Positions 1 to 64,000 of a stretch of 64,000 nt of DNA are shown here, one piece after another. The notes under the pieces are model-generated. The model saw only the letters and a list, made by a program, of their open reading frames with translations, ran no database searches and had not been told where the DNA came from. Numbering within the stretch: the stretch's first letter is position 1; each line of letters opens with the position of its first letter. A program made the translations under genes and the position numbers. Source of the DNA: a bacterium (GTDB taxonomy: Bacteria; Oederibacteriota; CAKKQC01); the NCBI GenBank assembly GCA_919901855.1, contig CAKKQC010000037.1, forward strand, positions 14,691 through 78,690, written 5' to 3'.

Positions 1-1
1 C

Positions 2-856
2 GGCACTCCGTCCCCGGCGATCGCGGCCGTCGTCCCCGCGGGGGCGATGCAGACCTTCTCGTGGAACTACACGGTCGGCACGGCGGGGACCATCGGGTTC
101 ACGGCGACGGCCTCCGGACTCACGTGCGGGGCTTCCCCGGTCTCCGCGGGCACGGCGGCCTCGATGTCGGCGGTGGCGGCGGCGGTGATTGCGGGATCCG
201 CCGCGATCTCGCCCCCGTCGGTGACGGCGGGCGGGTGGTTCACCGTGACCCTGACAGTGACGAACACGGGCGCCGTGAACGCGACCACGCTCGCACCTGG
301 AATCTGGGCTACGGCTGGTGGCTCGCTCGTCGTGCCGGAGGCGGGCCCGGTCCCGCCGTCGGTCGTGAGCCTGGCGCCCGGTGCGTTCCAGACGTTCTCG
401 TGGACGTACAGCGTTTCGGGTGCGGGGACCGTCGGGTTCACCCTCACCGTCTCGGGGGTCGACTCGGGGTCCGGGCTGACCATCGCGTGCAGCTCCGCGG
501 CCGCGATCACGATCTCGGCTCCAGGCAGCGCGACGCCCGTGACCCCGCCCGAGCCGGTCAACACCGGCGAGGTGAAGGTCGTCGGTGGCATCCGGGGGTA
601 CCTCAACCCCAAGAACGGCGAACGCGCGACCCTGCTGGTCCGTCCGGCCACCCCGGGTGAGATCCGGATCCGGATCTACGACGAGCGCGGCCGGCTGGTG
701 TACGAGAACACGAGCGCGGCGGCTGGAGGGCGGACGGAGGTCCTGCACTGGAACGGCACGGACACGTCCGGCGCGCGGGTGCCACCGGGGTTGTACCCGG
801 TGATCATCGAGGGGCCGGGCATCCAGTACAAGGGCAAGCTGATCGTGGTCCACTGA
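2..856 (+). CDS. C-terminal part of a secreted CARDB-repeat protein with FlgD-like C-terminal domain (5' end outside window)
   Basis: The reading frame is open from the first bases of the window, so the N-terminus lies upstream and only about 284 residues are seen. Two repeats of a CARDB/DUF11-like Ig fold are visible, each ending in a pattern such as TFSWTYSV followed by GTVGFTLTVSG. A FlgD-like Ig domain closes the protein (about the last 95 residues, with IRIYDERGRLVY, LHWNGTDTSGARVPPGLY and GKLIVVH). Such C-terminal domains are common on secreted or surface proteins of FCB-like and Elusimicrobia-type bacteria, sometimes as sorting domains. The same repeat type recurs at 29356-31170. A PorV-like barrel follows 13 bases downstream, as in the second surface operon. 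The exact function is unknown. Confidence 0.8.
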   Translation, partial: GTPSPAIAAVVPAGAMQTFSWNYTVGTAGTIGFTATASGLTCGASPVSAGTAASMSAVAAAVIAGSAAISPPSVTAGGWFTVTLTVTNTGAVNATTLAPGIWATAGGSLVVPEAGPVPPSVVSLAPGAFQTFSWTYSVSGAGTVGFTLTVSGVDSGSGLTIACSSAAAITISAPGSATPVTPPEPVNTGEVKVVGGIRGYLNPKNGERATLLVRPATPGEIRIRIYDERGRLVYENTSAAAGGRTEVLHWNGTDTSGARVPPGLYPVIIEGPGIQYKGKLIVVH

Positions 857-869
857 TCGCGTCGGGGTC

Positions 870-1859
870 ATGGTGACACCGTCGTGCCAGTCCCGCGGCC
901 ATGGTGGGGGGCAGACCGGCCTGAAGGCCGCGCTCTGTCCCCTCCTGCTCCTCCAGCTCGCGGCCGGTTTGCCGCGTGAGGTCTGCGCTGCCCTGCCCGC
1001 CGTGAACGCGCTCAGCCGGACCCAAGCGGTCCGATCGCAGGCGCTCGGCGGCGCCGGCGTAGCGCTCGGGTACGATCCCTCGCTCGTCTGGCTCAACCCG
1101 GCGTCGGCGGCCCGGGTCGAGCGGTCCTCGGTCATCCTCTCAGGCGCCAGGGGATACTTCGACGACGTCACCGGCGAAGCGGTCGGCGCGTTCCCCGTGT
1201 TCGGGGCGGTGCTGTCCGCCGCCGCCGTATATGACGACGGCGGGGCGGCGACCGTCATCGCCTCGGACTATACGGAGCGCCGAGTGCATGCCCGGCAGGA
1301 CATGCTCCTGTGCGTGGGCCTCGCGGTACCGCTGACGGCGGGGCTGACGGGCGGCGTATCCGCCAAGCGGTTACGCAGTACGCTGGCCGAGGAGTTCGTG
1401 ACGACCGCGATGGCCTTCGACGCCGGCGTGCAGGCCGGCGTGTCCAGCCGCGTGAAGGTCGGAGCATCCGTGCAGAACATCGGGAGCGGCGTGAAGTACC
1501 TCGAAGACCGGGTGGGACTCCCGGCGGTCGCGCGGGCCGGCGTCGCATACGCGGTCCGCGCGACCGGCACCGGTGAGGACGCGGACTACCTGATCGTCCT
1601 CTCGGATCTCGAGTATCCCTTCGGGGAGAACGTGCTCGGATGGAACGTGGGGGCCGAGTACCGGTTCCGCGGAATCCTGGCGCTCCGGGTGGGCGGACAA
1701 TTGGGCACCATGTACCAGCTCGGACATCTCTCGGCCGGGCTGGGACTGCTGGGTGGCCCGAGGGACAAGGATCGCAGCTTCGGGCTCGACTACAGCATCC
1801 GGTTCCTCACGGGCGGATTCGGCGTTCCCCAGATGATCTCCGTCACCTGGTCGTTCTAG
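870..1859 (+). CDS. PorV/PorQ-like outer-membrane beta-barrel protein
   Basis: A 329-residue protein with a hydrophobic signal-like stretch near residues 18-40. The family opening follows: an ALGGAGVALGYDPSLVWLNPAS segment, in which variants of 'GGAGVA...NPA' mark PorV/PorQ-type barrels. The rest alternates short amphipathic strands and ends in an aromatic residue (ISVTWSF), typical of outer-membrane barrels. PorV and PorQ assist type IX secretion in Bacteroidota, but relatives in other phyla have unknown roles. It sits just behind the FlgD-domain surface protein, so an export or anchoring partner is plausible by inference. The ATG at 870 is the first in frame; an internal start closer to the signal peptide cannot be excluded. 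Confidence 0.7.
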   Translation: MVTPSCQSRGHGGGQTGLKAALCPLLLLQLAAGLPREVCAALPAVNALSRTQAVRSQALGGAGVALGYDPSLVWLNPASAARVERSSVILSGARGYFDDVTGEAVGAFPVFGAVLSAAAVYDDGGAATVIASDYTERRVHARQDMLLCVGLAVPLTAGLTGGVSAKRLRSTLAEEFVTTAMAFDAGVQAGVSSRVKVGASVQNIGSGVKYLEDRVGLPAVARAGVAYAVRATGTGEDADYLIVLSDLEYPFGENVLGWNVGAEYRFRGILALRVGGQLGTMYQLGHLSAGLGLLGGPRDKDRSFGLDYSIRFLTGGFGVPQMISVTWSF

Positions 1860-1944
1860 GCTGCGAACTCCGGAAGGATAGGGACGCCGTCGGGCGATCA
1901 AGGCACTCGTCGCAGGATGTCCAGCTCCGATGGGGACGATGGTC

Positions 1945-1950
1945 TATGAT
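1945..1950 (+). promoter_or_regulatory. Candidate -10 box (TATGAT) for leaderless acetyltransferase gene
   Basis: TATGAT lies 9 bases before the ATG at 1960. This matches a recurring arrangement in the window where a TANNNT box sits just ahead of the start codon, implying a very short or absent leader. No good -35 box was seen. Confidence 0.45.
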
Positions 1951-1959
1951 GGCACGAAG

Positions 1960-2421
1960 ATGAAGAAGATCAGGCGTGCTGCGTTCGTTGTCCGGTCAGC
2001 GACGGCGGGGGACGTGGACGCGATGTGGGCGCTCGAGCGGTCGGTGGCGCGGGAGAAGGTGCTCTGGGGCGAGATCCCGACGACCCGGAAGGCGATAGCC
2101 TCCCGGATTGGGCCGCTCGCGTTCGTCGCGGAGTCCAATGGGCGCCATGTCGGCCACGTCTACGGCGTCGCGCGGAAGCCGGGCCCGTACTGCGTGTTCA
2201 GGAAGGGCGAGCGGTACATGGAAGTGGACGCCGCGTACATCCGGTGCGGCTGGCGGAGCCGAGGTGTCGGAAGCCTGCTTCTGCGGCGGCTTTTGCAGGC
2301 GGCGAAGCGGGAAGGCTTCCGCCGGTTTCTCGTCTACACTGCGAACAAGGACCTCGAGCGGGCCATACGCTTCTATCGCCGGGCCGGGTTCAAGACCTGG
2401 TGCGCGAACCTGTTCATTTGA
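1960..2421 (+). CDS. GNAT family N-acetyltransferase
   Basis: A 153-residue protein of the Gcn5-related acetyltransferase fold, which moves an acetyl group from acetyl-CoA to an amine. The acetyl-CoA loop is visible as RCGWRSRGVGSLLLRRLL (R/Q-x-x-G-x-G/A type), followed by the typical C-terminal AIRFYRRAGFKTW motif. The substrate cannot be predicted. I chose the ATG at 1960 because a TATGAT box precedes it and the protein then starts MKKIRRAAFVVRSAT, normal for the family; ATGs at 1930 and 1939 are also in frame. Its stop overlaps the next start by one base (TGATG), so it is coupled to the arsenate reductase-like gene. Confidence 0.85.
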   Translation: MKKIRRAAFVVRSATAGDVDAMWALERSVAREKVLWGEIPTTRKAIASRIGPLAFVAESNGRHVGHVYGVARKPGPYCVFRKGERYMEVDAAYIRCGWRSRGVGSLLLRRLLQAAKREGFRRFLVYTANKDLERAIRFYRRAGFKTWCANLFI

Positions 2422-2840
2422 TGGCGCTGCCGAAGGGGATCCTGTTCCTGTGCGTGGCGAACTCGGCGCGGAGCCAGATCGCGGAGGGGCTCGCGCGGTC
2501 GATCCTGCCACCGGCGGTCAAGGTCTTCTCGGCGGGTTCCCGGCCCACGCGGGTGCGGTCCGAGGCGGTCGCGGTCCTGGGCGAGACCGGGATCGACATC
2601 TCGACGAACCGGTCGAAGCATGTCTCGGAGATACCGGCGGCGGAGGTCGATGTCGTGGTGACCCTGTGCGCGGAGGAGGAGTGCCCGGTATTCCTCGGGC
2701 AGGCCGAGCGGCTCCATTGGGGCCTGCCGGACCCGGCGGCGGTGAAGGGGTCCGAGGAAGAGCGGCTCGACGCGTTCCGCCGGACGCGGAACGAACTCAA
2801 GGTCCGGATCGAGGCGTTGCGGAAAGAGCGGGAGAGGTAG
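2421..2840 (+). CDS. arsC: Arsenate reductase, thioredoxin-coupled (low-molecular-weight phosphatase fold)
   Basis: A 139-residue LMW protein tyrosine phosphatase-fold protein. The P-loop C-x5-R is CVANSAR (Cys11 to Arg17), followed by SRSQIAEG-like context and a LPDPA segment carrying the general-acid Asp. Two further cysteines, Cys83 and Cys88 in TLCAEEECPVF, occupy the place of the redox relay pair (Cys82/Cys89 in the pI258-type ArsC), which supports arsenate reductase over plain phosphatase. The spacing between them is two residues shorter than usual. It reduces arsenate to arsenite in the cytoplasm with thioredoxin. It is coupled to the upstream GNAT gene and lies about 2.2 kb before the arsR/hgcAB/acr3 operon, so its product could feed that efflux system. 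An LMW-PTP is the main alternative. Confidence 0.8.
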   Translation: MALPKGILFLCVANSARSQIAEGLARSILPPAVKVFSAGSRPTRVRSEAVAVLGETGIDISTNRSKHVSEIPAAEVDVVVTLCAEEECPVFLGQAERLHWGLPDPAAVKGSEEERLDAFRRTRNELKVRIEALRKERER

Positions 2841-4082
2841 CTAGCCCAGGATCTCGCGCTTGAGGGCCCGGCCGTCGACGGCGGCGGGCTTGATCCCGGA
2901 CTTCGCGCACAGGGCGGCCGCGGCTCCGGCCGCCTCGCCGATCCCGGCCACGACGGGCATGACGCGCATCGAGGAATGCGCCTCGTGCGTGGTGCTGATG
3001 CACCGGGACCCGACCAGGAGGTTGTCGACGCCTGTCGGCACGAGGGACCGGTACGGGATTTCGTAGTAGTCCCCCTTGGGCACGTCCTTGATGATCGTGC
3101 CCGTGCCGGCCGGGTTGTGGATGTCCACGGGGTAGTTGCTCCGCGCGATCCCGTCGTCGAACTTGGCCGCCGTGAGGACGTCAGCCTCGGTCAGCACGTA
3201 GCTCCCCATGACCCGCCGGGACTCGCGGACGCCGATCTGGGGCGCCATCTTGACGAGCCAGGCGTTGCGGCACCTGGGCGACTTCGCCCGCAGGAGGGTG
3301 AGGAGTTCCATCACCTGCCGGCGGCCCTCGGCCTCGGCCGCCGTCAGCGCGTCCGCGTTCACGGCGGACTTGCCGACCACGCGGGTGGTGTTGAAGTGCA
3401 CGACCCCCGGGACCGTGGTCCGGAAGATGAGCACGTCCTCGCGGGGGTTCTTGATCTCGCCGCGGCGCCGCGCGTCCTGGTAGATCGCGTTCATCTCCTC
3501 GCGCATGGGGTCCCAGCCGGCGTCCCACCCCTCGGGGTTCTCGATGCCGGCCAGCCGGAAGCACAGGGTCATGGGCTGGCAGGCGCCGTCCTGGGGGCGG
3601 CCCAGCTCGACCTTCGCGCCCGCCGCGGCCGCGACGTCGCCGTCCCCGGTCGAGTCCACGAATACCTTCGCGCGCACCGTCTTCGGCCCCGACTTGCCGG
3701 CAAGGTGCACGGCCGCGATGGCGGAGCCCGCGCGGTCGAGCCCCGTGAACCACGAGTGGAACGCGACCTCGACCCCGTGGTCGGCCATCATCCCGTCGAG
3801 GATGATCTTCATGATCTCATCGTCGAAGGTCATGCGGTTCGGGGCGAGCCCGCCCGAGCGGTCCAGCCGGTCGAGCATCTCGTTGAACACGGTCGTCGTC
3901 AGCGGCTTGTCCCGGTGGAAGTACCACATGAACGGGTTCACGAGCCCGGCCGTGGCCATCCCGCCGAGGAAGCCGTAGCGCTCGATCACGAGCACCGAGG
4001 CCCCGCGGGAGGCCGCGGCCACGGCGGCCGTGGTGCCCCCCGGCCCGCCCCCGACCACGACGACGTCGTACGCGTCACGCAT
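2841..4082 (-). CDS. FAD-dependent oxidoreductase (FAD_oxidored family)
   Basis: A 413-residue flavoprotein. The N-terminal Rossmann FAD-binding motif reads VVVGGGPGGTTAAVAAASRG followed by the acidic end of strand 2 (VLVIERYG), and a second dinucleotide motif VFVDSTGDGDVAAAAG occurs mid-protein. The C-terminal ARSNYPVDIHNPAGTG and the segment beginning IPYRSLVP are typical of the PF12831-type family, often misnamed xanthan lyase. The substrate is unknown. The start is placed at 4082 because TAGGAT lies 7 bases upstream; an in-frame ATG at 4091 would overlap that box. Its stop abuts the stop of arsC (convergent). It is divergent from the TIM-barrel isomerase, which suggests a shared sugar- or polyol-related pathway, by inference only. 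Confidence 0.8.
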   Translation of the reverse strand: MRDAYDVVVVGGGPGGTTAAVAAASRGASVLVIERYGFLGGMATAGLVNPFMWYFHRDKPLTTTVFNEMLDRLDRSGGLAPNRMTFDDEIMKIILDGMMADHGVEVAFHSWFTGLDRAGSAIAAVHLAGKSGPKTVRAKVFVDSTGDGDVAAAAGAKVELGRPQDGACQPMTLCFRLAGIENPEGWDAGWDPMREEMNAIYQDARRRGEIKNPREDVLIFRTTVPGVVHFNTTRVVGKSAVNADALTAAEAEGRRQVMELLTLLRAKSPRCRNAWLVKMAPQIGVRESRRVMGSYVLTEADVLTAAKFDDGIARSNYPVDIHNPAGTGTIIKDVPKGDYYEIPYRSLVPTGVDNLLVGSRCISTTHEAHSSMRVMPVVAGIGEAAGAAAALCAKSGIKPAAVDGRALKREILG

Positions 4083-4089
4083 GGACGTC

Positions 4090-4095
4090 ATCCTA
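4090..4095 (-). promoter_or_regulatory. Candidate -10 box (TAGGAT) for the FAD oxidoreductase
   Basis: On the minus strand TAGGAT is followed by 7 bases and the ATG at 4082, so the transcript would be leaderless or nearly so. Confidence 0.45.
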
Positions 4096-4128
4096 CGCCA
4101 CCCGGCGGTTCCCCGCCACCCGCCCGGT

Positions 4129-4157
4129 TTGCTTAGAGCGGGCCTCCGGAGGATGAT
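4129..4157 (+). promoter_or_regulatory. Candidate promoter for the TIM-barrel isomerase gene
   Basis: TTGCTT (4129-4134), a 17-base spacer and GATGAT (4152-4157) are followed by 8 bases and the ATG at 4166. The spacing is ideal, though the -10 is weak. The intervening GGGAG could also act as a ribosome site. Confidence 0.4.
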
Positions 4158-4165
4158 GGGAGATC

Positions 4166-5029
4166 ATGTACGCCACACTCTCACCGGGGGCCATTGGGGT
4201 CAAGACCGCAGATATGTCCGACGCGATCGCGAAGGCGGCGTCGGCGGGGTTCAAGGGGGTCGAGATCTCGGCGGCCGAGGCCGCGGATCTGATCGACAAG
4301 GAAGGCGTGGAGGCCGTTCGCGCGCGGTTCGCGAAGGCCGGCGTGAAGGCGGCGGGCTGGGGCCTGCCGACGAACTGGCGCAAGGACGACGCCGCGTTCC
4401 AGGCCGACCTCGAGAAGCTCCCGCGGCTGGCCAAGGCGGCGGCCGCGCTGGGCGCGACGCGCACGTTCACGTGGATCCTGTCCTGGGACGACAACCGGCC
4501 GTTCGCCGAGAACCTCAAGTTCCACGTGGACCGGTTCAAGCCGATCGCCGAGATCCTGGACGCGCACGGTTGCTCCGTGGGCCTCGAGTTCCTCGGGCCG
4601 GAGTCCATGTGGAAGGGCAAGGCGAACCCGTTCATCCACTCCCTCGAGGGGATGGTCGAGATGACCGAGTCCATCGGGCTGAACGCCGGGCTCCTGCTCG
4701 ACTGCTGGCACTGGTACGCGTCGGGCGGGACGGTCAAGGCGATCCGGAAGCTCCCGGCGTCGCGGGTCGTGTACGTGCACGTGAACGACGCGCCGAGAGG
4801 AGTCGCGCGGGCGGCGCTCGTCGACAACCGGCGCGCCCTGCCGGGTGAGACCGGCGTCATCGACATCGTCGGGTTCCTCCAGGCCCTGCGCTCGATCGGG
4901 TACAAGGGACCGGTCACGCCCGAGCCGTTCAAGAAGGAACTCGCGGACCTGCCGAGCGACGATGAGCGGCTCCGCGCGGTCTACATCTCCATGACCAGGA
5001 TATTCAGCCAGGCCGCGATCGTTTCCTGA
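4166..5029 (+). CDS. Sugar phosphate isomerase/epimerase-like protein (xylose isomerase-like TIM barrel)
   Basis: A 287-residue protein of the AP-endonuclease-2/xylose-isomerase TIM-barrel superfamily (IolE/hydroxypyruvate isomerase type). Candidate metal ligands are spread as expected: Glu in VGLEFLG, Asp and His in LLLDCWHWYASGG, His in VVYVHVNDA, and the terminal Glu in VTPEPFKKEL. The family isomerises or epimerises sugars or inosose-type compounds; the substrate is not predictable. It is divergently transcribed from the FAD oxidoreductase with 83 bases between starts, so the two may be co-regulated. Confidence 0.75.
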   Translation: MYATLSPGAIGVKTADMSDAIAKAASAGFKGVEISAAEAADLIDKEGVEAVRARFAKAGVKAAGWGLPTNWRKDDAAFQADLEKLPRLAKAAAALGATRTFTWILSWDDNRPFAENLKFHVDRFKPIAEILDAHGCSVGLEFLGPESMWKGKANPFIHSLEGMVEMTESIGLNAGLLLDCWHWYASGGTVKAIRKLPASRVVYVHVNDAPRGVARAALVDNRRALPGETGVIDIVGFLQALRSIGYKGPVTPEPFKKELADLPSDDERLRAVYISMTRIFSQAAIVS

Positions 5030-5055
5030 CGCGCCCGCGAAGCTGATCCCCGCCA

Positions 5056-5085
5056 TTGCACCGGGATTCCGTCCGGTGCTATAGT
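5056..5085 (+). promoter_or_regulatory. Sigma70-type promoter of the arsR-hgcAB-acr3 operon
   Basis: TTGCAC (5056-5061), an 18-base spacer and TATAGT (5080-5085) form a good vegetative promoter. The ATG of arsR follows 7 bases after the -10 box, so the message should start at or next to the start codon. No further promoter-sized gap is seen until 13807. Confidence 0.7.
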
Positions 5086-5104
5086 TCGCCAGATGGCGAA
5101 ATAT
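5081..5104. promoter_or_regulatory. Operator-like palindrome over the -10 box and arsR start codon
   Basis: Two arms face each other: ATAGTTCGCCA (5081-5091) and TGGCGAAATAT (5094-5104), with GA between them. They pair perfectly over 7 inner bases (TTCGCCA/TGGCGAA) and over the outer ATA/TAT, with one mismatch. It covers most of the -10 box and the arsR ATG, the classic place for an ArsR-family autorepressor to block RNA polymerase until the metal(loid) is bound. Confidence 0.7.
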
Positions 5105-5413
5105 GACGCGGCGACGGTGGCGAGGGTGGCCCGGATCGGCCGGGCCCTCGGAGACCCGGGGCGGGTGCGGGCCCTGCTCGCGCTGTCCGACCGGGAGATG
5201 TGCGGGTGCCACATCGTTTCCCTGCTCGGGCTGGCGCCGTCCACGGTGTCCAAGCACATGGGCGTGCTCGAGCGCGCGGGGCTGGTGACCTCCCGGCGGT
5301 CGGGCCGCTGGAGGCACTATCGCGCCGTGGGCTCCCGGGCTCCGGGGGAGATCAGGAAGGCGCTCGCCGGGCTCTGCCGGTGCGCGTGCGCGACGGCGGA
5401 CAAGGAGGCGTGA
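5093..5413 (+). CDS. arsR: ArsR-family metal(loid)-responsive transcriptional repressor
   Basis: A 106-residue winged-helix repressor. The HTH spans about residues 40-64 (HIVSLLGLAPSTVSKHMGVL) and the wing about 66-80. A Cys pair at residues 37 and 39 (REMCGCHIV) sits where ArsR proteins carry the alpha-3 ELCVCDL metal site, and three more cysteines (95, 97, 99; LCRCACA) form a C-terminal cluster that could complete a trithiolate site. It heads a thirteen-gene run that contains hgcAB and acr3, and its own promoter carries a matching palindrome. In hgcAB-bearing bacteria an ArsR-like regulator next to hgcA is known and in one methylator controls it. Whether this one senses arsenite, mercury or both is open. 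Confidence 0.9.
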   Translation: MAKYDAATVARVARIGRALGDPGRVRALLALSDREMCGCHIVSLLGLAPSTVSKHMGVLERAGLVTSRRSGRWRHYRAVGSRAPGEIRKALAGLCRCACATADKEA

Positions 5414-5414
5414 G

Positions 5415-6215
5415 ATGAGAAGGAGCTTGATCGCGCTCGTGATCATGGCGATGCCGGTGGTGGCGGCGGCCTCCGCCGCGGGGCGGTTGCAGGAGGCCCG
5501 GGACGGGAAGCGGTCCGCGTTCGTCGTCGTGTACGACGGGAACAGTGCCGGGCTCGAGGACGCGCGGGCGATGGCGAAGGCGGGCCGGGAGAAGGCGGGG
5601 AAGGCCAGGGTGAGCCTCGTCGAGCTCAACCGCGACGAGGCCGCGAACCGGGACCTCGTCGAGAAGTACGGCCTCGCGGGCGCGCCGGTGCCGCTCCTGC
5701 TCGTGGTCGCGCCGAACGGGGCGGTCGCCGGGGGCTTTCCCGCCGCGCGCGGTAACGCGGACGTCCTCGTGCGCATGCTCCCGACCCCGAAGAAGGCGGA
5801 CGTGCTGGGCGCGCTAGCGGCCGGCCGGGCCGTCGTCCTCTGCATATACGGGAAGGACGCGCCGGGGATGGAGGCCGTGCGCGCGGCGTGCGCGAAGGCG
5901 CGGGACCAGATGAAGGGCAAGCTCACGGCCGTCTTCGTGGCCAAGGACGATCCGGAGGAGGCCCGGTTCCTGGCCGAGCTTCGGGTGGGTCCCGAGCCGG
6001 CCGGGCAGATGACGCTCGTGATCAACACGGCGGGCCAGGTCACCAGCGGATTCCCGGGCCCCGTGGACGCCGGCCTGCTCGTCGCGGCGGCGAACAAGAA
6101 GGGCGGCGGGATGGCGTGCGCGCCGGGGGCGTGCGGCCCGGGCGCCAAGTCCTGTGCGCCGGGCGCCGCGAAATCCTGCGCGCCGCCGGCCGCCGGATCC
6201 ACCGCGGCGCGCTAG
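5415..6215 (+). CDS. Exported protein with thioredoxin-like folds and Cys-rich C-terminal tail
   Basis: A 266-residue protein with a signal peptide (MRRSLIALVIMAMPVVAAASA). Two similar halves follow (about 25-125 and 135-235), each with thioredoxin-like strand order: KRSAFVVVYDG... VPLLLVVAPNGAVAGGFP, and AVVLCIYGKDA... TLVINTAGQVTSGFPG. Neither half keeps a CxxC active site. The tail has four cysteines in small Gly/Ala/Pro repeats (MACAPGACGPG, SCAPG, SCAPP), suited to binding a soft metal outside the cytoplasm. It is the second gene of the arsR operon, one base after the arsR stop. I do not recognise a named family; metal capture or delivery to the adjacent ABC exporter is inference. Confidence 0.65.
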   Translation: MRRSLIALVIMAMPVVAAASAAGRLQEARDGKRSAFVVVYDGNSAGLEDARAMAKAGREKAGKARVSLVELNRDEAANRDLVEKYGLAGAPVPLLLVVAPNGAVAGGFPAARGNADVLVRMLPTPKKADVLGALAAGRAVVLCIYGKDAPGMEAVRAACAKARDQMKGKLTAVFVAKDDPEEARFLAELRVGPEPAGQMTLVINTAGQVTSGFPGPVDAGLLVAAANKKGGGMACAPGACGPGAKSCAPGAAKSCAPPAAGSTAAR

Positions 6216-6224
6216 CCGGACGCC

Positions 6225-7460
6225 GTGCCCGCGAGTTTCAGCCTGCGGTCGCTCGTCCGGAAGGAGCTCATGCTCCGGAAGACGCGCATGATCTCCGGGC
6301 TCCTGGTCATCGTGCTCGGGATCGGGGCCGTGGTCGGGATCCTGACGGTCACCCGCGCGTCCAACCGGGCGGTCAGCGCCCAGCTCGACGCGCTCGGCGC
6401 CAACATCCTCGTGCTCCCGCAGGGGGCCTCCGTCTCCGACTACTACGCCGCGGACATCGATTCGCCCGTCTTCCCCGAATCCTACGCCACCCGGGTCGTG
6501 ACCTCCATGATTCCGGGCGTCGACAACACGTCACCGAAGCTGAGCCGGCGGATGACGGTCGGGGGCGTAGCCGTCGTCCTGACCGGCATCGTCCCCGCGA
6601 GCGAGGCCGCGGCCAAGCCCATGTGGCAGCGCTCGGTGCTCACGGGGGCGGACCTCCCCGCGGGCTGTGCGCCGGTTCCGGCCGCGGCCGACGGCAAGTC
6701 CGGGTGCCCGCCGGCGAAGCCCGAGCGGATGCGGATCGAGAACCTGGGGCGGACCGAGGCCCTCGTGGGGGCCGCCGCGGCCCGCCGGCTCCGGGCCCGG
6801 GAGGGCGGGTCGGTCGTGATCGCGGGGAAGACCTTCTCGGTTTCCCGGGTCCTTCCCGAGACCGGGACCGTGGACGACGGCCGGATCTTCATCCATCTCC
6901 GGAGCGCCCAGGAGCTGCTCGGGGCGGGCCGGGTGGTCAGCGCCATCGAGATCATGGGCTGTTGCAGCGCGATCTCGGAGGGGCTGCTGGGCAAGCTCCG
7001 GAACATCCTGCCCGACACCCGGATCGTGACGATCAACCACATCGTCAGCGCGCAGGTGGGGACCAACCGGCTCATGGCCCGGGTCTCCGTGGTGCTGGCG
7101 CTCATCATCCTCGTCGTGGGCTCGCTGTCGATGGCGAACGTCATGTGGGCCAACGTCGAGGAGCGGAAGAAGGAGCTCGGGACCCTGATCACGGTCGGGT
7201 TCGGGCGCCGGGACATCTACCTGCTGCTCTTCTCCCGGGCCGCCGCGCTCGGCCTCGTGGGGGGCGTGCTCGGGTACCTGCTCGGCACCGCTACGGCCAT
7301 GCTCGCGGGCCCCTGGATCGCGGATCTTCGGGTCGTGCCCGTGGCCGCGTTCCTCGCGCTCTCGGTGGGGCTAGCGGTCGGGATCTCGGTCCTGGGCTGC
7401 TGGCTGCCCGCGCGCGGGGCCGCCCGGCTGGAGCCCGCGGCCATGATGCAGGACCCATGA
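6225..7460 (+). CDS. ABC transporter permease, FtsX/MacB-like
   Basis: A 411-residue permease with the MacB/LolC topology: one TM near residues 22-44, a large extracytoplasmic domain, and three C-terminal TMs (about 285-307, 335-357, 370-395). The soluble domain carries several cysteines, including a CAPVP...GCPPAK pair and a vicinal pair in IEIMGCCSAISEG, unusual for lipoprotein-release or macrolide permeases and attractive for thiophilic metal handling. It starts at GTG 6225 and overlaps the ATPase start by 4 bases (ATGA), so the two form one exporter. It lies inside the arsR-hgcAB operon. The substrate is unknown; export of a metal-thiol conjugate or a modified lipid are both possible. Confidence 0.8.
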   Translation: MPASFSLRSLVRKELMLRKTRMISGLLVIVLGIGAVVGILTVTRASNRAVSAQLDALGANILVLPQGASVSDYYAADIDSPVFPESYATRVVTSMIPGVDNTSPKLSRRMTVGGVAVVLTGIVPASEAAAKPMWQRSVLTGADLPAGCAPVPAAADGKSGCPPAKPERMRIENLGRTEALVGAAAARRLRAREGGSVVIAGKTFSVSRVLPETGTVDDGRIFIHLRSAQELLGAGRVVSAIEIMGCCSAISEGLLGKLRNILPDTRIVTINHIVSAQVGTNRLMARVSVVLALIILVVGSLSMANVMWANVEERKKELGTLITVGFGRRDIYLLLFSRAAALGLVGGVLGYLLGTATAMLAGPWIADLRVVPVAAFLALSVGLAVGISVLGCWLPARGAARLEPAAMMQDP

Positions 7461-8125
7461 TTCTCCTCGAGACGGCCGGTCTCACCAAGGTGTACGGGCG
7501 GGCCCACGGCGAGGTGCGCGCGCTCGACGGCGTCAGCCTCGCGGTGGGACAGGGCAGCTTCACCGTCGTCACGGGGGGGTCGGGGTCCGGCAAGACCACG
7601 CTCCTGCTCGCGCTCGGCGGACTCATCAGGCCGACGGAGGGGCAGGTCAGGCACAACGGCCGCGATCTCTACGGCTTGCCGGAGCGCGAACTGGCGGGAT
7701 ACCGCAACCGGTCCGTCGGGTTCGTCCTACAGACCTTCAACCTCGTGCCGTACCTGACCGCGGCGGAGAACGTCATGATCCCTATGCTCCTGAACGGCCA
7801 CCGGCCGGGGGGACGGAGGAGGAAGGCGGACGCCCTCCTCGACCGGCTGGGGATGGCGGACCGCAGGGACTTCCTGCCGCGGGAGCTCTCGGTGGGGCAG
7901 CAGCAGCGGGTGGCGATCGCCCGCGCGCTCGCCAACGACCCCGGGATCATCCTCGCGGACGAGCCCACGGGGAGCCTCGACCGGGCGCTGGCCGCGGACA
8001 TTCTCGGGGTGCTTTCGGAGCTGCACAGGAAGGACGGGAGGACGATCGTCATGGTGACGCACAGCAACGAGGCCGCCGCGTGCGGCGACCGCCGCCACCG
8101 GCTGGCCGGGGGCGTCCTGTCGTGA
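7457..8125 (+). CDS. ABC transporter ATP-binding protein, LolD/MacB type
   Basis: A 222-residue nucleotide-binding subunit. Walker A is GGSGSGKTT (residues 40-48), the Q-loop is FVLQTFNLVP, the signature is LSVGQQQRVAIARAL, Walker B is IILADEPTGSLD, and the switch His is in VMVTHSNEAA. This LolD/MacB-type set powers FtsX-like permeases, often by mechanotransmission from periplasm or inner membrane. The ATG overlaps the permease stop (ATGA). The gap to the next gene is 51 bases and ends in a strong AAGGAGGA ribosome site. Confidence 0.9.
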   Translation: MILLETAGLTKVYGRAHGEVRALDGVSLAVGQGSFTVVTGGSGSGKTTLLLALGGLIRPTEGQVRHNGRDLYGLPERELAGYRNRSVGFVLQTFNLVPYLTAAENVMIPMLLNGHRPGGRRRKADALLDRLGMADRRDFLPRELSVGQQQRVAIARALANDPGIILADEPTGSLDRALAADILGVLSELHRKDGRTIVMVTHSNEAAACGDRRHRLAGGVLS

Positions 8126-8176
8126 CCGGGAGGCGCCGGTGAAGGGGTTTCCGCCAAACGAAGCAAGGAGGACTGG

Positions 8177-8341
8177 ATGAACGAGGAGAAGAGCTCGAGC
8201 GGGTGCGGCTGTGGTTCGGGGGAATGCTGCGGGGGCGGCAAGGCGCGGGGCGGTCCGGCGCAATGGATGCGCTTCATCGCGTTCGCCATCATCGTGGCGG
8301 CCGCCGCATTGCTCGTGGTGAAGGGGCTCGCCAGGCCGTGA
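8177..8341 (+). CDS. Small Cys-rich single-pass membrane protein upstream of hgcA
   Basis: A 54-residue ORF preceded by AAGGAGGA (8165-8172), four bases before its ATG. The N-terminal half is Cys/Gly-rich: Cys10, Cys12, Cys17 and Cys18 (GCGCGSGECCGGG), followed by a basic stretch and one TM helix (about 31-49, MRFIAFAIIVAAAALLVV). The stop overlaps the GTG start of hgcA in a GTGA junction, which ties its translation to hgcA. I know no named family. A membrane-anchored thiolate peptide next to a mercury methylase could hand Hg(II) to HgcA/HgcB or to the exporter; this is inference. Short ORFs like this are easily missed in automatic annotation. Confidence 0.8.
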   Translation: MNEEKSSSGCGCGSGECCGGGKARGGPAQWMRFIAFAIIVAAAALLVVKGLARP

Positions 8342-9390
8342 CCGGGGCCCCGTTCGTGACGGGTCGCGTGTCCACCCCGGCGGGGGAGGTCCCGCGGGCC
8401 TCGACCGCGCTCTCGTGGCGGGACCATTGGGGCACGCTCTTTGTCCGCCTCGCGATGGGGCGGATGGCCTACACGGTGGAGCCCGGTCTGTACGCCGTGG
8501 GCTCGCCGTCCCCGGAGTCGCCGGTCCTCGTGAGCGCCAACTACAAGCTCTCGTTCGACCATCTGCGGAGCAGGCTCGGCGGGCTGGATGCGTGGATCCT
8601 GGTTCTCGACACGAAGGGCATCAACGTCTGGTGCGCGGCGGGCAAGGGCACGTTCGGGACGGACGAGATCGTGCGGCGAGTGGCAGCGACCCGGCTGGCC
8701 GAGGTCGTGACGGGCCGCCGGCTGATCCTGCCGCAGCTGGGGGCGCCCGGCGTGAGCGCGCACGAGGTGACCCGGCAGACCCGGTTCGGCGTCGTGTACG
8801 GCCCGGTTCGGGCCGCGGACATCCCGGAGTTCCTGCGGGCCGGGATGAAGGCGACCCCCGGGATGCGCCGGGTTCGTTTCGGGATCCGGGACCGCGCCGT
8901 GCTCATCCCGGTCGAGCTCGTGATCGGGGCGAAGCTGATCTTCGGCGTCGCGTCCGTCATGGTCCTCCTCGGCGGGCTGGTGCGGTGGGGCTACTCCGTG
9001 GACCGCGCCGCGGCCTCCGCGCCCGGGGTGGCGGCGCTGGCGCTGGCCGCGTTCGCCTTCCCGGTCGTGCTCGTGCCCCTGCTGCTCCCGTGGCTTCCGG
9101 GGAGGGCCTTCGCGGTGAAGGGGGCGTGGGTGGGAGCGGCGATGGCCCTCGGGCTGTATCTGGCCGCCCACGCCGGAGTCGTCAATCCCGGCGGGCGGCT
9201 CGAGCTCTGGGGCTGGATGGCGGGGTGGACGGCGCTGGCGAGCTACGTCGCCATGAACTTCACCGGCGCGTCGACTTACACCTCGCTCTCCGGCGTCTAC
9301 GCCGAGATGAAGCGGGCGATCCCCGCCCAGGCCGTGCTGGCGGCGGCGGCGGCCGTCCTGTGGATCTCCGGCCGGCTGGCGGGATCATGA
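8338..9390 (+). CDS. hgcA: Corrinoid protein HgcA, mercury methyltransferase
   Basis: A 350-residue protein with the HgcA signature: the cap-helix motif NVWCAAGKG (Asn96 to about residue 104). Cys99 is the counterpart of Cys93 of the ND132 protein, the proposed Co-ligand from the lower face of the corrinoid. The N-terminal ~175 residues form the CFeSP-like corrinoid domain. Five TM helices follow from about residue 190 to the end, with the family motif MNFTGASTYTSLSGV before the last one. HgcA transfers a methyl group from a methylcorrinoid to Hg(II). I chose GTG 8338 because it overlaps the preceding stop (GTGA) and gives a normal family length. HgcB follows 22 bases later with its own ribosome site. 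Confidence 0.97.
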   Translation: MTGAPFVTGRVSTPAGEVPRASTALSWRDHWGTLFVRLAMGRMAYTVEPGLYAVGSPSPESPVLVSANYKLSFDHLRSRLGGLDAWILVLDTKGINVWCAAGKGTFGTDEIVRRVAATRLAEVVTGRRLILPQLGAPGVSAHEVTRQTRFGVVYGPVRAADIPEFLRAGMKATPGMRRVRFGIRDRAVLIPVELVIGAKLIFGVASVMVLLGGLVRWGYSVDRAAASAPGVAALALAAFAFPVVLVPLLLPWLPGRAFAVKGAWVGAAMALGLYLAAHAGVVNPGGRLELWGWMAGWTALASYVAMNFTGASTYTSLSGVYAEMKRAIPAQAVLAAAAAVLWISGRLAGS

Positions 9391-9412
9391 TTATCGAGAG
9401 GAGGGTTTCCCC

Positions 9413-9709
9413 ATGCCGCTGAAGTATCTCCCGAACGTGGTCACGCTCGAATTGGACGCGGCCAGGTGCAACGGGTGCGGGATGTGCGCGACCGTCTGTC
9501 CCCACGCCGTGTTCGCGGTCGGGGCGGGCCAGGCCCGGATCGGCGACCGGGACGCGTGCATGGAGTGCGGGGCGTGCGCCCGCAACTGTCCGAATGAGGC
9601 GATCTCCGTGCGCGCGGGCGTCGGGTGCGCGGCGGGCATCATCGCGGGACTCCTGGGCGGGATCGGGCCGGCGTCCGCCTGCGCGCCGTCCGCCGGCGTG
9701 AAGTCATGA
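9413..9709 (+). CDS. hgcB: HgcB, 2[4Fe-4S] ferredoxin partner of HgcA
   Basis: A 98-residue dicluster ferredoxin. Cluster motifs are [12 protein letters not shown] (Cys19, 22, 25, 29) and [12 protein letters not shown] (Cys49, 52, 55, 59). Cys72 in AGVGCAAGI is the extra HgcB-specific cysteine (Cys73 in ND132), and Cys90 near the C-terminus (SACAPS) corresponds to the C-terminal cysteine(s) thought to bind Hg(II). There is one here rather than a vicinal pair. HgcB supplies electrons to return the HgcA corrinoid to Co(I) and may deliver mercury. A GAGAGGAGGG ribosome site precedes it. The stop overlaps the ACR3 start (ATGA), physically linking methylation to arsenite efflux. Confidence 0.96.
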
Positions 9710-10812
9710 GGGGGCCTCGGCCCCCCGCGCGCGCCGTGGCGACCGGGGGCGTTCTCCGCCGCCTCTCGTTCCTGAACCGGTACCTGACGGTATGGATCTT
9801 CGCCGCCATGGCCGTCGGGGTGGCGTCCGGGTACGCCTTCCCGGGACTGGTGCCGTTCCTGAACGGGCTGAGCGTGGGCACGACCTCGATCCCGATCGCG
9901 GTCGGGCTGATCCTGATGATGTACCCGCCTCTCGCGAAGGTGCGGTACGAGGAGATGGGGCCCGTCTTCCGGAACACGAAGGTCCTGGGGTTGTCGCTCG
10001 TCCAGAACTGGGTCGTCGGCCCGATCCTGATGTTCGGCCTGGCCGTCCTGTTCCTGCGCGACCGGCCCGAGTACATGGTCGGGCTGATCCTGATCGGGCT
10101 GGCGCGGTGCATCGCCATGGTCATCGTCTGGAACGACCTGGCCAGGGGAGACACCGAGTACTGCGCCGGGCTGGTCGCGTTCAACTCGATCTTCCAGGTC
10201 CTCTTCTACTCGGTCTACGCCTGGTTCTTCATCACGATCCTGCCGACCTGGTTCGGGCTGGCGGGGGTGGCCGTGCACGTGACGATCGGCGAGATCGCGA
10301 AGAGCGTGTTCGTCTACCTCGGCATCCCGTTCCTGGCCGGGATCATCACCCGGTTCACGCTCATCCGGCTGAGGGGCAAGGCCTGGTACCACGACCGGTT
10401 CATACCCCGGATCAGTCCGCTCACGCTCGTGGCCCTGCTCTTTACGATCGTGGTCATGTTCTCGCTCAAGGGCGAGTACATCGTCCAGCTCCCGCTCGAC
10501 GTCGTCCGGATCGCGATCCCGCTCCTCATCTATTTCGTGGTCATGTTCTTCATCTCGTTCTTCATGAGCCGGTACGTGGGGGCCGACTACGGCCAGACGA
10601 CGACGCTGTCGTTCACGGCGGCGTCGAACAACTTCGAGCTCGCGATCGCGGTGGCGATCGCGACGTTCGGGATCGGGCACGGCGCCGCCTTCGCGGCCGT
10701 GATCGGCCCCCTGGTCGAGGTGCCCGTCCTGATCGGGCTCGTGAGCGTGGCGCTGTGGCTGAAGCCCCGGTTCTTCCCGCGGAAGACTGTGAGGAGGTCA
10801 GGAGGAGGATGA
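9706..10812 (+). CDS. acr3: ACR3 family arsenite efflux permease
   Basis: A 368-residue inner-membrane carrier of the ACR3 (BASS superfamily) type with about ten TM helices. The hallmark Cys135 in [17 protein letters not shown] matches the conserved TM4 cysteine needed for As(III) transport, and the Glu in [18 protein letters not shown] matches the conserved TM9 glutamate. It exports arsenite driven by proton motive force. I chose the ATG at 9706, which overlaps the hgcB stop, rather than an earlier in-frame start that would overlap hgcB widely. It is part of the arsR-hgcAB operon. Confidence 0.95.
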
Positions 10813-11285
10813 TGCGGAAGCCAGCGATGGCCTGCCTAGCGGGATTGTCGGTCCTGATGGCTTCCTGCCTGTCTTCCGGCTTCAAGCCCGTATCGCCGGA
10901 TCCGAGAGTGGAGCTTGACCGGGGCCAACACGATTTCGGGACGATCCCGCCGACGGAGACCGTGCAAACGGTCTTCATGGTTACGAATCGGGGAGGCCGG
11001 AATCTGGAGATCAGCGGGGTCCAGAGCTCCTGCGGATGCACCGGCGGCGTGATGGATTCACGGACCATCAGGCCGGGCGAAACCGGCCGCCTCACGGTGT
11101 ACTACAACCCGCGTGGGTGGAATGGGCCGCAGGCCAAGACCATCACGCTCTTCACCAACGATCCACAGACCCCGCAGACACCTCTTGGCATCAGCGCGAA
11201 CGTTGCGGCGGACGTGCCGACCCAACCGCCGGTGGTTTCGCCTGCAAGTCCCGCCGTCCCGGCTCCCGGGTCCGGGCAGAGGTAG
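10812..11285 (+). CDS. DUF1573 lipoprotein
   Basis: A 157-residue protein with a lipobox (SVLMASC; Cys about residue 17), so probably a lipoprotein. A single DUF1573 Ig-like domain follows: HDFGTIPPTETVQTVFMVTNRGG, then LEISGVQSSCGCTGG with the family's SCGCT motif. DUF1573 proteins are often encoded near membrane or redox genes in anaerobes, with unknown role. The vicinal-like Cys pair could bind soft metal ions. The ATG at 10812 shares one base with the acr3 stop and follows GGAGGAGG by a few bases; an ATG at 10809 is equally possible. Confidence 0.8.
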   Translation: MRKPAMACLAGLSVLMASCLSSGFKPVSPDPRVELDRGQHDFGTIPPTETVQTVFMVTNRGGRNLEISGVQSSCGCTGGVMDSRTIRPGETGRLTVYYNPRGWNGPQAKTITLFTNDPQTPQTPLGISANVAADVPTQPPVVSPASPAVPAPGSGQR

Positions 11286-11287
11286 CC

Positions 11288-12370
11288 GTGGGCGCCGCGC
11301 CTTCCGCCTCGGTGTCCTGCGCGATCGGGGATCCGCCCGCGCCCGCTTCCCGGGTCCCGCTGGGACGGTGGCTGGCCGTGATCGGGATCTCCCTGGCGGC
11401 CTGGTTCGGGGCGTTCCAGGTCCTCGCCCCGTTCGCCTCCTGGGTGGTGCGGGGCCTGCCGGGGATCACGGCGGGAAGCCATCCCGCCGCGGCGCTCGAG
11501 TTCTTCTTCTTCGAGGTTCCCAAGGTGCTCCTGCTTCTCGTGCTCATCGTCTTCGTGATGGGCGTGATCCGGTCGTTCTTCTCCCCGGAGACCACGCGGC
11601 GGCTGCTGACCGGCCGGGGCGAACACGGCGGCACCGTGCTCGCGGCGCTGCTGGGGATCGTGACCCCGTTCTGCTCCTGCTCCGCGGTGCCGATGTTCAT
11701 CGGATTCATGTCGGCCGGGGTGCCGCTGGGCGTCACGTTCGCCTTTCTCGTGTCCGCGCCGATGGTCAACGAGGTCGCGCTCGTCCTCCTGTTCGGGCTG
11801 TTCGGCTGGAAGGTCGCGGGAATCTACCTCGTCACGGGGCTGGCGGTGGCCATGGCCACGGGCTGGGTCATCGGCCGGCTCCATCTCGAAGGCTGGGTCC
11901 AGCCGTGGGTGGCCGAGGTGGCCGCCGCCGGCCCGGGAGCGAGCGCCCGGCTGTCGTGGCCGAACCGGTTCGATCTGGGTTTGGAGGCCCTGCGGGACAT
12001 CGTCGGCCGGACCTGGCCGTACGTGGTGGTGGGGGTGGGGGCGGGCGCGGCCATCCACGGTTGGGTTCCCGCGGACTCGCTGGCTCCCCTCATGGGACGC
12101 AGCGCGTGGTGGAGCGTTCCGGTGGCGGTCCTCATCGGCGTGCCCATGTACTCGAACGCCGCCGGCATGATCCCGGTCGTCCAGGCGCTGCTGGCCAAGG
12201 GCGCGGCGCTCGGTACCGCACTGGCTTTCATGATGGCCGTGGTGGGGCTGTCGTTCCCGGAGTGGGTGATCCTGCGGAGGGTGCTGACCATCAAACTCAT
12301 CGCCGTGTTCGCGGGCATCGTCGCGGTCGGGATCATGATCGTCGGCTACCTGTTCAACTGGCTGTTCTGA
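11288..12370 (+). CDS. ArsP/YraQ-type permease (PF03773), putative organometal(loid) efflux
   Basis: A 360-residue membrane protein with about eight to ten TM helices in two blocks. The family motif TPFCSCSAVPMF (Cys129, Cys131) is followed by SAGVPLGVTFAFLVSAPMVNE, as in ArsP_1 permeases. The characterised ArsP exports trivalent organoarsenicals such as methylarsenite using cysteine ligands; other members have unknown substrates. Its position between hgcAB/acr3 and ArsF/ArsG-like genes makes efflux of methylated or aromatic metal(loid)s the best guess. The GTG start at 11288 lies 2 bases after the previous stop; no other start fits. Confidence 0.8.
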   Translation: MGAAPSASVSCAIGDPPAPASRVPLGRWLAVIGISLAAWFGAFQVLAPFASWVVRGLPGITAGSHPAAALEFFFFEVPKVLLLLVLIVFVMGVIRSFFSPETTRRLLTGRGEHGGTVLAALLGIVTPFCSCSAVPMFIGFMSAGVPLGVTFAFLVSAPMVNEVALVLLFGLFGWKVAGIYLVTGLAVAMATGWVIGRLHLEGWVQPWVAEVAAAGPGASARLSWPNRFDLGLEALRDIVGRTWPYVVVGVGAGAAIHGWVPADSLAPLMGRSAWWSVPVAVLIGVPMYSNAAGMIPVVQALLAKGAALGTALAFMMAVVGLSFPEWVILRRVLTIKLIAVFAGIVAVGIMIVGYLFNWLF

Positions 12371-12389
12371 GGGATGAGGGAGGAGAAAG

Positions 12390-12623
12390 ATGAAGACGAT
12401 CCAGGTTCTGGGAACGGGCTGTCCGAAGTGCAAGAAGCTCGGTGAAGTGGCCGAGGAAGCCGCCAAGGCGGCGGGGATTGAGTACAGCATTGAGAAGGTC
12501 ACCGACATGCAGAAGATCATCGCGTTCGGCGTGATGGCGACGCCCGCGCTGGTCGTGGACGGCAAGGTCAAGGTCTCGGGGCGGGTGCCGTCGGCGGACG
12601 AGATGAAGGGGATGCTGGCATGA
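12390..12623 (+). CDS. Small thioredoxin-like redox protein (redox-active disulfide type)
   Basis: A 77-residue mini-thioredoxin. The active site is CPKC (Cys11, Cys14) after the first strand (IQVLGTG), and the cis-Pro loop is VMATPALVVDGKV. This family (PF13192) is commonly next to ArsP/YraQ-like permeases and acts as a thiol reductase or metal shuttle in the cytoplasm. GAGGGATGAGGGAGGAG precedes the ATG. The stop overlaps the next start (ATGA). Confidence 0.9.
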   Translation: MKTIQVLGTGCPKCKKLGEVAEEAAKAAGIEYSIEKVTDMQKIIAFGVMATPALVVDGKVKVSGRVPSADEMKGMLA

Positions 12624-13123
12624 ACGCCGGCACGGGGAGGTCGATAATGCGTGGAGGCACCGGATTGGCGATGGCGGCGGCGGTGTGCCTGCTGGGTTCC
12701 GTGGTCTGGGCGATGGCGTCGAAACAGAAGGCGGGAACGGCCGAACCGGCCGCGCAGGCGAAGCCGGCGGCCGCGGAGAAGGGCTGGAAGCTGGTCGCGT
12801 ACTACCTGCACGGGAACTTCCGGTGCGCGACCTGCCTCTCCATCGAGGCGCAGTCGAAGGAAGCCGTCGAGACGGACTTCGCCGGGGAGATCAAGGACGG
12901 GAAGGTCGCGTTCGCGACGCTGAACTACGAGCAGCCGGACAACGCGCATCTCGGAGAGGACTACCGGCTCACGACCCGGTCGCTGGTCCTGTCGCTCCGC
13001 AAGGACGGCAAAGAGGTCAAGTGGAAGAACCTGCCCGAGGTCTGGACCCGCGTCCACAATCCGCCCGCCTTCCGTGAGTACGTGAACACCGAGGTGAAGG
13101 CGATGCTCCGGGAGATGATCTGA
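12620..13123 (+). CDS. arsF: ArsF-like protein (membrane-anchored thiol protein)
   Basis: A 167-residue protein with an N-terminal signal anchor (about 12-33) and an exported thioredoxin-like domain. The recognisable stretch is YYLHGNFRCATCLSIEAQ, with a CxxC at Cys69 and Cys72, characteristic of the family named after ArsF of the ArsEFG aromatic-arsenical reduction and efflux system. Here there is an ArsF- and an ArsG-like gene side by side, and the preceding mini-thioredoxin takes the ArsE-like place. It probably relays electrons from the partner membrane protein across the membrane. Assignment rests on motif recognition only. Confidence 0.75.
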   Translation: MNAGTGRSIMRGGTGLAMAAAVCLLGSVVWAMASKQKAGTAEPAAQAKPAAAEKGWKLVAYYLHGNFRCATCLSIEAQSKEAVETDFAGEIKDGKVAFATLNYEQPDNAHLGEDYRLTTRSLVLSLRKDGKEVKWKNLPEVWTRVHNPPAFREYVNTEVKAMLREMI

Positions 13124-13806
13124 CGGACCTCCTTCTCGTCGCGGGCTCCGCCTTCTGGCTGGGGATCCTGGTATCCATCAGTCCGTGCCCGCTGGCCTGT
13201 AACATCGCCGCGGTCTCGCTGATCGGGCACCGGTTCGAGCACCGGGGGTGGGTCGTCTTGTCGGGCGTGCTCTACACCGCGGGCCGGAGCTTCGCCTACG
13301 CGGTCCTGGGGTACCTGGCCGTCTCGGCCTTTTCCGCCCTGCCGTCCGTGTCCCGGTTCCTCCAGCTCTGGATGAACCGGGGACTGGCGGTTCTGATCGT
13401 CCTCACCGGGCTCCTGCTGCTGGACTTCCTCCCGGTCCGGCTGCCCTCGGTATCCGTCTCGGGTGAAGGGGCCCGCCGACTCGAGCGGTGGGGTCTCTTG
13501 GGCGTGTTCCTCATGGGAGCCCTGTTCGCGCTGGCGCTCTGCCCGGTATCGGCGGGGCTGTTCTTCGGCGCGCTGGTGCCCCTCGCCGTCAAAGCGCAGT
13601 CGCCCCTGTGGCTTTCCGTGGTCTTCGGCGTGGGGACGGGGCTTCCCGTGGTCGTGTTCGCGGTGGTTCTCGCCTTCGCTGCGGGCCGGCTGAACGAGGT
13701 CTACCTCAAGGTGCAGCGGGCGGAACTGGTCGCGCGGAAAGCCACCGGCGCGGCGCTCGTCTTCATCGGGGTCTACATCATGCTCAGGTACACCGTCGGC
13801 ATCTAG
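13120..13806 (+). CDS. arsG: ArsG-like permease, CcdA/DsbD-type membrane protein, apparent CTG start
   Basis: A 228-residue protein with about six TM helices of the CcdA/DsbD-like LysE superfamily. From CTG 13120 the protein starts TDLLLVAGSAFWLGILVS and contains the family motif ISPCPLACNIAAVSLIG. The only conventional start, TTG 13258, would remove both the first TM and this Cys motif. CTG overlaps the arsF stop as CTGA, mirroring the ATGA junctions upstream, and GGAGA lies four bases before it. A second Cys (FALALCPVSAG) matches the paired redox cysteines of this fold. It is the last gene of the operon. ArsG-like proteins are reported as aromatic arsenical efflux permeases; electron relay to ArsF is an alternative. 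Confidence 0.75.
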   Translation: MTDLLLVAGSAFWLGILVSISPCPLACNIAAVSLIGHRFEHRGWVVLSGVLYTAGRSFAYAVLGYLAVSAFSALPSVSRFLQLWMNRGLAVLIVLTGLLLLDFLPVRLPSVSVSGEGARRLERWGLLGVFLMGALFALALCPVSAGLFFGALVPLAVKAQSPLWLSVVFGVGTGLPVVVFAVVLAFAAGRLNEVYLKVQRAELVARKATGAALVFIGVYIMLRYTVGI

Positions 13807-13980
13807 CGCGGGTTGCGCCGGGGGGCGCGCCGTTCTAGAATGATCCGTCGTTCGCCAAGTGGAAGTACCAACGCCTTCATGTAGTTTCCGCAGGGCAACC
13901 GGGATCGTCGAGGAAATGCCTCGGTTGCGCATGGATACGCTGTCCTCAAAACCCCTATCCCTGACAGGTATTTTCCGTCC

Positions 13981-14020
13981 GGACGGCCCCCCCGGGGCCG
14001 TCCCCGGGCGCTGAGCCCGG
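13981..14020. terminator. Two adjacent GC-rich hairpins in the 226-base gap between the ars/hgc and Ehr operons
   Basis: GGACGGCCCC (13981-13990) pairs with GGGGCCGTCC (13994-14003), and CCGGGC (14004-14009) pairs with GCCCGG (14015-14020). No T-run follows, so it is not a classic terminator but could end or attenuate transcription. The rest of the gap (13807-14032) is AT-richer, contains TAGAAT at 13836-13841 and no gene I can support. Confidence 0.4.
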
Positions 14021-14032
14021 CCACCGCACCCC

Positions 14033-16012
14033 GTGCCCCTCCTCCTGATCGCCCTCGCTATTCTCGTGTCCACCGGGCTCGCCGCGCTGGCGGCCGGCGG
14101 CAGGCGCGCGTGGGCGGTCAGGCTGGGAGCCGGGGGAGCCGTCGCGGCCTGCCTCGTCGGGCTCGTGCCCGCCATCCGGGCCGTCGCGGGAGCGCCCGAT
14201 GAGGCCCTGGATGTCGCCTGGTCCCTGCCGGGCGGCGCCTGCTCGCTGGGGCTGGACCCGCTCTCGGGATTCTTCCTCGCCGCGATCCTGGCGCTGGGCG
14301 CGCTCGCCGCCGTCTACGGCGCCGAATATCTCGCCCCCACGCCCGAGCGCCCGCGGGTCGGCGCGGCCTGGTGGTGGTACAACCTCCTGATCGCGTCGAT
14401 GGCGGTCGTCGTGTGCGCCCGGAACGCCGTGCTGTTCCTCATCGCGTGGGAGATCATGACCCTCGCCTCGTTCTTCCTCGTGGTCTGGGAGGACCACCGC
14501 GAGGATGCCCGGCGGGCCGGCTGGACGTACCTCGTCGCGGCGCACATCGGCACCGCGTGCCTCATCGGGTTCTTCGTGGGGCTCGGAGACACCGGGGGGC
14601 CGCTGGGGCTGGGGGCGGGCCACGCGCCCTCGCTTGGCGCCGGCTGGCTCTTCCTGCTCGCCCTCCTCGGATTCGGGGTCAAGGCGGGATTCATTCCCCT
14701 GCACGTCTGGCTGCCCGAGGCGCACCCGGCCGCGCCGTCCCACGTTTCGGCGGTGATGTCGGGCGTCATGATCAAGATCGGCATCTACGGGCTCCTGCGG
14801 GCGCTGACGCTCTTGGGGCCGGCGCCCGCCTCCTGGGGCTGGGTCCTGCTCGCGGTCGGGATCGTGTCCGGCATCCTCGGCGTGCTGAACGCGCTGGCCC
14901 AGCACGATCTCAAGCGGCTCCTGGCGTACCACAGCGTCGAGAACATCGGCATCATAGCGATGGGAATCGGGCTCGGCGTGATCGCGCAGGCGGCGGGCTG
15001 CCCGGCGGCGGCCGTGCTCGGGTACGCCGGGGGCCTGCTGCACGTCGCCAACCACGCGACGTTCAAGGGCCTCCTGTTCCTGGACACGGGGTCGGTCGTG
15101 CATGCGACCGGAACGCGGCACCTCGAGGACCTGGGCGGGTTGGCGAAGCGCATGCCGCGGACCGCCTTCACGTTCCTGGTCGGCGCGGTCGCGATCTCGG
15201 GGCTCCCGCCCCTGAACGGGTTCGTGAGCGAGTTCCTGATCCTGCTCGCCGCGTTCAGCCTCCTCACGGGAGGGGCCGGCTGGACGGTCGTGGCGGCGGT
15301 GGCCGCGATCGCCTCACTCGCCATGATCGGGACGCTGGCGACCGCGTGCTTCACGAAGGCCTTCGGGGTCGTGTTCCTGGGCGAGCCGCGATCGGATCAC
15401 GCGCGGCGGGGCCACGACCCGGCGCCCGCGATGCAGCTCCCGTCGATGGTCCTGGCCGCTCTGTGCGTGGCCGGCGGGCTGGGCGCTCCCTGGGTCGTCG
15501 GCTGGCTGGCCGCGCCCGTCGGCGTCCTCGCTGCGGGCGCCGGGCTGCCGGTCGGGGCCGTGCTCGCGGATACGGCCGGCCTCCTCGCCGTCGTGGCCGG
15601 GGCTGGGGCGGCGTTCCTGGCGCTGGCCGGGGCCGCGGCCTATGCGCGGCGGCGCCTCCTCACGGGCCGGTCCGTGACCGGGGACGCCACGTGGGGCTGT
15701 GGCTACGCCGCGCCGACGGCGCGGATGCAGTACACGGCCTCGTCGTTCGCCGCGCCGCTGGTCAAGTACTTCAACTCCGTGCTCGGCACCCGGAAGGCCC
15801 ACGGGGCGGTCACCGGGTACTTCCCGCGGCACGGGAGCTTCAGCACGGGCGCGCCGGACCTGTTCGCGACGCGCCTCCTCGCCCCGACCTTCCGGGGGGT
15901 GTCGGGCCTGCTGGGCCGGTTGCGCGGGATGCAGGCGGGCCGGGTCCAGCTCTACGTGGCGTACGTCGCCGCGATGCTGGTCGCGCTCCTGCTGTGGGAG
16001 GGCCGCCGATGA
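14033..16012 (+). CDS. Hydrogenase-4 component B-like / NuoL-type proton-pumping subunit (Ehr complex)
   Basis: A 659-residue antiporter-like membrane subunit with about fifteen TM helices. The family core is visible in WEIMTLASFFLVVWE, KAGFIPLHVWLPEAHPAAPSHVSAVMSGVMIKIGIYG and LKRLLAYHSVENIGII, with the Lys/His/Glu residues that form proton channels in NuoL/M/N and HyfB. It is the first gene of a six-gene operon; the GTG start lies 12 bases after the paired hairpins. The C-terminal ~200 residues are HyfB-like, with CGYAAPTARMQYTASSFAAP. Confidence 0.9.
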   Translation: MPLLLIALAILVSTGLAALAAGGRRAWAVRLGAGGAVAACLVGLVPAIRAVAGAPDEALDVAWSLPGGACSLGLDPLSGFFLAAILALGALAAVYGAEYLAPTPERPRVGAAWWWYNLLIASMAVVVCARNAVLFLIAWEIMTLASFFLVVWEDHREDARRAGWTYLVAAHIGTACLIGFFVGLGDTGGPLGLGAGHAPSLGAGWLFLLALLGFGVKAGFIPLHVWLPEAHPAAPSHVSAVMSGVMIKIGIYGLLRALTLLGPAPASWGWVLLAVGIVSGILGVLNALAQHDLKRLLAYHSVENIGIIAMGIGLGVIAQAAGCPAAAVLGYAGGLLHVANHATFKGLLFLDTGSVVHATGTRHLEDLGGLAKRMPRTAFTFLVGAVAISGLPPLNGFVSEFLILLAAFSLLTGGAGWTVVAAVAAIASLAMIGTLATACFTKAFGVVFLGEPRSDHARRGHDPAPAMQLPSMVLAALCVAGGLGAPWVVGWLAAPVGVLAAGAGLPVGAVLADTAGLLAVVAGAGAAFLALAGAAAYARRRLLTGRSVTGDATWGCGYAAPTARMQYTASSFAAPLVKYFNSVLGTRKAHGAVTGYFPRHGSFSTGAPDLFATRLLAPTFRGVSGLLGRLRGMQAGRVQLYVAYVAAMLVALLLWEGRR

Positions 16013-16929
16013 CGCTCCTGGCTTCCGCGTTCGTATACCTGGCCGGGCTGGTGCTGGCGCCGGGCCTGCCGGGGATCGTGAACCGCGTCAAGGCGGCAAT
16101 GGCGGGCCGGAAGGGCGTCCCGACGCTCCAGCTCTACGCGGATCTTGCCAAGCTGCTCCGCAAGGGAGCCGTGTACAGCCGGACGACGACCTGGGTCTTC
16201 CGCTTCGGTCCCGTGGCCGGGCTCGCGGCGGTGCTGGTCGCGCTGGCGCTGGTGCCGGCCGGGGGCGTGGCCGCGCCGGTGTCGTTCTCGGGGGACCTGA
16301 TCCTGTTCGCCGGCCTCTTCGCCGTCATGCGGATGGCGACGATGCTGGCCGCGCTGGACACGGGATCGAGCTTCGAGGGGATGGGGGCCAGCCGGGAGGC
16401 CGCGTTCGCCGTGTTCGCCGAGCCGGCGCTGCTCGTCGCGCTGGCCGCGATCGTGCGGGTCACGGACTCGCTCTCGCTGAGCGGCGCCGCCGCGGCCGCG
16501 GGCTCCGGCCTCTGGGGACACGCCGCCGCGCCGGTCAGCCTGGCCTGCGCCGCGCTCTTCGTGGTCCTGCTGGCCGAGAACGCGCGGGTGCCCGTGGACG
16601 ACCCCAACACGCACCTGGAACTCACGATGATCCACGAGGTCATGGTGCTCGACCACGGGGGCCCCGACTTCGCGCTGATCCAGTACGCGTCAGCGCTCAA
16701 GCTGTGGGCCGGATCGGCCCTGATCGTGTCCCTGCTGCCCTGCCGCACCGGGAACCCGTGGATCGACCCCGTAATCTTCCTGGCCGGCATGGCCGGGGCC
16801 GGCGTCCTGGTCGGGCTCGTCGAGTCCTTCCTCGCCCGGCTGAAGATGTCCCGGGTGCCGCACATGCTCGTGGGGGCGATGGCGCTCGCGATCCTGGCGC
16901 TCGTGATGGGGAGGACGGGCCGTGGCTGA
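16009..16929 (+). CDS. Hydrogenase-4 component C-like / NuoH-type membrane anchor
   Basis: A 306-residue protein with about eight TM helices, homologous to complex I subunit NuoH and HyfC/HycD, which links the peripheral arm to the proton-pumping module. Family motifs include GIVNRVKAAMAGRKGVPTLQ near the N-terminus and ARVPVDDPNTHLELTMIHE around residue 185-205, matching the quinone-site loop of NuoH. ATG overlaps the previous stop (ATGA). Confidence 0.9.
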   Translation: MTLLASAFVYLAGLVLAPGLPGIVNRVKAAMAGRKGVPTLQLYADLAKLLRKGAVYSRTTTWVFRFGPVAGLAAVLVALALVPAGGVAAPVSFSGDLILFAGLFAVMRMATMLAALDTGSSFEGMGASREAAFAVFAEPALLVALAAIVRVTDSLSLSGAAAAAGSGLWGHAAAPVSLACAALFVVLLAENARVPVDDPNTHLELTMIHEVMVLDHGGPDFALIQYASALKLWAGSALIVSLLPCRTGNPWIDPVIFLAGMAGAGVLVGLVESFLARLKMSRVPHMLVGAMALAILALVMGRTGRG

Positions 16930-17557
16930 CGCCCTGCTCGTCCTCATCGTCCTCGTCAACCTCTCCCTGCTCGGGGGGCGGCGCATCGCCGGGTGCATCG
17001 GCCGTGTCGCGGTCCAGGGGCTGGCGGTCTCGGTCTGTGCGCTGGTCGCGGAGCGCGCGCCCCATCCCGGCCGGCTGCTCCTGCTCGCCGCGCTGGGGGT
17101 GGCGGTCAAGGGGCTGCTCGTGCCCTGGCTGCTGCGCCGCGCGATGAAGACCGCCGAGGTCGTCGAGGAGACCCGGCCGCCGGTGGGGTTCACGGCGTCG
17201 ACCGTGATCGGGCTGGCGCTCCTCGGCGTCGCCTTCGTGGTCGCCGGACGCCTGCCGGCCGTGGATCCGGGCCTGCCGCCGCTCATGCTGCCGGTGGCGT
17301 TCACGACCATGCTCAGCGGGCTGTTGCTGGTCATCGTGCGCAAGACGGCCCTGTTGCAGGTGATCGGCTACCTGATGATGGAGAACGGCATCTTCATGGC
17401 CGGGATCGCGCTCGTGTCCGGCATCCCGTGGCTGGTCGAGCTGGGCGTCCTCCTGGACGCGGCGACCGCGGTGCTGGTGATGTCCGCCGTGATCGGCCAC
17501 ATCAGCCGGGTGTTCGACCACGTGGACATGGACCGGCTGAGGAACCTGCAGGGATGA
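16922..17557 (+). CDS. Hydrogenase-4 component E-like / NuoK-like subunit
   Basis: A 211-residue protein with about six or seven TM helices, matching HyfE. The C-terminal half resembles NuoK, with ENGIFMAGIALVSGIPWLVELGVLLD and TAVLVMSAVIGHISR. The GTG start overlaps the preceding gene by 8 bases, and its own stop overlaps the next ATG. Part of the membrane arm. Confidence 0.85.
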   Translation: MADALLVLIVLVNLSLLGGRRIAGCIGRVAVQGLAVSVCALVAERAPHPGRLLLLAALGVAVKGLLVPWLLRRAMKTAEVVEETRPPVGFTASTVIGLALLGVAFVVAGRLPAVDPGLPPLMLPVAFTTMLSGLLLVIVRKTALLQVIGYLMMENGIFMAGIALVSGIPWLVELGVLLDAATAVLVMSAVIGHISRVFDHVDMDRLRNLQG

Positions 17558-19041
17558 CGCCCCCGGCGCCCGATCTCGTGACGGGGCTGCTGCTGGCGGT
17601 CCCCCTGGCGGGCGCCGCTGCGGCGCAGCTGGCGCGGACCGCGCGGGGGATGCTTATGTCCGTCGTGGGGGGGGCGGTAGCCACGTGCGCTCTCGCGGCG
17701 GCGGCCGTCTGGCTCGTGTGGACGGGGGGCCCGGTCCAGGCGGCCGGGGGCTGGTTCCTGCTGGACCCGCTGGCGACCTACCATCTCGCCGTCATGGGCC
17801 TGGTCCTGCTCATGAGCAGCCTGTTCGCCGTCGACTACTTCGACGACGAGATCCGCCGGGGGGCGCTGGGGCTTCCCGCCGTCCGGCTCTTCGCCGTCCT
17901 CTGGTCCGGGTCCGTCGCCGCGATGACCCTCGTGCTGGTGTCCAACAGCGTGGGGCTGATGTGGGTGGGGCTGGAGGCCACGACCCTGCTGACGGCGTTC
18001 CTCATCTGCCTGCACCGCGACAAGGGGTCGCTCGAGGCCACGTGGAAGTACATCCTGATCTGCTCCGTCGGGATCGCGCTCGCGTTCATGGGGACGATCC
18101 TGGTCGCGGCGGCGGCCCCGCGGGGCGAGTTCGGCGGCGCCGGCGTCCTGTCGTGGACCCGGCTCGTGGCGCTCGGCCCCGCGCTGGACCCCGCGCTGGT
18201 CCGGCTCGGGTTCATCTTCCTCCTGGTGGGGTACGGCACCAAGGCTGGGCTCGCCCCCATGCACACGTGGCTGCCGGACGCGCACAGCCAGGCCCCCGCG
18301 CCCGTGTCCGCGCTCTTCTCCGGGTTCATGATCAACACCGGGCTCTACTGCCTCATGCGGTACCTGGCGATCCTGGCCGGTACCCCCGCTTCGGGGGCGT
18401 GGGCCCGGGGCCTGCTCGTCTTCCTGGGCCTCGTCTCCCTCGTGACGGCGGCGGCGTTCATCCTGTTCCAGCGCAGCCTCAAGCGGCTGCTCGCGTACTC
18501 GGGCGTCGAGCACATGGGGATCATCGCGCTCGGTCTCGGGCTCGGCGGGCTGGGCACCGTCGGCGCGCTGTGGCACGTGCTGAACCACTCCCTGGCCAAG
18601 ACGTTCGCCTTCTGCGCGGCCGGCCGGATGGGACAGCTCTACGGGTCGCACGACATGGACCGGATGAAGGGCACGCTCCGGGCCGCGCCGGTCTGGGGGA
18701 CGGGGCTCTGGGTCAGCTTCCTCGCCCTGCTCGGGGTGGCCCCCTTCGCGCTCTTCATGAGCGAGTTCACGATCTTCCGGGGGGCGCTCCAGGCGCGCGC
18801 GTTCTGGCCGGCCGGGATATTCCTGGGCGCGGTGGCGGTCGTGTTCGTGGGGGCGTCGCGGCACGCGATCGCGATGGCATTTGGGTCTTCCCCGGACCGG
18901 GAGCTGGATGAGCGCGCCGGGGTGAGGGCCCGGGTGCTGGTCTGGGGCGCCATCGCGGGCCTGCTCGGGCTCGGGCTGTGGCTGCCCGGCCCGCTCGCGC
19001 GGATGCTGGCCGAGGCGGCGCGGGTGCTGGAGGGCGGATGA
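17554..19041 (+). CDS. Hydrogenase-4 component F-like / NuoN-type proton-pumping subunit
   Basis: A 495-residue antiporter-like subunit with about fourteen TM helices. Key segments are VGLEATTLLTAFLICLHRDK, YGTKAGLAPMHTWLPDAHSQ and LKRLLAYSGVEHMGIIALG, plus SLAKTFAFCAAGRMGQ, all typical of HyfF. Glu and Lys residues of the proton path are retained. ATG overlaps the previous stop (ATGA). With the 14033 gene this gives two pumping modules, as in hydrogenase-4 and Ehr-type complexes. Confidence 0.9.
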   Translation: MTPPAPDLVTGLLLAVPLAGAAAAQLARTARGMLMSVVGGAVATCALAAAAVWLVWTGGPVQAAGGWFLLDPLATYHLAVMGLVLLMSSLFAVDYFDDEIRRGALGLPAVRLFAVLWSGSVAAMTLVLVSNSVGLMWVGLEATTLLTAFLICLHRDKGSLEATWKYILICSVGIALAFMGTILVAAAAPRGEFGGAGVLSWTRLVALGPALDPALVRLGFIFLLVGYGTKAGLAPMHTWLPDAHSQAPAPVSALFSGFMINTGLYCLMRYLAILAGTPASGAWARGLLVFLGLVSLVTAAAFILFQRSLKRLLAYSGVEHMGIIALGLGLGGLGTVGALWHVLNHSLAKTFAFCAAGRMGQLYGSHDMDRMKGTLRAAPVWGTGLWVSFLALLGVAPFALFMSEFTIFRGALQARAFWPAGIFLGAVAVVFVGASRHAIAMAFGSSPDRELDERAGVRARVLVWGAIAGLLGLGLWLPGPLARMLAEAARVLEGG

Positions 19042-20513
19042 GCACGACGGGGCGGGAGCTGATGCCCGGCGAGGCGGTGCCGGTCGGGGAGATCCCGGTC
19101 GTATCCGCCGCGGCGTTCCGGAACGTCGTCATGGACCGGATCGGGCGGGGCGACTGGCTGGCGGCGCTGTTCGGCCATCCCGTGAACGGCTCCGTCCGGG
19201 TCACGGCCATCCTCGCGTGTCCGCGGTTCGGCGAGCTGCGCGCGGTCGCGTTCGACCCGGGCGCCTCCTACCCGGCGCTCACGCCCGAGTGCCTGGAGGC
19301 CCACTGGTTCGAGCGCGAACTGCACGAGCAATGGGGCGTGACTCCGGTGGGGCATCCGTGGCTCAAGCCGGTCCGTTTCACGACTCCGGGCGCCATTCCG
19401 GGCGTGACCGACTACTTCGCCGTCGCGGGGGAGGAGGTCCACGAAGTGGCCGTGGGGCCGGTCCACGCGGGCATCATCGAGCCGGGGCACTTCCGGTTCC
19501 AGTGCCACGGCGAGGACGTCCTGCACCTCGAGATCTCGCTTGGCTACCAGCACCGGGGCGTCGAGCGCGCTCTGGTCGGAGGCCCGAACGCGCGGACGAT
19601 CCACTACCTGGAGACCCTTTCAGGCGACGCGTCCGCGGGACATGCGACCGCGGGGGCCGAGGTCCTCGAGAGCCTGGCCGGGGTCCGGCCCTCCGACCGC
19701 TCTCTCGCGCTCCGGGCCGTCGGGCTCGAGCTCGAGCGGATGGCGAACCACACCGGTGACCTCGGGGCGCTCGCGGGCGACGTCGCGTTCCTGCCGACCG
19801 CCTCGTACTGCGGCCGGCTGCGCGGGGAGTTCCTGAACATGACCGCCATGATCTGCGGCAGCCGGCTGGGCCGCGGGCTCGTGCGGCCGGGCGGGGTCGG
19901 GTTCGATGTCACAGCGGAGTTGGTGCGTGACCTGCTCGGCCGGCTGGATCCGGCCATGCGCGAATTCACGGACTCGGTCCGGCTCCTGTTCGAGTCGCCG
20001 TCCGTGGTGGCGCGGTTCGAGCACCTGGGGACTCTCACCCGGCACGAGGCCGTGAAGATGGGGCTGGTCGGGCCGGCGGCCCGGGCCTCGGGCGTGGCGC
20101 GGGACGTGCGTTCCGATTTCCCCTCCGGCGCCTACCGCTGGATTCCCGTCCTGCTCGCGCTCAAGGAGTCCGGCGATGTCATGGCCCGGGCGCGCGTACG
20201 CTGGCAGGAGGTCCACCAGGCGGCGTCGTTCGTCCGGCAGGTGCTTTCCCGCCTGCCGGAAGGCGAGCCCTGGCGGCCCGTCCGCGGCCTCCAGCCCGGC
20301 CGGCTGGCGGTGTCGCTGGTCGAGGGCTGGCGGGGCGCGATCTGCCACGTGGCGCTGACCGGCGACGAGGGCCGCATCGCCGCTTACAAGGTCGTGGACC
20401 CGTCGTTCCACAACTGGTTCGGGCTCGCGCGCGCGATGCGCCGCCAGCAGATCTCGGACTTCCCGGTGTGCAACAAGAGCTTCAACCTCTCGTATTGCGG
20501 GCACGACCTGTGA
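19038..20513 (+). CDS. NuoCD/HyfG-like large subunit lacking NiFe ligands (Ehr-type)
   Basis: A 491-residue fusion of a NuoC-like N-terminal domain (about 1-130, with HWFERELHEQWGV) and a NuoD/hydrogenase large-subunit domain (GHFRFQCHGEDVLHLEISLG, YQHRGVERAL, ELERMANHTGD). In true group 4 [NiFe] hydrogenases the active site has an N-terminal CxxC and a C-terminal CxxC. Here the first is replaced by LSGDASAGHATAG with no cysteine. The last is CNKSFNLSYCGHDL, where the two Cys are nine residues apart instead of two. So it cannot hold a NiFe centre of the usual kind; this marks the energy-converting hydrogenase-related (Ehr) group. The electron acceptor or donor is unknown. Confidence 0.85.
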   Translation: MSTTGRELMPGEAVPVGEIPVVSAAAFRNVVMDRIGRGDWLAALFGHPVNGSVRVTAILACPRFGELRAVAFDPGASYPALTPECLEAHWFERELHEQWGVTPVGHPWLKPVRFTTPGAIPGVTDYFAVAGEEVHEVAVGPVHAGIIEPGHFRFQCHGEDVLHLEISLGYQHRGVERALVGGPNARTIHYLETLSGDASAGHATAGAEVLESLAGVRPSDRSLALRAVGLELERMANHTGDLGALAGDVAFLPTASYCGRLRGEFLNMTAMICGSRLGRGLVRPGGVGFDVTAELVRDLLGRLDPAMREFTDSVRLLFESPSVVARFEHLGTLTRHEAVKMGLVGPAARASGVARDVRSDFPSGAYRWIPVLLALKESGDVMARARVRWQEVHQAASFVRQVLSRLPEGEPWRPVRGLQPGRLAVSLVEGWRGAICHVALTGDEGRIAAYKVVDPSFHNWFGLARAMRRQQISDFPVCNKSFNLSYCGHDL

Positions 20514-21271
20514 TCCGGACCCTGATCACCCGCTGGCGGCAAGGGCACCGGACGATCCGGTACCCCGACGCGCTGGCCGTCCTACCGGAGCGGTTCCGGG
20601 GCCTGCCGGCGATCGACTCCGCGCAGTGTCCCAACGGCTGTCGCGAGTGCGTGGACGCCTGCCCGACAGGTGCAGTCTCGGTGGAAGGGGGACACGTCCG
20701 CGTGCACCTGGGCCGGTGTCTGTTCTGTCCCGAGTGCGCGCAGGCCTGCCCGCACGGCGCGATCGGCTTCACCACCGACCACCGGCTCGCCGTGTCCGAT
20801 CCCCGGGATCTCCTGACGGACGGCCGGGAGTACCGGCTGGCCCGGCAACTGGACGAGGCGAGCATGCGCCTGTTCGGCCGGTCGCTCCGGCTGCGGCAGG
20901 TGAGCGCGGGCGGATGCGCCGGCTGCGAGGTGGAGACCAACGTCCTCGGGACGGTCGTGTTCGACCTGGGCCGGTTCGGAATCCAGTTCGTCGCGTCGCC
21001 GCGCCACGCGGACGGCCTGCTCGTCACCGGCCCCGTGACCCGGAACATGGCCGCCGCGCTCGAGAAGACGTACGCGGCCATCCCCACGCCCCGGATCGTT
21101 ATCGTCGTGGGCGCATGCGCGATCTCGGGCGGGCCGTATCGCGGCCACCCGGAGGCGCTCGACGGCGCCGCGTCCGTCGGCCCGGCCGTCCTGTACGTGC
21201 CGGGCTGTCCGCCCCACCCGCTCACGATCCTCGACGGCCTCCTCCGCCTCCTCGGCCGGATCGGATCCTAA
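20510..21271 (+). CDS. Fused ferredoxin plus NuoB-like small subunit of the Ehr complex
   Basis: A 253-residue fusion of what are normally two genes (HyfH/HycF and HyfI/HycG). The first ~95 residues are a dicluster ferredoxin with CPNGCRECVDACP (first gap CxxxC instead of CxxC) and CLFCPECAQACP. After a linker, the NuoB/small-subunit domain (about 120-250) keeps the proximal [4Fe-4S] ligands: GGCAGCEVE, VVGACAISGGPY and VPGCPPHP. So the electron-transfer chain to the large subunit is intact even though that subunit lacks NiFe ligands. The GTG start overlaps the large-subunit stop (GTGA). It is the last gene of the operon. Confidence 0.9.
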   Translation: MIRTLITRWRQGHRTIRYPDALAVLPERFRGLPAIDSAQCPNGCRECVDACPTGAVSVEGGHVRVHLGRCLFCPECAQACPHGAIGFTTDHRLAVSDPRDLLTDGREYRLARQLDEASMRLFGRSLRLRQVSAGGCAGCEVETNVLGTVVFDLGRFGIQFVASPRHADGLLVTGPVTRNMAAALEKTYAAIPTPRIVIVVGACAISGGPYRGHPEALDGAASVGPAVLYVPGCPPHPLTILDGLLRLLGRIGS

Positions 21272-21301
21272 GGTTCTGGAGTTGGCCTTCGCCTGACCTT
21301 G

Positions 21302-21316
21302 CCGCCGATGCGGCGG
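21302..21316. terminator. Short hairpin after the Ehr operon
   Basis: CCGCCG (21302-21307) and CGGCGG (21311-21316) face each other around ATG, 30 bases after the last Ehr gene. No T-run follows. The gap 21272-21364 has no gene. Confidence 0.3.
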
Positions 21317-21364
21317 TAGGGCCGTCCCAGGGTACCAAGCCGGGGAAAGGGCGACGGGGGTACC

Positions 21365-23440
21365 ATGATGGAGATGCTTCAGCTCACCCCTGGGCCGGAA
21401 GAGGCGCGACGCAACTCCGTGCCCTTAAATGCCGATTGCCGGAATGGGACGCCGTGGATCATCTTCTATGGGTGTTGGGTTGGATGGATCACCGTCTGCG
21501 CGTTTGCGGCCAGTGACGCGCTTCTTTTCAGCTACGTCCCGCCTCCGGCCGGCATCCTGAATGCATGTGTGCTGCGCAAGTACCCCAAGCAGGAAGACTT
21601 CTTCTGGTTCGGCGCGACGCTCATTGCGGGGATCGTCTTCGGATTGGGTTTCGGGTGCTTCCGGGCGGTTCTCCAGCATGCGGGCTGGAAAGGCGTCACC
21701 CGGTACTTCGCTCTTGGTACCGGTCTCTGCGCGTTGGCCGGGACGACGGTTCTTGCCATGTCGGTCAGAGGCGCGGGGTCGCCCGTCTTCTACCTCGGAT
21801 ATGCGGTGTCGCTCCTGGCGCCGTGGCTCGACCGGGCGATTCTTGCCCCGACAGAAGAGGTTCCCCGCGAAGGCGATTCCCATGGAACGATGTGGGCGAT
21901 CCGATGGCGTAACTGGGCACTCATAACGCTCGCGGTTTCCTCGTTGGTGATCTGGGATGGCTTCCAGGCGCATCGTCCTGTCGATGGTCTGCACGAAGGA
22001 GTCCATCTCCTCTATTACCAGAGTTGGAGAGCGGGGGACCTCCCGCATGTGACGGTCCGTGCCCAGTATGGACCGCTCTATACGTACAGCCTTCTTTGGT
22101 GGTTGCGGATGACAGGTCCCAGCATATCGACCGAGAGGATGTACTTCACGCTCGTTCAGATCCTGGGTACCTGGATACACCTCCTATTGCTCCGTGCCAT
22201 CTGTTCTTCGCCCTGGGTGCTCCTGGTCGGTAGTCTGGTGATGATCAGCCACTCCACCGCCATGGGCATTCAATTTGGCTGGGCGAATGCCCTGAGGACC
22301 GCGCTGGCGCTTGCTGCGGTCGTTCTATGCGGCCTGGGATGGGGGACGCGGGAGCGGCTTCGCTGGTCTCTCGTTGGGATGCTGCTGGCGGCCTCGCTCC
22401 TGTACAGCACCGAGTATGGCTTGGCTGCGATTCTCGGGTGCATGGTGATCCTGGCTCACGGGGCGATGTCGGGGGATCGCGAGAAGTCAGTGAAGGCATT
22501 CTCATGGATGGCTGTCGCGGGAAGCGTCTCGGCGGCGCTCGTCCTGGTCCTCATCTTCGGCGCGAAGGTGCCGGCGATGATCCGAAGCGAACTCGGTGGG
22601 AGCTATATCGGGTCCCGGTTGATGGGGCACGGGGTCATTCCGTTCAAGGCGTTCCCGTGGTTCGAAGGCCTGGACTTCGCCATCGCGAATCACAAGCTGA
22701 TCCTGGAGCTTGCGGCGATTTGGCTGCCGATGATGGGTGTTTCATTCTTCGTGCCCTGGATCATCTTGTCCCGGGGCGGGCTCGATGTGGCGCGGCGCCG
22801 CCTTTCGATCGGACTGGCAGTGGTCGCGGTTCTTGGGCAAGTGCCCGTCCTCGTGAGGCCCAATGTCCAGATAGCCATGTCCATGCCGCCGGTAATTCTC
22901 TTTGCTGTTGCCTGGTATGGGTGGGCGAGGCCCGGCGCTCTGGTGGCGCGAACCCTGGCGCTGCTCCTTGTCGTCAACAGCTTCCTGATCGGAGCGCCGC
23001 TCTGGCCGCTCATGGTGCAGAAGTACGCCTTGATGTACGCGCCAGTTGGCGAGACCGTGCCGGAGCTTCCCCGCCTGGGTGGCGTGACCGCATCGCCATT
23101 CACCTCGGTGGGCATGCGAGGGGCGGTGAAGATGATCGAGGATGCATGCGGGCCTGGCGGTCGGGTGTATGTCGCGGCGCCGGCCTATGCGCACCTGGTC
23201 TTCCTGGCTGATCGAGTGGGGATGCCGCCGTATCCGCTTGTTCAGCTGGCTCCATCGGCTCGGGACCGCGATCTCATCCTGAGCGTGCTCAAGTCCGCGC
23301 GTCCTCGCATGGCGTTGGTGACCCTAGAAGGTATCGATGTTCCTTTCGCCATGGAGCATCCGGACGAGTGGGAGTACATCCAACGCAACTACCGGATGGC
23401 CAGGAAAGTTGGCAGCCTGATGATCTTCATTCGCAAGTAG
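21365..23440 (+). CDS. Polytopic membrane protein, GT-C glycosyltransferase-like, AT-richer than its surroundings
   Basis: A 691-residue protein with about a dozen TM helices. A charged loop after an early TM (DGLHEGVHLLYYQSWRAG, then YGPLYTYSLLWWLRMTGP) resembles the acidic lumenal loop of GT-C type glycosyltransferases, and the C-terminal ~150 residues form a soluble domain. I do not recognise a named family. Its DNA is visibly less GC-rich, with many A/T third positions unlike its neighbours, which suggests later acquisition. ATGs at 21365, 21368 and 21374 are in frame; TACCAT (21361-21366) lies 7 bases before the last one, which would fit leaderless expression. It has no TPR tail, unlike the other GT-C-like proteins in the window. 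Confidence 0.6.
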   Translation: MMEMLQLTPGPEEARRNSVPLNADCRNGTPWIIFYGCWVGWITVCAFAASDALLFSYVPPPAGILNACVLRKYPKQEDFFWFGATLIAGIVFGLGFGCFRAVLQHAGWKGVTRYFALGTGLCALAGTTVLAMSVRGAGSPVFYLGYAVSLLAPWLDRAILAPTEEVPREGDSHGTMWAIRWRNWALITLAVSSLVIWDGFQAHRPVDGLHEGVHLLYYQSWRAGDLPHVTVRAQYGPLYTYSLLWWLRMTGPSISTERMYFTLVQILGTWIHLLLLRAICSSPWVLLVGSLVMISHSTAMGIQFGWANALRTALALAAVVLCGLGWGTRERLRWSLVGMLLAASLLYSTEYGLAAILGCMVILAHGAMSGDREKSVKAFSWMAVAGSVSAALVLVLIFGAKVPAMIRSELGGSYIGSRLMGHGVIPFKAFPWFEGLDFAIANHKLILELAAIWLPMMGVSFFVPWIILSRGGLDVARRRLSIGLAVVAVLGQVPVLVRPNVQIAMSMPPVILFAVAWYGWARPGALVARTLALLLVVNSFLIGAPLWPLMVQKYALMYAPVGETVPELPRLGGVTASPFTSVGMRGAVKMIEDACGPGGRVYVAAPAYAHLVFLADRVGMPPYPLVQLAPSARDRDLILSVLKSARPRMALVTLEGIDVPFAMEHPDEWEYIQRNYRMARKVGSLMIFIRK

Positions 23441-23500
23441 GGAACAGGGATCGCGAGTGCGGTGATATGACGGACGGGAAGAGGGACAAGGGAAGAGGGA

Positions 23501-23550
23501 CATCCTTCGGATCAACGGATTCCTGGCCGAATCCGAAGATCCGAAGGATG
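23501..23550. repeat. 50-base near-perfect palindrome (long hairpin)
   Basis: Outer arms CATCCTTCGGATC (23501-23513) and GATCCGAAGGATG (23538-23550) pair perfectly. Inner arms CGGATTC (23516-23522) and GAATCCG (23529-23535) also pair, around a 6-base loop, with a symmetric AA/AA internal bulge. The hairpin has 20 base pairs. It sits in the gene-free gap 23441-23640 after the AT-rich membrane gene. It could be a REP/MITE-like element or an RNA-level structure; the rest of the gap shows nothing else. Confidence 0.7.
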
Positions 23551-23640
23551 AACCCGCCGTTCTCCGCCGCCTCTGCCGGATCGTGGACTAGCGCTGGCGG
23601 GCGGCTCCGCCCGGGGGTAAAGGGTAGAATGATGGCCGCC

Positions 23641-24546
23641 ATGAACCTGCGGATGATTCTGGTCGCGGCAGTCGTGGTTGCCGCGGTTTCTGCCCCGCGG
23701 GCGAAGCCCCGCGCGAAGCCCCCGGCGGCGGTCGCGCCGTCGACGACGGAGATGGGGATGTCCGCTTCCGCCGGGCTCCCGCGCGACCGGTTCGGCGTGC
23801 GGATGATCTACCCGTCGATGCCCGCCGGACGGGAATGGTTCGCGAAATGGGACAACCGCCGCCGCCGCGCGATCGTCGGCGTCGACCCCGACGACCCCGA
23901 GCTCGACTGCGGGCACGGCGACGGCACCTACCGGGTGGACGGGCGCGGAATCTGCACGGTCGGGGGCCGCGCGCCGCGCCTCTACGTGGTCGACCCGGCC
24001 CGCGTCCGGATGTGGCAGAACGTCGAGGTCACGATCTACGGCATGCGGATCGCGGAGACCAAGGCGGTCTCGTACGCGGGACTCCAGGCCTACGCGCGGA
24101 CCGACCACACACGCGACGACGACCTCTGCGCGGACCGCGGGTACGGCGGGCGGCTCCTGTACGACGGCCGGGCGGACTTCGAGAAGGAGATCGCGCACCA
24201 CCTGCCGAACGGGTACGTGCAGGCGGATACGACGCAGGCGTGGCAGAAGAAGATGCCGCATCGCCGGTGGATCGGGCTGAAGTTCGTGGTGCGCAACGTG
24301 CCCGGCGGCGTCCGGCTCGAGCTGTGGCGCGACCGGCGAAACGGCCGGGACGGCGGGGTGTGGCAGAAGCTGGGGGAATGGACGGACCGGGGCGCCTGGG
24401 GCGCCGGGGTGCCCCCGTGCGCGCCGGGTGTCGACCCCGCCGAGGTCCTTCGGGGCCCGGCCCCCACCGTGTACATCCGGAACGACGAGGTGAAGGAGAT
24501 ACGGTACAAGTGGTTCAGCATCCGGGAGATCGATCCGGGCCAGTGA
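23641..24546 (+). CDS. Secreted protein of unknown function, possibly concanavalin A-like fold
   Basis: A 301-residue protein with a signal peptide (MNLRMILVAAVVVAAVSA) and a Pro/Ala linker. The mature part has a DGTYRVDGRGICTVGG segment, then VRMWQNVEVTIYGMRIAET, HHLPNGYVQ and WIGLKFVVRN... VRLELWRD, a strand pattern like polysaccharide-lyase or LamG-type jelly rolls. The exact family was not recognised. TAGAAT (23625-23630) stands 10 bases before the ATG at 23641. An ATG at 23629 is in frame but would spoil the signal peptide. RidA and M23 peptidase genes follow closely. Confidence 0.6.
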   Translation: MNLRMILVAAVVVAAVSAPRAKPRAKPPAAVAPSTTEMGMSASAGLPRDRFGVRMIYPSMPAGREWFAKWDNRRRRAIVGVDPDDPELDCGHGDGTYRVDGRGICTVGGRAPRLYVVDPARVRMWQNVEVTIYGMRIAETKAVSYAGLQAYARTDHTRDDDLCADRGYGGRLLYDGRADFEKEIAHHLPNGYVQADTTQAWQKKMPHRRWIGLKFVVRNVPGGVRLELWRDRRNGRDGGVWQKLGEWTDRGAWGAGVPPCAPGVDPAEVLRGPAPTVYIRNDEVKEIRYKWFSIREIDPGQ

Positions 24547-24557
24547 AGGAGGCATCC

Positions 24558-24953
24558 ATGCGCAGAGCAGTGTCGAGTCGCCGGGCTCCCGCCCCCAAGG
24601 GCATCTACTCCCAGGGCATCGCCGGTTCCGGGCCGCTCGTCTTCGTGTCCGGCCAGGGGCCGATCGACCCGAAGACCGGGAAGATCGTGACCGGGGGATT
24701 CCGCGAGCAGGCGGAGCGCACGTTCCGGAACGTCGAGACCATCCTCCGGGCGGCCGGCACGTCGTGGGCCCACGCGGTCAAGACGAACGTGTACCTCTCC
24801 GACCTGGCGGACTTCCCGGAGATGAACCGGGTGTACAAGCGCTTCGTCCGGAAGCCGTACCCGGCCCGGACGACCGTGCAGGCCGGGCTCCTGAGCATCC
24901 TCATCGAGGTGGACTGCGTCGCGGTCGTTCCTCCGAGGAAGCATGGCGGCTAA
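24558..24953 (+). CDS. ridA: RidA family enamine/imine deaminase
   Basis: A 131-residue RidA/YjgF/UK114 protein, which hydrolyses reactive enamine or imine intermediates such as 2-aminoacrylate. Family positions are visible: PAPKGIYSQGI at the start, VFVSGQGPIDPKTG, QAERTFRNVETILRAAG, and the Arg of PARTTVQAG that binds the substrate carboxylate, followed by LIEVDCVAVVP. GAAGGAGG lies 6 bases upstream. Its 3' end overlaps the next gene by 11 bases. Confidence 0.92.
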   Translation: MRRAVSSRRAPAPKGIYSQGIAGSGPLVFVSGQGPIDPKTGKIVTGGFREQAERTFRNVETILRAAGTSWAHAVKTNVYLSDLADFPEMNRVYKRFVRKPYPARTTVQAGLLSILIEVDCVAVVPPRKHGG

Positions 24954-26121
24954 CTCCCGCCGGGGCCGGGCGGTCGCGCTCGGCCTCCTGCTCGCCGCGG
25001 CGGCCGGGGCGGCATCGAAGCCTTCGGATGTCGTCCGGTTCACGACCCGGACCGAGGGCGCGACTACCGTCATCGCGGGGGAGAACACGGACCAGTGGTG
25101 GCCGTATCACGTCCTCGTCTCCTTCCCGAGCCTCGACAACATGGCGCCGTCGGTGCGCGTGCCCGGCCGGTTCGTCCTGCCGCCCGCCTCGCGCCGCGAC
25201 CTGCTCTCGCTCGTTCGCGTGGACGCCTCCCGGGGCACGGGGTTCCGGGTCTCGTACCTGTACGGGCGGGGCGACCCGAACGCGGTGCCGGACGGCGCCG
25301 CGGTCTACCTCTTTCCGTGGGAACACGGGACCAAGCAGCGCGTGGACCAGGGGTACTTCGGGCCCACCACGCACCAGGGGATGCGGGCGCTGGATTTCGC
25401 CCTCCCGGAAGGGGCCGTGATCTGCGCGGCCCGGGACGGCGTCGTCGTCGCCACGCGCGACGACTCGAACACGGGAGGGCCGTCGGCGCGGTACGACGGG
25501 GACGCGAACTTCATCGACATCCTGCACGCGGACGGGACCTGGGCGAACTACGCCCACCTCCAGCTCCGGGGGGTCTTCGTGAAGCCCGGCGACCGGGTGA
25601 CCGCCGGGCAGCCCATCGGCAGGTGCGGCCACACGGGGCGCGCCTCTGGTCCGCACCTGCACTTTGCCGTCTACCGCGCGGCGTGGGAGGCCGAGGGGGG
25701 CGAGACGATTCCGACCGTCTTCCTCCATCTCGACGGGAAGACGGTCGCGGCCGAGGCGGGACGGACGTACTACGCCGTCCGGCCCGGGGGCCCGGCCTTC
25801 GAGGCCCGGCTGGCCGGAAGGATGTCCGACGCGGACTTCGAGGGGGTGACGCGTACCGCGACGGCCACGGGCACCGTCGCGGTCCGGGACGACAAGGTGG
25901 ACGAGAAGGTCTTCCTCTGGTGCGTGAACGGGACGGACGCGGACCAGCAGGTCACGGTGTCGTTCGACCGGCTGAAGGGGTTCGGGGTCTCGAAGCGCGT
26001 GCCCTACACCCGGCGGGTTCCCGCGCGGTCGGAAGTCTACCTGCTTTCGCTCACGCACACGGCGGGCGGCGTGGCGACCTACGAGATCCGGTTCACCTGG
26101 CGGACCGCTTCCGCTCGCTGA
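24943..26121 (+). CDS. M23 family metallopeptidase (LytM/peptidoglycan endopeptidase)
   Basis: A 392-residue exported peptidase. A signal-like segment (VALGLLLAAAAGAAS) is followed by a ~110-residue N-terminal domain and then the LytM domain, about residues 135-250. Zinc ligands are His144 and Asp151 (THQGMRALDF) and His240 in GPHLHF, with His205 (ANYAHLQ) as catalytic partner. It cleaves peptide cross-bridges in peptidoglycan. A ~110-residue C-terminal domain of unknown role follows. The 3' end overlaps the convergent MFS gene by 29 bases. Confidence 0.88.
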   Translation: MAANSRRGRAVALGLLLAAAAGAASKPSDVVRFTTRTEGATTVIAGENTDQWWPYHVLVSFPSLDNMAPSVRVPGRFVLPPASRRDLLSLVRVDASRGTGFRVSYLYGRGDPNAVPDGAAVYLFPWEHGTKQRVDQGYFGPTTHQGMRALDFALPEGAVICAARDGVVVATRDDSNTGGPSARYDGDANFIDILHADGTWANYAHLQLRGVFVKPGDRVTAGQPIGRCGHTGRASGPHLHFAVYRAAWEAEGGETIPTVFLHLDGKTVAAEAGRTYYAVRPGGPAFEARLAGRMSDADFEGVTRTATATGTVAVRDDKVDEKVFLWCVNGTDADQQVTVSFDRLKGFGVSKRVPYTRRVPARSEVYLLSLTHTAGGVATYEIRFTWRTASAR

Positions 26122-27406
26122 TCGCCCAGAGGGCGCAGGCCAGGATCAGCCCGTAGCAGGTGAGGATCAGGAACAGCGGCATCCGGGGGTGGACCTCCTT
26201 GTAGAGGGCCCCGGCGAACACCGGGATCGGGATGTTGACGAGCATGGTCACGACCCACCGGAACCCGTCCAGCCGGGCGCGCTCGGCGTCGTTCATGTGC
26301 TCCGTCCAGTGCGCGTTGACGGCGGGGTTGAAGACGGCGAACCCCACGGACCCGAAGAGGACGGCCAGCAGGACCGCCGGGAGGCCGAACAGGGGGGCGA
26401 GCAGGAGCAGTAGAACGTTTACGCCCATGCATCCGATCCCGGTGAACAGGAACCGGAAGAGGTTGCCCGCGGCGAGGTGCGGGACCGCGAGGAAGGTCGT
26501 GAGGAGCACGGTCGTGCCGCCGACGAGCGGGAGCATGGCCAGCACGGGCTTGGGAAGTCCGACGCCGCGGGCGTCCACGAGGTACAGGTTCGTGTAGGTG
26601 CCGCCGATGATGAGCCCGGCCTGGAACAGGACCTGCATGAGGAGCGCGATCATGAGCCGGCGGCCGCGCACGACCGCCTGGAGCGCGATCCAGTGCCCCA
26701 GCAGGAACCGCTCGAACTCGCGGAACGAGAGGCGGACGGGTCGGGCCGGGGGGTCGGGGTTCGTCAGGTGCTTGCCGCGGTACCAGACCGCGAAGGACGT
26801 GAGCAGGACGGCGCATCCGAAGATCCAGCGGCAGGACCGCGTGACCCCGATCTCGCGGACGAGGAACCCGGATGCCGAGGCCAGGATCGCGCCGATGAAC
26901 CAGGGTATCTGGAGGATGGCGAACATGGACATCCGTTCGCGCTTGGGGGATCCCTGGAGGAAGAGCGAGTTCCAGGCCGGGATCAGGAGAAAGACGCCCC
27001 CCACGAGCATGAACCCGATGGCGAACATGAGGTAGCCGCGGGCGAAGGTGAAGAAGAAGAAGGCGAGCGGCCAGCACAGTCCGTCCACCCAGGTGACGAC
27101 GCGGAGCCGTCCGAACCGCTCGGCCACCCAGCCGGCGAACACGGCGCAGACGACCTGGACCGTGAGCTGCGCCGAGACGATGGAGCCGATCTCGATCTCG
27201 GTGAGCCCCTGCTCCTTCATGTAGACGAGCAGGTAGATGCCCGCGAACGCGTTCGGGATGGTCCAGAAGATGTTGTACCCGGCCAGGGCCCTGGCGTTGC
27301 TCCCCAGCCGGTTCCAGGCGCGGCGCAGGTGCCAGGCGTGTTCGGTCAGGAACCGGCGCGGGAGGTTCCAGGCGACCTGTTCGACGGTCAGCAACAGCTC
27401 TTCCAT
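26093..27406 (-). CDS. MFS transporter
   Basis: A 437-residue major facilitator with twelve predicted TM helices. The A-loop after TM2 reads FAGWVAERFGRLRVVTWVDG (a degenerate G-x-x-x-D-R-x-G-R-R), and a similar segment occurs in the second half. The substrate is not predictable. Minus-strand TAATCT ends 8 bases before the ATG, so the message may be leaderless. Convergent 29-base overlap with the M23 gene. It resembles the second MFS gene at 46887-48125 in general layout. Confidence 0.8.
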   Translation of the reverse strand: MEELLLTVEQVAWNLPRRFLTEHAWHLRRAWNRLGSNARALAGYNIFWTIPNAFAGIYLLVYMKEQGLTEIEIGSIVSAQLTVQVVCAVFAGWVAERFGRLRVVTWVDGLCWPLAFFFFTFARGYLMFAIGFMLVGGVFLLIPAWNSLFLQGSPKRERMSMFAILQIPWFIGAILASASGFLVREIGVTRSCRWIFGCAVLLTSFAVWYRGKHLTNPDPPARPVRLSFREFERFLLGHWIALQAVVRGRRLMIALLMQVLFQAGLIIGGTYTNLYLVDARGVGLPKPVLAMLPLVGGTTVLLTTFLAVPHLAAGNLFRFLFTGIGCMGVNVLLLLLAPLFGLPAVLLAVLFGSVGFAVFNPAVNAHWTEHMNDAERARLDGFRWVVTMLVNIPIPVFAGALYKEVHPRMPLFLILTCYGLILACALWAISERKRSAR

Positions 27407-27422
27407 GGAGAACTAGATTACA

Positions 27423-27442
27423 CCCGGCGCGGGGGCGCCGGG
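27423..27442. terminator. GC hairpin downstream of pilT
   Basis: CCCGGCGC (27423-27430) pairs with GCGCCGGG (27435-27442) around GGGG, just past the pilT stop on the minus strand and ahead of the MFS promoter. No T-run, so termination is a guess. Confidence 0.35.
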
Positions 27443-27454
27443 GAAGGACCGGGC

Positions 27455-29275
27455 TCAGCCCTCGTGCCCGAGGTTCCCGATCTGGGTCATGAGCGGCCCC
27501 ATGTTGTACTTGAGCCCCTCGAGCGCGGCGAGGAACATCTTCTTGTCCGGCGCCTTGATGTAGGCTTCCTTCGCCTCGACGACGCCCCGCTTCACGTAGT
27601 CCGCGAGGACGTCGGCGAAGACGGTCATGCCCTCGCCCTTGGCGGTCTGCATCGTGCCCGGGATCTGGAAGGTCTTGTTCTCGCGGATCAGGTTCGCCAT
27701 GCCGCTGTTGATGATCAGGATCTCGAGGGCCGCGATCCGGCCGCCGCCGATCTTCTTGCACAGCGTCTGGGAGACGACGCCCTTGAGCCCTTCCGAGAGC
27801 ATGACCCGGATCTGCTCCTGCCGGTCCGCCGGGAACTGCTCGATGATCCGGTTGACCGTGGACGGCGCCGTGGTCGTGTGCAGGGTGCCGAACACGAGGT
27901 GGCCGGTTTCCGCGGTCTCGATCGCGATCTCGATCGTCTCGAGGTCGCGCATCTCGCCGACCAGGACGATGTCCGGGTCCTCGCGCAGGGCGGCCCGCAG
28001 GGCGTTCTTGAACCCCTCCGTGTGGGTGTGGAGCTCGCGCTGGTTGATCAGGCACTTCTTGTTCTCGTGCACGAACTCGATCGGGTCCTCGATGGTGATG
28101 ATGTGGTCCTCGCGCGTGGCGTTGACCAGGTCGACGATCGCGGCCAGCGTCGTCGACTTGCCCGAGCCCGTCGGGCCGGTCACGAGGACGAGCCCCTTGG
28201 ACAGGGCGGCGAACTTGCGCACCGCGTCGGGCACGTGCAGGTCCTCGACGGTCAGGATCTTGGACGGGATGATCCGGAACACCGCCCCCGGGCCCTTGCG
28301 GTCCATGAAGACGTTGCACCGGAACCGGCCGAGGCCCTTGATCTCGTAGGCGAAGTCGGTGTCGTGCATGTGTCCGAACTCGGTCTGGTTGCGCAGCGGG
28401 ATGATCGGCAGGACGAGGTTCCAGACCGCCTGGGGCGCGAGGACGCCCTCGCCCTTGAGGATCATCATGGAGCCATCGACGCGGATCATGGGCGGGACCG
28501 TGCTCGAGAGGTGGAGGTCCGACGCCTTGTTCGCCACCATCTTCTCGAACAGCTTGTTGATCGCGGGCACGACGCCGGAGGCCAGCGCCATGGTCACGGC
28601 CGCGACCGGCATGGCCATGGGTCCGGCCGGAGCGGCGCCGGTCGCAGCGACCGTAGCGGCCGGGGCGGCCGCGGCATGCGCGATCGGGGCGGCCGCCGCC
28701 GGGTGAGGGGCCATGGCCGGCATCGGGGGAAGAGGTGGCGGCGTGACGACCGAAGCGGTCGTCTTCGGAGTTGCAGCAGACGCTGCAACTCCGGGGTGCG
28801 CGGGCATCGGTGGAGGTGGAGGAGGAGGAGGTGGAGGAGGAGCCGCCGGCTCGGCCGAGAGCTCATCCACCGCGCTGATCTCGGATTCCGCTGGAGCCGG
28901 AGGCGGTTCCGGGGTCGGCGGAGGAGCGGGAGGTTTGGGAGCGGCGACGATCGCATCCGCTCCCTCGAGATGGGGCTCGCCGAGCGCGGCCTTGCGGATC
29001 ACGGCTTGCACGTCGCCCTCGGGGGTCCGGAACCCGAGCGCGATGAAGTGGCCGACGCCGGCCGAGTACTGGAACCGGAACTTGGCCTCCGCGATGCGGC
29101 GGGCGGGGCCGACCTCGTTCAGGATCCCGTCGATGTCCGCCGTGGCGAGTGGCGCGCCCCCGAGCACGGTGGCGACGCCGCCGACGCGGCTCATCGCCGA
29201 CTGGCCGGTGACCAGGTAGAGTTCCTCGCCGCCCTTGCCGAGTGCGGCCCGCAGCATGTCATCGATCTTGGCCAT
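27455..29275 (-). CDS. pilT: Type IV pilus retraction ATPase PilT-like, with long Pro/Ala-rich N-terminal extension
   Basis: A 606-residue protein, far longer than a usual PilT (about 350). Residues 1-~95 form a small extra domain (MAKIDDMLRAALGKGGEELY...), and ~100-235 is a low-complexity Pro/Ala linker with Pro runs. The PilT core follows: DLHLSSTVPPMIRVDG, Walker A in GPTGSGKSTTLAAI, the Asp box (IITIEDPIEFVH), Walker B around DPDIVLVGEMRDLET, and the His box HLVFGTLHTTTAPSTVNRI. It drives pilus disassembly and twitching. I start at 29275 because GGAGGAAC lies 5 bases upstream; an ATG at 29314 overlaps the likely -10 box TAAAAT. No other pilus genes are in the window. Confidence 0.85.
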   Translation of the reverse strand: MAKIDDMLRAALGKGGEELYLVTGQSAMSRVGGVATVLGGAPLATADIDGILNEVGPARRIAEAKFRFQYSAGVGHFIALGFRTPEGDVQAVIRKAALGEPHLEGADAIVAAPKPPAPPPTPEPPPAPAESEISAVDELSAEPAAPPPPPPPPPPPMPAHPGVAASAATPKTTASVVTPPPLPPMPAMAPHPAAAAPIAHAAAAPAATVAATGAAPAGPMAMPVAAVTMALASGVVPAINKLFEKMVANKASDLHLSSTVPPMIRVDGSMMILKGEGVLAPQAVWNLVLPIIPLRNQTEFGHMHDTDFAYEIKGLGRFRCNVFMDRKGPGAVFRIIPSKILTVEDLHVPDAVRKFAALSKGLVLVTGPTGSGKSTTLAAIVDLVNATREDHIITIEDPIEFVHENKKCLINQRELHTHTEGFKNALRAALREDPDIVLVGEMRDLETIEIAIETAETGHLVFGTLHTTTAPSTVNRIIEQFPADRQEQIRVMLSEGLKGVVSQTLCKKIGGGRIAALEILIINSGMANLIRENKTFQIPGTMQTAKGEGMTVFADVLADYVKRGVVEAKEAYIKAPDKKMFLAALEGLKYNMGPLMTQIGNLGHEG

Positions 29276-29355
29276 CGAAGGTTCCTCCCGCCGGGGTTGA
29301 CCGGCCAACGTCACGCATTTTAACAGATGGAGACCTTAAGATATTGGGGAACCCC

Positions 29356-31170
29356 GTGAAGCCGCTCCGCCCGATCGCGCTCGTCCTGCTCTCCGCTCCC
29401 TCCGTGTGCGGGGCGGGGCCGCCGGCGCCGGTGCTCTCCGTCAACCTCGTGGTCACCCCGGCGGTGGCGAGCGTGGGGTCGACGCTGACCGTCATGCTCT
29501 CGGTCGCGAACATGGGGTCGGTCACGGTCACGGACGTGTCTTCGGCGCTCGCCCTCGGTGGCCCGGCGACGGCGGCCCTGGTCGCGGTGCCCGAGACCTC
29601 CGTGCGGCCGGCCCTGGGCCCCGGGGAGGAAGTGGTCACGGGGTGGGGCGTCGTCGGCACGGCGCCCGGGGCGCTCTCGTTCACGGCGACGGTCTCCGGC
29701 GTCTGGATCGCCGGGGGCCGGACCGTCACCGGCTGGGCGGCCGCCTCGGCGTCGGCTGTCGTGCGCGCGCCGCCGAAGCTGGAGGCGGCGTGGTCGGGGC
29801 CGTCCGCGGGCTGGTGCGCTCCACGGCCGTTCCCGGTCACGCTCGCCGTCACGAACGCGGGCGAGTCGGACGCGGCCGGCGTGGCGGCGCCCGCGCCCGT
29901 CCTCGGAGGGACCGCCGGCGCCTCCGTGGTCGCGGGACCGGCCGGCGGGACAAGCACCATCGCGGCCGGTGGCACGGTCGCCTACACGTGGACCGTGGTG
30001 GGAACGATAGGGGGGACTCTGGTGCTCGGGACCACCGTGACCGGGGCGGATGCCGGGAGCGGCATGCCCGTCCTCGGGACGGCGTCGGCCGAATGGACGC
30101 TGGCGGCTCCGGGCCGGCTCGCCGTCTCGGTCGCGGTGCCGCCCGAAGTGTCGCGTGGCCAGTGGGTGCCCATCGTGGTGACGGTCACGAACACGGGCGG
30201 GTACGCCGTCTCGGACCTCGAGGCGTCCCTGGAGGGTCCGGCCGGCGCCGGCTGGGTCCGGACCGTGCCCGTACCTTCTGCATCGCACGGGCTGGCCCCG
30301 GGGGCGGCCCGCCGGTTCGTGTGGACGTGGTCGGCGACGGCGCTCGGGTCCCTGCCGTTCGGAGTGCGCACCTCCTGCGCGACCTGCGACGGGTTCCTGG
30401 CCGTGGAGGCGGACGCGTCGGCGACATCCGTCGCGGTGCGTCCGGCGGCGCTTCAGGCGGGCCTGTCGGTATCGGCGACGCAGATGGTCGTCGGCCAGAA
30501 GGTCACGATCGTCCTCGCCGTGACCAACACCGGGGGCGCGGCGGTCCGCCGGCTCACGGCGCTCGTGCCCACGCCCTCGACGGGGCGCTCGGCCCTCGCG
30601 TCGGGGCCCCTCCGCGCGACGATCGAGACCCTGCCGGCGGGCGGGTCGACGGCCTTCGCCTGGGTCTGGACGGTGACCGGCCATGGGCTCGTCGGGTTCA
30701 CGTCCCGTGCGACCGGCCACGACGCCAACGCGCGCTGGGGCCTCTCGACGGGCATCCTCGATTCCCCCTCCGTCCGGGTCCTCACGCCGGCGTCGCTCAA
30801 GATCGACCGGTTCGCCCTGTTCCCGAGCCCGGCCGTCGTCTCCGGCATCTTCCTGACCGCGAGCCTCGTCATCACCAACCAGGGGGAGACGCCGGCCCAG
30901 CTCACGGGGCTCACGGTGAAGGAGAAGAAGTCTCCGACCGGCGTGCTCGGACCCGCGTCGCTGTTTTCGCCCCGGGTGCCGTCGGACCTGCCCGCGGGCG
31001 ACAGCACGAGCGTGGTCTGGACCTACCACACGGGTGTGTGGGGGACCGCGACCGTCTCGGCCGTGGCCACCGCCGTGGAGCCCGCGACGGGCCGGAAGCT
31101 GCCGTCCCTCCAGGCCCTGAGCAACCGGATCACGGTGACCGCGTGGATGGCGCCGGGCGGATTGGAATGA
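29356..31170 (+). CDS. Secreted protein of tandem CARDB-like Ig repeats
   Basis: A 604-residue protein with a signal peptide (MKPLRPIALVLLSAPSVCGA) and about four to five CARDB/DUF11-like repeats of 110-130 residues. Each opens with a strand like LSVNLVVTPAVASVGSTLTV, goes on with VTNTGG, and ends with FAWVWTVTGHGLVGFTS-type text. Such repeats are cell-surface spacers or adhesins. The GTG at 29356 gives the best signal peptide; a TTG at 29344 is possible. TAAGAT (29337-29342) may be its -10. The stop overlaps the subtilase start (ATGA), so these are co-translated. The same repeats occur in the protein at the window's left end. Confidence 0.75.
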   Translation: MKPLRPIALVLLSAPSVCGAGPPAPVLSVNLVVTPAVASVGSTLTVMLSVANMGSVTVTDVSSALALGGPATAALVAVPETSVRPALGPGEEVVTGWGVVGTAPGALSFTATVSGVWIAGGRTVTGWAAASASAVVRAPPKLEAAWSGPSAGWCAPRPFPVTLAVTNAGESDAAGVAAPAPVLGGTAGASVVAGPAGGTSTIAAGGTVAYTWTVVGTIGGTLVLGTTVTGADAGSGMPVLGTASAEWTLAAPGRLAVSVAVPPEVSRGQWVPIVVTVTNTGGYAVSDLEASLEGPAGAGWVRTVPVPSASHGLAPGAARRFVWTWSATALGSLPFGVRTSCATCDGFLAVEADASATSVAVRPAALQAGLSVSATQMVVGQKVTIVLAVTNTGGAAVRRLTALVPTPSTGRSALASGPLRATIETLPAGGSTAFAWVWTVTGHGLVGFTSRATGHDANARWGLSTGILDSPSVRVLTPASLKIDRFALFPSPAVVSGIFLTASLVITNQGETPAQLTGLTVKEKKSPTGVLGPASLFSPRVPSDLPAGDSTSVVWTYHTGVWGTATVSAVATAVEPATGRKLPSLQALSNRITVTAWMAPGGLE

Positions 31171-33092
31171 GGTTCGCAGCCGCCATGCTGACGGCCGTGC
31201 TCGTGGTGGCCGGTCCGGCGGCGGCGAAGCGGGTGCCCGACGAGGTCATGGTCCGGTTCCGCCCCGGCGCCGCCGCGGAGGATGTCCGCCGGGCCGCGGC
31301 CGGGATCGGCGCCCGGGTGGCGGACGAGATTCCCCGCCTGCGCGTCCGGCTCCTCAAGCTGCCGCCGGGCCTGGACGTCGACGAGGCGATCGACCGGCTC
31401 CGGCGGAACCCGAACGTAGAGTTGGCCGAGCCGAACCAGTTGTTCCGGCGAAAGGGGCTCCCGAACGATCCCAGGCTGAACTGGCAGTGGGGACTCGAAC
31501 AGATCGGGGCCACGCTCGCGTGGGGCCTGACCGTGACCGGCGCCCAGGGCTCCCCGGACGTCCTCATCGCGGTCGTGGATTCGGGCATCCTCTCCGCGCA
31601 CCCGGATCTCGCCGGCAAGGTCGTGGCGGGGTACGACACGATCACGGGGGGCGGGAACGGCGACCCGGACCCGGGCCCGGGGAACGGCCACGGGACGTTC
31701 GTGGCCTCGATCGCGGCCGCCGTCTCCGACAACGGGATCGGGATGGCCGGGACCGCCCAGCGCGCGCGCCTGCTGGCGGTGAAGCTGTACGAGACCGGCT
31801 CGTGGGACGCGTCGGAGTTCATGATCGTCAAGGGCGTGACCTGGGCCGTGGACCACGGGGCGAAGGTGATCAACATGAGCCTCGGGAGCTGCTTCCAGCT
31901 CACGGCGACCGTGGTCGAGTGCGGGTCGCCGACCGTCATCGGGGCGGACGCGGCGCGGGACGCGTGGGAGCGGGGCGCCGTGCTCGTGGCTTCGGCGGGG
32001 AACGAGAGCACGACCCAGTTCTCGTACCCGGCGGCCTACCCTCACGTGCTCGGGGTGGCCGCGACGAACCGGGCGGACCTGCCGACCGTCTACACGAACT
32101 ACGGGGGATACATCGACGTGGCGGCGCCGGGGGGCGAATCCTTTCTCCTGTGCGATCCGACGGACGACATCATCGGAGCGACTAGCGACCCGGCGGAGGC
32201 GTGCCCGGCGCTCGGGTTCTCGCCGAGCGACTTCACGACGGCCGCGGGCACGTCGATGTCCGCCCCGTTCGTCGCGGGACTGGCGGCCGTTCTCTTCGGC
32301 GCCGACCCGTCCCGGACGAACGCCGAGGTCGCCGGGCTCATCCGGGCGTCGGCCGACCAGCCGCTGGGGGCGACCGGGTGGAACGACCTCTACGGCTATG
32401 GACGGATAAACATGTACCGGGCGCTGCGGAGCAGCGCCCCGGGGTCCCTCGCGGCGCTCGAAGTCTCGGCCGGCATCACGCCGGCCCGGCCTCAGCCGGG
32501 CGACGCCGTCACCGTGGTCGTCGGGCTCCGGAACTCAGGGACGGAGCCCGCCGGGGAACCGGATGCCGCGCTCGAGGTGTCCGGGGGCATCGACCGCGTG
32601 GCTCTCGAGGCGGCGCCAGCGGGCTCGGCCACGACCGCGCTCGGGGCGGGGGAGACCCGGAGCTGGGCGTGGACCTTCCGGGCCGTTTCGCCCGGGCCGG
32701 TTTCGTTTTCGGCGGTCGCGTCGGCGGTCGACGGGGTCACGGGCCGCGGGCTCACGGCCCGGCGGGACTCCGCGGTCGTCGTCGCGGCGACCCGGGCCGC
32801 CGAGGGCGGCGCGCTCGTGCCGTACCCGAACCCCGTGGCCGGCGACGAGTTCCGGCTCGCGGTGCCCCTGGAATCGGACGCGGCCGAACTCACGGTCTTC
32901 GTCCACGGCGCCGCGTCGATGGAGCCCGTCTACCGCGCGACCTGGCACGACCTGCTCCGCGCCGAGGGCGGGGTCGTCGTGCGCGGGGTGCGCGGCTGGG
33001 CGCCGGGCCTCTACCTCGTGCGGGCGCGGGCGAAGCTCGCGGGCGGGACGACCAGGGACTTCGCGGCGGTCAAGGTCATGGTGAAGCGGTGA
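31167..33092 (+). CDS. S8 family subtilisin-like serine protease with CARDB and FlgD-like C-terminal domains
   Basis: A 641-residue secreted protease. The signal peptide (1-20) is followed by an I9-type propeptide (about 22-95, ending ELAEPNQLFRR) and the catalytic domain (~105-415) with Asp138 (AVVDSG), His175 (GNGHGTFVAS), Asn279 (ASAGNES) and Ser363 (GTSMSAPFVAG). The C-terminal part holds one CARDB repeat (~425-545) and a FlgD-like module with PYPNPVAGDEF... APGLYLVRARA, which may act in sorting. It is coupled to the CARDB-repeat gene upstream (ATGA) and to the PorV-like gene downstream (GTGA), so one surface assembly is likely. Confidence 0.92.
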   Translation: MRFAAAMLTAVLVVAGPAAAKRVPDEVMVRFRPGAAAEDVRRAAAGIGARVADEIPRLRVRLLKLPPGLDVDEAIDRLRRNPNVELAEPNQLFRRKGLPNDPRLNWQWGLEQIGATLAWGLTVTGAQGSPDVLIAVVDSGILSAHPDLAGKVVAGYDTITGGGNGDPDPGPGNGHGTFVASIAAAVSDNGIGMAGTAQRARLLAVKLYETGSWDASEFMIVKGVTWAVDHGAKVINMSLGSCFQLTATVVECGSPTVIGADAARDAWERGAVLVASAGNESTTQFSYPAAYPHVLGVAATNRADLPTVYTNYGGYIDVAAPGGESFLLCDPTDDIIGATSDPAEACPALGFSPSDFTTAAGTSMSAPFVAGLAAVLFGADPSRTNAEVAGLIRASADQPLGATGWNDLYGYGRINMYRALRSSAPGSLAALEVSAGITPARPQPGDAVTVVVGLRNSGTEPAGEPDAALEVSGGIDRVALEAAPAGSATTALGAGETRSWAWTFRAVSPGPVSFSAVASAVDGVTGRGLTARRDSAVVVAATRAAEGGALVPYPNPVAGDEFRLAVPLESDAAELTVFVHGAASMEPVYRATWHDLLRAEGGVVVRGVRGWAPGLYLVRARAKLAGGTTRDFAAVKVMVKR

Positions 33093-34291
33093 GGCGGGGG
33101 GCGCTCCTCGCGTGCCTGCTGGCGGCGACGGCGCAATCCGCCACGCTCGCGGACGAGACCCTGTACCCGGCCCGCCAGGTCCGGGGCGCCCTGCTGCTCC
33201 GCGGCGTCACGGCGCGGCCGGCGGCCATGGGCGGGGCGGGCGCGGCGCTCGCGGACGGCGCGGCGGCGCCCGCCGTGAACCCGGCGGGGCTGGGGACGGT
33301 CGGGGCGCTCTCGGCCCTCGTCGAGTACGGCAGCCTCGGGAACGGGGCGGGGCTCACGTGCGCGGCGGGCGCGATGCCGGCGGGGCCCGGCGTGGCGGGG
33401 CTGGGCGTGGTCGCGCTCATGTACGGCGCCTACGAGGTCAGGAACGCGGCGGGGGACCTGGCCGGCACGGCGAGCGCGACGGACGTCGCGGTGACGGCGG
33501 CCTGGGCGGTGGCCAACCCGCCCTGGTTCCTCGGGCGCGGCACCAGCGGCGTGGCCCTCGAGGTCGTGAGCGATGCCGGCGGCACGCTGCCGGGAGTGAG
33601 CGCCGGGGTCGCGTTGCCCGCCGGGGCGTTCGGGTTCGGGCTGGCGGTCCAGCACCTGGGGCCGCGCGGGGACGGCGCGCTTCCCGCCCTCGTGCGGGCG
33701 GGCGCGGCGTATGACTTCGTGCCGGGACTCCGGGCGGCGGCGGACTTCGGGATGCCCCTCGTGACGCGGCGGCCGTGGGTCGCGGCCGGCGCCGAGTACG
33801 CGCCGCTGGCCGCGCTCGCCCTGCGGGTCGGCTACCGGCTCGGGTTCTCCTCCGACGAGCTCGGCGGGCTGGCGGGGCTGGGCGCCGGGTTCGGCGTGGC
33901 GCTCAAGGGGTTCGGGCTGGACTACGCGTTCCAGCCGTTCGGCGTGCTCGCGCTCACGCACCGGATCTCGCTCAGGTGGACGGGCACCGGGGCGGCCGCG
34001 CCGTCGTCCACGCCGGTCACCAAGTCCGAGGCGTCGGCGTCCGCCGACGTCCTCTATTCCGAGGCCGCGTCCCTGTACGCGGCCGGCCGGTACGACGAGG
34101 CGCTGGCGAAATCGGCCGAAGCCGTGCGGGTCGCGCGCGCGCACTGGCAGGCCTGGCAGATGGCCGGGAACTGCCGGTGGGCGAAGGGCGACCGCCCGGG
34201 GGCGCTGGAGGCCTACGGCAAGTCGCTGGAGATCAATCCCGGAAACGACCAACTCAAGGCGTTCGTGGACCAGATCCGGAACCAGCCCTAG
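33089..34291 (+). CDS. PorV/PorQ-like outer-membrane barrel with C-terminal TPR repeats
   Basis: A 400-residue protein with a signal peptide, then the PorV-type opening ARPAAMGGAGAALADGAAAP and AVNPAGLGTVG. The barrel part runs to about residue 300, and the last ~85 residues form two TPR units (ADVLYSEAASLYAAGRYDEA, then AWQMAGNCRWAKGDRPGALE). TPR tails are periplasmic interaction modules. The GTG start overlaps the subtilase stop. It is similar to the 870-1859 protein, which lacks the TPR part. A role in exporting or anchoring the two upstream proteins is inferred from context. Confidence 0.75.
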   Translation: MRRGALLACLLAATAQSATLADETLYPARQVRGALLLRGVTARPAAMGGAGAALADGAAAPAVNPAGLGTVGALSALVEYGSLGNGAGLTCAAGAMPAGPGVAGLGVVALMYGAYEVRNAAGDLAGTASATDVAVTAAWAVANPPWFLGRGTSGVALEVVSDAGGTLPGVSAGVALPAGAFGFGLAVQHLGPRGDGALPALVRAGAAYDFVPGLRAAADFGMPLVTRRPWVAAGAEYAPLAALALRVGYRLGFSSDELGGLAGLGAGFGVALKGFGLDYAFQPFGVLALTHRISLRWTGTGAAAPSSTPVTKSEASASADVLYSEAASLYAAGRYDEALAKSAEAVRVARAHWQAWQMAGNCRWAKGDRPGALEAYGKSLEINPGNDQLKAFVDQIRNQP

Positions 34292-34300
34292 AGTCGGGGG

Positions 34301-36748
34301 CTATTTCCTCCGGATATCCTCGACGATGCCGCGGATGGACGGAGCCATGGGAGAGTCGGGGGATAGCGCGAGGAACCGGTCGAACGAGCGCAGCGCACCT
34401 ATCCGGTCGCCCGCCGCCAGCCGGGCCTGCCCGAGGTAGAACCATGCGGCGCCCAGATCCGGGTGGGCGCGCGCCAGTCGCTCGAGCAGGTCGCGCGCGG
34501 CGTCGAAGCGCCGCACCTCCATCCAGCCCGCGGCCTGGCTGACCAGGAGGCCGGTCTCGGCCGGATCCAGGTCCCGCAGCCGCGCGACGTAAGGTCCGGC
34601 CTCGTCGTACCGGGACCGGCCCTGGAGCACCCGGACGACGCGCCGCTGGGCATCCGCCCAGTCGGGCGCGAGCGCGGCGGCCATCTCGAACAGCCGCAGC
34701 CGCAGGCCGTCGGCCTCGGGGTTGCCCGGGAGGGCCTCGCCCTGCGCGATCGCGGCGGCCGCGAACGCCCGGTCCGCGCTTTGGACGGCGCCGGCCAGGT
34801 CCCTCCGGTCCAGCCGCTCGATCGCGCGGGCGGCCGCGGGATCGCGGTTGAACGGCGCGCGGGACATGGTCTCGCGGAGCAGGCCGGCGGCGGCCTCCGT
34901 GGCGCCGATGCGGAGCTGGTAGCGCAGGCAGTCGAGGTGGAGCTCGACGGACGCGGGGTCGAGGGCGAACGCCTTCTGCCACGCGGCGACGGCGTCGGCC
35001 GGACGGCCGGTCTCGGCGTAGAGCATCGCCAGCGCCCCCCAAGCCGGGGCCTGGTACGGGATGAGCCGGAGCCTGCTACGCAGGAGCCGCTCGCGGTCCG
35101 CGGTGCCCGTCCCGGAACTCGCGCGGCCGAGGTCCTGGGCCCAGATCTCGACCATCGTCCGGTGGATCGGGAGGCTTGCCCCCGGCGACAGCCAGCTCCG
35201 GTCGCTCACGGCGCGCAGCGCCTCGACCGGCCGCCCGGGGCGATCCGTCCCGCACGACGCCGTGCGCGCCATGAACAGGTTTCCGACGCTGCGGAAGAGG
35301 TCCCCGGGCGCCATGGCGCTCGAGAGGCCGCTCACGACGAAGCAGAGCCCCGGGTTGTCCGCCACGAGCCGCCGCAGGATCGTGAACCCCGAGTCGTCCT
35401 CCGTGAACCGCAGCACGGCGCCGGGCAGGAGCGCGGCCGCCCAGGGGCGGTAGTGCCGGCGCACGACGAACTGGCCGGGGCCGAGCCGGACGGGCGCCTG
35501 GAGGGGCACGAGATCCGCGCGGACCCCGAGGGCCTCCTGGAAGTACCGGAGCGCGAACATGTCGTAGTCGAAACACCCGATGAACACGGCTCCCCGGGGC
35601 GCGAGCGCGAGCTGGCCCCGGTTGTAGTCGTGGACGAGGAAGTGGCGGGAGGCGTCCTGGGCCGGGGCGCGCGAGGCCGCCCAGCCGTAGAGCGCCGCCG
35701 CCATCGCGAACGCGGCGGCCGAGGCGACCGCCCTCCACCCGGCCAGGAGCTTGAGGCCGGCGTCGGCGGCCACGCCGGCGCCGAGCGCGAGGAGCAGGAA
35801 GGCGTCCTGGTGGTAGACGGCGGCGAGCGAGGGCGGGAGCAGGAAGCGCGAGTTGAACGCGGCCGAAACCCCGAGCGCGCCGAGCACGGCCGCGCCGGCG
35901 GCTGGACGGCGCCGGGCGAGGAGGACGAGCCCGGCTATTCCGAGCAGGAGCCCGGGCCATGTGAGTTCGCGGGGGAAGTAGCCGAGGTGGTCGCGCCAGG
36001 TCGCGCGCTCGAGGTTCGTCCCCGACGCGAACCGGGCGGCGTAGTAGCGGACGCGCAGGTAATCGAGGAGGGCCCCGGCCCGGTACGGCTCGCACCAGTT
36101 GATCGAGCGCAGCCCCCCGGCCTCGGCGCGGTGGAGGGCGTCGGACCGGATCGCGGTGTAGACCGGCTTGACCGAGAGCGGCAGGAAGGCCAGCATGGCA
36201 GCGACGCACGCCGCCCGGACCGTCATCCGGCCGCGGTTCCTCCACAGGGGCAGGGCGAGCACGGGAAGGAGGAAGACGGCGATCGAGTGGTGGGCGAAGG
36301 CGAGGGACCACCCGAATATCGCCCGCAGGTGGCCGGTCCCCTCCGGGAGGCAGAGGCGCAGGACGAAGGCCGCGAGCGCGAGCTGGAGCGCGTATTTCTC
36401 GAGCATGGTCGCCTGCCACCAGGCGAGCGGAGTCACGGCGAACAGGGCCGCGCCGAGCGCCGCGGCGGTCCGGGACGCGCCCAGCCGTCCCAGGGTCGAC
36501 CACAGGCAGGCCACGGCGAAGGCGCCCGCGGCGGCGGACACGAGCCCGGCGCGGAACATGAGCGACCCGGCGGGAACACCCACGGCGAGCCGGACGAGCA
36601 TGGCGAGGACGGGATAGCCGGGCGGGTGCGTGATGTCGAGGCGAAGCCCGGCGAGCAGGAGCTCGGCCGTGTCCCCGGCCGTGATGGTGGGGCAGAGCGT
36701 CGTCAGGTAGAGGGCGAAGCTCGCGAGCCAGACCAGGGCGAAACCCAT
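34301..36748 (-). CDS. DUF2723/TMEM260-like membrane protein (putative protein O-mannosyltransferase) with TPR tail
   Basis: An 815-residue protein. The N-terminal ~400 residues hold about ten TM helices, with the family signature CPTITAGDTAELLLAG near residue 20 and DITHPPGYPV near residue 40. The Asp and Glu in that loop match the catalytic acid of GT-C enzymes. The C-terminal ~350 residues are soluble and TPR-like (AWGALAMLYAETGRPADAVA, AWFYLGQARLAAGDRIGALR). The family includes the eukaryotic TMEM260 O-mannosyltransferase; bacterial substrates are unknown. It is divergent from the methyltransferase gene, with overlapping -10 boxes between them. Confidence 0.8.
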   Translation of the reverse strand: MGFALVWLASFALYLTTLCPTITAGDTAELLLAGLRLDITHPPGYPVLAMLVRLAVGVPAGSLMFRAGLVSAAAGAFAVACLWSTLGRLGASRTAAALGAALFAVTPLAWWQATMLEKYALQLALAAFVLRLCLPEGTGHLRAIFGWSLAFAHHSIAVFLLPVLALPLWRNRGRMTVRAACVAAMLAFLPLSVKPVYTAIRSDALHRAEAGGLRSINWCEPYRAGALLDYLRVRYYAARFASGTNLERATWRDHLGYFPRELTWPGLLLGIAGLVLLARRRPAAGAAVLGALGVSAAFNSRFLLPPSLAAVYHQDAFLLLALGAGVAADAGLKLLAGWRAVASAAAFAMAAALYGWAASRAPAQDASRHFLVHDYNRGQLALAPRGAVFIGCFDYDMFALRYFQEALGVRADLVPLQAPVRLGPGQFVVRRHYRPWAAALLPGAVLRFTEDDSGFTILRRLVADNPGLCFVVSGLSSAMAPGDLFRSVGNLFMARTASCGTDRPGRPVEALRAVSDRSWLSPGASLPIHRTMVEIWAQDLGRASSGTGTADRERLLRSRLRLIPYQAPAWGALAMLYAETGRPADAVAAWQKAFALDPASVELHLDCLRYQLRIGATEAAAGLLRETMSRAPFNRDPAAARAIERLDRRDLAGAVQSADRAFAAAAIAQGEALPGNPEADGLRLRLFEMAAALAPDWADAQRRVVRVLQGRSRYDEAGPYVARLRDLDPAETGLLVSQAAGWMEVRRFDAARDLLERLARAHPDLGAAWFYLGQARLAAGDRIGALRSFDRFLALSPDSPMAPSIRGIVEDIRRK

Positions 36749-36757
36749 GTGACTCCC

Positions 36758-36767
36758 ATGTTACACT
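36758..36767. promoter_or_regulatory. Overlapping divergent -10 boxes
   Basis: On the plus strand TACACT (36762-36767) stands 8 bases before the ATG at 36776. On the minus strand TAACAT (36763-36758) stands 9 bases before the ATG at 36748. The two boxes share two bases, so the divergent genes probably compete for polymerase. Confidence 0.45.
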
Positions 36768-36775
36768 CCCGGGTG

Positions 36776-37522
36776 ATGCCGAACTTCCCGCCCCTGCGCC
36801 GGTACGTGTTCTCGGTCGTGGACCGGTGGGCAGCGCGCCACGGGCTCGGGTCCCCGTTCCTCGAGGTCGGGTGCGGGACGGGGACGCTCTCCGCTCATCT
36901 CGCCGCGCGCGGTTGGACCGGGGTCGCGCTCGACTCGTCACCGGAGGCGCTCGCGCGGGCGAAGACCCTCCTCGCGCCGTTCCCGGGGGTCGCCGTCCAC
37001 GACGGCGTCCTCGAGACCGTCGAGGGGCGCGTCTTCCGCACCGCCTTCGTCATGGACGTGATCGAGCACGTCAGGGACGACGTGGGGCTGTTGCGGGCGC
37101 TGGCGGAGCGCCTCGAGCCGGGCGGCTGGCTCGTCCTGCTCGTGCCGGTCAACCCCGCCGAGTGGCGGCGGGACGACGTCCTCTACGGCCACTACCGCCG
37201 GTACGCGTGGGACGAGGTCCAGGCCAAGCTCCGTGAGGCCGGGTTCGAGCCCACAGCCCGCTGGAACGTGACCGTGCCGTGGTTCTGGGCCATGCGCCGG
37301 CTCTACCTCGCGGTCCTGCCGGCGCGGCCCGACGGCCGGGGCCAGGACCAGCTCACGGCGGCCTCGTCGATCTACAACCCCTGGGACTGGCACGGACCAT
37401 TGAGGTGGGCGGGGAAGTTCCTGGGGTTGGGGCTGTGGTGGTGGCTGCCGTTCCGGATCCTTGATCTCTTCGCGAACAGCCGGCGCGGCCACGCGGCGAT
37501 GTTTCTGGCGAGGAAACGGTAA
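36776..37522 (+). CDS. Class I SAM-dependent methyltransferase
   Basis: A 248-residue methyltransferase. Motif I is FLEVGCGTGTLSAHLA (about residues 29-44), the motif II acidic residue is in VALDSSPEAL, and the motif III/IV region is VMDVIEHVRDDVGLL with LEPGGWLVLLVP. The substrate is unknown; the C-terminal region is basic and aromatic with membrane-like segments (LGLGLWWWLPFRILDLF), suggesting a lipid or glycan target. An ATG at 36758 is in frame but overlaps the -10 box. The stop overlaps the next start (TAATG). Confidence 0.85.
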   Translation: MPNFPPLRRYVFSVVDRWAARHGLGSPFLEVGCGTGTLSAHLAARGWTGVALDSSPEALARAKTLLAPFPGVAVHDGVLETVEGRVFRTAFVMDVIEHVRDDVGLLRALAERLEPGGWLVLLVPVNPAEWRRDDVLYGHYRRYAWDEVQAKLREAGFEPTARWNVTVPWFWAMRRLYLAVLPARPDGRGQDQLTAASSIYNPWDWHGPLRWAGKFLGLGLWWWLPFRILDLFANSRRGHAAMFLARKR

Positions 37523-38328
37523 TGGTTCTCGGCCACTGCCACGTCGGCCCGCCCGGATACTTCCGGGAGATGTGGGACCAATGCCCGGAACGTTACGGGC
37601 TGCCCGAACAACTTCGCCTCTATTTGGGCGAGCTGGGGTTCGACCGGGCGGTCGTGTTCGCCCCGTTCCAGGAGTGGATGGCCGGTGACCCGAACGCGTG
37701 GCTGCTCAAGACGATCCGCGGAGACCTCCGGTTCATTCCGTGGATCACGATCAACGGCACCGGCGAGCTCGCGCTCGAGACCCTGCGGGAGCACGGCCCC
37801 AGGGGGGCCCGGGGCATCAAGTTCCATCCCGCGATCATCAAGGTCGCGATCAACGATCGCGCGCTCGAGCCGTTCTACGGCCTGGCCGAGCGCTGGCGGC
37901 TGCCCCTCCTGTATCACACCGGCCCGCACGGCTGGGAGATCGCGAAGTACAACCCCCTGCTCGTGGACCAGGTGGCCCAGCGCCACCCCGACCTGCCGCT
38001 GATCGTCGAGCACTTGGGCGGCCGCGCCTTTGTCCGTGAGACCTTCGCGGTCATGGAGAACAACGCGAACGTCTATGGGGGATTCACGACCTGCCTCAAC
38101 GAGGACGCGGGGTGGCATGTGCCCGCCGACGAGATCAGGGCCCTGTTGAAGCGATTCGGCGCGTCCCGGTTCTGCTTCGGGTCGGACTTCCCGTACAACA
38201 CCGTCGAGCAGAACAAGAAGGCGTTGGCGGTGCTCAAGGGCTTTAGGCTCCCGGCCGCCGACTTGGGCCTCATCCTGTCGGGCAACCTCGAGCGGCTCAA
38301 CGCCGCCGTCAAGGTCCCCGGGGCGTAG
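37522..38328 (+). CDS. Amidohydrolase (amidohydrolase-2 type)
   Basis: A 268-residue TIM-barrel metal-dependent hydrolase. His5 and His7 (GHCHVG) form the HxH metal site; GIKFHPAI carries the next His, LLYHTGPHG and IVEHLGG follow, and FGSDFPYN gives the conserved Asp. Enzymes of this family hydrolyse or decarboxylate cyclic or aromatic acids. The substrate is unknown. Translation is coupled to the methyltransferase through the TAATG junction. Confidence 0.82.
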   Translation: MVLGHCHVGPPGYFREMWDQCPERYGLPEQLRLYLGELGFDRAVVFAPFQEWMAGDPNAWLLKTIRGDLRFIPWITINGTGELALETLREHGPRGARGIKFHPAIIKVAINDRALEPFYGLAERWRLPLLYHTGPHGWEIAKYNPLLVDQVAQRHPDLPLIVEHLGGRAFVRETFAVMENNANVYGGFTTCLNEDAGWHVPADEIRALLKRFGASRFCFGSDFPYNTVEQNKKALAVLKGFRLPAADLGLILSGNLERLNAAVKVPGA

Positions 38329-38349
38329 CCGGCGGGTTCCTCCCGCCGG
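38329..38349. terminator. Bidirectional hairpin between convergent genes
   Basis: CCGGCGGG (38329-38336) pairs with CCCGCCGG (38342-38349) around TTCCT, directly after the amidohydrolase stop and facing the aldo/keto reductase end. Confidence 0.55.
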
Positions 38350-38379
38350 CCCTGAGCGACCGGAGGGATTCGAAGGGCT

Positions 38380-39312
38380 CTATCCTCCCGAAATATCGTC
38401 GACGCGGGCGAAGAGGGAGCGGAGCCGGGCGGTCACCGCGGAGTCGAGCGGCGGGCGGCGGAACGAGGCCGCGTTCGCCTCGAGGTGGGCGATGTCGCCC
38501 GTGCCGACGAGGACGGTGTGGATGCCGGGCTCGTCGCGGCAGAACCGGTAGGCGGCGTCGGGGAGGTCGAGGGCGCCGCCGGAGCGCACGAGCGCGAGGA
38601 GAGATTCGGGGGTGAGCCCGGGGTCCACGAGCCCGCGTCCCACGAGGTCCGCGAGCGTCTCGGCCAGCTTCGCCGGCCGGCTGAAGGCCGAACGGACCGC
38701 GAACATGTCCAGGATGCCGATGTTCTTCTTCATCGCTTCCGCCAGCACCCGGTCGCGGGCCGACTGGTTCAGGATGCTGAACCCGACCATGAAGACGTCC
38801 CACCACGCGTCGCGGACCGCGAGGGAAAGCATCTCGTGGCCCCGGTCGGAGCCGAACGCCTCGGTCAGCCCGATCCACCGGAGCTTGCCCTCGGTCCGCA
38901 GGCGCAGGAGGACCGGGAGCACCTCGTCCACGACCCGGGGGTAGAGTGCGGCGGGGACGGCGTGGAGGAAATAGACGTCCACGTGGTCCGTCTCGAGGCG
39001 CGTGAGGCTCGCCTCGATCGCGGCGGTGACGGCGGCGGGGTCGAGGTGCGCTTCCTCCCAGGCGCTCTTCTTGGTCGAGATGACGACCGAGTCCCGGGGG
39101 ACGTTCCCGAGCGCGCGGCCGATTATCGCCTCGGTGCCGTAGGACTCGGCGGAGTCGAAGAGGGTGACGCCCAGGTCGAGCGCGCGGCGAACGACGGCCT
39201 CGGACTCCGCGAGAGTTCGACCCGTGCCGGCGCCCAGCCGGCTGGCGCCGCCGCCGCCAAGTCCCATGCGGCTGGTCTGGAGTCCCGTGCGTCCGAGGAT
39301 CATGCCATCCAT
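38380..39312 (-). CDS. Aldo/keto reductase family oxidoreductase
   Basis: A 310-residue NAD(P)H-dependent (alpha/beta)8 barrel. The tetrad is visible: Asp53 and Tyr58 in LFDSAESYGTE, Lys in VISTKKSAW (about residue 81), and His in VDVYFLHAVP. The C-terminal cofactor region has VLVGTGDIAHLEANA. It reduces or oxidises sugars or carbonyl compounds. Its ATG shares one base with the upstream stop (TAATG on the minus strand), so it is coupled to the GT-C/TPR gene at 39312-41576. A start further upstream would bury it in that gene. Confidence 0.88.
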   Translation of the reverse strand: MDGMILGRTGLQTSRMGLGGGGASRLGAGTGRTLAESEAVVRRALDLGVTLFDSAESYGTEAIIGRALGNVPRDSVVISTKKSAWEEAHLDPAAVTAAIEASLTRLETDHVDVYFLHAVPAALYPRVVDEVLPVLLRLRTEGKLRWIGLTEAFGSDRGHEMLSLAVRDAWWDVFMVGFSILNQSARDRVLAEAMKKNIGILDMFAVRSAFSRPAKLAETLADLVGRGLVDPGLTPESLLALVRSGGALDLPDAAYRFCRDEPGIHTVLVGTGDIAHLEANAASFRRPPLDSAVTARLRSLFARVDDISGG

Positions 39313-41576
39313 TAGTGTATCTCCACGTTGCCGGTGCCGCGCGCGAGGACCTCGAGCGCCTCGGCGATCCCGGTCCGGTGCTCGGGGTAGAGCTCGGCGG
39401 CCCGGCGGAGCGCGGCGATACCCTCCGCCCGCCGTCCGACGCCGAGCGCGGCGGCGGCGTAGATGGACCAGTTCTCGTCGTCGACCATGCCCGCCAGGCA
39501 CCCGGGGCGGGCCCACCGCCAGGTCAGATCCATGCGGCGCTCGGCGAAGGCCTGCCAGGCGACCTTGTTCTTCACCCACAGGACCCCGGGCAGGAGCGCG
39601 GCGAGACGGCCCAGTTCGCGGCGCACCGCGGCGGCGTCCTCCCGGCGCTCGGCCTGCCACACCTCGCGCATGACGCCCTCGGCGCCGGGCAGGTAGAAGA
39701 CCGGGTCGCGGGAGGGGAGCGGCCGGGCGAGGACCTCGTAGAGGTAGAACCCGCCGTTGGGATGGTCCGAGTGCGCGGGCGAACGCGCGATGCGGAGCCG
39801 GGCGCGGACGAACGAGGCGTAGTCCCGGGCCATCCGGTCGGTCCACGGGAACCAGTCGTGGACGTCGCGCTGGAACCCCGCGGTCACGAAGTTGTACGCG
39901 ACGTGCGTGATCCCGAGCTGGCGGAAGCGCTTGGCCAGCTCCCCGGGACCGCGGGCGTCGCGCGCGAGCGTCCAGCCGAGCGGCATAGGTCCGATCGCGG
40001 TCGACAGCACGATCCGGCAGCCGAACCGGTAGGCGCGCTGCTCGCTCGCCAGGAGGAGGACGCGGGGCCCCGCGATGCGGACGGCGGCCTGGACCGCGGC
40101 GAGTTCCCCCGTGGACCGCGCGAGGAACGCGGCGGGCGACTCGGCGCCGAGCAGGCACGGCAGGGGGGCCAGGCTCGCGATCCCGGCGACGGCGCCCGCG
40201 ATCGGAACGGCGCCGGCCAGCATGAGCACGGCGATGGAGAGCGCGCGGAGGCGAGGGACCATCGCTTCGAGGAAGCGGGGGAGCGCGAGGGCGGCCGAGA
40301 CGGCTACGAGGAAGTCCGCGGGGATGGGGAACCGCTCCATCCTCCCCACCTTGATGAAGAGGACCTCCAGGAGGAGTCCGAGTCCGAGAATCCGCCGGCT
40401 CGCGGCCGGGGCGCCCGGCCGGACCGCGAGTAACGCCGCGAGGGAGAGGCCCGGGGCCGAGGTGGCGAGCCGCGCGAGCGCGTACGCGGCCGCCCCGCCC
40501 CACGTGGTGGTGCCCGGGGGGGCGAAAGCCTCGACGTAGCCTCCGCGGAAAACCTCGGAGCTCCCGGGAAGCCAGCCGAGGGTGGGGAAGACTCCCGTGA
40601 GCGCGAAGAACAGCGGGTTCCCGGTGAACCACCAGTTCTTGAGCCACCAGGGGAGGAGCGGGAGGGCGGCGATCCACGCGCCGGCCAGCAATAGGGCCGC
40701 CCGCCGGGGCGGCTCGCCGCGGCGCAGCCACCCCCACAGCGGCACCGCGGGCGCGGCGAGCACGAACGTGAGCTTGAACGCGGCCGCGAGACCCAGACAG
40801 CCCCACGCCAGCCCCGGCCGCCGGCGGTCCGCGGCGAGCAGCGCGGCGGCGAACGCGGCCAGTGCGAGCAGGTCGGGCTTGGCGATCCGGAGGTCGAAGA
40901 GCACGCGCGAGGAGGCGAGGAGAAGCGCCGCGACCAGCCAGCCCGGCTTCGTGCCGGTTCCGAGCCCGGCCAGCGGCAGGAGCGCGGCGGCGGCGAGGAA
41001 CCCGGCCGCGAGCGGGAGCACCCGGGCCGCCGCGTCGTTTCCGGTCACCACGGACCAGCCGAAGAGCAGTTCGCCGGGCAGGGGCAGTTTGAACGTGACG
41101 CCGAAAGCGTCCGAGGAGATCCGGTGGGCGACGAGGAACTGCTCGGGAGCGGCGAGGTGGTAGATGAGGCAGTCCGTGGAGATCTCGGGCAGGAATACCA
41201 TGGGGAGGGTGACCCCGAGGACGGCGGCCAGCAGGACGTTCGCGGCGACTCCGGGGGCAGGACGCGCGCCCTGGGCGCGCGATGGTCGCCTCGGGCGACC
41301 TAACGCCACCCGCGCGATCCCGCCCGCCGCGCCGGCCGCGACCAGCGCCGCGTAGACCGGCGGCTGGAAGAGCCCGGCCAGGCCGGCCCCGAGCAGCAGG
41401 AGGCTCGCGGTGCCCGCGCCGACGACCAGCCCGAAGACCGCGCCGGCGGGCCAGGCGCCGCGCGGGGCCCGGAGCCAGCGGGCGCCGGGCACGGAAGCGC
41501 CGGCGAGCGCGAGGAGCAGGATTGCGGAAGAGGCCGCCGCGGCCCCATCGGCGGCGAGGGCGGCGGGGAGGCTCAT
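39312..41576 (-). CDS. Putative GT-C-type membrane glycosyltransferase with C-terminal repeat region
   Basis: A 754-residue protein with about twelve or thirteen TM helices. A loop motif ISTDCLIYHLAAPEQFLV carries an Asp in the place of the GT-C catalytic acid, and DxxxYHLAxPxxFL recurs in three other proteins of the window. The C-terminal ~150 residues are soluble, with a short TPR-like helix pair (EGIAALRRAAELYPEHRTGI). Donor and acceptor are unknown; a polyprenyl-phosphate sugar is usual for such enzymes. The ATG overlaps the preceding paralog's stop (ATGA). Two GC palindromes (41263-41281 and 41284-41300) lie inside its coding sequence. Confidence 0.7.
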   Translation of the reverse strand: MSLPAALAADGAAAASSAILLLALAGASVPGARWLRAPRGAWPAGAVFGLVVGAGTASLLLLGAGLAGLFQPPVYAALVAAGAAGGIARVALGRPRRPSRAQGARPAPGVAANVLLAAVLGVTLPMVFLPEISTDCLIYHLAAPEQFLVAHRISSDAFGVTFKLPLPGELLFGWSVVTGNDAAARVLPLAAGFLAAAALLPLAGLGTGTKPGWLVAALLLASSRVLFDLRIAKPDLLALAAFAAALLAADRRRPGLAWGCLGLAAAFKLTFVLAAPAVPLWGWLRRGEPPRRAALLLAGAWIAALPLLPWWLKNWWFTGNPLFFALTGVFPTLGWLPGSSEVFRGGYVEAFAPPGTTTWGGAAAYALARLATSAPGLSLAALLAVRPGAPAASRRILGLGLLLEVLFIKVGRMERFPIPADFLVAVSAALALPRFLEAMVPRLRALSIAVLMLAGAVPIAGAVAGIASLAPLPCLLGAESPAAFLARSTGELAAVQAAVRIAGPRVLLLASEQRAYRFGCRIVLSTAIGPMPLGWTLARDARGPGELAKRFRQLGITHVAYNFVTAGFQRDVHDWFPWTDRMARDYASFVRARLRIARSPAHSDHPNGGFYLYEVLARPLPSRDPVFYLPGAEGVMREVWQAERREDAAAVRRELGRLAALLPGVLWVKNKVAWQAFAERRMDLTWRWARPGCLAGMVDDENWSIYAAAALGVGRRAEGIAALRRAAELYPEHRTGIAEALEVLARGTGNVEIH

Positions 41577-43792
41577 CGCGCCGGGATTCCGAGGAGGCGC
41601 GCGGCCTCGCCCTCCCACCGGGCCTGTCCGGCCGCGTCGCGGCGCAGCCGATCGATCTCGGCGAGCCGCAGGCGCGGGACCGCGAACCGGGGGAACCGGA
41701 CGAGCAGGGCGCGGAAGCCCCGGGCGGCCTCGTCGAGGCGGCCGGCGACGAGGGCCTTGTCGGCGTCGTCGTACACGAGTTCGGCGTACGGGAGCTGGAG
41801 CCAATGCAGGTTGGCCGCCGAAGCGGGGGTCACCGGGGGCCGGATGGCATAGACCAGGTAGTACGTGTTCTCCGCCGGCCGGTCGACGGTCCAGACGGGA
41901 TCGAGATCACGGACGACGAACCGTTCGAGGGCCGCGAGGCTGCGATCGTTCCACGCGTAGCCCCCCATGATCTGCTGCATCGTAAGCGATCCCTCCATCC
42001 GGTGCACGAGACAACCGAGCCGCCGCTGCCGGCAGCCCACGGCGATCCGTTCCCCGTCGCGGCACCAGCGCACGAGCCAGGGGTTGCGGTGCTGGGAGTC
42101 CACGAGGGGATCGCGGGGCCAGTAGTAGGCCTTGATGTCGCCGGCGAGGTAGGGGCGGCCCAGCGCGGGCCGCTCCTCGAGGAAGGCCCCGATGGCCATG
42201 TACCACCCCCGGGGCGTCACCCGCGAGGCGAGATAGGCCCGGGGCGTCTCGACGCCGAGCGCGGCCCGGAGCGGCGAGGCGGTGATGAACTGCATGGCGC
42301 ACGCGCGCATCCACGCGAGTGCCGCGACGAGGGAGAACGCGACCGCCCACCCCCGGGCAAGGCCCGGGATCGCGGACGCGCGTCCCGGCGGGCGCCGGCC
42401 GAGCCGCAGGACGGCGGCGAGCGCGGCGAGGGGGAGCACGGGGGCGAGCCACCGGGCCTGCCCGCCGCCGGCGACGACCCAGAGCGCGAGGGCGGCCAGC
42501 GCGGCGGGGGCGAGCCGCGCGGCGGCCGGCCGCAGGGCCCCGCGCGACACGAAGAGCGCGGGGAGGAGCATGACGAGCAGGGGCGAGTACTCGCCCCCGG
42601 CGGCGCCGGCGTCGCGCAGGAGGAACCGCGGGAGCCAGAGCCAGAGCGAGGGGTGGCCGAACGGCACCCACTGCATGTGGGAGAGGAACGGCCGGGTCTC
42701 CTCGCCCTGCGCCAGCGCGGGGAAAACCGAGCCCAGGACCAGCCCCCCGAACGGCGAGCCCGCCAGGGCGAGGTTCTTGGCGATCCACGGGAGTTGGGGG
42801 ATGAGCCACGCGAGAGCGGTGGCCATCCTGTGGCCGCGGGGCACGAGGACGGCCAGCATGCCGAAGCCGAGCAGCGTGGCGCTGAGCTTGACCGCGCCGG
42901 CGGCGCCGGCCAGGAGGCCGACGAGGATCCAGCCGCCCCGGCCGCCCGCCACGACGGCCCCCAAGGCCGCGAAGGCGGCGATGGCGGGCAGGTCAGTGTA
43001 CGCGTGCCCCGCGATCTCGATTGCCAGCGGGCTGGCGGCGAATCCGAGCCAGGGGGCCGCGGCCAGCGGGCCGGTGAGCCCCGCCGCGCGGGTGGCGCCC
43101 GCTAGGAGGGCGATGGCGAGGGGGAGCCCGCCGAAAGCCAGCAGGCGTGCGGCGCCGTCGCCTCCGACGGCCTGGCCAAACGCGAACAGCATCTCGCCGC
43201 CGAGGTGGAAGTTGGACAGCGGCTCGAGCCCGGCGTCGAAGACCTTGGCCCTGGCGAGGAACCGGGCGGGCAGGGCCAGGTGGTACTGGAGCGCGTCGTA
43301 CGAGGTCTCGGGGGCCAGCGCGACCACGAGCGCGGGAAGGCATAGGGCGATCACGGCGATCGCTCCGGCGGGGGAGACCCCCGTGAACGGCCTGGTGCGG
43401 CGCAGGATGCGCAGACCGGCGACCGCGCCCACCAAGGCCAGGGTCGTCAGGGCGGGTGGGCGGAGGAGACCGGCCAGCCCCAGACCAAGGACGGCGGCGG
43501 GCAGGACGACCACGAGACCGGCGGTCAGGACGAGGGCGGCGGGCGGATCGCGGCGGCGGGGCGCGGTGAGCGCGAGGACGGACGGGCCGGCCGCCAGCCC
43601 GGTGAGCGCCACGGCGGCGGCGGCGAGTGCTTCGATGAAGTGGCGGCCGAGGGCGGCGAGAAGGGGACCGGCCTCGACCGGGCCGGGCGTCCAGAACCAG
43701 AGGTCCCAGGCGGGGTGCCAGCCGGGCAGCCAGCCCGCGAGCCAGAGGCCGATGCAGACCAGGCCCCAGGCGGGCGCAAGGGCCCCGCTCAT
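41573..43792 (-). CDS. Putative GT-C-type membrane glycosyltransferase (paralog)
   Basis: A 739-residue protein with about thirteen TM helices, paralogous to the gene after it. The loop motif is APETSYDALQYHLALPARFL, with the acidic residue and YHLA retained. The C-terminal ~200 residues include a TPR-like end (ADKALVAGRLDEAARGFRAL). It begins one base after the Crp/Fnr gene stop, so both are probably on one transcript with the downstream paralog and the aldo/keto reductase. Confidence 0.7.
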   Translation of the reverse strand: MSGALAPAWGLVCIGLWLAGWLPGWHPAWDLWFWTPGPVEAGPLLAALGRHFIEALAAAAVALTGLAAGPSVLALTAPRRRDPPAALVLTAGLVVVLPAAVLGLGLAGLLRPPALTTLALVGAVAGLRILRRTRPFTGVSPAGAIAVIALCLPALVVALAPETSYDALQYHLALPARFLARAKVFDAGLEPLSNFHLGGEMLFAFGQAVGGDGAARLLAFGGLPLAIALLAGATRAAGLTGPLAAAPWLGFAASPLAIEIAGHAYTDLPAIAAFAALGAVVAGGRGGWILVGLLAGAAGAVKLSATLLGFGMLAVLVPRGHRMATALAWLIPQLPWIAKNLALAGSPFGGLVLGSVFPALAQGEETRPFLSHMQWVPFGHPSLWLWLPRFLLRDAGAAGGEYSPLLVMLLPALFVSRGALRPAAARLAPAALAALALWVVAGGGQARWLAPVLPLAALAAVLRLGRRPPGRASAIPGLARGWAVAFSLVAALAWMRACAMQFITASPLRAALGVETPRAYLASRVTPRGWYMAIGAFLEERPALGRPYLAGDIKAYYWPRDPLVDSQHRNPWLVRWCRDGERIAVGCRQRRLGCLVHRMEGSLTMQQIMGGYAWNDRSLAALERFVVRDLDPVWTVDRPAENTYYLVYAIRPPVTPASAANLHWLQLPYAELVYDDADKALVAGRLDEAARGFRALLVRFPRFAVPRLRLAEIDRLRRDAAGQARWEGEAARLLGIPAR

Positions 43793-43793
43793 C

Positions 43794-44474
43794 TCAGGTG
43801 GCGTACTTCTTGAGCTTGTCGAGGTCGGTGAGGTGGACCTGCCGGGCCTTGAGCCGGACGCATCCCTCTTCTTCGAGGGCGTTCAGCATCCGGGTCGTCG
43901 TCTCGCGCGAGAGCCCGGCGAGGTCGGCGAGCTCCTGGTGCGTGAGCGGGATGACGACGCCCGCCCCGGCCGCCGCGGGGAACTCGTCCATGAGGGTCAG
44001 GAGCAGGTCCGCGAGCTTCGACTGCGAATCGCCCAGGGCGAGCGTCTTGATCTGCCGGTTCGCGGCCTGGAGCCGGTGGGCCAGCGTCTGGATGATCCGG
44101 AGCGATATGCCGGGGACGTCCTTCAGCAGCTTCTCGAAGTCGGCCTGCTCGATCGTGATGGCGCGGCAGTCCGTGAGCGCCTCGGCAGTGGCGCTCCGCT
44201 CGTGCCCCGGCAGGAAGAGCGCCATCTCGCCGAAGAAGTCCTTCGGCCGGAGCAGGGCCAGGGTCTTCACCCTCCCGTCCGAGGACGAGCGCGAGATCTT
44301 TATGATGCCGGCGACGATGAGCACTACGTAGGTCCCCTTCTCGCCCTCGAGGAAGACCGTCGTGCGCTTCGGGAACCGGCGTTCGCGGGCGATGGAGGCG
44401 ATCCGCGCGAGCTGGGGCGGGGTCAGGTCCTGGAAGAGCACGAACTGCTTCAGCGCGGGGTCGAGAGTCGGCAT
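43794..44474 (-). CDS. Crp/Fnr family transcriptional regulator
   Basis: A 226-residue regulator with an N-terminal cyclic nucleotide-binding beta-roll (about 20-120, with FFGEMALFLPGHERSATAEAL) and a C-terminal winged helix (~150-220, recognition region LTHQELADLAGLSRETTTRMLNAL cut here as GLSRETTTRML). The phosphate cassette GEMALF...RSAT suggests cAMP or a related nucleotide as ligand; there are no Fnr-type cysteine clusters. The start is placed at 44474, 10 bases past the TAGCAT -10 box; an ATG at 44486 overlaps that box. Confidence 0.9.
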   Translation of the reverse strand: MPTLDPALKQFVLFQDLTPPQLARIASIARERRFPKRTTVFLEGEKGTYVVLIVAGIIKISRSSSDGRVKTLALLRPKDFFGEMALFLPGHERSATAEALTDCRAITIEQADFEKLLKDVPGISLRIIQTLAHRLQAANRQIKTLALGDSQSKLADLLLTLMDEFPAAAGAGVVIPLTHQELADLAGLSRETTTRMLNALEEEGCVRLKARQVHLTDLDKLKKYAT

Positions 44475-44484
44475 CCTGACGTTC

Positions 44485-44514
44485 ATGCTAGGTTGGTACG
44501 GCGCTCACTGTCAA
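44485..44514 (-). promoter_or_regulatory. Sigma70-type promoter of the Crp/Fnr gene
   Basis: On the minus strand TTGACA (44514-44509), an 18-base spacer and TAGCAT (44490-44485) precede the ATG at 44474 by 10 bases. Confidence 0.6.
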
Positions 44515-44525
44515 TGTGCCTGCGG

Positions 44526-44573
44526 CTGCGGACGCACCCGCAGTCCCTCGGGCTTCGGCAGACGCCGAAGCCC
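44526..44573. repeat. Two adjacent hairpins in the gap between two minus-strand genes
   Basis: CTGCGG/CCGCAG (44526-44531 with 44538-44543) and GGGCTTCGGC/GCCGAAGCCC (44550-44559 with 44564-44573, loop AGAC). They lie after the stop of the FKBP-like gene (minus strand) and upstream of the Crp promoter, so they may end that transcript. Confidence 0.5.
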
Positions 44574-44605
44574 TGCCTTTTCCCCGCCGTACATGTCCCT
44601 CAGTC

Positions 44606-45658
44606 TTATTGGATCCGCGGTGTAAGGCGCTTGGGCTCCTCGATCTGGGCGTTCTGCATCACGAGGGCCATGACGCGGTCCTCGAGGATCCGGCGGCGCA
44701 ACAGGTCGAAGGCCTTCTGCTGGCGGACCATCTCGAGGAACGCGGCGGGCTCCTGGCCCTGCTGGCGCGCCATCTGGGACGCCGCCTGCTCGACCTCGGC
44801 GTCCGTCACGGCGATGTGCTCCTTCTTCGCGATCCAGGCCAGGACCTTCGAGAGCTTGACGCTCCGGACGACGCCGGGGCGGTTCGAGGTCCGGATCGCC
44901 TCGGCGTCCGGTCCGCCCTGCGCGGGACCGGAGCCGCGCTGGGCCGCGGACTGGAGGGTCTGCTGGACGATGCGGTCGAGCTCCCGGTTGATTTCGCGGC
45001 GGCCCGGCTCGCCCCGCCACTGCGTCAGCAGCGCCTCGGCGACCTGGGCGCGGATCGACTGCTCGGCCTGCGTCTGGTGCTGCCGGGCGAGCTCCTCGCG
45101 CAGGGCCTTCCGGAGCTGTTCGACCGTCGTGAGCTGGCCGCGCGACACCTGCGCGGCGAACTCGTCGGTCAGCGGCGGCCGGCTCAGGCCCTCGATGCCG
45201 CGCAGCGTGATCCGGAACACGGCGGTCTTCCCCGCGAGCGTCGGCTCCTGGTAGTCGGCGGGGAACGCGACCTTGACGTCCTTCATCTGTCCCACGCGCA
45301 TGCCGACGACGCCCTCCTCGAACCCCGGGATCATCTGGCCCGCCCCGAGCACGAGGGCGTAGCCGGAGGCCGTGCCCCCCATGAACGGGGTGCCGCCGAG
45401 CGTGCCGACGAAGTCGACCGTCGCCCGGTTCCCCTTCGCGGCGGCCGAGTCGGCCGGCAGGGGCATCGCCTTCGCGGCCTGGTTCCTGAGCTGGTCGAGG
45501 AACCTGGTGACGTCGCCCTCCGTTACCTTGGCGACGACGGGCCGGGTCAGCTTGAGGCCCTTGTAGGTGACATGCTGGCGCGTGCACCCGGCGGTGAGCC
45601 AGGCAGACGCGGCGAGCACGAACAGGCACCGCGGATAGGTGGCGCGTCGGTTGAACAT
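44606..45658 (-). CDS. Lipoprotein peptidyl-prolyl isomerase, FKBP/trigger-factor-like
   Basis: A 350-residue protein with a lipobox (WLTAGC, Cys25), so it works outside the cytoplasm, unlike cytosolic trigger factor. An N-terminal arm (~30-65) is followed by an FKBP domain (about 70-160: GNRATVDFVGTLGGTPFMGG, then LGAGQMIPGFEEGVVGM) and a helical trigger-factor/SurA-type C-terminal domain. FKBP proteins catalyse proline isomerisation; this layout suggests a periplasmic chaperone for exported proteins such as the barrels and repeat proteins of this window. The start at 45658 has TACAAT 7 bases upstream. Confidence 0.8.
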   Translation of the reverse strand: MFNRRATYPRCLFVLAASAWLTAGCTRQHVTYKGLKLTRPVVAKVTEGDVTRFLDQLRNQAAKAMPLPADSAAAKGNRATVDFVGTLGGTPFMGGTASGYALVLGAGQMIPGFEEGVVGMRVGQMKDVKVAFPADYQEPTLAGKTAVFRITLRGIEGLSRPPLTDEFAAQVSRGQLTTVEQLRKALREELARQHQTQAEQSIRAQVAEALLTQWRGEPGRREINRELDRIVQQTLQSAAQRGSGPAQGGPDAEAIRTSNRPGVVRSVKLSKVLAWIAKKEHIAVTDAEVEQAASQMARQQGQEPAAFLEMVRQQKAFDLLRRRILEDRVMALVMQNAQIEEPKRLTPRIQ

Positions 45659-45665
45659 GGCGAGG

Positions 45666-45671
45666 ATTGTA
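45666..45671 (-). promoter_or_regulatory. Candidate -10 box (TACAAT) for the FKBP lipoprotein gene
   Basis: On the minus strand TACAAT is followed by 7 bases and the ATG at 45658. A TTGACC lies further upstream (45690-45685), but the 13-base spacer is too short for a standard pair. Confidence 0.45.
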
Positions 45672-45694
45672 GCATACGGCCCGCGGTCAAGCCC

Positions 45695-45722
45695 GCACCC
45701 GGTACCGGGCGGCACCGGGTGC
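45695..45722. repeat. Inverted repeat in a divergent promoter region
   Basis: GCACCCGGT (45695-45703) and ACCGGGTGC (45714-45722) form a perfect 9-base inverted repeat with a 10-base loop between two divergent genes. It could be a regulator site or a hairpin. Confidence 0.4.
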
Positions 45723-45767
45723 CGCGAGGCCACGCGGTACGATACGATCGTGCAAGGGCCTTCAGCC

Positions 45768-46595
45768 ATGGAAGAAACGAGCGCACTGCGTCCCGGGATC
45801 GGGGTCGCGTTCGGCGGTGGGGTGGTCTACTCGATCGCGGGCGTCGGCGTGGCCCTCGGCCTCCGCGAGGCGGGTCTCCCGGTCGTCGCCGTTTCCGGCA
45901 CGAGCGGCGGGGCCCTCGTGGGGGCGGCCGTGGCGGCGGTCCTGCGTCCCGCGGAGCTTCGCGCGGTCGGGACCAAGATGGACTGGGGCGACCTCGTGCG
46001 GTTCACGCCGGGCAAGATGGGTCTCCTGAACGGCGAGCCGATCCGGGCCTTCGTCGAGCGGATCACGGGCTGCCGGACGTTCGAGGAACTCCGCATGCCG
46101 TTCACGGCGGTGGCCACCGACATTCTCCGCGGCGCCGAGGTCCGGTTCACGACCGGGCCGCTCGGGATGGCGGTGCAGGCGAGCTGCGCGATCCCGGGGC
46201 TGTTCCAGCCCGTCAGGTCCGCCGACATGCTGCTCGTGGACGGTGGCATCTCGGCGAACCTGCCCGCGGACGCGGTTCGCGCGTGGCGTCCGGCCGTGAC
46301 GCTGGCGGTCGACGTGCTGACGCTGTCGGACCAGTACCAGGGACCCCTGCGCACGGGGGCCCAGGTCGTGATTAAGGCCTACCACACGATGGTCAAGCGG
46401 GAGATCGAGCTGCAGGAGCGGAACGCGGACTTCGTCGTCATGCCGAACGTGAGCGGGCTCTCGGTGCTGAACTTCCGGGACGCGCCCGAGATCATCGCGC
46501 GGGGCGAGGAGGCCATCCGGCCCCTGATCGCGCGCATCCGGGCCCTGCTGGCCGACCGGACGGCAGGGTCCGACGTCCTCCCCTGGTCAATCTGA
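45768..46595 (+). CDS. Patatin-like phospholipase
   Basis: A 275-residue protein with the patatin Ser-Asp dyad: oxyanion loop VAFGGGVVYS (about 13-22), nucleophile Ser46 in SGTSGGALVG, and Asp in LLVDGGISANLP. It is a lipid acyl hydrolase of the RssA/NTE type. AAGGG stands about 10 bases before the ATG at 45768. An in-frame GTG at 45750 has TACGAT 6 bases upstream and would be a leaderless start, so the true N-terminus may be six residues longer. Confidence 0.85.
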   Translation: MEETSALRPGIGVAFGGGVVYSIAGVGVALGLREAGLPVVAVSGTSGGALVGAAVAAVLRPAELRAVGTKMDWGDLVRFTPGKMGLLNGEPIRAFVERITGCRTFEELRMPFTAVATDILRGAEVRFTTGPLGMAVQASCAIPGLFQPVRSADMLLVDGGISANLPADAVRAWRPAVTLAVDVLTLSDQYQGPLRTGAQVVIKAYHTMVKREIELQERNADFVVMPNVSGLSVLNFRDAPEIIARGEEAIRPLIARIRALLADRTAGSDVLPWSI

Positions 46596-46656
46596 TCTTG
46601 GGGCGGCTCTGAGCCAGGAAACGCGGGCGAGACGGAAGCGGAGGCTTTAGCCGCCG

Positions 46657-46842
46657 CTACTTCGTCTGCTGCGCCGTGACCTCCAGCTTGCCGTTGGCCA
46701 TCGCCGACGAGTAGTGGATGGACTGCTTGCAGATCGGGCAGTCCTCGATCCACGTATCCTCGGGCTGGCTCAGATCGAGGTTGACGATCAGGCTCTTCCC
46801 GCAGTGCGGGCAGCGGACCTTGGTAGTGACCTTCAGGATCAC
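46657..46842 (-). CDS. Small CPXCG-type zinc-ribbon protein
   Basis: A 61-residue protein with two CPxC knuckles: CPHCG (Cys11, Cys14) and CPICK (Cys35, Cys38), spaced as in a treble-clef or zinc ribbon. It matches the Cys-rich CPXCG family, of unknown function. The start is GTG at 46842, with TAGGCT on the minus strand 6 bases upstream. An imperfect hairpin overlaps its 3' end (about 46638-46658). Confidence 0.75.
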   Translation of the reverse strand: MILKVTTKVRCPHCGKSLIVNLDLSQPEDTWIEDCPICKQSIHYSSAMANGKLEVTAQQTK

Positions 46843-46886
46843 GCGGATAGCCTACAGGCTCGCGGCGGGATTTTCAAGCGCGCCGG

Positions 46887-48125
46887 TCATGCTCCTTTGA
46901 GGCGCAGGATCACGAGGGAGGCGGCAACGATGACGAGCCCGCTGACGAGGAACGGCCCGTTCTGCCACGCGAGCCGGTCCAGCAGGAAGCCCGCCAGCAG
47001 GGGGCCGAAGATGGCGCCGAGCGACCCCAGTCCGGTGGCCAGCGCCACGTCCCGGCCGCGCCAGGCGGGCCGCGCCCAGCGCTGGAGGAAGTCGGCCTGG
47101 ATCGGGCTGAAGAAGGTCGCCCCGAGGATATCGTGCAAGATGAAGAAACCGCAGGCGAGGAGCGCGCCGGGCACGACCGCGGTCGCCGAGAGGCACGCGC
47201 CCTGGGCGGCCATCGAGACGATGAAGATGGCCTTGTAGTGGCGACGCAGTCCCGGCCGGTCCATCCACTGGCCCGCGACCATCATCGGAATGCCGAGGGA
47301 AAACCGGTGGGCCATCTGGAGGGCGCCCAGGACGGGCACGGCGAAGCCGAACTTGTCCTTGAAGAAGAGGACGAGATAGAAGGTGTGGCTCATCGTGAGC
47401 CCGACGTTGAAGACGAACGAGCTCGCGGTCAGGACCCAGAGGTTCGGGGGGAGCGCGATCCCGAGCCAGCGGGTGACGCCGCGGTCCGCGCCCGCCGTGG
47501 CGGCGGTGGTCCGGACGATCCCCGGGTCCTCGCGGAACCAGCGCCATACGGTGAACGTGGCGGCCGCCGAGAGGACGGCCGAGAGGCCGAAGGTCCAGGA
47601 CCAGCCCAGCCGCGAGATGATCCAGCCCGCCGAGACCGCGCCGACGGCCATGAAGAAGAACTCCGACCCGATGGCCCGGCCGATCCAGCGGACGAATCTG
47701 GCGCCGGCCGCCTCGTAGACGGCCAGCGACCGCATGGCGTCCCGGACGACGCCCGCGGCGTCCCGGACCATCTTCGCGGCGGCCAGCGTGGCGGTACCCG
47801 TCACGGCGGGCAGGACCGCGGTGGAGACCGTGATGAGTCCCAGCGCGTCCACGAGGAAGGGCTTGCGCCCCACGACGTCCGACCGGGAGCCGACGAGGTA
47901 CCGGACGGCGAGGATGCCGAACTGGGACACCCCGAAGATGATCCCCATGCTCGTGAACGAGATCCGGAGGAAGTCGAGGTAAAGGGGGAGGGCGAACTCG
48001 TAGATGCCGAAGGCGGTCGCCTGGAAGGCGCCCGCGACGAGCAGGGCGATAAGGGCGCGTCGGACGACGCGTTCCCGACGTGTGTCGGGCGCGCGTCGGA
48101 CGGCGGGCCGCCCGGTCTCCGGCAT
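46887..48125 (-). CDS. MFS transporter
   Basis: A 412-residue major facilitator with twelve TM helices. The cytoplasmic loop after TM2 reads VGSRSDVVGRKPFLVDALG, close to the family's G-x-x-x-D-R-x-G-R-R/K. The substrate is unknown. It starts 2 bases after the glucose-6-phosphate dehydrogenase stop on the same strand, so they share a transcript. A sugar, sugar phosphate or metabolite related to the pentose phosphate route is possible by context only. Confidence 0.82.
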   Translation of the reverse strand: MPETGRPAVRRAPDTRRERVVRRALIALLVAGAFQATAFGIYEFALPLYLDFLRISFTSMGIIFGVSQFGILAVRYLVGSRSDVVGRKPFLVDALGLITVSTAVLPAVTGTATLAAAKMVRDAAGVVRDAMRSLAVYEAAGARFVRWIGRAIGSEFFFMAVGAVSAGWIISRLGWSWTFGLSAVLSAAATFTVWRWFREDPGIVRTTAATAGADRGVTRWLGIALPPNLWVLTASSFVFNVGLTMSHTFYLVLFFKDKFGFAVPVLGALQMAHRFSLGIPMMVAGQWMDRPGLRRHYKAIFIVSMAAQGACLSATAVVPGALLACGFFILHDILGATFFSPIQADFLQRWARPAWRGRDVALATGLGSLGAIFGPLLAGFLLDRLAWQNGPFLVSGLVIVAASLVILRLKGA

Positions 48126-48127
48126 GC

Positions 48128-49633
48128 TCAGGCCGGATTCCTCCAGCGCCGGCCGTCGCGCTCGATCAGGGCGTCGGCCCCGGCCGGTCCCCAGCTGCCG
48201 GCCGGGTAGGGGGCGGGCGGCCCGGCGGTCCCGGTCCGCCAGGCGTCGAGGATCGGCTGGACGATGGCCCAGGTCGCCCGGACCCCGTCCTCCCGGATGA
48301 AGAGGCTGGCGTCGCCCCGGATGGCGTCTAGCAGGAGGCGTTCGTACGCGTGCATCGGGCGCGCCCCGAACGTGCAGGCGTACGTGAAGTTCATGGTGAC
48401 CGGCGCGATCCGGAGTTCCGAGCCTGGCACCTTCGTGCCGAACGACAACGAGATGCCCTCGTCGGGCTGGATGCGGAGCACGAGCTCGTTGGGCCGCGTC
48501 TGCTCCTCGGTCAGGTTCCGGAACAGCAGGTGGGGGATCCGCGAGAACCGGATCACGATCTCGGTGGACCGTCCCTCCAGCCGCTTGCCCGTGCGCAGGT
48601 AGAAGGGGACACCGCTCCAGCGCCAGTTGTCGATCAGGAGCTTGAGGGCCACGAAGGTTTCCGTGGCCGACCCCGGGGCCACGTGCGGCTCGGCGCGGTA
48701 GCCGGGGACGGGCTCGCCGTCCATGGTGCCGCCCGCGTACTGGCCGCGCACGACGAACCGCGTGACGTCTCCCGGCTCCAGCGGCCGCACGGCACGGAAG
48801 ACCTTGACCTTCTCGTCCCGGATCGCGTCGGCGTCCCGGGCGACCGGGGGTTCCATCGCCACGAGGGTCAGGAGCTGCAGCAGGTGGTTCTGGACGATGT
48901 CGCGAAGCGCCCCGGCGCCCTCGTAGAACCGGCCCCGGGTTCCGATGCCGATGGATTCGGCCACCGTGATCTGCACGTGGTCCACGTACTTGTAGTTCCA
49001 GAGCGGCTCGAAGATGCCGTTGGCGAACCGGAAGACCAGGAGGTTCTGAACCGTCTCCTTCCCGAGATAGTGGTCGATCCGGTAGACCTGGTCCTCGGAG
49101 AGGATCCGGGAGACCTCGTCGTTGAGACTGAGGGCGGAGGCCAGGTCGTGGCCGAACGGTTTCTCGAAGATCACGCGGGTCCACCCGCGCGCCGCGCGCC
49201 CCGAGTGCCGCGGGGTGAGCCCCGCGGCCCCGAGCCGGCGGACGATGCCCGGCACCGCGTCGGGCGGAACCGCGAGATAGAAGAGCCGGTTGCCCGGGAT
49301 TCCGTTAAGCGCGTCGAGGCGGTCGAGCTCGGCCTTGAGCCGGACGTAGCTCGCGGGATCGTCGTACTCGCCGGGGACGGCGTAGAGGTCGCGGGCGAAC
49401 CCGTCCCACGCGGCCGCGTCGAAGGTTCCTCCGGCGGCGGCGCGCATCCGTTCGCGGAACGCCTCGTGCGTGGTCTCGCTGCGGGAGAATCCGATCAGGA
49501 CCGACCGCTCGTCCAGCCGCCCCTCCATCTCGAGGGCGAACAGGGCCGGGAGGAGCTTGCGCCGGGCCAGGTCTCCCGAGGAGCCGAAGATGACCATGGC
49601 GCAGGCGTTCGCGGCGGCCTTGGGGTCTTCCAT
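48128..49633 (-). CDS. zwf: Glucose-6-phosphate 1-dehydrogenase
   Basis: A 501-residue enzyme of normal length. The dinucleotide motif is IFGSSGDLARRKLLPALF (about residues 15-32), the substrate site is YRIDHYLGKETVQN with the catalytic His, and EKPFGHDLASA is the conserved Lys-Pro segment. It oxidises glucose 6-phosphate with NADP+ or NAD+ to feed the oxidative pentose phosphate path; no 6-phosphogluconate dehydrogenase or lactonase is nearby. I start at 49633 because TACCAT lies 7 bases upstream; an ATG at 49642 is in frame but overlaps that box. Confidence 0.95.
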   Translation of the reverse strand: MEDPKAAANACAMVIFGSSGDLARRKLLPALFALEMEGRLDERSVLIGFSRSETTHEAFRERMRAAAGGTFDAAAWDGFARDLYAVPGEYDDPASYVRLKAELDRLDALNGIPGNRLFYLAVPPDAVPGIVRRLGAAGLTPRHSGRAARGWTRVIFEKPFGHDLASALSLNDEVSRILSEDQVYRIDHYLGKETVQNLLVFRFANGIFEPLWNYKYVDHVQITVAESIGIGTRGRFYEGAGALRDIVQNHLLQLLTLVAMEPPVARDADAIRDEKVKVFRAVRPLEPGDVTRFVVRGQYAGGTMDGEPVPGYRAEPHVAPGSATETFVALKLLIDNWRWSGVPFYLRTGKRLEGRSTEIVIRFSRIPHLLFRNLTEEQTRPNELVLRIQPDEGISLSFGTKVPGSELRIAPVTMNFTYACTFGARPMHAYERLLLDAIRGDASLFIREDGVRATWAIVQPILDAWRTGTAGPPAPYPAGSWGPAGADALIERDGRRWRNPA

Positions 49634-49640
49634 GCTCTCC

Positions 49641-49646
49641 ATGGTA
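49641..49646 (-). promoter_or_regulatory. Candidate -10 box (TACCAT) for zwf
   Basis: Followed on the minus strand by 7 bases and the ATG at 49633; leaderless arrangement. Confidence 0.4.
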
Positions 49647-49675
49647 TCAACCGGACCGCGGGTCCGAGCGCTCCC

Positions 49676-49681
49676 TATAAT
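49676..49681 (+). promoter_or_regulatory. Consensus -10 box (TATAAT) for the 49689 gene
   Basis: A perfect TATAAT stands 7 bases before the ATG at 49689. No convincing -35 box was found. This is the clearest leaderless-type start in the window. Confidence 0.6.
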
Positions 49682-49688
49682 GGGCCCC

Positions 49689-52325
49689 ATGGTGCGCACG
49701 CGAGCCACCGTCGCGGGACGGCCGGGCGGTCCGCCCGAGGGCCGTCCGGCGTCCGCGGCTGCCGCTTCGCCGTCCCCCGAGCCGCTCCTCCGCCGCCTCC
49801 TCGGCTGGCTCGTAGTCGCCTGGCTGGCCGGGCTGGTGGCCCGGTGCGTGGTCGACCGGATGAAAGTGAGCGAACTGCGCCGGGTGTTCCGCGACGCGCT
49901 CGGCGGGCCCTACGACTGGTCCGACGCCGCGAACACGTGGCTGCGCCACGGCCGGGGGCTCGCCGTGGCCGCGCTCTGGTGCCTCGCGGCTCTCGGGTGG
50001 GGGCGGCCGGTGACCGCCTGGCTCGGGGCCCGGCGGGCGCCGTGGCCGCTCGGGGCGGGGCTCGGCCTGCTGGCGCTCGGGCTCGCGACCTGGGGGATCG
50101 GACTCCTCGGCCTCCTCGTGCCCGCCGTGCTGGCGGGGCTCGCCGCCCCCGCGCTCCTCGCGATCCGGACGTGGCGTGCCGGGCCGCGCCCGTCGGCGAA
50201 CGCGGACGCCCCGGGAATGGGGTGGCCGTCCCTGGTCTTCGCGGCCGCGTGCGGCGGGTTCCTGTTCATCTACCTCTGGCCCGCCTTCGCGCCCGAGCTG
50301 GGCTGGGACGCGCTCACGTACCACCTGCGGGCGCCCTCGCACTGGCTGGCCATGCGCAGGATCGCGGTCCTGCCGTTCTCGCTCGGCAGCTTCTACCCGT
50401 TCCTGGCGGAGATGTGGTTCATGCTCGGCCAGGCGCTCGGCGGCGACGACGCCGCGAAGCTCCTGAACTTCGCGTTCCTGCCGCTCACGGCCTTTTCCCT
50501 TGCCGGTCTCGGGGCTTCGCTGGGGAGCGCGACCGCCGGGTGGTTCGCGGCCCTCGTCTACGTCGCCCAGCCGCCGGCGGGCCTGCTTTCGAGCCAGTGC
50601 TACAACGACCTCGAGATCGCCTTCCTGACCCTGCTCGCCGTCGACGCGGCCATGCGGCCGGGGCGAGGCTGGCGGATCGTGAGCGCCGTGCTCTGCGGCG
50701 GTGTCATGGGCTGCAAGTACTCGGGGCTGCTGACGTGCGCGGTCGCGGGTTCGATCTGGATCCGGCAGGAGGTGGCGTCGGGCGCGGGAGCCTCCGTCGT
50801 CCGCCGGGTGCTCGGCGGGATAGTCCTGCCGACCGCCGTCGCGGGGCTCATCGTCGCGCCGTGGCCGCTCCGGGACTGGTTCCTCACGGGCAACCCCGTG
50901 TATCCGATGGCCCCGCGATTCTTCCCCGGGGACGGGTGGAATCCCTTCTTCACCGCGGAGCAGGCGGCCCGGATCGTCCCGGGCTCGGCCGCGCCGCCCC
51001 TGCTCGAGACCGCGCGCATGATCCTGCGCCTGCCGTACGACTTCTCCGTCAACTACGGCGCGATCGGCGTGCTCTTCACGCCGCTCGTCTTCGGGCTCCT
51101 GCCGGCGTTGGTGTTGACCCCGGGCCGGGAGCCGTCCACGGACGTGGCGGTCGGGCGCCGGCGGCTCCTGACGGCGGGTGGAATGGGGATAATCGTGCTC
51201 TGGATTCTCACGCGCGGGGGGGATCCCCGGTACCTGATCCCGGCGATCGCGCTTCTGTCCGTGCCGGTGGCGCTGGGCGCCGCGCGGCTCGTGGAGGGCT
51301 CGCGCCTGCGCGGCGCCGTCCTCGGCGCCGTCGTCGTCGCCGCCCTCGCGATGCAGGCCGTGCATCTGGCGGGATACGTGAGCGGCATCTACGTGCCGTG
51401 GCGCGTGGCGGTCGGGGCCGAGCCGCGGCGCGTCTACCTGTGCCGGGCCATGCTCCCGAACTACGAGTCTTACCCGTTCGCCGAGCTCGTAAACGCGCGC
51501 CTGCCGAAGAGCGCGCGCGTCCTCCTCTTCTCGGACATCGTGTCCTACTATCTCGACCCCCTGGTCGTCTTCGACACGCAGCAGGTGATGCCCCCGATCG
51601 GGTTCCGCCTCGTCTCGGCCTGCCGGGAGCCATCGGCGCTTCGCCGCCGGTTCCGCCAGCTCGGGCTGGACTGGGTCATCTACACCTCGCGGATCATCGC
51701 CTTCGAGAAGGACTGCCGGTGCCTGAAGATGGACGCGGCCGCCCGGGACTGCTACCGCGCGTTCTGGCGCCGGTACGCGGAGCCCGTGCTCGACTTCGGG
51801 AGCATCCGGCTTTTCCGGCTGCGCGGCGCGGCGGAAGCCGCCCAGCGGCGCCCCGCGCCGTTCATCGCGTTTCCCGGCGTGCAGGACCCGATCCTGACCG
51901 TGGCCGAGGAGGCGCGGCAGGCGGGGCGCCCGCTGGACGCCGCGGCCGCCCTGCGGCGGCTCGTCCGTGAGGAGCCCGATCTCGCGGACGCGCGGTTCAA
52001 GCTCGCGGAGGTGCTCCTGCTGGCGGGCAGGGTCGCGGAGGCGAAGCGCGAGGCGGCCGAGGCGCACCGGCTCGGGCTGGATACGGGGCCGTGGTGGGTG
52101 CTCGAGGGCGGCGTGTGCTCATCCGCCGGCGACCACGCGGGCGCGTACGAGGCCACCCGGAAGGGCGCCGAGCGCTGGCGGTCGCCGCGGACGCTCGCCC
52201 TGCTCGCGGCGATGTCGTGGAACGCGGGGAAGCCGGAGGAGGCGCGGCGCGCGATCCGGGAGGCGCTCAGTCTGAACCCCTGGGACGGCGACGTCCGCCG
52301 CATCGCGGAGAAGATGGGTAGGTAG
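49689..52325 (+). CDS. Putative GT-C-type membrane glycosyltransferase with TPR tail
   Basis: An 878-residue protein with about twelve TM helices and the shared loop motif PELGWDALTYHLRAPSHWLA (Asp plus YHL). A cytoplasmic-looking segment FASLGSATAG follows TM pairs, and a large soluble domain begins near residue 560. TPR-like repeats end it (LDAAAALRRLVREEPDLADA, ARFKLAEVLLLAGRVAEAKR, then a third unit). Enzyme type is inferred from topology and motif; substrates are unknown. It is transcribed away from zwf and converges on the next gene with a 4-base gap. Confidence 0.7.
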   Translation: MVRTRATVAGRPGGPPEGRPASAAAASPSPEPLLRRLLGWLVVAWLAGLVARCVVDRMKVSELRRVFRDALGGPYDWSDAANTWLRHGRGLAVAALWCLAALGWGRPVTAWLGARRAPWPLGAGLGLLALGLATWGIGLLGLLVPAVLAGLAAPALLAIRTWRAGPRPSANADAPGMGWPSLVFAAACGGFLFIYLWPAFAPELGWDALTYHLRAPSHWLAMRRIAVLPFSLGSFYPFLAEMWFMLGQALGGDDAAKLLNFAFLPLTAFSLAGLGASLGSATAGWFAALVYVAQPPAGLLSSQCYNDLEIAFLTLLAVDAAMRPGRGWRIVSAVLCGGVMGCKYSGLLTCAVAGSIWIRQEVASGAGASVVRRVLGGIVLPTAVAGLIVAPWPLRDWFLTGNPVYPMAPRFFPGDGWNPFFTAEQAARIVPGSAAPPLLETARMILRLPYDFSVNYGAIGVLFTPLVFGLLPALVLTPGREPSTDVAVGRRRLLTAGGMGIIVLWILTRGGDPRYLIPAIALLSVPVALGAARLVEGSRLRGAVLGAVVVAALAMQAVHLAGYVSGIYVPWRVAVGAEPRRVYLCRAMLPNYESYPFAELVNARLPKSARVLLFSDIVSYYLDPLVVFDTQQVMPPIGFRLVSACREPSALRRRFRQLGLDWVIYTSRIIAFEKDCRCLKMDAAARDCYRAFWRRYAEPVLDFGSIRLFRLRGAAEAAQRRPAPFIAFPGVQDPILTVAEEARQAGRPLDAAAALRRLVREEPDLADARFKLAEVLLLAGRVAEAKREAAEAHRLGLDTGPWWVLEGGVCSSAGDHAGAYEATRKGAERWRSPRTLALLAAMSWNAGKPEEARRAIREALSLNPWDGDVRRIAEKMGR

Positions 52326-52329
52326 TCCC

Positions 52330-54018
52330 CTAGCGGGACGGACCGAGGCGGCGTTCCGCCTCGGCGAGCGCGACGGCGCAGACTGATCCCGCCGGGCTGG
52401 CGGGCCGCGCGATCATGAGATGAACGGCCGCTTCGCGCCAGCGGCCCCGGGCGGCGAGCGCCAGCCCCAGCGCCCCGTGGGCCTCCGGGGAATCCGGGCT
52501 CCAGGCGAGCACGCTCCGGAAGTGCGCCTCCGCGTCGCGCGCGCGCCCGGTCGCGAGGGCCTCCCGGCCGTACGCGAGCAGGCCGTCGATGCTGGAAATG
52601 CCCAGATGCGGACGGCCGTCCAGCCGGCGCGCGGAACGGAAGACGAAGATGATCGGGTCGCCGGAAACCGGCGAACGGATCACGCGCTCGATCCGGGGAT
52701 CGGCGAGCGCGATGTCGGCGCCGAGGATTCGGCCCGTGCGCAAGAGCCCGCGCAGGTGGAAGAGGAGCAGGGGCGACCCGGCGCAGGTCGGGGCGGGCGT
52801 GAGGGCCACTGGCTCGGTCGCGGCGGCGGCCGCCACGACCTCCGCCGCCTCCCGGTCCGCGGCCGCGTACCAGCTCCGGGCGACGGGGTCGCGCGGCATC
52901 ACGTTGAGCGTGATCCAGCCCGTGCGGGCCGCGTTTGCCGCGAGGAGGACGGCGAGGACGACGGCGCCGGGCCGTCCGGCCGTTCGCGCCAGGAGGGCGG
53001 CCCCGCACCCGGCGGCGATTGCGCCGGGCGCCAGCGTCGGCAGGCCCCGGAGGAGATGCAGATCCTCGCCGGGCGCGACCTCGGGGATCAGGGCGAGAGC
53101 GGCCCAGCCGAGGAGCGCGAGGCGCTTCCAAGGGGGGGCGCCGCCGCGTACCAGGGCGATCACGCCGAAGACGACGAGCAGAAGCTCGACGCGCGAGACG
53201 CGGGGGGCGGCCGCGGGGTAGTTGTGCCAGTAGCCCCAGCGGCCGGACTCGCCCGCGACCCAGTTCAGAGCCACGCGGCCGGACTGCCGGAGCCAGCCGG
53301 CGGGCTCGGCGGCGCCCAGCCCGGCGATGAACCGGGACCGGTGGAGGCTGTCGGGTTGCGCGAGAAGCACGGCCGCCGCGCCGGCGACGAGGATCGCGAG
53401 GACGGCGAGCTCGGTGCGGAACCCGCGCGCGCCGCGCGCCCGGATCCGAAGGACCAGGAGCCCGGCGGCGAGCAGGGGCGTCACGAGACTGGACGCGTAG
53501 CCGAGCGGGGCGGCGGCGCTGACGACGACGAGCGCGGCCCCCGACAGGGGACCGAGCGGCTCGTCGCGCAGGAGGAGCCATCCCACGAGGAGCGTCTCGA
53601 CCGTTACGAGGATGCACGGGAGCGCGAGCCGGCTCGCGGTGACGTGCCAGAGCGATCCGGCGAGGAACGCGGCCGCGGACGCGCCCGCGACGGGGCCTCC
53701 GAACACGCGCGCCGCCGGCCAGGCGAGGGCCACGGCCAGGAGGCCCGCGAGCGCCGCGGGCAGGCGGGCCGCCGGGACGGTTGGCCCCAGGATGCGGGCC
53801 ACGACGCCCTCGGCGGCGCTCCAGAGGGGCCACCGCGGGAACCGGCTCGGGCCTTCGTCCGGGAGCCGCCGGCCCTCCACGAGCGCGTCGCCCTGGAGCG
53901 CCCCGATGGCTTCGTCCAACCAGACGCCGGGCGGGGAGGCGGTCAGGGCGGAAAGGCGCAGGAGGGCGGCGGGCAGGAGGATGGCGGCGAGGAGGGCCGT
54001 CAGGAGACGGCTTCTCAC
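52330..54018 (-). CDS. Glycosyltransferase family 39-like membrane protein with TPR tail
   Basis: A 562-residue protein with about ten or eleven TM helices. The first loop SPPGVWLDEAIGALQGDAL carries the Asp-Glu pair typical of PMT_2/ArnT-type enzymes, which transfer sugars from polyprenyl phosphates. A TPR-like end is visible (RDAEAHFRSVLAWSPDSPEA, HGALGLALAARGRWREAAVH). The GTG start overlaps the stop of the GGDEF gene (GTGA), placing both on one transcript. Confidence 0.75.
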   Translation of the reverse strand: MRSRLLTALLAAILLPAALLRLSALTASPPGVWLDEAIGALQGDALVEGRRLPDEGPSRFPRWPLWSAAEGVVARILGPTVPAARLPAALAGLLAVALAWPAARVFGGPVAGASAAAFLAGSLWHVTASRLALPCILVTVETLLVGWLLLRDEPLGPLSGAALVVVSAAAPLGYASSLVTPLLAAGLLVLRIRARGARGFRTELAVLAILVAGAAAVLLAQPDSLHRSRFIAGLGAAEPAGWLRQSGRVALNWVAGESGRWGYWHNYPAAAPRVSRVELLLVVFGVIALVRGGAPPWKRLALLGWAALALIPEVAPGEDLHLLRGLPTLAPGAIAAGCGAALLARTAGRPGAVVLAVLLAANAARTGWITLNVMPRDPVARSWYAAADREAAEVVAAAAATEPVALTPAPTCAGSPLLLFHLRGLLRTGRILGADIALADPRIERVIRSPVSGDPIIFVFRSARRLDGRPHLGISSIDGLLAYGREALATGRARDAEAHFRSVLAWSPDSPEAHGALGLALAARGRWREAAVHLMIARPASPAGSVCAVALAEAERRLGPSR

Positions 54019-55688
54019 GAGCCGGCGGGTTTACGCGCCGTCTCGATCCGGTTCCGGCCGGCCTCCTTCGCCGCGTAGAGCGCGTCGTCGGCGGCGTGCA
54101 TGGCGGCCTGCACCGTGCGCCCGTCCACGGGCGCGACGGCCGCGCCGATGGAGACCGTGATCACGGGGGGCCGCAGGGACGGCAGTCCGTCGACGCGCAT
54201 CGCCTCGATGCCCGACCGGATCCGCTCCGCGATCTCGAGCGTGGCCGTGCGTTCCGCGTCGGGCAGGATCACGGCGAACTCCTCGCCGCCGTACCGGGCC
54301 ACGAGGTCGCCGTCCCGGACCGCGGCGACGGCCGTCCGCGCCGCGGCCCGGAGGACGGCGTCGCCGGCCAGGTGGCCGTTCGTGTCGTTGAACACCTTGA
54401 ACCGGTCGAGGTCGAGCATGAGGAGTCCGAGCGCGCGGCCCTGCCGCATCGAGGTCTGGAACTGCTTGCTCAGGTAGCCGTCGAGGAACCGGCGGTTCGC
54501 GACGCCCGTGAGCTGGTCGGTCACGGCGTCGTGCATCGCTCCCTCGAGCGAGAAGAGGTTCGTGAGCGCGAGCGACGTGACGCGGGCGAGTTCCTCGATG
54601 CGGTTGAGGTCGGACGGGTGCGGCGCGCGGTCGCGCCCCGCCTGCCAGTTGATGAGTCCGGCGGTGCCGCCCTGGGCGAGCAGGGGGATGCACACGTAGC
54701 CCCCGTGGCGGGAGGCGCACGCGGCGCAGTCGCAGGGAACCTCCGTCGCGGGATTCCGGATGAGGAACCGGTGGCCCGTCCGCATGACCGGGCAGGCGCC
54801 GCGATCCGCGAGGACGGGCGAGTTCGCGGCGTCCACGGCCAGCTCGCCCGTGAAAGCCGCGATCCGCATCCCGATGGTGCCCGGGATCCGGAACAGCACG
54901 GTACTGCGGTGCGTGTTCCCGCCGACCGCGGCGGTCAGGGCCTTCGCGGCCTGGTCCGCGTTCGCGAGGCCGTGCATCCGGTCCGCGTAGTCGGCGAGGG
55001 CTTCGAGCCGCGCGCTCCGCCGGCGCAGGAAGCTCTGGTAGCCGGCGTACCGCCATACGAAGACCACGGTGGCGGCGAGCCAGAGGACGAGGCCGGCCAG
55101 GATGGCCACGAGCGCGATCTGGCGGCGCGACGCCGTCCGCGTCCGGAGGTCGTCGAGGGCGTCGTCGAAGCGCTGCTGGACGGTGTCGAGCCGGCGCCCG
55201 ATCGCGTGGACGGCGTCGAGGCCCTCGCCCCGCTCGCGCATGCCGTTGAGCTGGGCCAGGTCCCGGCTCGTGTCCTTCAGCCGGTGCGCGATGGCGACCC
55301 GGGCGTAGCCGGACTCCCAGTTGCGGATGGACGACGTGAGGGCGTCGACGGAGTCCTGGGTGGGCGTGGCCGACCCGTCGAGGGAGCGCCCGGCCTCCCG
55401 GAGCACGACGAGGGCGTCCTTGAGCGCGGCGCTGGCGCGGCGGTGGTTGCGGAGGAGGTCGGGCCGGCCGGTGGACAGGTAGTCGTTGAGCGACTCCCGG
55501 GCCCGCAGGAGCTGGCGGTTGACCACGCGGTCGGCCACGAAGGCCGTCCGCTCGAGCGTCGCGAGCGAGGAACCGGCCGCGACGTAGGCGCCGGCGCCGG
55601 CGATCGCCACCGCGAGCCCGGCGCCCGCGAGGAGCAGCAAAAGGCCGAGGCGTTCACCGCCGGCCGGGGAATCGGCGTCTTGAGGCAT
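54015..55688 (-). CDS. Membrane diguanylate cyclase with GAF-like sensor and GGDEF domain
   Basis: A 557-residue protein. Two TM helices (about 12-32 and 180-205) flank an extracytoplasmic helical sensor, then a GAF-like domain (~225-375) and GGDEF (~390-550). The active site is RYGGEEFAVIL, and an RDGD I-site five residues ahead of GGEEF predicts product inhibition by c-di-GMP. The GAF-like part has a set of cysteines (ACPVMRTGHRF, PCDCAACA, GYVCIPLLAQG) also present in the tandem paralog. It makes c-di-GMP from two GTP. Minus-strand TATCAT lies 8 bases before the ATG. Confidence 0.9.
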   Translation of the reverse strand: MPQDADSPAGGERLGLLLLLAGAGLAVAIAGAGAYVAAGSSLATLERTAFVADRVVNRQLLRARESLNDYLSTGRPDLLRNHRRASAALKDALVVLREAGRSLDGSATPTQDSVDALTSSIRNWESGYARVAIAHRLKDTSRDLAQLNGMRERGEGLDAVHAIGRRLDTVQQRFDDALDDLRTRTASRRQIALVAILAGLVLWLAATVVFVWRYAGYQSFLRRRSARLEALADYADRMHGLANADQAAKALTAAVGGNTHRSTVLFRIPGTIGMRIAAFTGELAVDAANSPVLADRGACPVMRTGHRFLIRNPATEVPCDCAACASRHGGYVCIPLLAQGGTAGLINWQAGRDRAPHPSDLNRIEELARVTSLALTNLFSLEGAMHDAVTDQLTGVANRRFLDGYLSKQFQTSMRQGRALGLLMLDLDRFKVFNDTNGHLAGDAVLRAAARTAVAAVRDGDLVARYGGEEFAVILPDAERTATLEIAERIRSGIEAMRVDGLPSLRPPVITVSIGAAVAPVDGRTVQAAMHAADDALYAAKEAGRNRIETARKPAGS

Positions 55689-55696
55689 GTCTGTTG

Positions 55697-55702
55697 ATGA
55701 TA
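55697..55702 (-). promoter_or_regulatory. Candidate -10 box (TATCAT) for the first GGDEF gene
   Basis: Eight bases before the ATG at 55688 on the minus strand; leaderless arrangement. Confidence 0.45.
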
Positions 55703-55751
55703 ACGCGCCGGTCCGGTCCCGAGTGCCCCCCGGCGCAGAGCCCCGGAAAGG

Positions 55752-57467
55752 TCAGGCCGGGGGGGCCTCCGAAGCGGTGACGATCCGGTTGCGTCCCTGC
55801 TCCTTGGCGCGGTACAGAGCCTCGTCGGCGGCCCGGACGAGCGCCTGCACCGTTCTACCGTCGCCGGGGGCGACCGCGAGCCCGATCGAGACCGTGACCA
55901 CGGGGGACTTGAGGGACGGCAGGCCGTCGACCCGCATGGCCTCGATCGCCTCCCGGATCCGCTCCGCGATCTCGAGGGCCTCGGCGCGGCCGGCTTCCGG
56001 GAGGACGACCGCGAACTCCTCGCCGCCGTACCGGGCCACGAGGTCGCCCTCGCGCACGCACGCGGCCGCCGTCTTCGCCGCGGCGCGCAGGAGGGCGTCG
56101 CCCGCCGGGTGGCCGTTCGCGTCGTTGAAGCTCTTGAACCGGTCGAGGTCGAGCATGAGGACGCCGAGCGGGCGCTCGGTGCGGACGGCCGCCAGGAACT
56201 GGCGGGCGAGGTAGCCGTCGAGGAACCGCCGGTTCGAGACGCCCGTGAGCTGGTCGGTGACGGCCTCGTGCTTGGCGCCCTCGAGCGACACGAATGTGGT
56301 CAGGGCGAGCGAGGTCACGCGCCCGAGCTCCTCGACGCGGTCGACGTCCGCGGTGCCGAGGGATGAGCCGCGGACGGCGGTCCAGGTCACCAGCCCGGCG
56401 GTGCGGCCCTGCGCGAGGAGCGGCAGGCAGGCGTAGCCGTCCTCGCGGGACGCGCCGATCGCGCAGTCGCACGGCGGCACCTGCGCGGGGTCGTGGACGA
56501 CGAACCGGTGGCCGGTGCGCAGGACGGGGCAGGCTCCGGTGTCCGTGAGGACGGGGGCGGCCCGGGAGGCGGCCGGCAGGTCGCCCGCGGACGCCGCGAT
56601 GTGCAGCCCGGAGCCGTCGGGATCGGCGAGCAGCACGGCGGCCCGAGCCGCGTGGCGACCGACGCCGGCGGCGAGCAGCTTCGCGGCCTGGTCCGTGCTC
56701 GCGAGGAGGTGGAGGCGGTCCGCGTACTGGGCGAGCTCCTGTAGGCGCGCGCTACGGCGCCTCAGGTAGTCGAGGAGCGCCTGGCGCTGGCGCAGGAACA
56801 GCCACCCGGCGCCGAGGAACCCGGCGAGGCCGAGCACGACCGCGAGCAGGGCGAACCGCTTCCGGACCGCGATCCGGCCGCGGAACCGGGGCAGGGCGCT
56901 CTCCCGGAGCCCGTTGTTGAGGGTGTCGAGGGAGTTGGCGACTTCGCGGTCACTGTCGGCACCGATCCCCTTGCGCCGCAGGGCCGCGAGCTTGCTCGTG
57001 GCGCTGCGCTGTTCCTTCGACCCACGGGTGCCTCCCGCCTTGAGCCGGATCGCGGGCTCGGCGTACCCGGCCTGCCACTCGGTGAACGCGCCGACGAGCG
57101 ACTCGACCGAGTGTTGGGCGGTCGCCTCGGGGGGGACCTCGATGGCGGCGCAGGCGGCCTTCAACTCGTCGGCGGCCGTCGCGAAGGCCCCGGCGGCGAA
57201 CCGGAAGGTCTTGAGGTAGTCGGAGCCGCCGGTCGCGAGGTACCCCTGCAGGGACGACTGGGAGAGCAGGACCTTCTGGGCGACGTCGACGTTCCGGGCG
57301 AGGACCGCGGCTTCCCGGACCGCGCCGGAGGAATGGAGGCCCAGATACGTGCCGGCTCCCGCGAGGCAGACGGCGAGGGAAGCCAGCGCGAAGATCAGGG
57401 CGCCGCGGCCCTCGCCGGGCTGGACCTGTGCCCCGGGCGGCGGGGGCGCGACGGGTTCGGGGAGCAT
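55752..57467 (-). CDS. Membrane diguanylate cyclase, tandem paralog
   Basis: A 571-residue protein with the same plan as its neighbour: two TM helices around a helical sensor, a GAF-like domain with CPVLRTGHRFVVHD, CDCAIGAS and GYACLPLLAQG, and a C-terminal GGDEF domain with RYGGEEFAVVL and an REGD I-site. The GGDEF parts are nearly alike, while the sensor regions differ, so the copies probably respond to different signals. Minus-strand TATCAT lies 7 bases before the ATG. A divergent PilZ gene starts 75 bases away. Confidence 0.9.
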   Translation of the reverse strand: MLPEPVAPPPPGAQVQPGEGRGALIFALASLAVCLAGAGTYLGLHSSGAVREAAVLARNVDVAQKVLLSQSSLQGYLATGGSDYLKTFRFAAGAFATAADELKAACAAIEVPPEATAQHSVESLVGAFTEWQAGYAEPAIRLKAGGTRGSKEQRSATSKLAALRRKGIGADSDREVANSLDTLNNGLRESALPRFRGRIAVRKRFALLAVVLGLAGFLGAGWLFLRQRQALLDYLRRRSARLQELAQYADRLHLLASTDQAAKLLAAGVGRHAARAAVLLADPDGSGLHIAASAGDLPAASRAAPVLTDTGACPVLRTGHRFVVHDPAQVPPCDCAIGASREDGYACLPLLAQGRTAGLVTWTAVRGSSLGTADVDRVEELGRVTSLALTTFVSLEGAKHEAVTDQLTGVSNRRFLDGYLARQFLAAVRTERPLGVLMLDLDRFKSFNDANGHPAGDALLRAAAKTAAACVREGDLVARYGGEEFAVVLPEAGRAEALEIAERIREAIEAMRVDGLPSLKSPVVTVSIGLAVAPGDGRTVQALVRAADEALYRAKEQGRNRIVTASEAPPA

Positions 57468-57474
57468 CGGCGAG

Positions 57475-57480
57475 ATGATA
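57475..57480 (-). promoter_or_regulatory. Candidate -10 box (TATCAT) for the second GGDEF gene
   Basis: Seven bases before the ATG at 57467 on the minus strand; the same box as the paralog. Confidence 0.45.
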
Positions 57481-57529
57481 CCGCACCCGGGGCGGGGACA
57501 GGGAGCCCCGTCCAGGGGCTGCGGCGGGT

Positions 57530-57535
57530 TACAAT
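57530..57535 (+). promoter_or_regulatory. Candidate -10 box (TACAAT) for the PilZ gene
   Basis: Six bases before the ATG at 57542; leaderless arrangement. Confidence 0.5.
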
Positions 57536-57541
57536 ACCTCC

Positions 57542-57973
57542 ATGGCCGACAAGTTCACCGGACGCGTGGAGCTGGCGGAAACCAAGGACGGCGCGGAACG
57601 CCGCCGGGCCCCCCGGCTCGAGACCGCGTTCGACCTCAGCTACCAGATCGTGGCCCTGCCCGACGAGAAGACCCTGCTCGAGACGCTCGACAAGCTCCTG
57701 ACCGGCCATTCCAAGGACCTGTCCGAGGTCGGGATCAGCATGTGGACGAACAAGCTCCTGATGCCGGGTACGACGCTCGAGATGCAGTTCCCGGCGCAGG
57801 CCATGGGGGAAGCGCCCGTCAAGGTGAAGGCCCGGGTCGTCTGGTGTCAGCCCCACACCGAGGGCGGCTTCGTGCGCGTCCGCTCGGGGCTCGAGTTCGT
57901 CGACGTGGATCCCGACACGCGCGCGCGGCTGGTCAGGATCATCCGCGAGGGGCTGGGACCCACCTCAGCCTGA
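57542..57973 (+). CDS. PilZ-domain c-di-GMP receptor protein
   Basis: A 143-residue single-domain PilZ protein. The first c-di-GMP motif RRxxR is ERRRAPRLE (about residues 19-27), and the second (D/N)xSxxG is KDLSEVGIS near residue 60. Strands [11 protein letters not shown] and [13 protein letters not shown] complete the barrel. It binds c-di-GMP and passes the signal to a partner, often in motility or polysaccharide control. It is divergent from the two diguanylate cyclases. Its 3' end overlaps the convergent P-type ATPase by 35 bases. Confidence 0.88.
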
Positions 57974-60101
57974 GCGCGTTCCCGATCACGGCCAGGGAAC
58001 TCGCCGCCATCGCCAGCGCTCCCCACCCGGAACTCAGCACGCCCAGCGCCGCCGCGGGCAGCGCCGCGAGGTTGAAGACGAACGCCCACACGTAGTTCTG
58101 CCGGAGCACGCGGAGGGTGGCTCGCGCCCACGGCAGGAGGATCGCGAGCGGGGCGAGGGAGCCCCCGAGCAGGGCGAAAGACGCCGACCCGATCGCGAGC
58201 TCGGTGCCCGTCTGCAGGGCGACGCCGGCGTCCGCGGCCGCGAGGGCGGGCGCGTCGTTGAGCCCGTCCCCGACGAACGCGACCGGGAGGCCTTCGGTCC
58301 GCCACGCCGAGATCCGCGCGAGCTTGGCGTCGGGGGTCAGCCCGGCGTGGACCTCGTCGATGCCGACGGAAAGGGCGACGCGCTTCGCGGCGGCCTCGTG
58401 GTCCCCCGTCAGCAGGACCACCCGGGTGGACCGGGCCCTGAGCGCCCCCACGACCTCCGCGGCTTCGGGCCGGATCCGGTCGGCGAAACCGAATACGCCC
58501 AGGACCTTCCCGTCAGCGGCGGCCAGCACCACGGTGTCGCCGCCGGCCTCGAGCCCGCGGAGGGTGGCTTCCCACGGCGCCAGGTCGAGCCCCTCCTCGC
58601 GCAGGAGCGCGGGGGAGCCGACGAGCACGCGCGCGCCCTCGACCCGGCCCTCGACGCCGCGGCCCGCCCGCGCGCGGAAGTCCTCGCAGGCGGGGACGGC
58701 GAGCCCGCGGAGCCGCGCGGCCGCCTCGAACGCGGCCGCCAGGGGGTGTTCGGAGGCCGCCTCGACGGAGGCCGCGAGCCGGAGAGCGTTCGAGGCGGCG
58801 CCCTCGTCCGCGGCTTTGCTCGCCGTGAGCTCGAAAACGCCCGAGGTGAGCGTCCCTGTCTTGTCGAATGCGACGAGCCGGACGCGGGCCGCCGCCTCCA
58901 TCGCCGCGGCGGACCTCACGAGGAGGCCGCGGCGCGCGGCGGCCGCCACGCTCACGGCCATCGTGGCCCCGGGGGCCAGCGTGAGCGCGCACGGGCACGC
59001 GGTCGCGAGGACGGCCACCGTGGCCGCGAGCGCGGCCCCGGCGCCCTGGCCCGCCAGGAGCCATCCCGCCGAAGTGGCGGCCGCGAGCGCGAGGGCGCCG
59101 GGGACGAACCACCGCGCGATCCGGTCCCCGGTCTCGGCGAGCGCGGGCTTCGACGCGGCGGCCTCCTTCACGAGCCGTTCGATGCCCGCGAGCTTGGTCG
59201 ACACTCCGGCCCGCTCCGCCCGGACCGTGAGCACGCCGTACTGGTTGATCGTGCCGCCGAGCACGGTCGATCCCGGGCCCTTGCGGAGCGGCATGGGTTC
59301 GCCCGTGAGCATGGATTCGATCACCGTGGATTCGCCGGCCTCGACGACGCCGTCGACCGGGATCTTCTCCCCGGGGCGCACGGTCACGAGGTCGCCCGGG
59401 AACAGGTGCTCGGCCATCTCCGAGCGCGCCTCGCCCGCGCGGACGATCGAGAAGCGCCGGATGCGGGACGAGGCGACCAGCCGCAGTTCGCCCCAGGCCG
59501 CCTCGACCGCGCGCTCCTTGAGGAGATTCCCGGCGTGGACGAACGCGAGGATGACCGTCGTGGCCTCGAACGAGAGGGGGCGGGACGATCCGGCGGCGAG
59601 CAGGGCGAGGCTGTAGAGGAACGCGGACCCGGACGAGAGCGATACGAGAGCGTCCACGGTGATCGACCGGGCGCGGAGTAGGGCGACCGAAGCGGCGCGC
59701 GCATACCGGCGGCCGATCCAGCCGAGCATGAGCGTCGCGATCGCGAACGAACCCCACGTGTCGGCACCGTGGGAGATCCAGCCGCGTCCGTGGGCGACCA
59801 TCAGCGCGTGCGCGGCGACCACCGCCGCCGCGCATCCGGCCAGCTCGCGGCGGGCGGCGGGCGGCCAGCCGGCGGCGGGCGCCGACTCCGCGGGGTCGGC
59901 GGAGTAGCCCAGGGAGGAGACGAGGGCGATGATGCGCTCGGGCGTCATCTGGACGGGCTCGTACGCGACTTCCGCGATCCGGGTCCCGAAATCCACGCGG
60001 GCGGACGCGATCCCGGGCGCGCGGTTGAGCGCCTTCTCGATCGTGCGGGGGCAGGCGGCGCAATGCATCCCGCCGACGGCGAACCTGGCCAGTTGGGGCA
60101 T
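57939..60101 (-). CDS. P1B-type heavy-metal ATPase, copper-type
   Basis: A 720-residue cation pump. An N-terminal HMA domain (MHCAAC, Cys14 and Cys17) is followed by about eight TM helices. TM6 has CPC ([13 protein letters not shown]), the phosphorylation site is AFDKTGTLT, the P1B HP locus is [10 protein letters not shown], and the hinge is [28 protein letters not shown] in TM7 and MAASSLAV in TM8 match Cu+ transporters of the CopA/FixI group. The actuator loop is MLTGEPMPL (TGEP instead of TGES). Cytosolic Cu(I) export or cytochrome oxidase copper supply are both possible; no oxidase genes are near. GAGAGGA precedes the ATG. Confidence 0.9.
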
Positions 60102-60118
60102 GAGTCTATCCTCTCAGA

Positions 60119-60124
60119 TACAAT
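60119..60124 (+). promoter_or_regulatory. Candidate -10 box (TACAAT) for the LD-carboxypeptidase gene
   Basis: Six bases before the ATG at 60131. It lies in the 29-base gap to the divergent ATPase. Confidence 0.5.
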
Positions 60125-60130
60125 CCGGTA

Positions 60131-61060
60131 ATGGCCCTGCGCGCTCCCGCCCTCCCTCCCGGCGGCACGATCGGCCTCGTGGCTCCCTCGTCCCCGGCGA
60201 AGGCCGCCGGCTTCCGGCGCGCGGTCGCGACCCTCCGGGGCCTCGGGTACCGGGTCAAGGCGTTTGTGTCGCCCCGGTGGCGGGACGGCTACCTCGCCGG
60301 CCGGGATGACCTGCGTTTGCGCCAGCTCAACCGGGCGCTCCGGGACCCCGCGGTCGACGCCGTCGTCTGCCTCCGCGGCGGCTACGGGGCGCTTCGCCTC
60401 GTGGACGGCGTGGACTTCGCCGCGCTCCGCCGCCGGCCGAAGATCCTGGTCGGGTTCTCGGACATCACGGTCCTGGAACTCGCAATCTGGCGCCACTGCC
60501 GGCTCGTGACCTTCTACGGGCCCATGCCCGCGTTCCCGGGGCCGGGCTACAACTGGCGCTGGTTCCGGCGGATGCTCTCCTCCCCGCGTGCGCTGGGCCC
60601 GGTGCCGATGCCTCCGGAACACGTTCCCCGGTGCCTGCGGCCCGGCCGGGCGACCGGCCGCATCCTGGGGGGGACGCTCTCGCTGGTCTCCAAGCTCGTG
60701 GGGACGCCGCACCTGCCGAAGCTCGACGGCGCCCTGCTCTTTCTCGAGGACGTGGGGGAGCCGCCGTACAAGATCGACGGCTACCTGGCGCATCTCCGGC
60801 TGGCGGGCGTCTTCGACCGGGTGGCGGGCGTCATGCTCGCGAGCTTCAAGAAGTGCCGGCCCCGGTCGAGGTCCTCGCTCTCTCTGGACCGGGTCTTCCG
60901 CGACTACTTCGGGAAGGCTCCCTACCCGGTCGCGGTGGGATTCCCCTTCGGCCACCAGGACCCGATGTTCACACTGCCGCAGGGCGTGTGCGCGACGCTC
61001 GACGCCGGCCGGGGGACGCTCGAGCTCCACGACGCGCCCGTGGTACAGCCGCGCCCGTGA
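60131..61060 (+). CDS. ldcA: LD-carboxypeptidase (S66 family)
   Basis: A 309-residue serine peptidase that removes the terminal D-Ala from tetrapeptide stems in peptidoglycan recycling. Family landmarks are IGLVAPSSP at the start, VVCLRGGYGALRL, nucleophile Ser110 in VGFSDITVLE, Glu in LLFLEDVGEPPYKIDGYL, and the catalytic His in PFGHQDPMFTLP. The cytoplasmic location fits, as no signal peptide is seen. Confidence 0.9.
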   Translation: MALRAPALPPGGTIGLVAPSSPAKAAGFRRAVATLRGLGYRVKAFVSPRWRDGYLAGRDDLRLRQLNRALRDPAVDAVVCLRGGYGALRLVDGVDFAALRRRPKILVGFSDITVLELAIWRHCRLVTFYGPMPAFPGPGYNWRWFRRMLSSPRALGPVPMPPEHVPRCLRPGRATGRILGGTLSLVSKLVGTPHLPKLDGALLFLEDVGEPPYKIDGYLAHLRLAGVFDRVAGVMLASFKKCRPRSRSSLSLDRVFRDYFGKAPYPVAVGFPFGHQDPMFTLPQGVCATLDAGRGTLELHDAPVVQPRP

Positions 61061-61079
61061 CCGCTCGGTGACGAAACAG

Positions 61080-63938
61080 ATGGGGAGGGCCCCGGCCGCG
61101 GCCGCGCCGGCGATCCTGCTGGGCCATCCGGGTCTCGTCGCCGCGGCCATCTTCGCCGTCGCGAGTCTGGCGTTTATCGCGTGGTGGGACCGCGTGCCCG
61201 TCGACCCCGGGATCCTGGGCGCGTTCTGGACCCGCGACGCCAGGCTCCTGGGCTCCGCGTGGACGCGGATCCCGGGGGTCTGGGCCGGGAACCTCGGCCA
61301 CCTGGCCCTGCTCGCGGCGATCACGGCGGCGTGCGTGCTCGCCGGCCGCCGGGCCCTGAGCTGGGTGCTGGGCGGGATTCCCGAAAGGCTGTGGGGGTTC
61401 CTGCTTTCGCTCGGGTTGGGCCATGGGATCGCGGGCACGGCGATCCTCGGACTGGGGCTGTGCGGACTGCTGTCGTCCGGACTGTTCCGCGCCGGGCTGG
61501 TCGCCTGCCTCTGCCTGGCGGGTGACCCGCGGAGGTGGCACTGGCCGGCGGGCCCGGCGGTTCCCGCACCGGCGCCGGACGAGCCGCCGCCCGCGGAAAC
61601 CCCGGCCGGCCGGGTCCTGTGGGCCGCGGGCGCGGCCGTTGCCGCGTTCTGCCTCGCCGGGCTCGCGGCCGGGCTCTGGGGCCTGCTCCGGTCGGGTCCG
61701 TCCCCGGACGGCGTCTTCACCCGAACGCCCGCCGCGGGAGTCGTGCCGTTCCTGCTCGTCTGCGCGGCGGGCGTCGGCGGCTCGGCGCTGGTCCTCCGGT
61801 TCGCGGCGGTCCCGGCGCGCGCCATGTCGTGGGTGCTGGCCGGGTTCTGCGCGTTCTTCGCCTCGGTCAACCTCGTGCCCGCGTTCCAGCCGGAGTGGTT
61901 CTACGACTCGCTCGTCTACCACCTCGCCGTGCCCGAGCAGTACCTGATTGCCCGCAAGATCTCCTGCCTCGGGCACACGTTCATCTCGAACTATCCCCTG
62001 CTCCAGGAGATGCGGTACCTGGGCTGCCTCGCGCTTGGCGACGGAATCCTCCCCAAGCTCCTGCACTGGAGCGACGGAGTGGCGGCCGCTGCGGCTGCGT
62101 GGGTATTGGCCCGTCCGCTTGCCGGCCCGGCCGGGGCGTGGCTGGCCGCCGCGTTCTTCCTCTCCTCGCCCGTGCTCCTCTTCCTCCAGCAGGTGAGCAT
62201 GGTCGAGCTGGGGCTGACGTGGTACGTCGCGCTCGCGATGATGGCGTTCGCGGCGTCGTGCGGGTGGATGCCCGGCCTTCGAGGCCCCCGCCTCGGGTGG
62301 CTCCTGCTCCTCGGCTGGTTCCTCGGGCTCGCGCAGGGGGTCAAGTACGTGGGGCTGAACGCTTCCGTGCTTGTGCTCGGCGCGCTCGTGCTCGCGCCCG
62401 GAAGGCCGGGCTCGAGCCGGCGCGGCCGTGTCGGGGACGTCGCCATCGTCGTTGGCTGGGCCTCGCTATGGACCGGCGTCTGGCTCGCCAAGAACTGGGC
62501 GCTCACCGGCAACCCCCTGTTCCCGTTCTTCCACCGGTGGCTCGGCGGGCTGAACTGGGACGAGACCCGGCAGGCGCTGTGGATGGCGGACAACACCAAG
62601 TACGGGACCGGCCACGGCGGGTTCCTGAACTGGCTCACGATGCCGGCCATCCTCTCGACCGACGCGCCGGGGTTCGGCTCGATCTCGCTTAACCCGTTCC
62701 CGCTCGTGTTCCTGCCCTTGATCCTGCTGATCCGCGCGCCGTCCGCCCTGCTCCGGTTCCTCGGCGGTTTCGCCGCGCTCTACGCCGTCCTGTGGGCGAC
62801 CTCGGCGCAGGAGATCCGGTTCCTCGTGCCAATGCTCCCGGCGGCGGCGGCGGTGGCCGCGTTTGCCGTCGTGCGGCTGGGCGAGGGCGCAGGGCTCGTG
62901 CGCGCCGAGCTCGTCGCGGCCGCCGCGTGGATCCTCGTGAGCTCCGTGCACACGGGCCTGGCGCACCGGTACGCGAGCGACGTGGCTGTGCCGTACGCGG
63001 TCGGGACCATGGACCGCCGGGAGATGCTCCACCGGGCCGTTACCTACTACGACGCCGTGGAACGGGCCAACGCGGTCGTGCCAGCCGGCCACCGGGTCCT
63101 GTTCGTGGGGTCGGACGAGAGCCTCTACTGCGCCCGGCCCCGGATCTGCGACAGCATCTACGATTTCTCCACCCTCGGCCGGCTCGCGGCCCGGTCGGGG
63201 AGCCCCGCGGAGCTGGCGAGGCGGCTGCGCCGGCTCCGGGTCACACACCTGCTGATCCACGAGCGGCGGTGCGAGGAGTACGTGGACTACGGGCTCTTTG
63301 ACTGGCCGGACCGGGCGCGCCGGAACGTGCTCGGGCTGTGGGCTTCGTGGCTGCGGCCCGTCTACAGCGCCCGGGGCGTCCAGCTCCTCGAGCTCGCCGC
63401 CGCGCCCGCCGGGCCCGGGATCGCGAAGACGGGTGTGCCCTCCTGGTTGCACGATCGCCAGACGGCAGTCCGCTCCAGGGAACTGACGGCCTTGATCGAC
63501 TCGTTCCTGATCGCGAACCGGACGGCCGAAGCGCTCGCGCCGGCGGCCGAGCTCGTGCGCGTCCTGCCGGACGCCGCGCAGGGGTACGCGTACCGCGGCC
63601 TCGTGCTGGCCCAGCTCAACCGGCTGGAGGAGGCGGAGCGCGACGACGTGACCGCGATCCGGCTCGGGTACCCGCCGGGCGTCACGTACGTGAATCTGGG
63701 AATCATCCTCGCGCTCCGCCGCGAGTATTCCCGCGCCCTCGACGTCCTCGAGGTCGCGATCGAGCTCGACCCGCTCTTCGCGCCCCAGGCGCGGGAGAAC
63801 GCGTTCAAGGCGGCGATGATGTTGAAGCGGTACGACGCCGCCCTGCGCCAGGCTGAGGCCCTGCTCGCGGACCGCCCGGGGGATGCCGGGCTGGTCGACC
63901 AGATCGCCCGGCTGAAAGCGCTCCGCCCCGGCCGCTGA
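61080..63938 (+). CDS. Putative GT-C-type membrane glycosyltransferase with TPR tail
   Basis: A 952-residue protein with about fourteen TM helices. The shared loop motif is EWFYDSLVYHLAVPEQYLIA, nearly matching the 39312, 41573 and 49689 proteins. The C-terminal ~250 residues are soluble, ending in TPR units (AYRGLVLAQLNRLEEAERDD, YVNLGIILALRREYSRALDV). An in-frame GTG at 61068 is an alternative start. Substrates are unknown. Confidence 0.7.
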   Translation: MGRAPAAAAPAILLGHPGLVAAAIFAVASLAFIAWWDRVPVDPGILGAFWTRDARLLGSAWTRIPGVWAGNLGHLALLAAITAACVLAGRRALSWVLGGIPERLWGFLLSLGLGHGIAGTAILGLGLCGLLSSGLFRAGLVACLCLAGDPRRWHWPAGPAVPAPAPDEPPPAETPAGRVLWAAGAAVAAFCLAGLAAGLWGLLRSGPSPDGVFTRTPAAGVVPFLLVCAAGVGGSALVLRFAAVPARAMSWVLAGFCAFFASVNLVPAFQPEWFYDSLVYHLAVPEQYLIARKISCLGHTFISNYPLLQEMRYLGCLALGDGILPKLLHWSDGVAAAAAAWVLARPLAGPAGAWLAAAFFLSSPVLLFLQQVSMVELGLTWYVALAMMAFAASCGWMPGLRGPRLGWLLLLGWFLGLAQGVKYVGLNASVLVLGALVLAPGRPGSSRRGRVGDVAIVVGWASLWTGVWLAKNWALTGNPLFPFFHRWLGGLNWDETRQALWMADNTKYGTGHGGFLNWLTMPAILSTDAPGFGSISLNPFPLVFLPLILLIRAPSALLRFLGGFAALYAVLWATSAQEIRFLVPMLPAAAAVAAFAVVRLGEGAGLVRAELVAAAAWILVSSVHTGLAHRYASDVAVPYAVGTMDRREMLHRAVTYYDAVERANAVVPAGHRVLFVGSDESLYCARPRICDSIYDFSTLGRLAARSGSPAELARRLRRLRVTHLLIHERRCEEYVDYGLFDWPDRARRNVLGLWASWLRPVYSARGVQLLELAAAPAGPGIAKTGVPSWLHDRQTAVRSRELTALIDSFLIANRTAEALAPAAELVRVLPDAAQGYAYRGLVLAQLNRLEEAERDDVTAIRLGYPPGVTYVNLGIILALRREYSRALDVLEVAIELDPLFAPQARENAFKAAMMLKRYDAALRQAEALLADRPGDAGLVDQIARLKALRPGR

Positions 63939-64000
63939 AGCCGGTCTAGCCTGAGTTCCGCAGTTGCGGGAGCGACATGACGGTTTTGCAGGGCTTTTGA
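63939..64000. other. Window end, no gene; possible start of a repeat or mobile element
   Basis: After the last stop the sequence changes character: it becomes less GC-rich and contains the palindrome CCGCAGTTGCGG. It may be an intergenic region or the edge of an element that continues beyond the window. Too little is visible to decide. Confidence 0.25.

Follow-up and report, generated by a model that had tools for sequence, protein, structure and literature searches.

The hgcA and hgcB genes of this bacterium form an adjacent pair in canonical order inside a 13-gene same-strand run that extends from arsR to arsG (5093-13806; positions refer to the window, that is, the whole 64,000-nucleotide stretch of DNA that was analysed). 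The pair is very probably a genuine hgcAB, lying within an ArsR-controlled metal(loid)-handling operon and acting in mercury methylation by the mechanism proposed below. Together, hgcA and hgcB are required for methylation of Hg(II), and on this established knowledge the host is a predicted producer of methylmercury. The host genome measures 4.68 Mb (93% complete, 0.7% contamination), and the contig that holds the window 78.7 kb; the window has a GC content of 72%, from which neither gene deviates.

The NCBIfam equivalog models assign both proteins to their families: HgcA scores 427 bits with NF040863 (E 4e-128, cut-off 275), which is among the highest scores within its own phylum, and HgcB scores 118 bits with NF040864 (E 1e-34, cut-off 99). 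The HgcA translation contains the cap-helix motif NVWCAAGK (with Cys99) and MNFTGASTYTSLSGV; the HgcB translation contains two CxxCxxCxxxCP clusters (C19/22/25/29 and C49/52/55/59), Cys72 in the context GVGC (equivalent to Cys73 of Pseudodesulfovibrio mercurii ND132) and Cys90. A sequence-only reading of the same DNA had given these motifs and cysteines, and the coordinates of the pair, exactly. The cap cysteine is unchanged across all rows of a 32-row HgcA alignment, and its column holds cysteine in 97 of 98 HgcA proteins. (The sole substitution, glycine in NVWGAAGK, is found in a Brocadiaceae MAG, L018:822-1829, on a short contig, where a sequencing error is possible.)

The AlphaFold2 model of HgcA (built from 32 sequences; mean pLDDT 91) consists of a corrinoid domain and five long helices. 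A short helix (residues 97-103) bears Cys99 and sits over the CFeSP-like corrinoid domain, which is followed by TM helices at 190-211, 221-252, 258-278, 287-311 and 317-348, as many as the sequence-only reading had counted. The corrinoid domain superimposes on CFeSP structures with an rmsd of 1.4-1.8 Å over ~125 residues (at best 1.4 Å over 124); the whole chain can be aligned with the deposited computational model of HgcAB, 9a0b, over 323 residues (46% identical), although the rmsd is as large as 7.4 Å. With both equivalog cut-offs exceeded, and with the conserved residues, fold and gene order in place, the canonical adjacent pair is real. It resembles ND132 HgcAB in gene order, cap-helix cysteine, five TM helices, dicluster ferredoxin and the Cys73 equivalent; unlike the ND132 pair, it is preceded by a Cys-rich TM mini-protein and embedded in a long ars run, and its HgcB has one C-terminal cysteine instead of Cys94-Cys95.

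Table 1. Genes of the run around hgcAB (window coordinates), and a recurrent gene unit at four other loci
Feature	Coordinates	Strand	Description	Basis
arsR	5093..5413	+	ArsR/SmtB metalloregulator; MCGC motif, Cys-rich C-terminus	NF033788 77.6 bits (cut-off 55); PF01022
Double-thioredoxin-fold protein	5415..6215	+	Secreted; disordered Cys/Gly/Pro tail, no CxxC within the folds	
ABC permease	6225..7460	+	MacB/FtsX type; GCC motif in periplasmic domain	PF02687, PF12704
ABC ATPase	7457..8125	+	LolD/MacB type	TIGR02211 195 bits (below cut-off 308)
Mini-protein	8177..8341	+	54 aa; Cys-rich N-tail (CGCGSGECCGG), single TM helix; 4-nt overlap of its stop with the hgcA start	
hgcA	8338..9390	+	Corrinoid protein, 350 aa, GTG start; cap-helix Cys99, 5 TM helices	NF040863; AlphaFold2 model
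hgcB	9413..9709	+	Dicluster ferredoxin, 98 aa, ATG start; Cys72, single C-terminal Cys90	NF040864; tail comparison
acr3	9706..10812	+	ACR3 arsenite efflux permease; 4-nt overlap of its start with the hgcB stop	TIGR00832 456 bits (cut-off 283)
Lipoprotein-like protein	10809..11285	+	Cys-containing; resembles OS_HP2/choice-of-anchor D	NF041425 62 bits (below cut-off 100)
ArsP_1-type permease	11285..12370	+		PF03773 223 bits; SaoE model (see text)
Small thioredoxin-like protein	12390..12623	+	GTGCPKC	ORF; homologues at other hgcAB loci
arsF	12620..13123	+	ArsF-family protein	NF040494 111 bits (cut-off 60)
arsG	13120..13806	+	ArsG/CcdA-like membrane protein (SPCPLACN); probably starts at a CTG that overlaps the arsF stop	Translation
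Cys-tail/TM, CcdA-like, hgcA, hgcB unit	L012:4819-6102; L022:1004-2385; L025:6568-7907; L072:5572-6571			

The sequence-only reading left out the operon that surrounds the pair: arsR, the ABC/thioredoxin genes, the mini-protein and the ars genes. Gaps within the run are between -4 and +51 nt, provided that arsG starts at CTG 13120, with 4-nt overlaps at several joints, including those of the mini-protein with hgcA and of hgcB with acr3. This tight spacing makes it likely that the 13 genes are co-transcribed; a promoter and terminator scan yielded evidence of neither, and no Rfam RNA (riboswitches included) reached the gathering threshold in the window. Upstream of the run, at 1930-2840, lie GNAT acetyltransferase-like and low-molecular-weight-phosphatase-type ArsC-like genes, which are probably further arsenic genes, and right after it, at 14033-20513, the ORFs indicate membrane NADH-dehydrogenase/group 4 hydrogenase-like genes.

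The presence of ars genes (acr3, arsC, arsR) beside hgcAB is already known (PMC7438021). As at those loci, acr3 here directly follows hgcB and an ArsR is encoded in the same run; unlike them, the window adds an ABC exporter and a double-thioredoxin protein, and has ArsP, Trx, ArsF and ArsG in one run. For ND132, ArsR control of hgcAB and its response to arsenic have been shown in work cited in PMC10349881; by extension from other species, regulation by arsenite, like activity on mercury, would be expected here as well. The ArsP_1-type permease resembles SaoE of the SAO organometal system (NF040736), but its score of 135 bits is well under the SaoE cut-off of 325, and membership of that system is rejected on this score; no other SAO component came up when 10 of the run's genes were scanned with NCBIfam. 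One phylum-mate has two hgcA genes on two contigs (L100 and L109), each near acr3 and ArsR-like genes.

This setting bears on what the pair is for. HgcAB might mainly serve a metal(loid) other than mercury, for example arsenic or antimony, methylating or transferring it for export by ACR3, ArsP or the ABC transporter, with mercury methylation as a side reaction. The placement of the pair between ABC genes and acr3, with 4-nt overlaps and under ArsR, fits such a role, as does the fact that 33 of 97 relatives encode an ars-type gene no more than 5 kb from hgcA, and what HgcAB natively does is still under debate (PMC10349881). It is nevertheless unlikely to be the explanation, every residue known to be important for mercury methylation being retained. 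Moreover, unrelated thiol-metal genes are often brought together in ars operons, and we know of no HgcAB that has been shown to act on arsenic.

The tail of HgcB is unusual. Beyond Cys72 it has one cysteine, Cys90, and thus retains at least one C-terminal cysteine. Among 95 readable tails drawn from the window and 97 relatives, only two have fewer than two extra cysteines (this one and that of L050, which is possibly broken); the earlier remark that a vicinal pair is missing is borne out, and the condition is nearly unique in the set. Published counts include many HgcB proteins with a single C-terminal cysteine, and ND132 HgcB mutants with either Cys94 or Cys95 alone still methylate mercury (PMC7305189), so that a single cysteine is no argument against activity. 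(Selenocysteine read-through of the hgcB TGA, which might regain a CC pair, is rejected: the codons past TGA, read by eye, specify no cysteine.) It is thus quite unlikely that this HgcAB, though genuine, is weak or inactive for want of a second HgcB cysteine and of a Cys tail on HgcA itself. The rarity of the HgcB tail and the lack of cysteine in the HgcA N-tail would fit that interpretation, but both reading frames are intact, the HgcA score is high for the phylum, and fewer than two N-terminal cysteines are also found in 38 of 96 HgcA proteins.

The sequence-only reading had also provided for HgcA grouping with non-methylating CFeSP-type paralogs; this was checked and is not so. HgcA and CFeSP share the corrinoid domain PF03599, and the host has two CFeSP-type genes, both on another contig (C57), of which the CFeSP gamma reaches only 58 bits with the HgcA model, against 427 for the window gene. 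That the window gene is itself a Wood-Ljungdahl paralog of this type is hardly conceivable and is rejected, since the common domain and the structural match to CFeSP gamma extend only over residues ~26-170 of a 350-residue, TM-bearing protein, unlike CFeSP gamma (AcsC/CdhE), which has an N-terminal 4Fe-4S domain and a TIM barrel and no TM domain, whereas the equivalog scores, the cap cysteine, the fold, the HgcB partner and the separate CFeSP genes identify the pair as HgcAB.

For HgcAB as a mercury-methylating pair, the mechanism proposed here follows ND132, in which SAM is the methyl donor and cob(I) is methylated (PMC11588087). Corrinoid binding by the window HgcA, and the need for HgcA in mercury methylation, are taken over from other species: HgcA would bind the corrinoid with Cys99 as lower ligand, as the conserved residues suggest, and the 4Fe-4S clusters of HgcB would reduce the cobalt. 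Methylation of the cobalt by SAM would be followed by passage of the methyl group to thiol-bound Hg(II), which Cys72 and Cys90 of HgcB may help to deliver and to remove. Genomic context suggests further steps: the mini-protein may stand in for the N-terminal Cys tail that in many other HgcA proteins would form the thiol relay, CcdA/thioredoxin-type (ArsG-type) proteins may keep the relay thiols reduced, and the ABC exporter and ACR3 may remove methylmercury and arsenite.

The mini-protein encoded just 5' of hgcA (MNEEKSSSGCGCGSGECCGGGKARGGPAQWMRFIAFAIIVAAAALLVVKGLARP) has an ORF with a ribosome site, AAGGAGG, and a coding-like GC distribution (0.89 at the third codon position vs 0.59 and 0.61 at the first and second). 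A homologue search found no full-length relative of the 54-residue protein. Its motif is similar to one that is widespread in HgcA: among 96 proteins with a readable start, 58 have at least two cysteines in the N-terminus, where cysteine makes up 4.8% of residues vs 0.8% in the remainder (the start was taken as the first in-frame ATG, and some tails are possibly too long). In phylum-mates such a Cys tail is found within HgcA itself, an example being DCGCGTSAVDCCGG in L095, and the window HgcA, with a cysteine-free N-tail, adjoins the mini-protein. Separate proteins combining a Cys tail with TM segments are encoded beside hgcAB at five loci (L012, L022, L025, L043 and L072), and at all of these except L043, loci that span several phyla, the Cys-tail/TM gene is followed by a CcdA-like gene and then by hgcA and hgcB (Table 1). 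More generally, a CcdA-like gene starts on the same strand within 1.3 kb directly upstream of hgcA at 11 of 81 loci, again in several phyla. A literature search found no paper on Cys-tail membrane proteins with CcdA-like proteins beside hgcAB, and none among the papers searched that ties hgcA to ccdA or to thioredoxin partners beyond arsenate reductase.

The mini-protein is proposed to be a minimal form of a Cys-tail carrier, the likeness consisting in a short, low-complexity Cys/Gly motif and a TM anchor. Tentatively, HgcAB in this lineage may be part of a larger membrane machine. Its other parts would be an anchored Cys-rich carrier and a CcdA-like channel for thiol reductant, joined in some species by an ABC exporter and a periplasmic double-thioredoxin protein, and together they would deliver thiol-bound metal to HgcAB and expel the methylated product. 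Here the carrier would be a separate protein of 54 residues; elsewhere it would be either the HgcA N-terminal tail or a Cys-tail TM protein of greater length.

The double-thioredoxin protein, which has no Pfam match, is modelled by AlphaFold2 (pLDDT 77) as two thioredoxin folds with a disordered tail, and its best Foldseek match is the protein disulfide oxidoreductase 1a8l (E 4e-7). The closest parallel to its cassette is in a Planctomycetia MAG (L004, JAPLNP010000154.1), the HgcA and HgcB of which are 58% and 69% identical to those of the window. Both loci have double-thioredoxin, FtsX, ATPase, ArsR, ArsF and CcdA-like genes around hgcAB. In L004 two homologues of the double-thioredoxin protein are 29-31% identical, FtsX (with GCC conserved) is 42% and the ATPase 49% identical, and the gene immediately upstream of hgcA encodes a protein 31% identical to the window's ArsG/CcdA-like protein. 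The L004 locus differs in three respects: its cassette, ArsR included, comes just after hgcB, HgcA itself contains the Cys tail, and the HgcB tail ends in CCG. Elsewhere the cassette FtsX is rare: it has no match in any of the 44 other phylum genomes (E<=1e-30), has strong matches in two of 50 hgcA-containing genomes (L004 and L019) and much weaker ones in four more, and has one distant match on plasmids. In L019, FtsX, ATPase and ArsR are together on a short contig without hgcAB. This distribution makes the cassette at most an optional partner of hgcAB, probably one passed between lineages. No paper on an ABC/thioredoxin cassette beside hgcAB was found in a literature search. In a Syntrophobacterales MAG (L120:3912-7259), a membrane protein bearing GSCCSPGGGGGGCGGK is encoded next to a distant FtsX/ATPase pair, a further instance of a Cys/Gly stretch by an FtsX-type ABC transporter.

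HgcA above the model cut-off occurs in 16 of 45 genomes examined from the phylum. (A divergent HgcA-like protein of the same phylum, L107:1501-2433, scores 165 bits, under the cut-off of 275, and has an HgcB-like neighbour.) The window HgcA is 58-59% identical to the proteins of L012, a deltaproteobacterial MAG ranked in Myxococcota, and of L004, and 42-49% identical to those of its phylum-mates, the divergent L107 left out. Its partner in the tree is L012 (SH-aLRT 94). A clade uniting it with its own phylum narrowly escapes rejection by an AU test (p 0.062), so that horizontal origin of this hgcA is no more than suggested. The host RpoB is 46-61% identical over long matches to its counterparts in 42 named hgcA-containing genomes, and up to 73% identical over short conserved stretches; by this comparison, none of the 42 clearly belongs to the same phylum. 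Plasmid origin is rejected, there being no HgcA among PLSDB plasmids. A MerB search of the host genome gave no match, the control genomes being equally silent.

Judged by its sequence, then, the pair is unexceptional for the HgcAB family, and its arsenic setting has precedent there; the less familiar part is the accessory partners, the putative exporter and the Cys-rich mini-protein, of which no description was found. The pair adds one more member of a small phylum of bacteria to the predicted producers of methylmercury. The joining of hgcAB to a regulator, a candidate Cys-rich carrier, thiol-redox proteins and two kinds of exporter provides concrete candidate partners, which bear on how mercury is delivered to HgcAB, how methylmercury leaves and what the pair is for.
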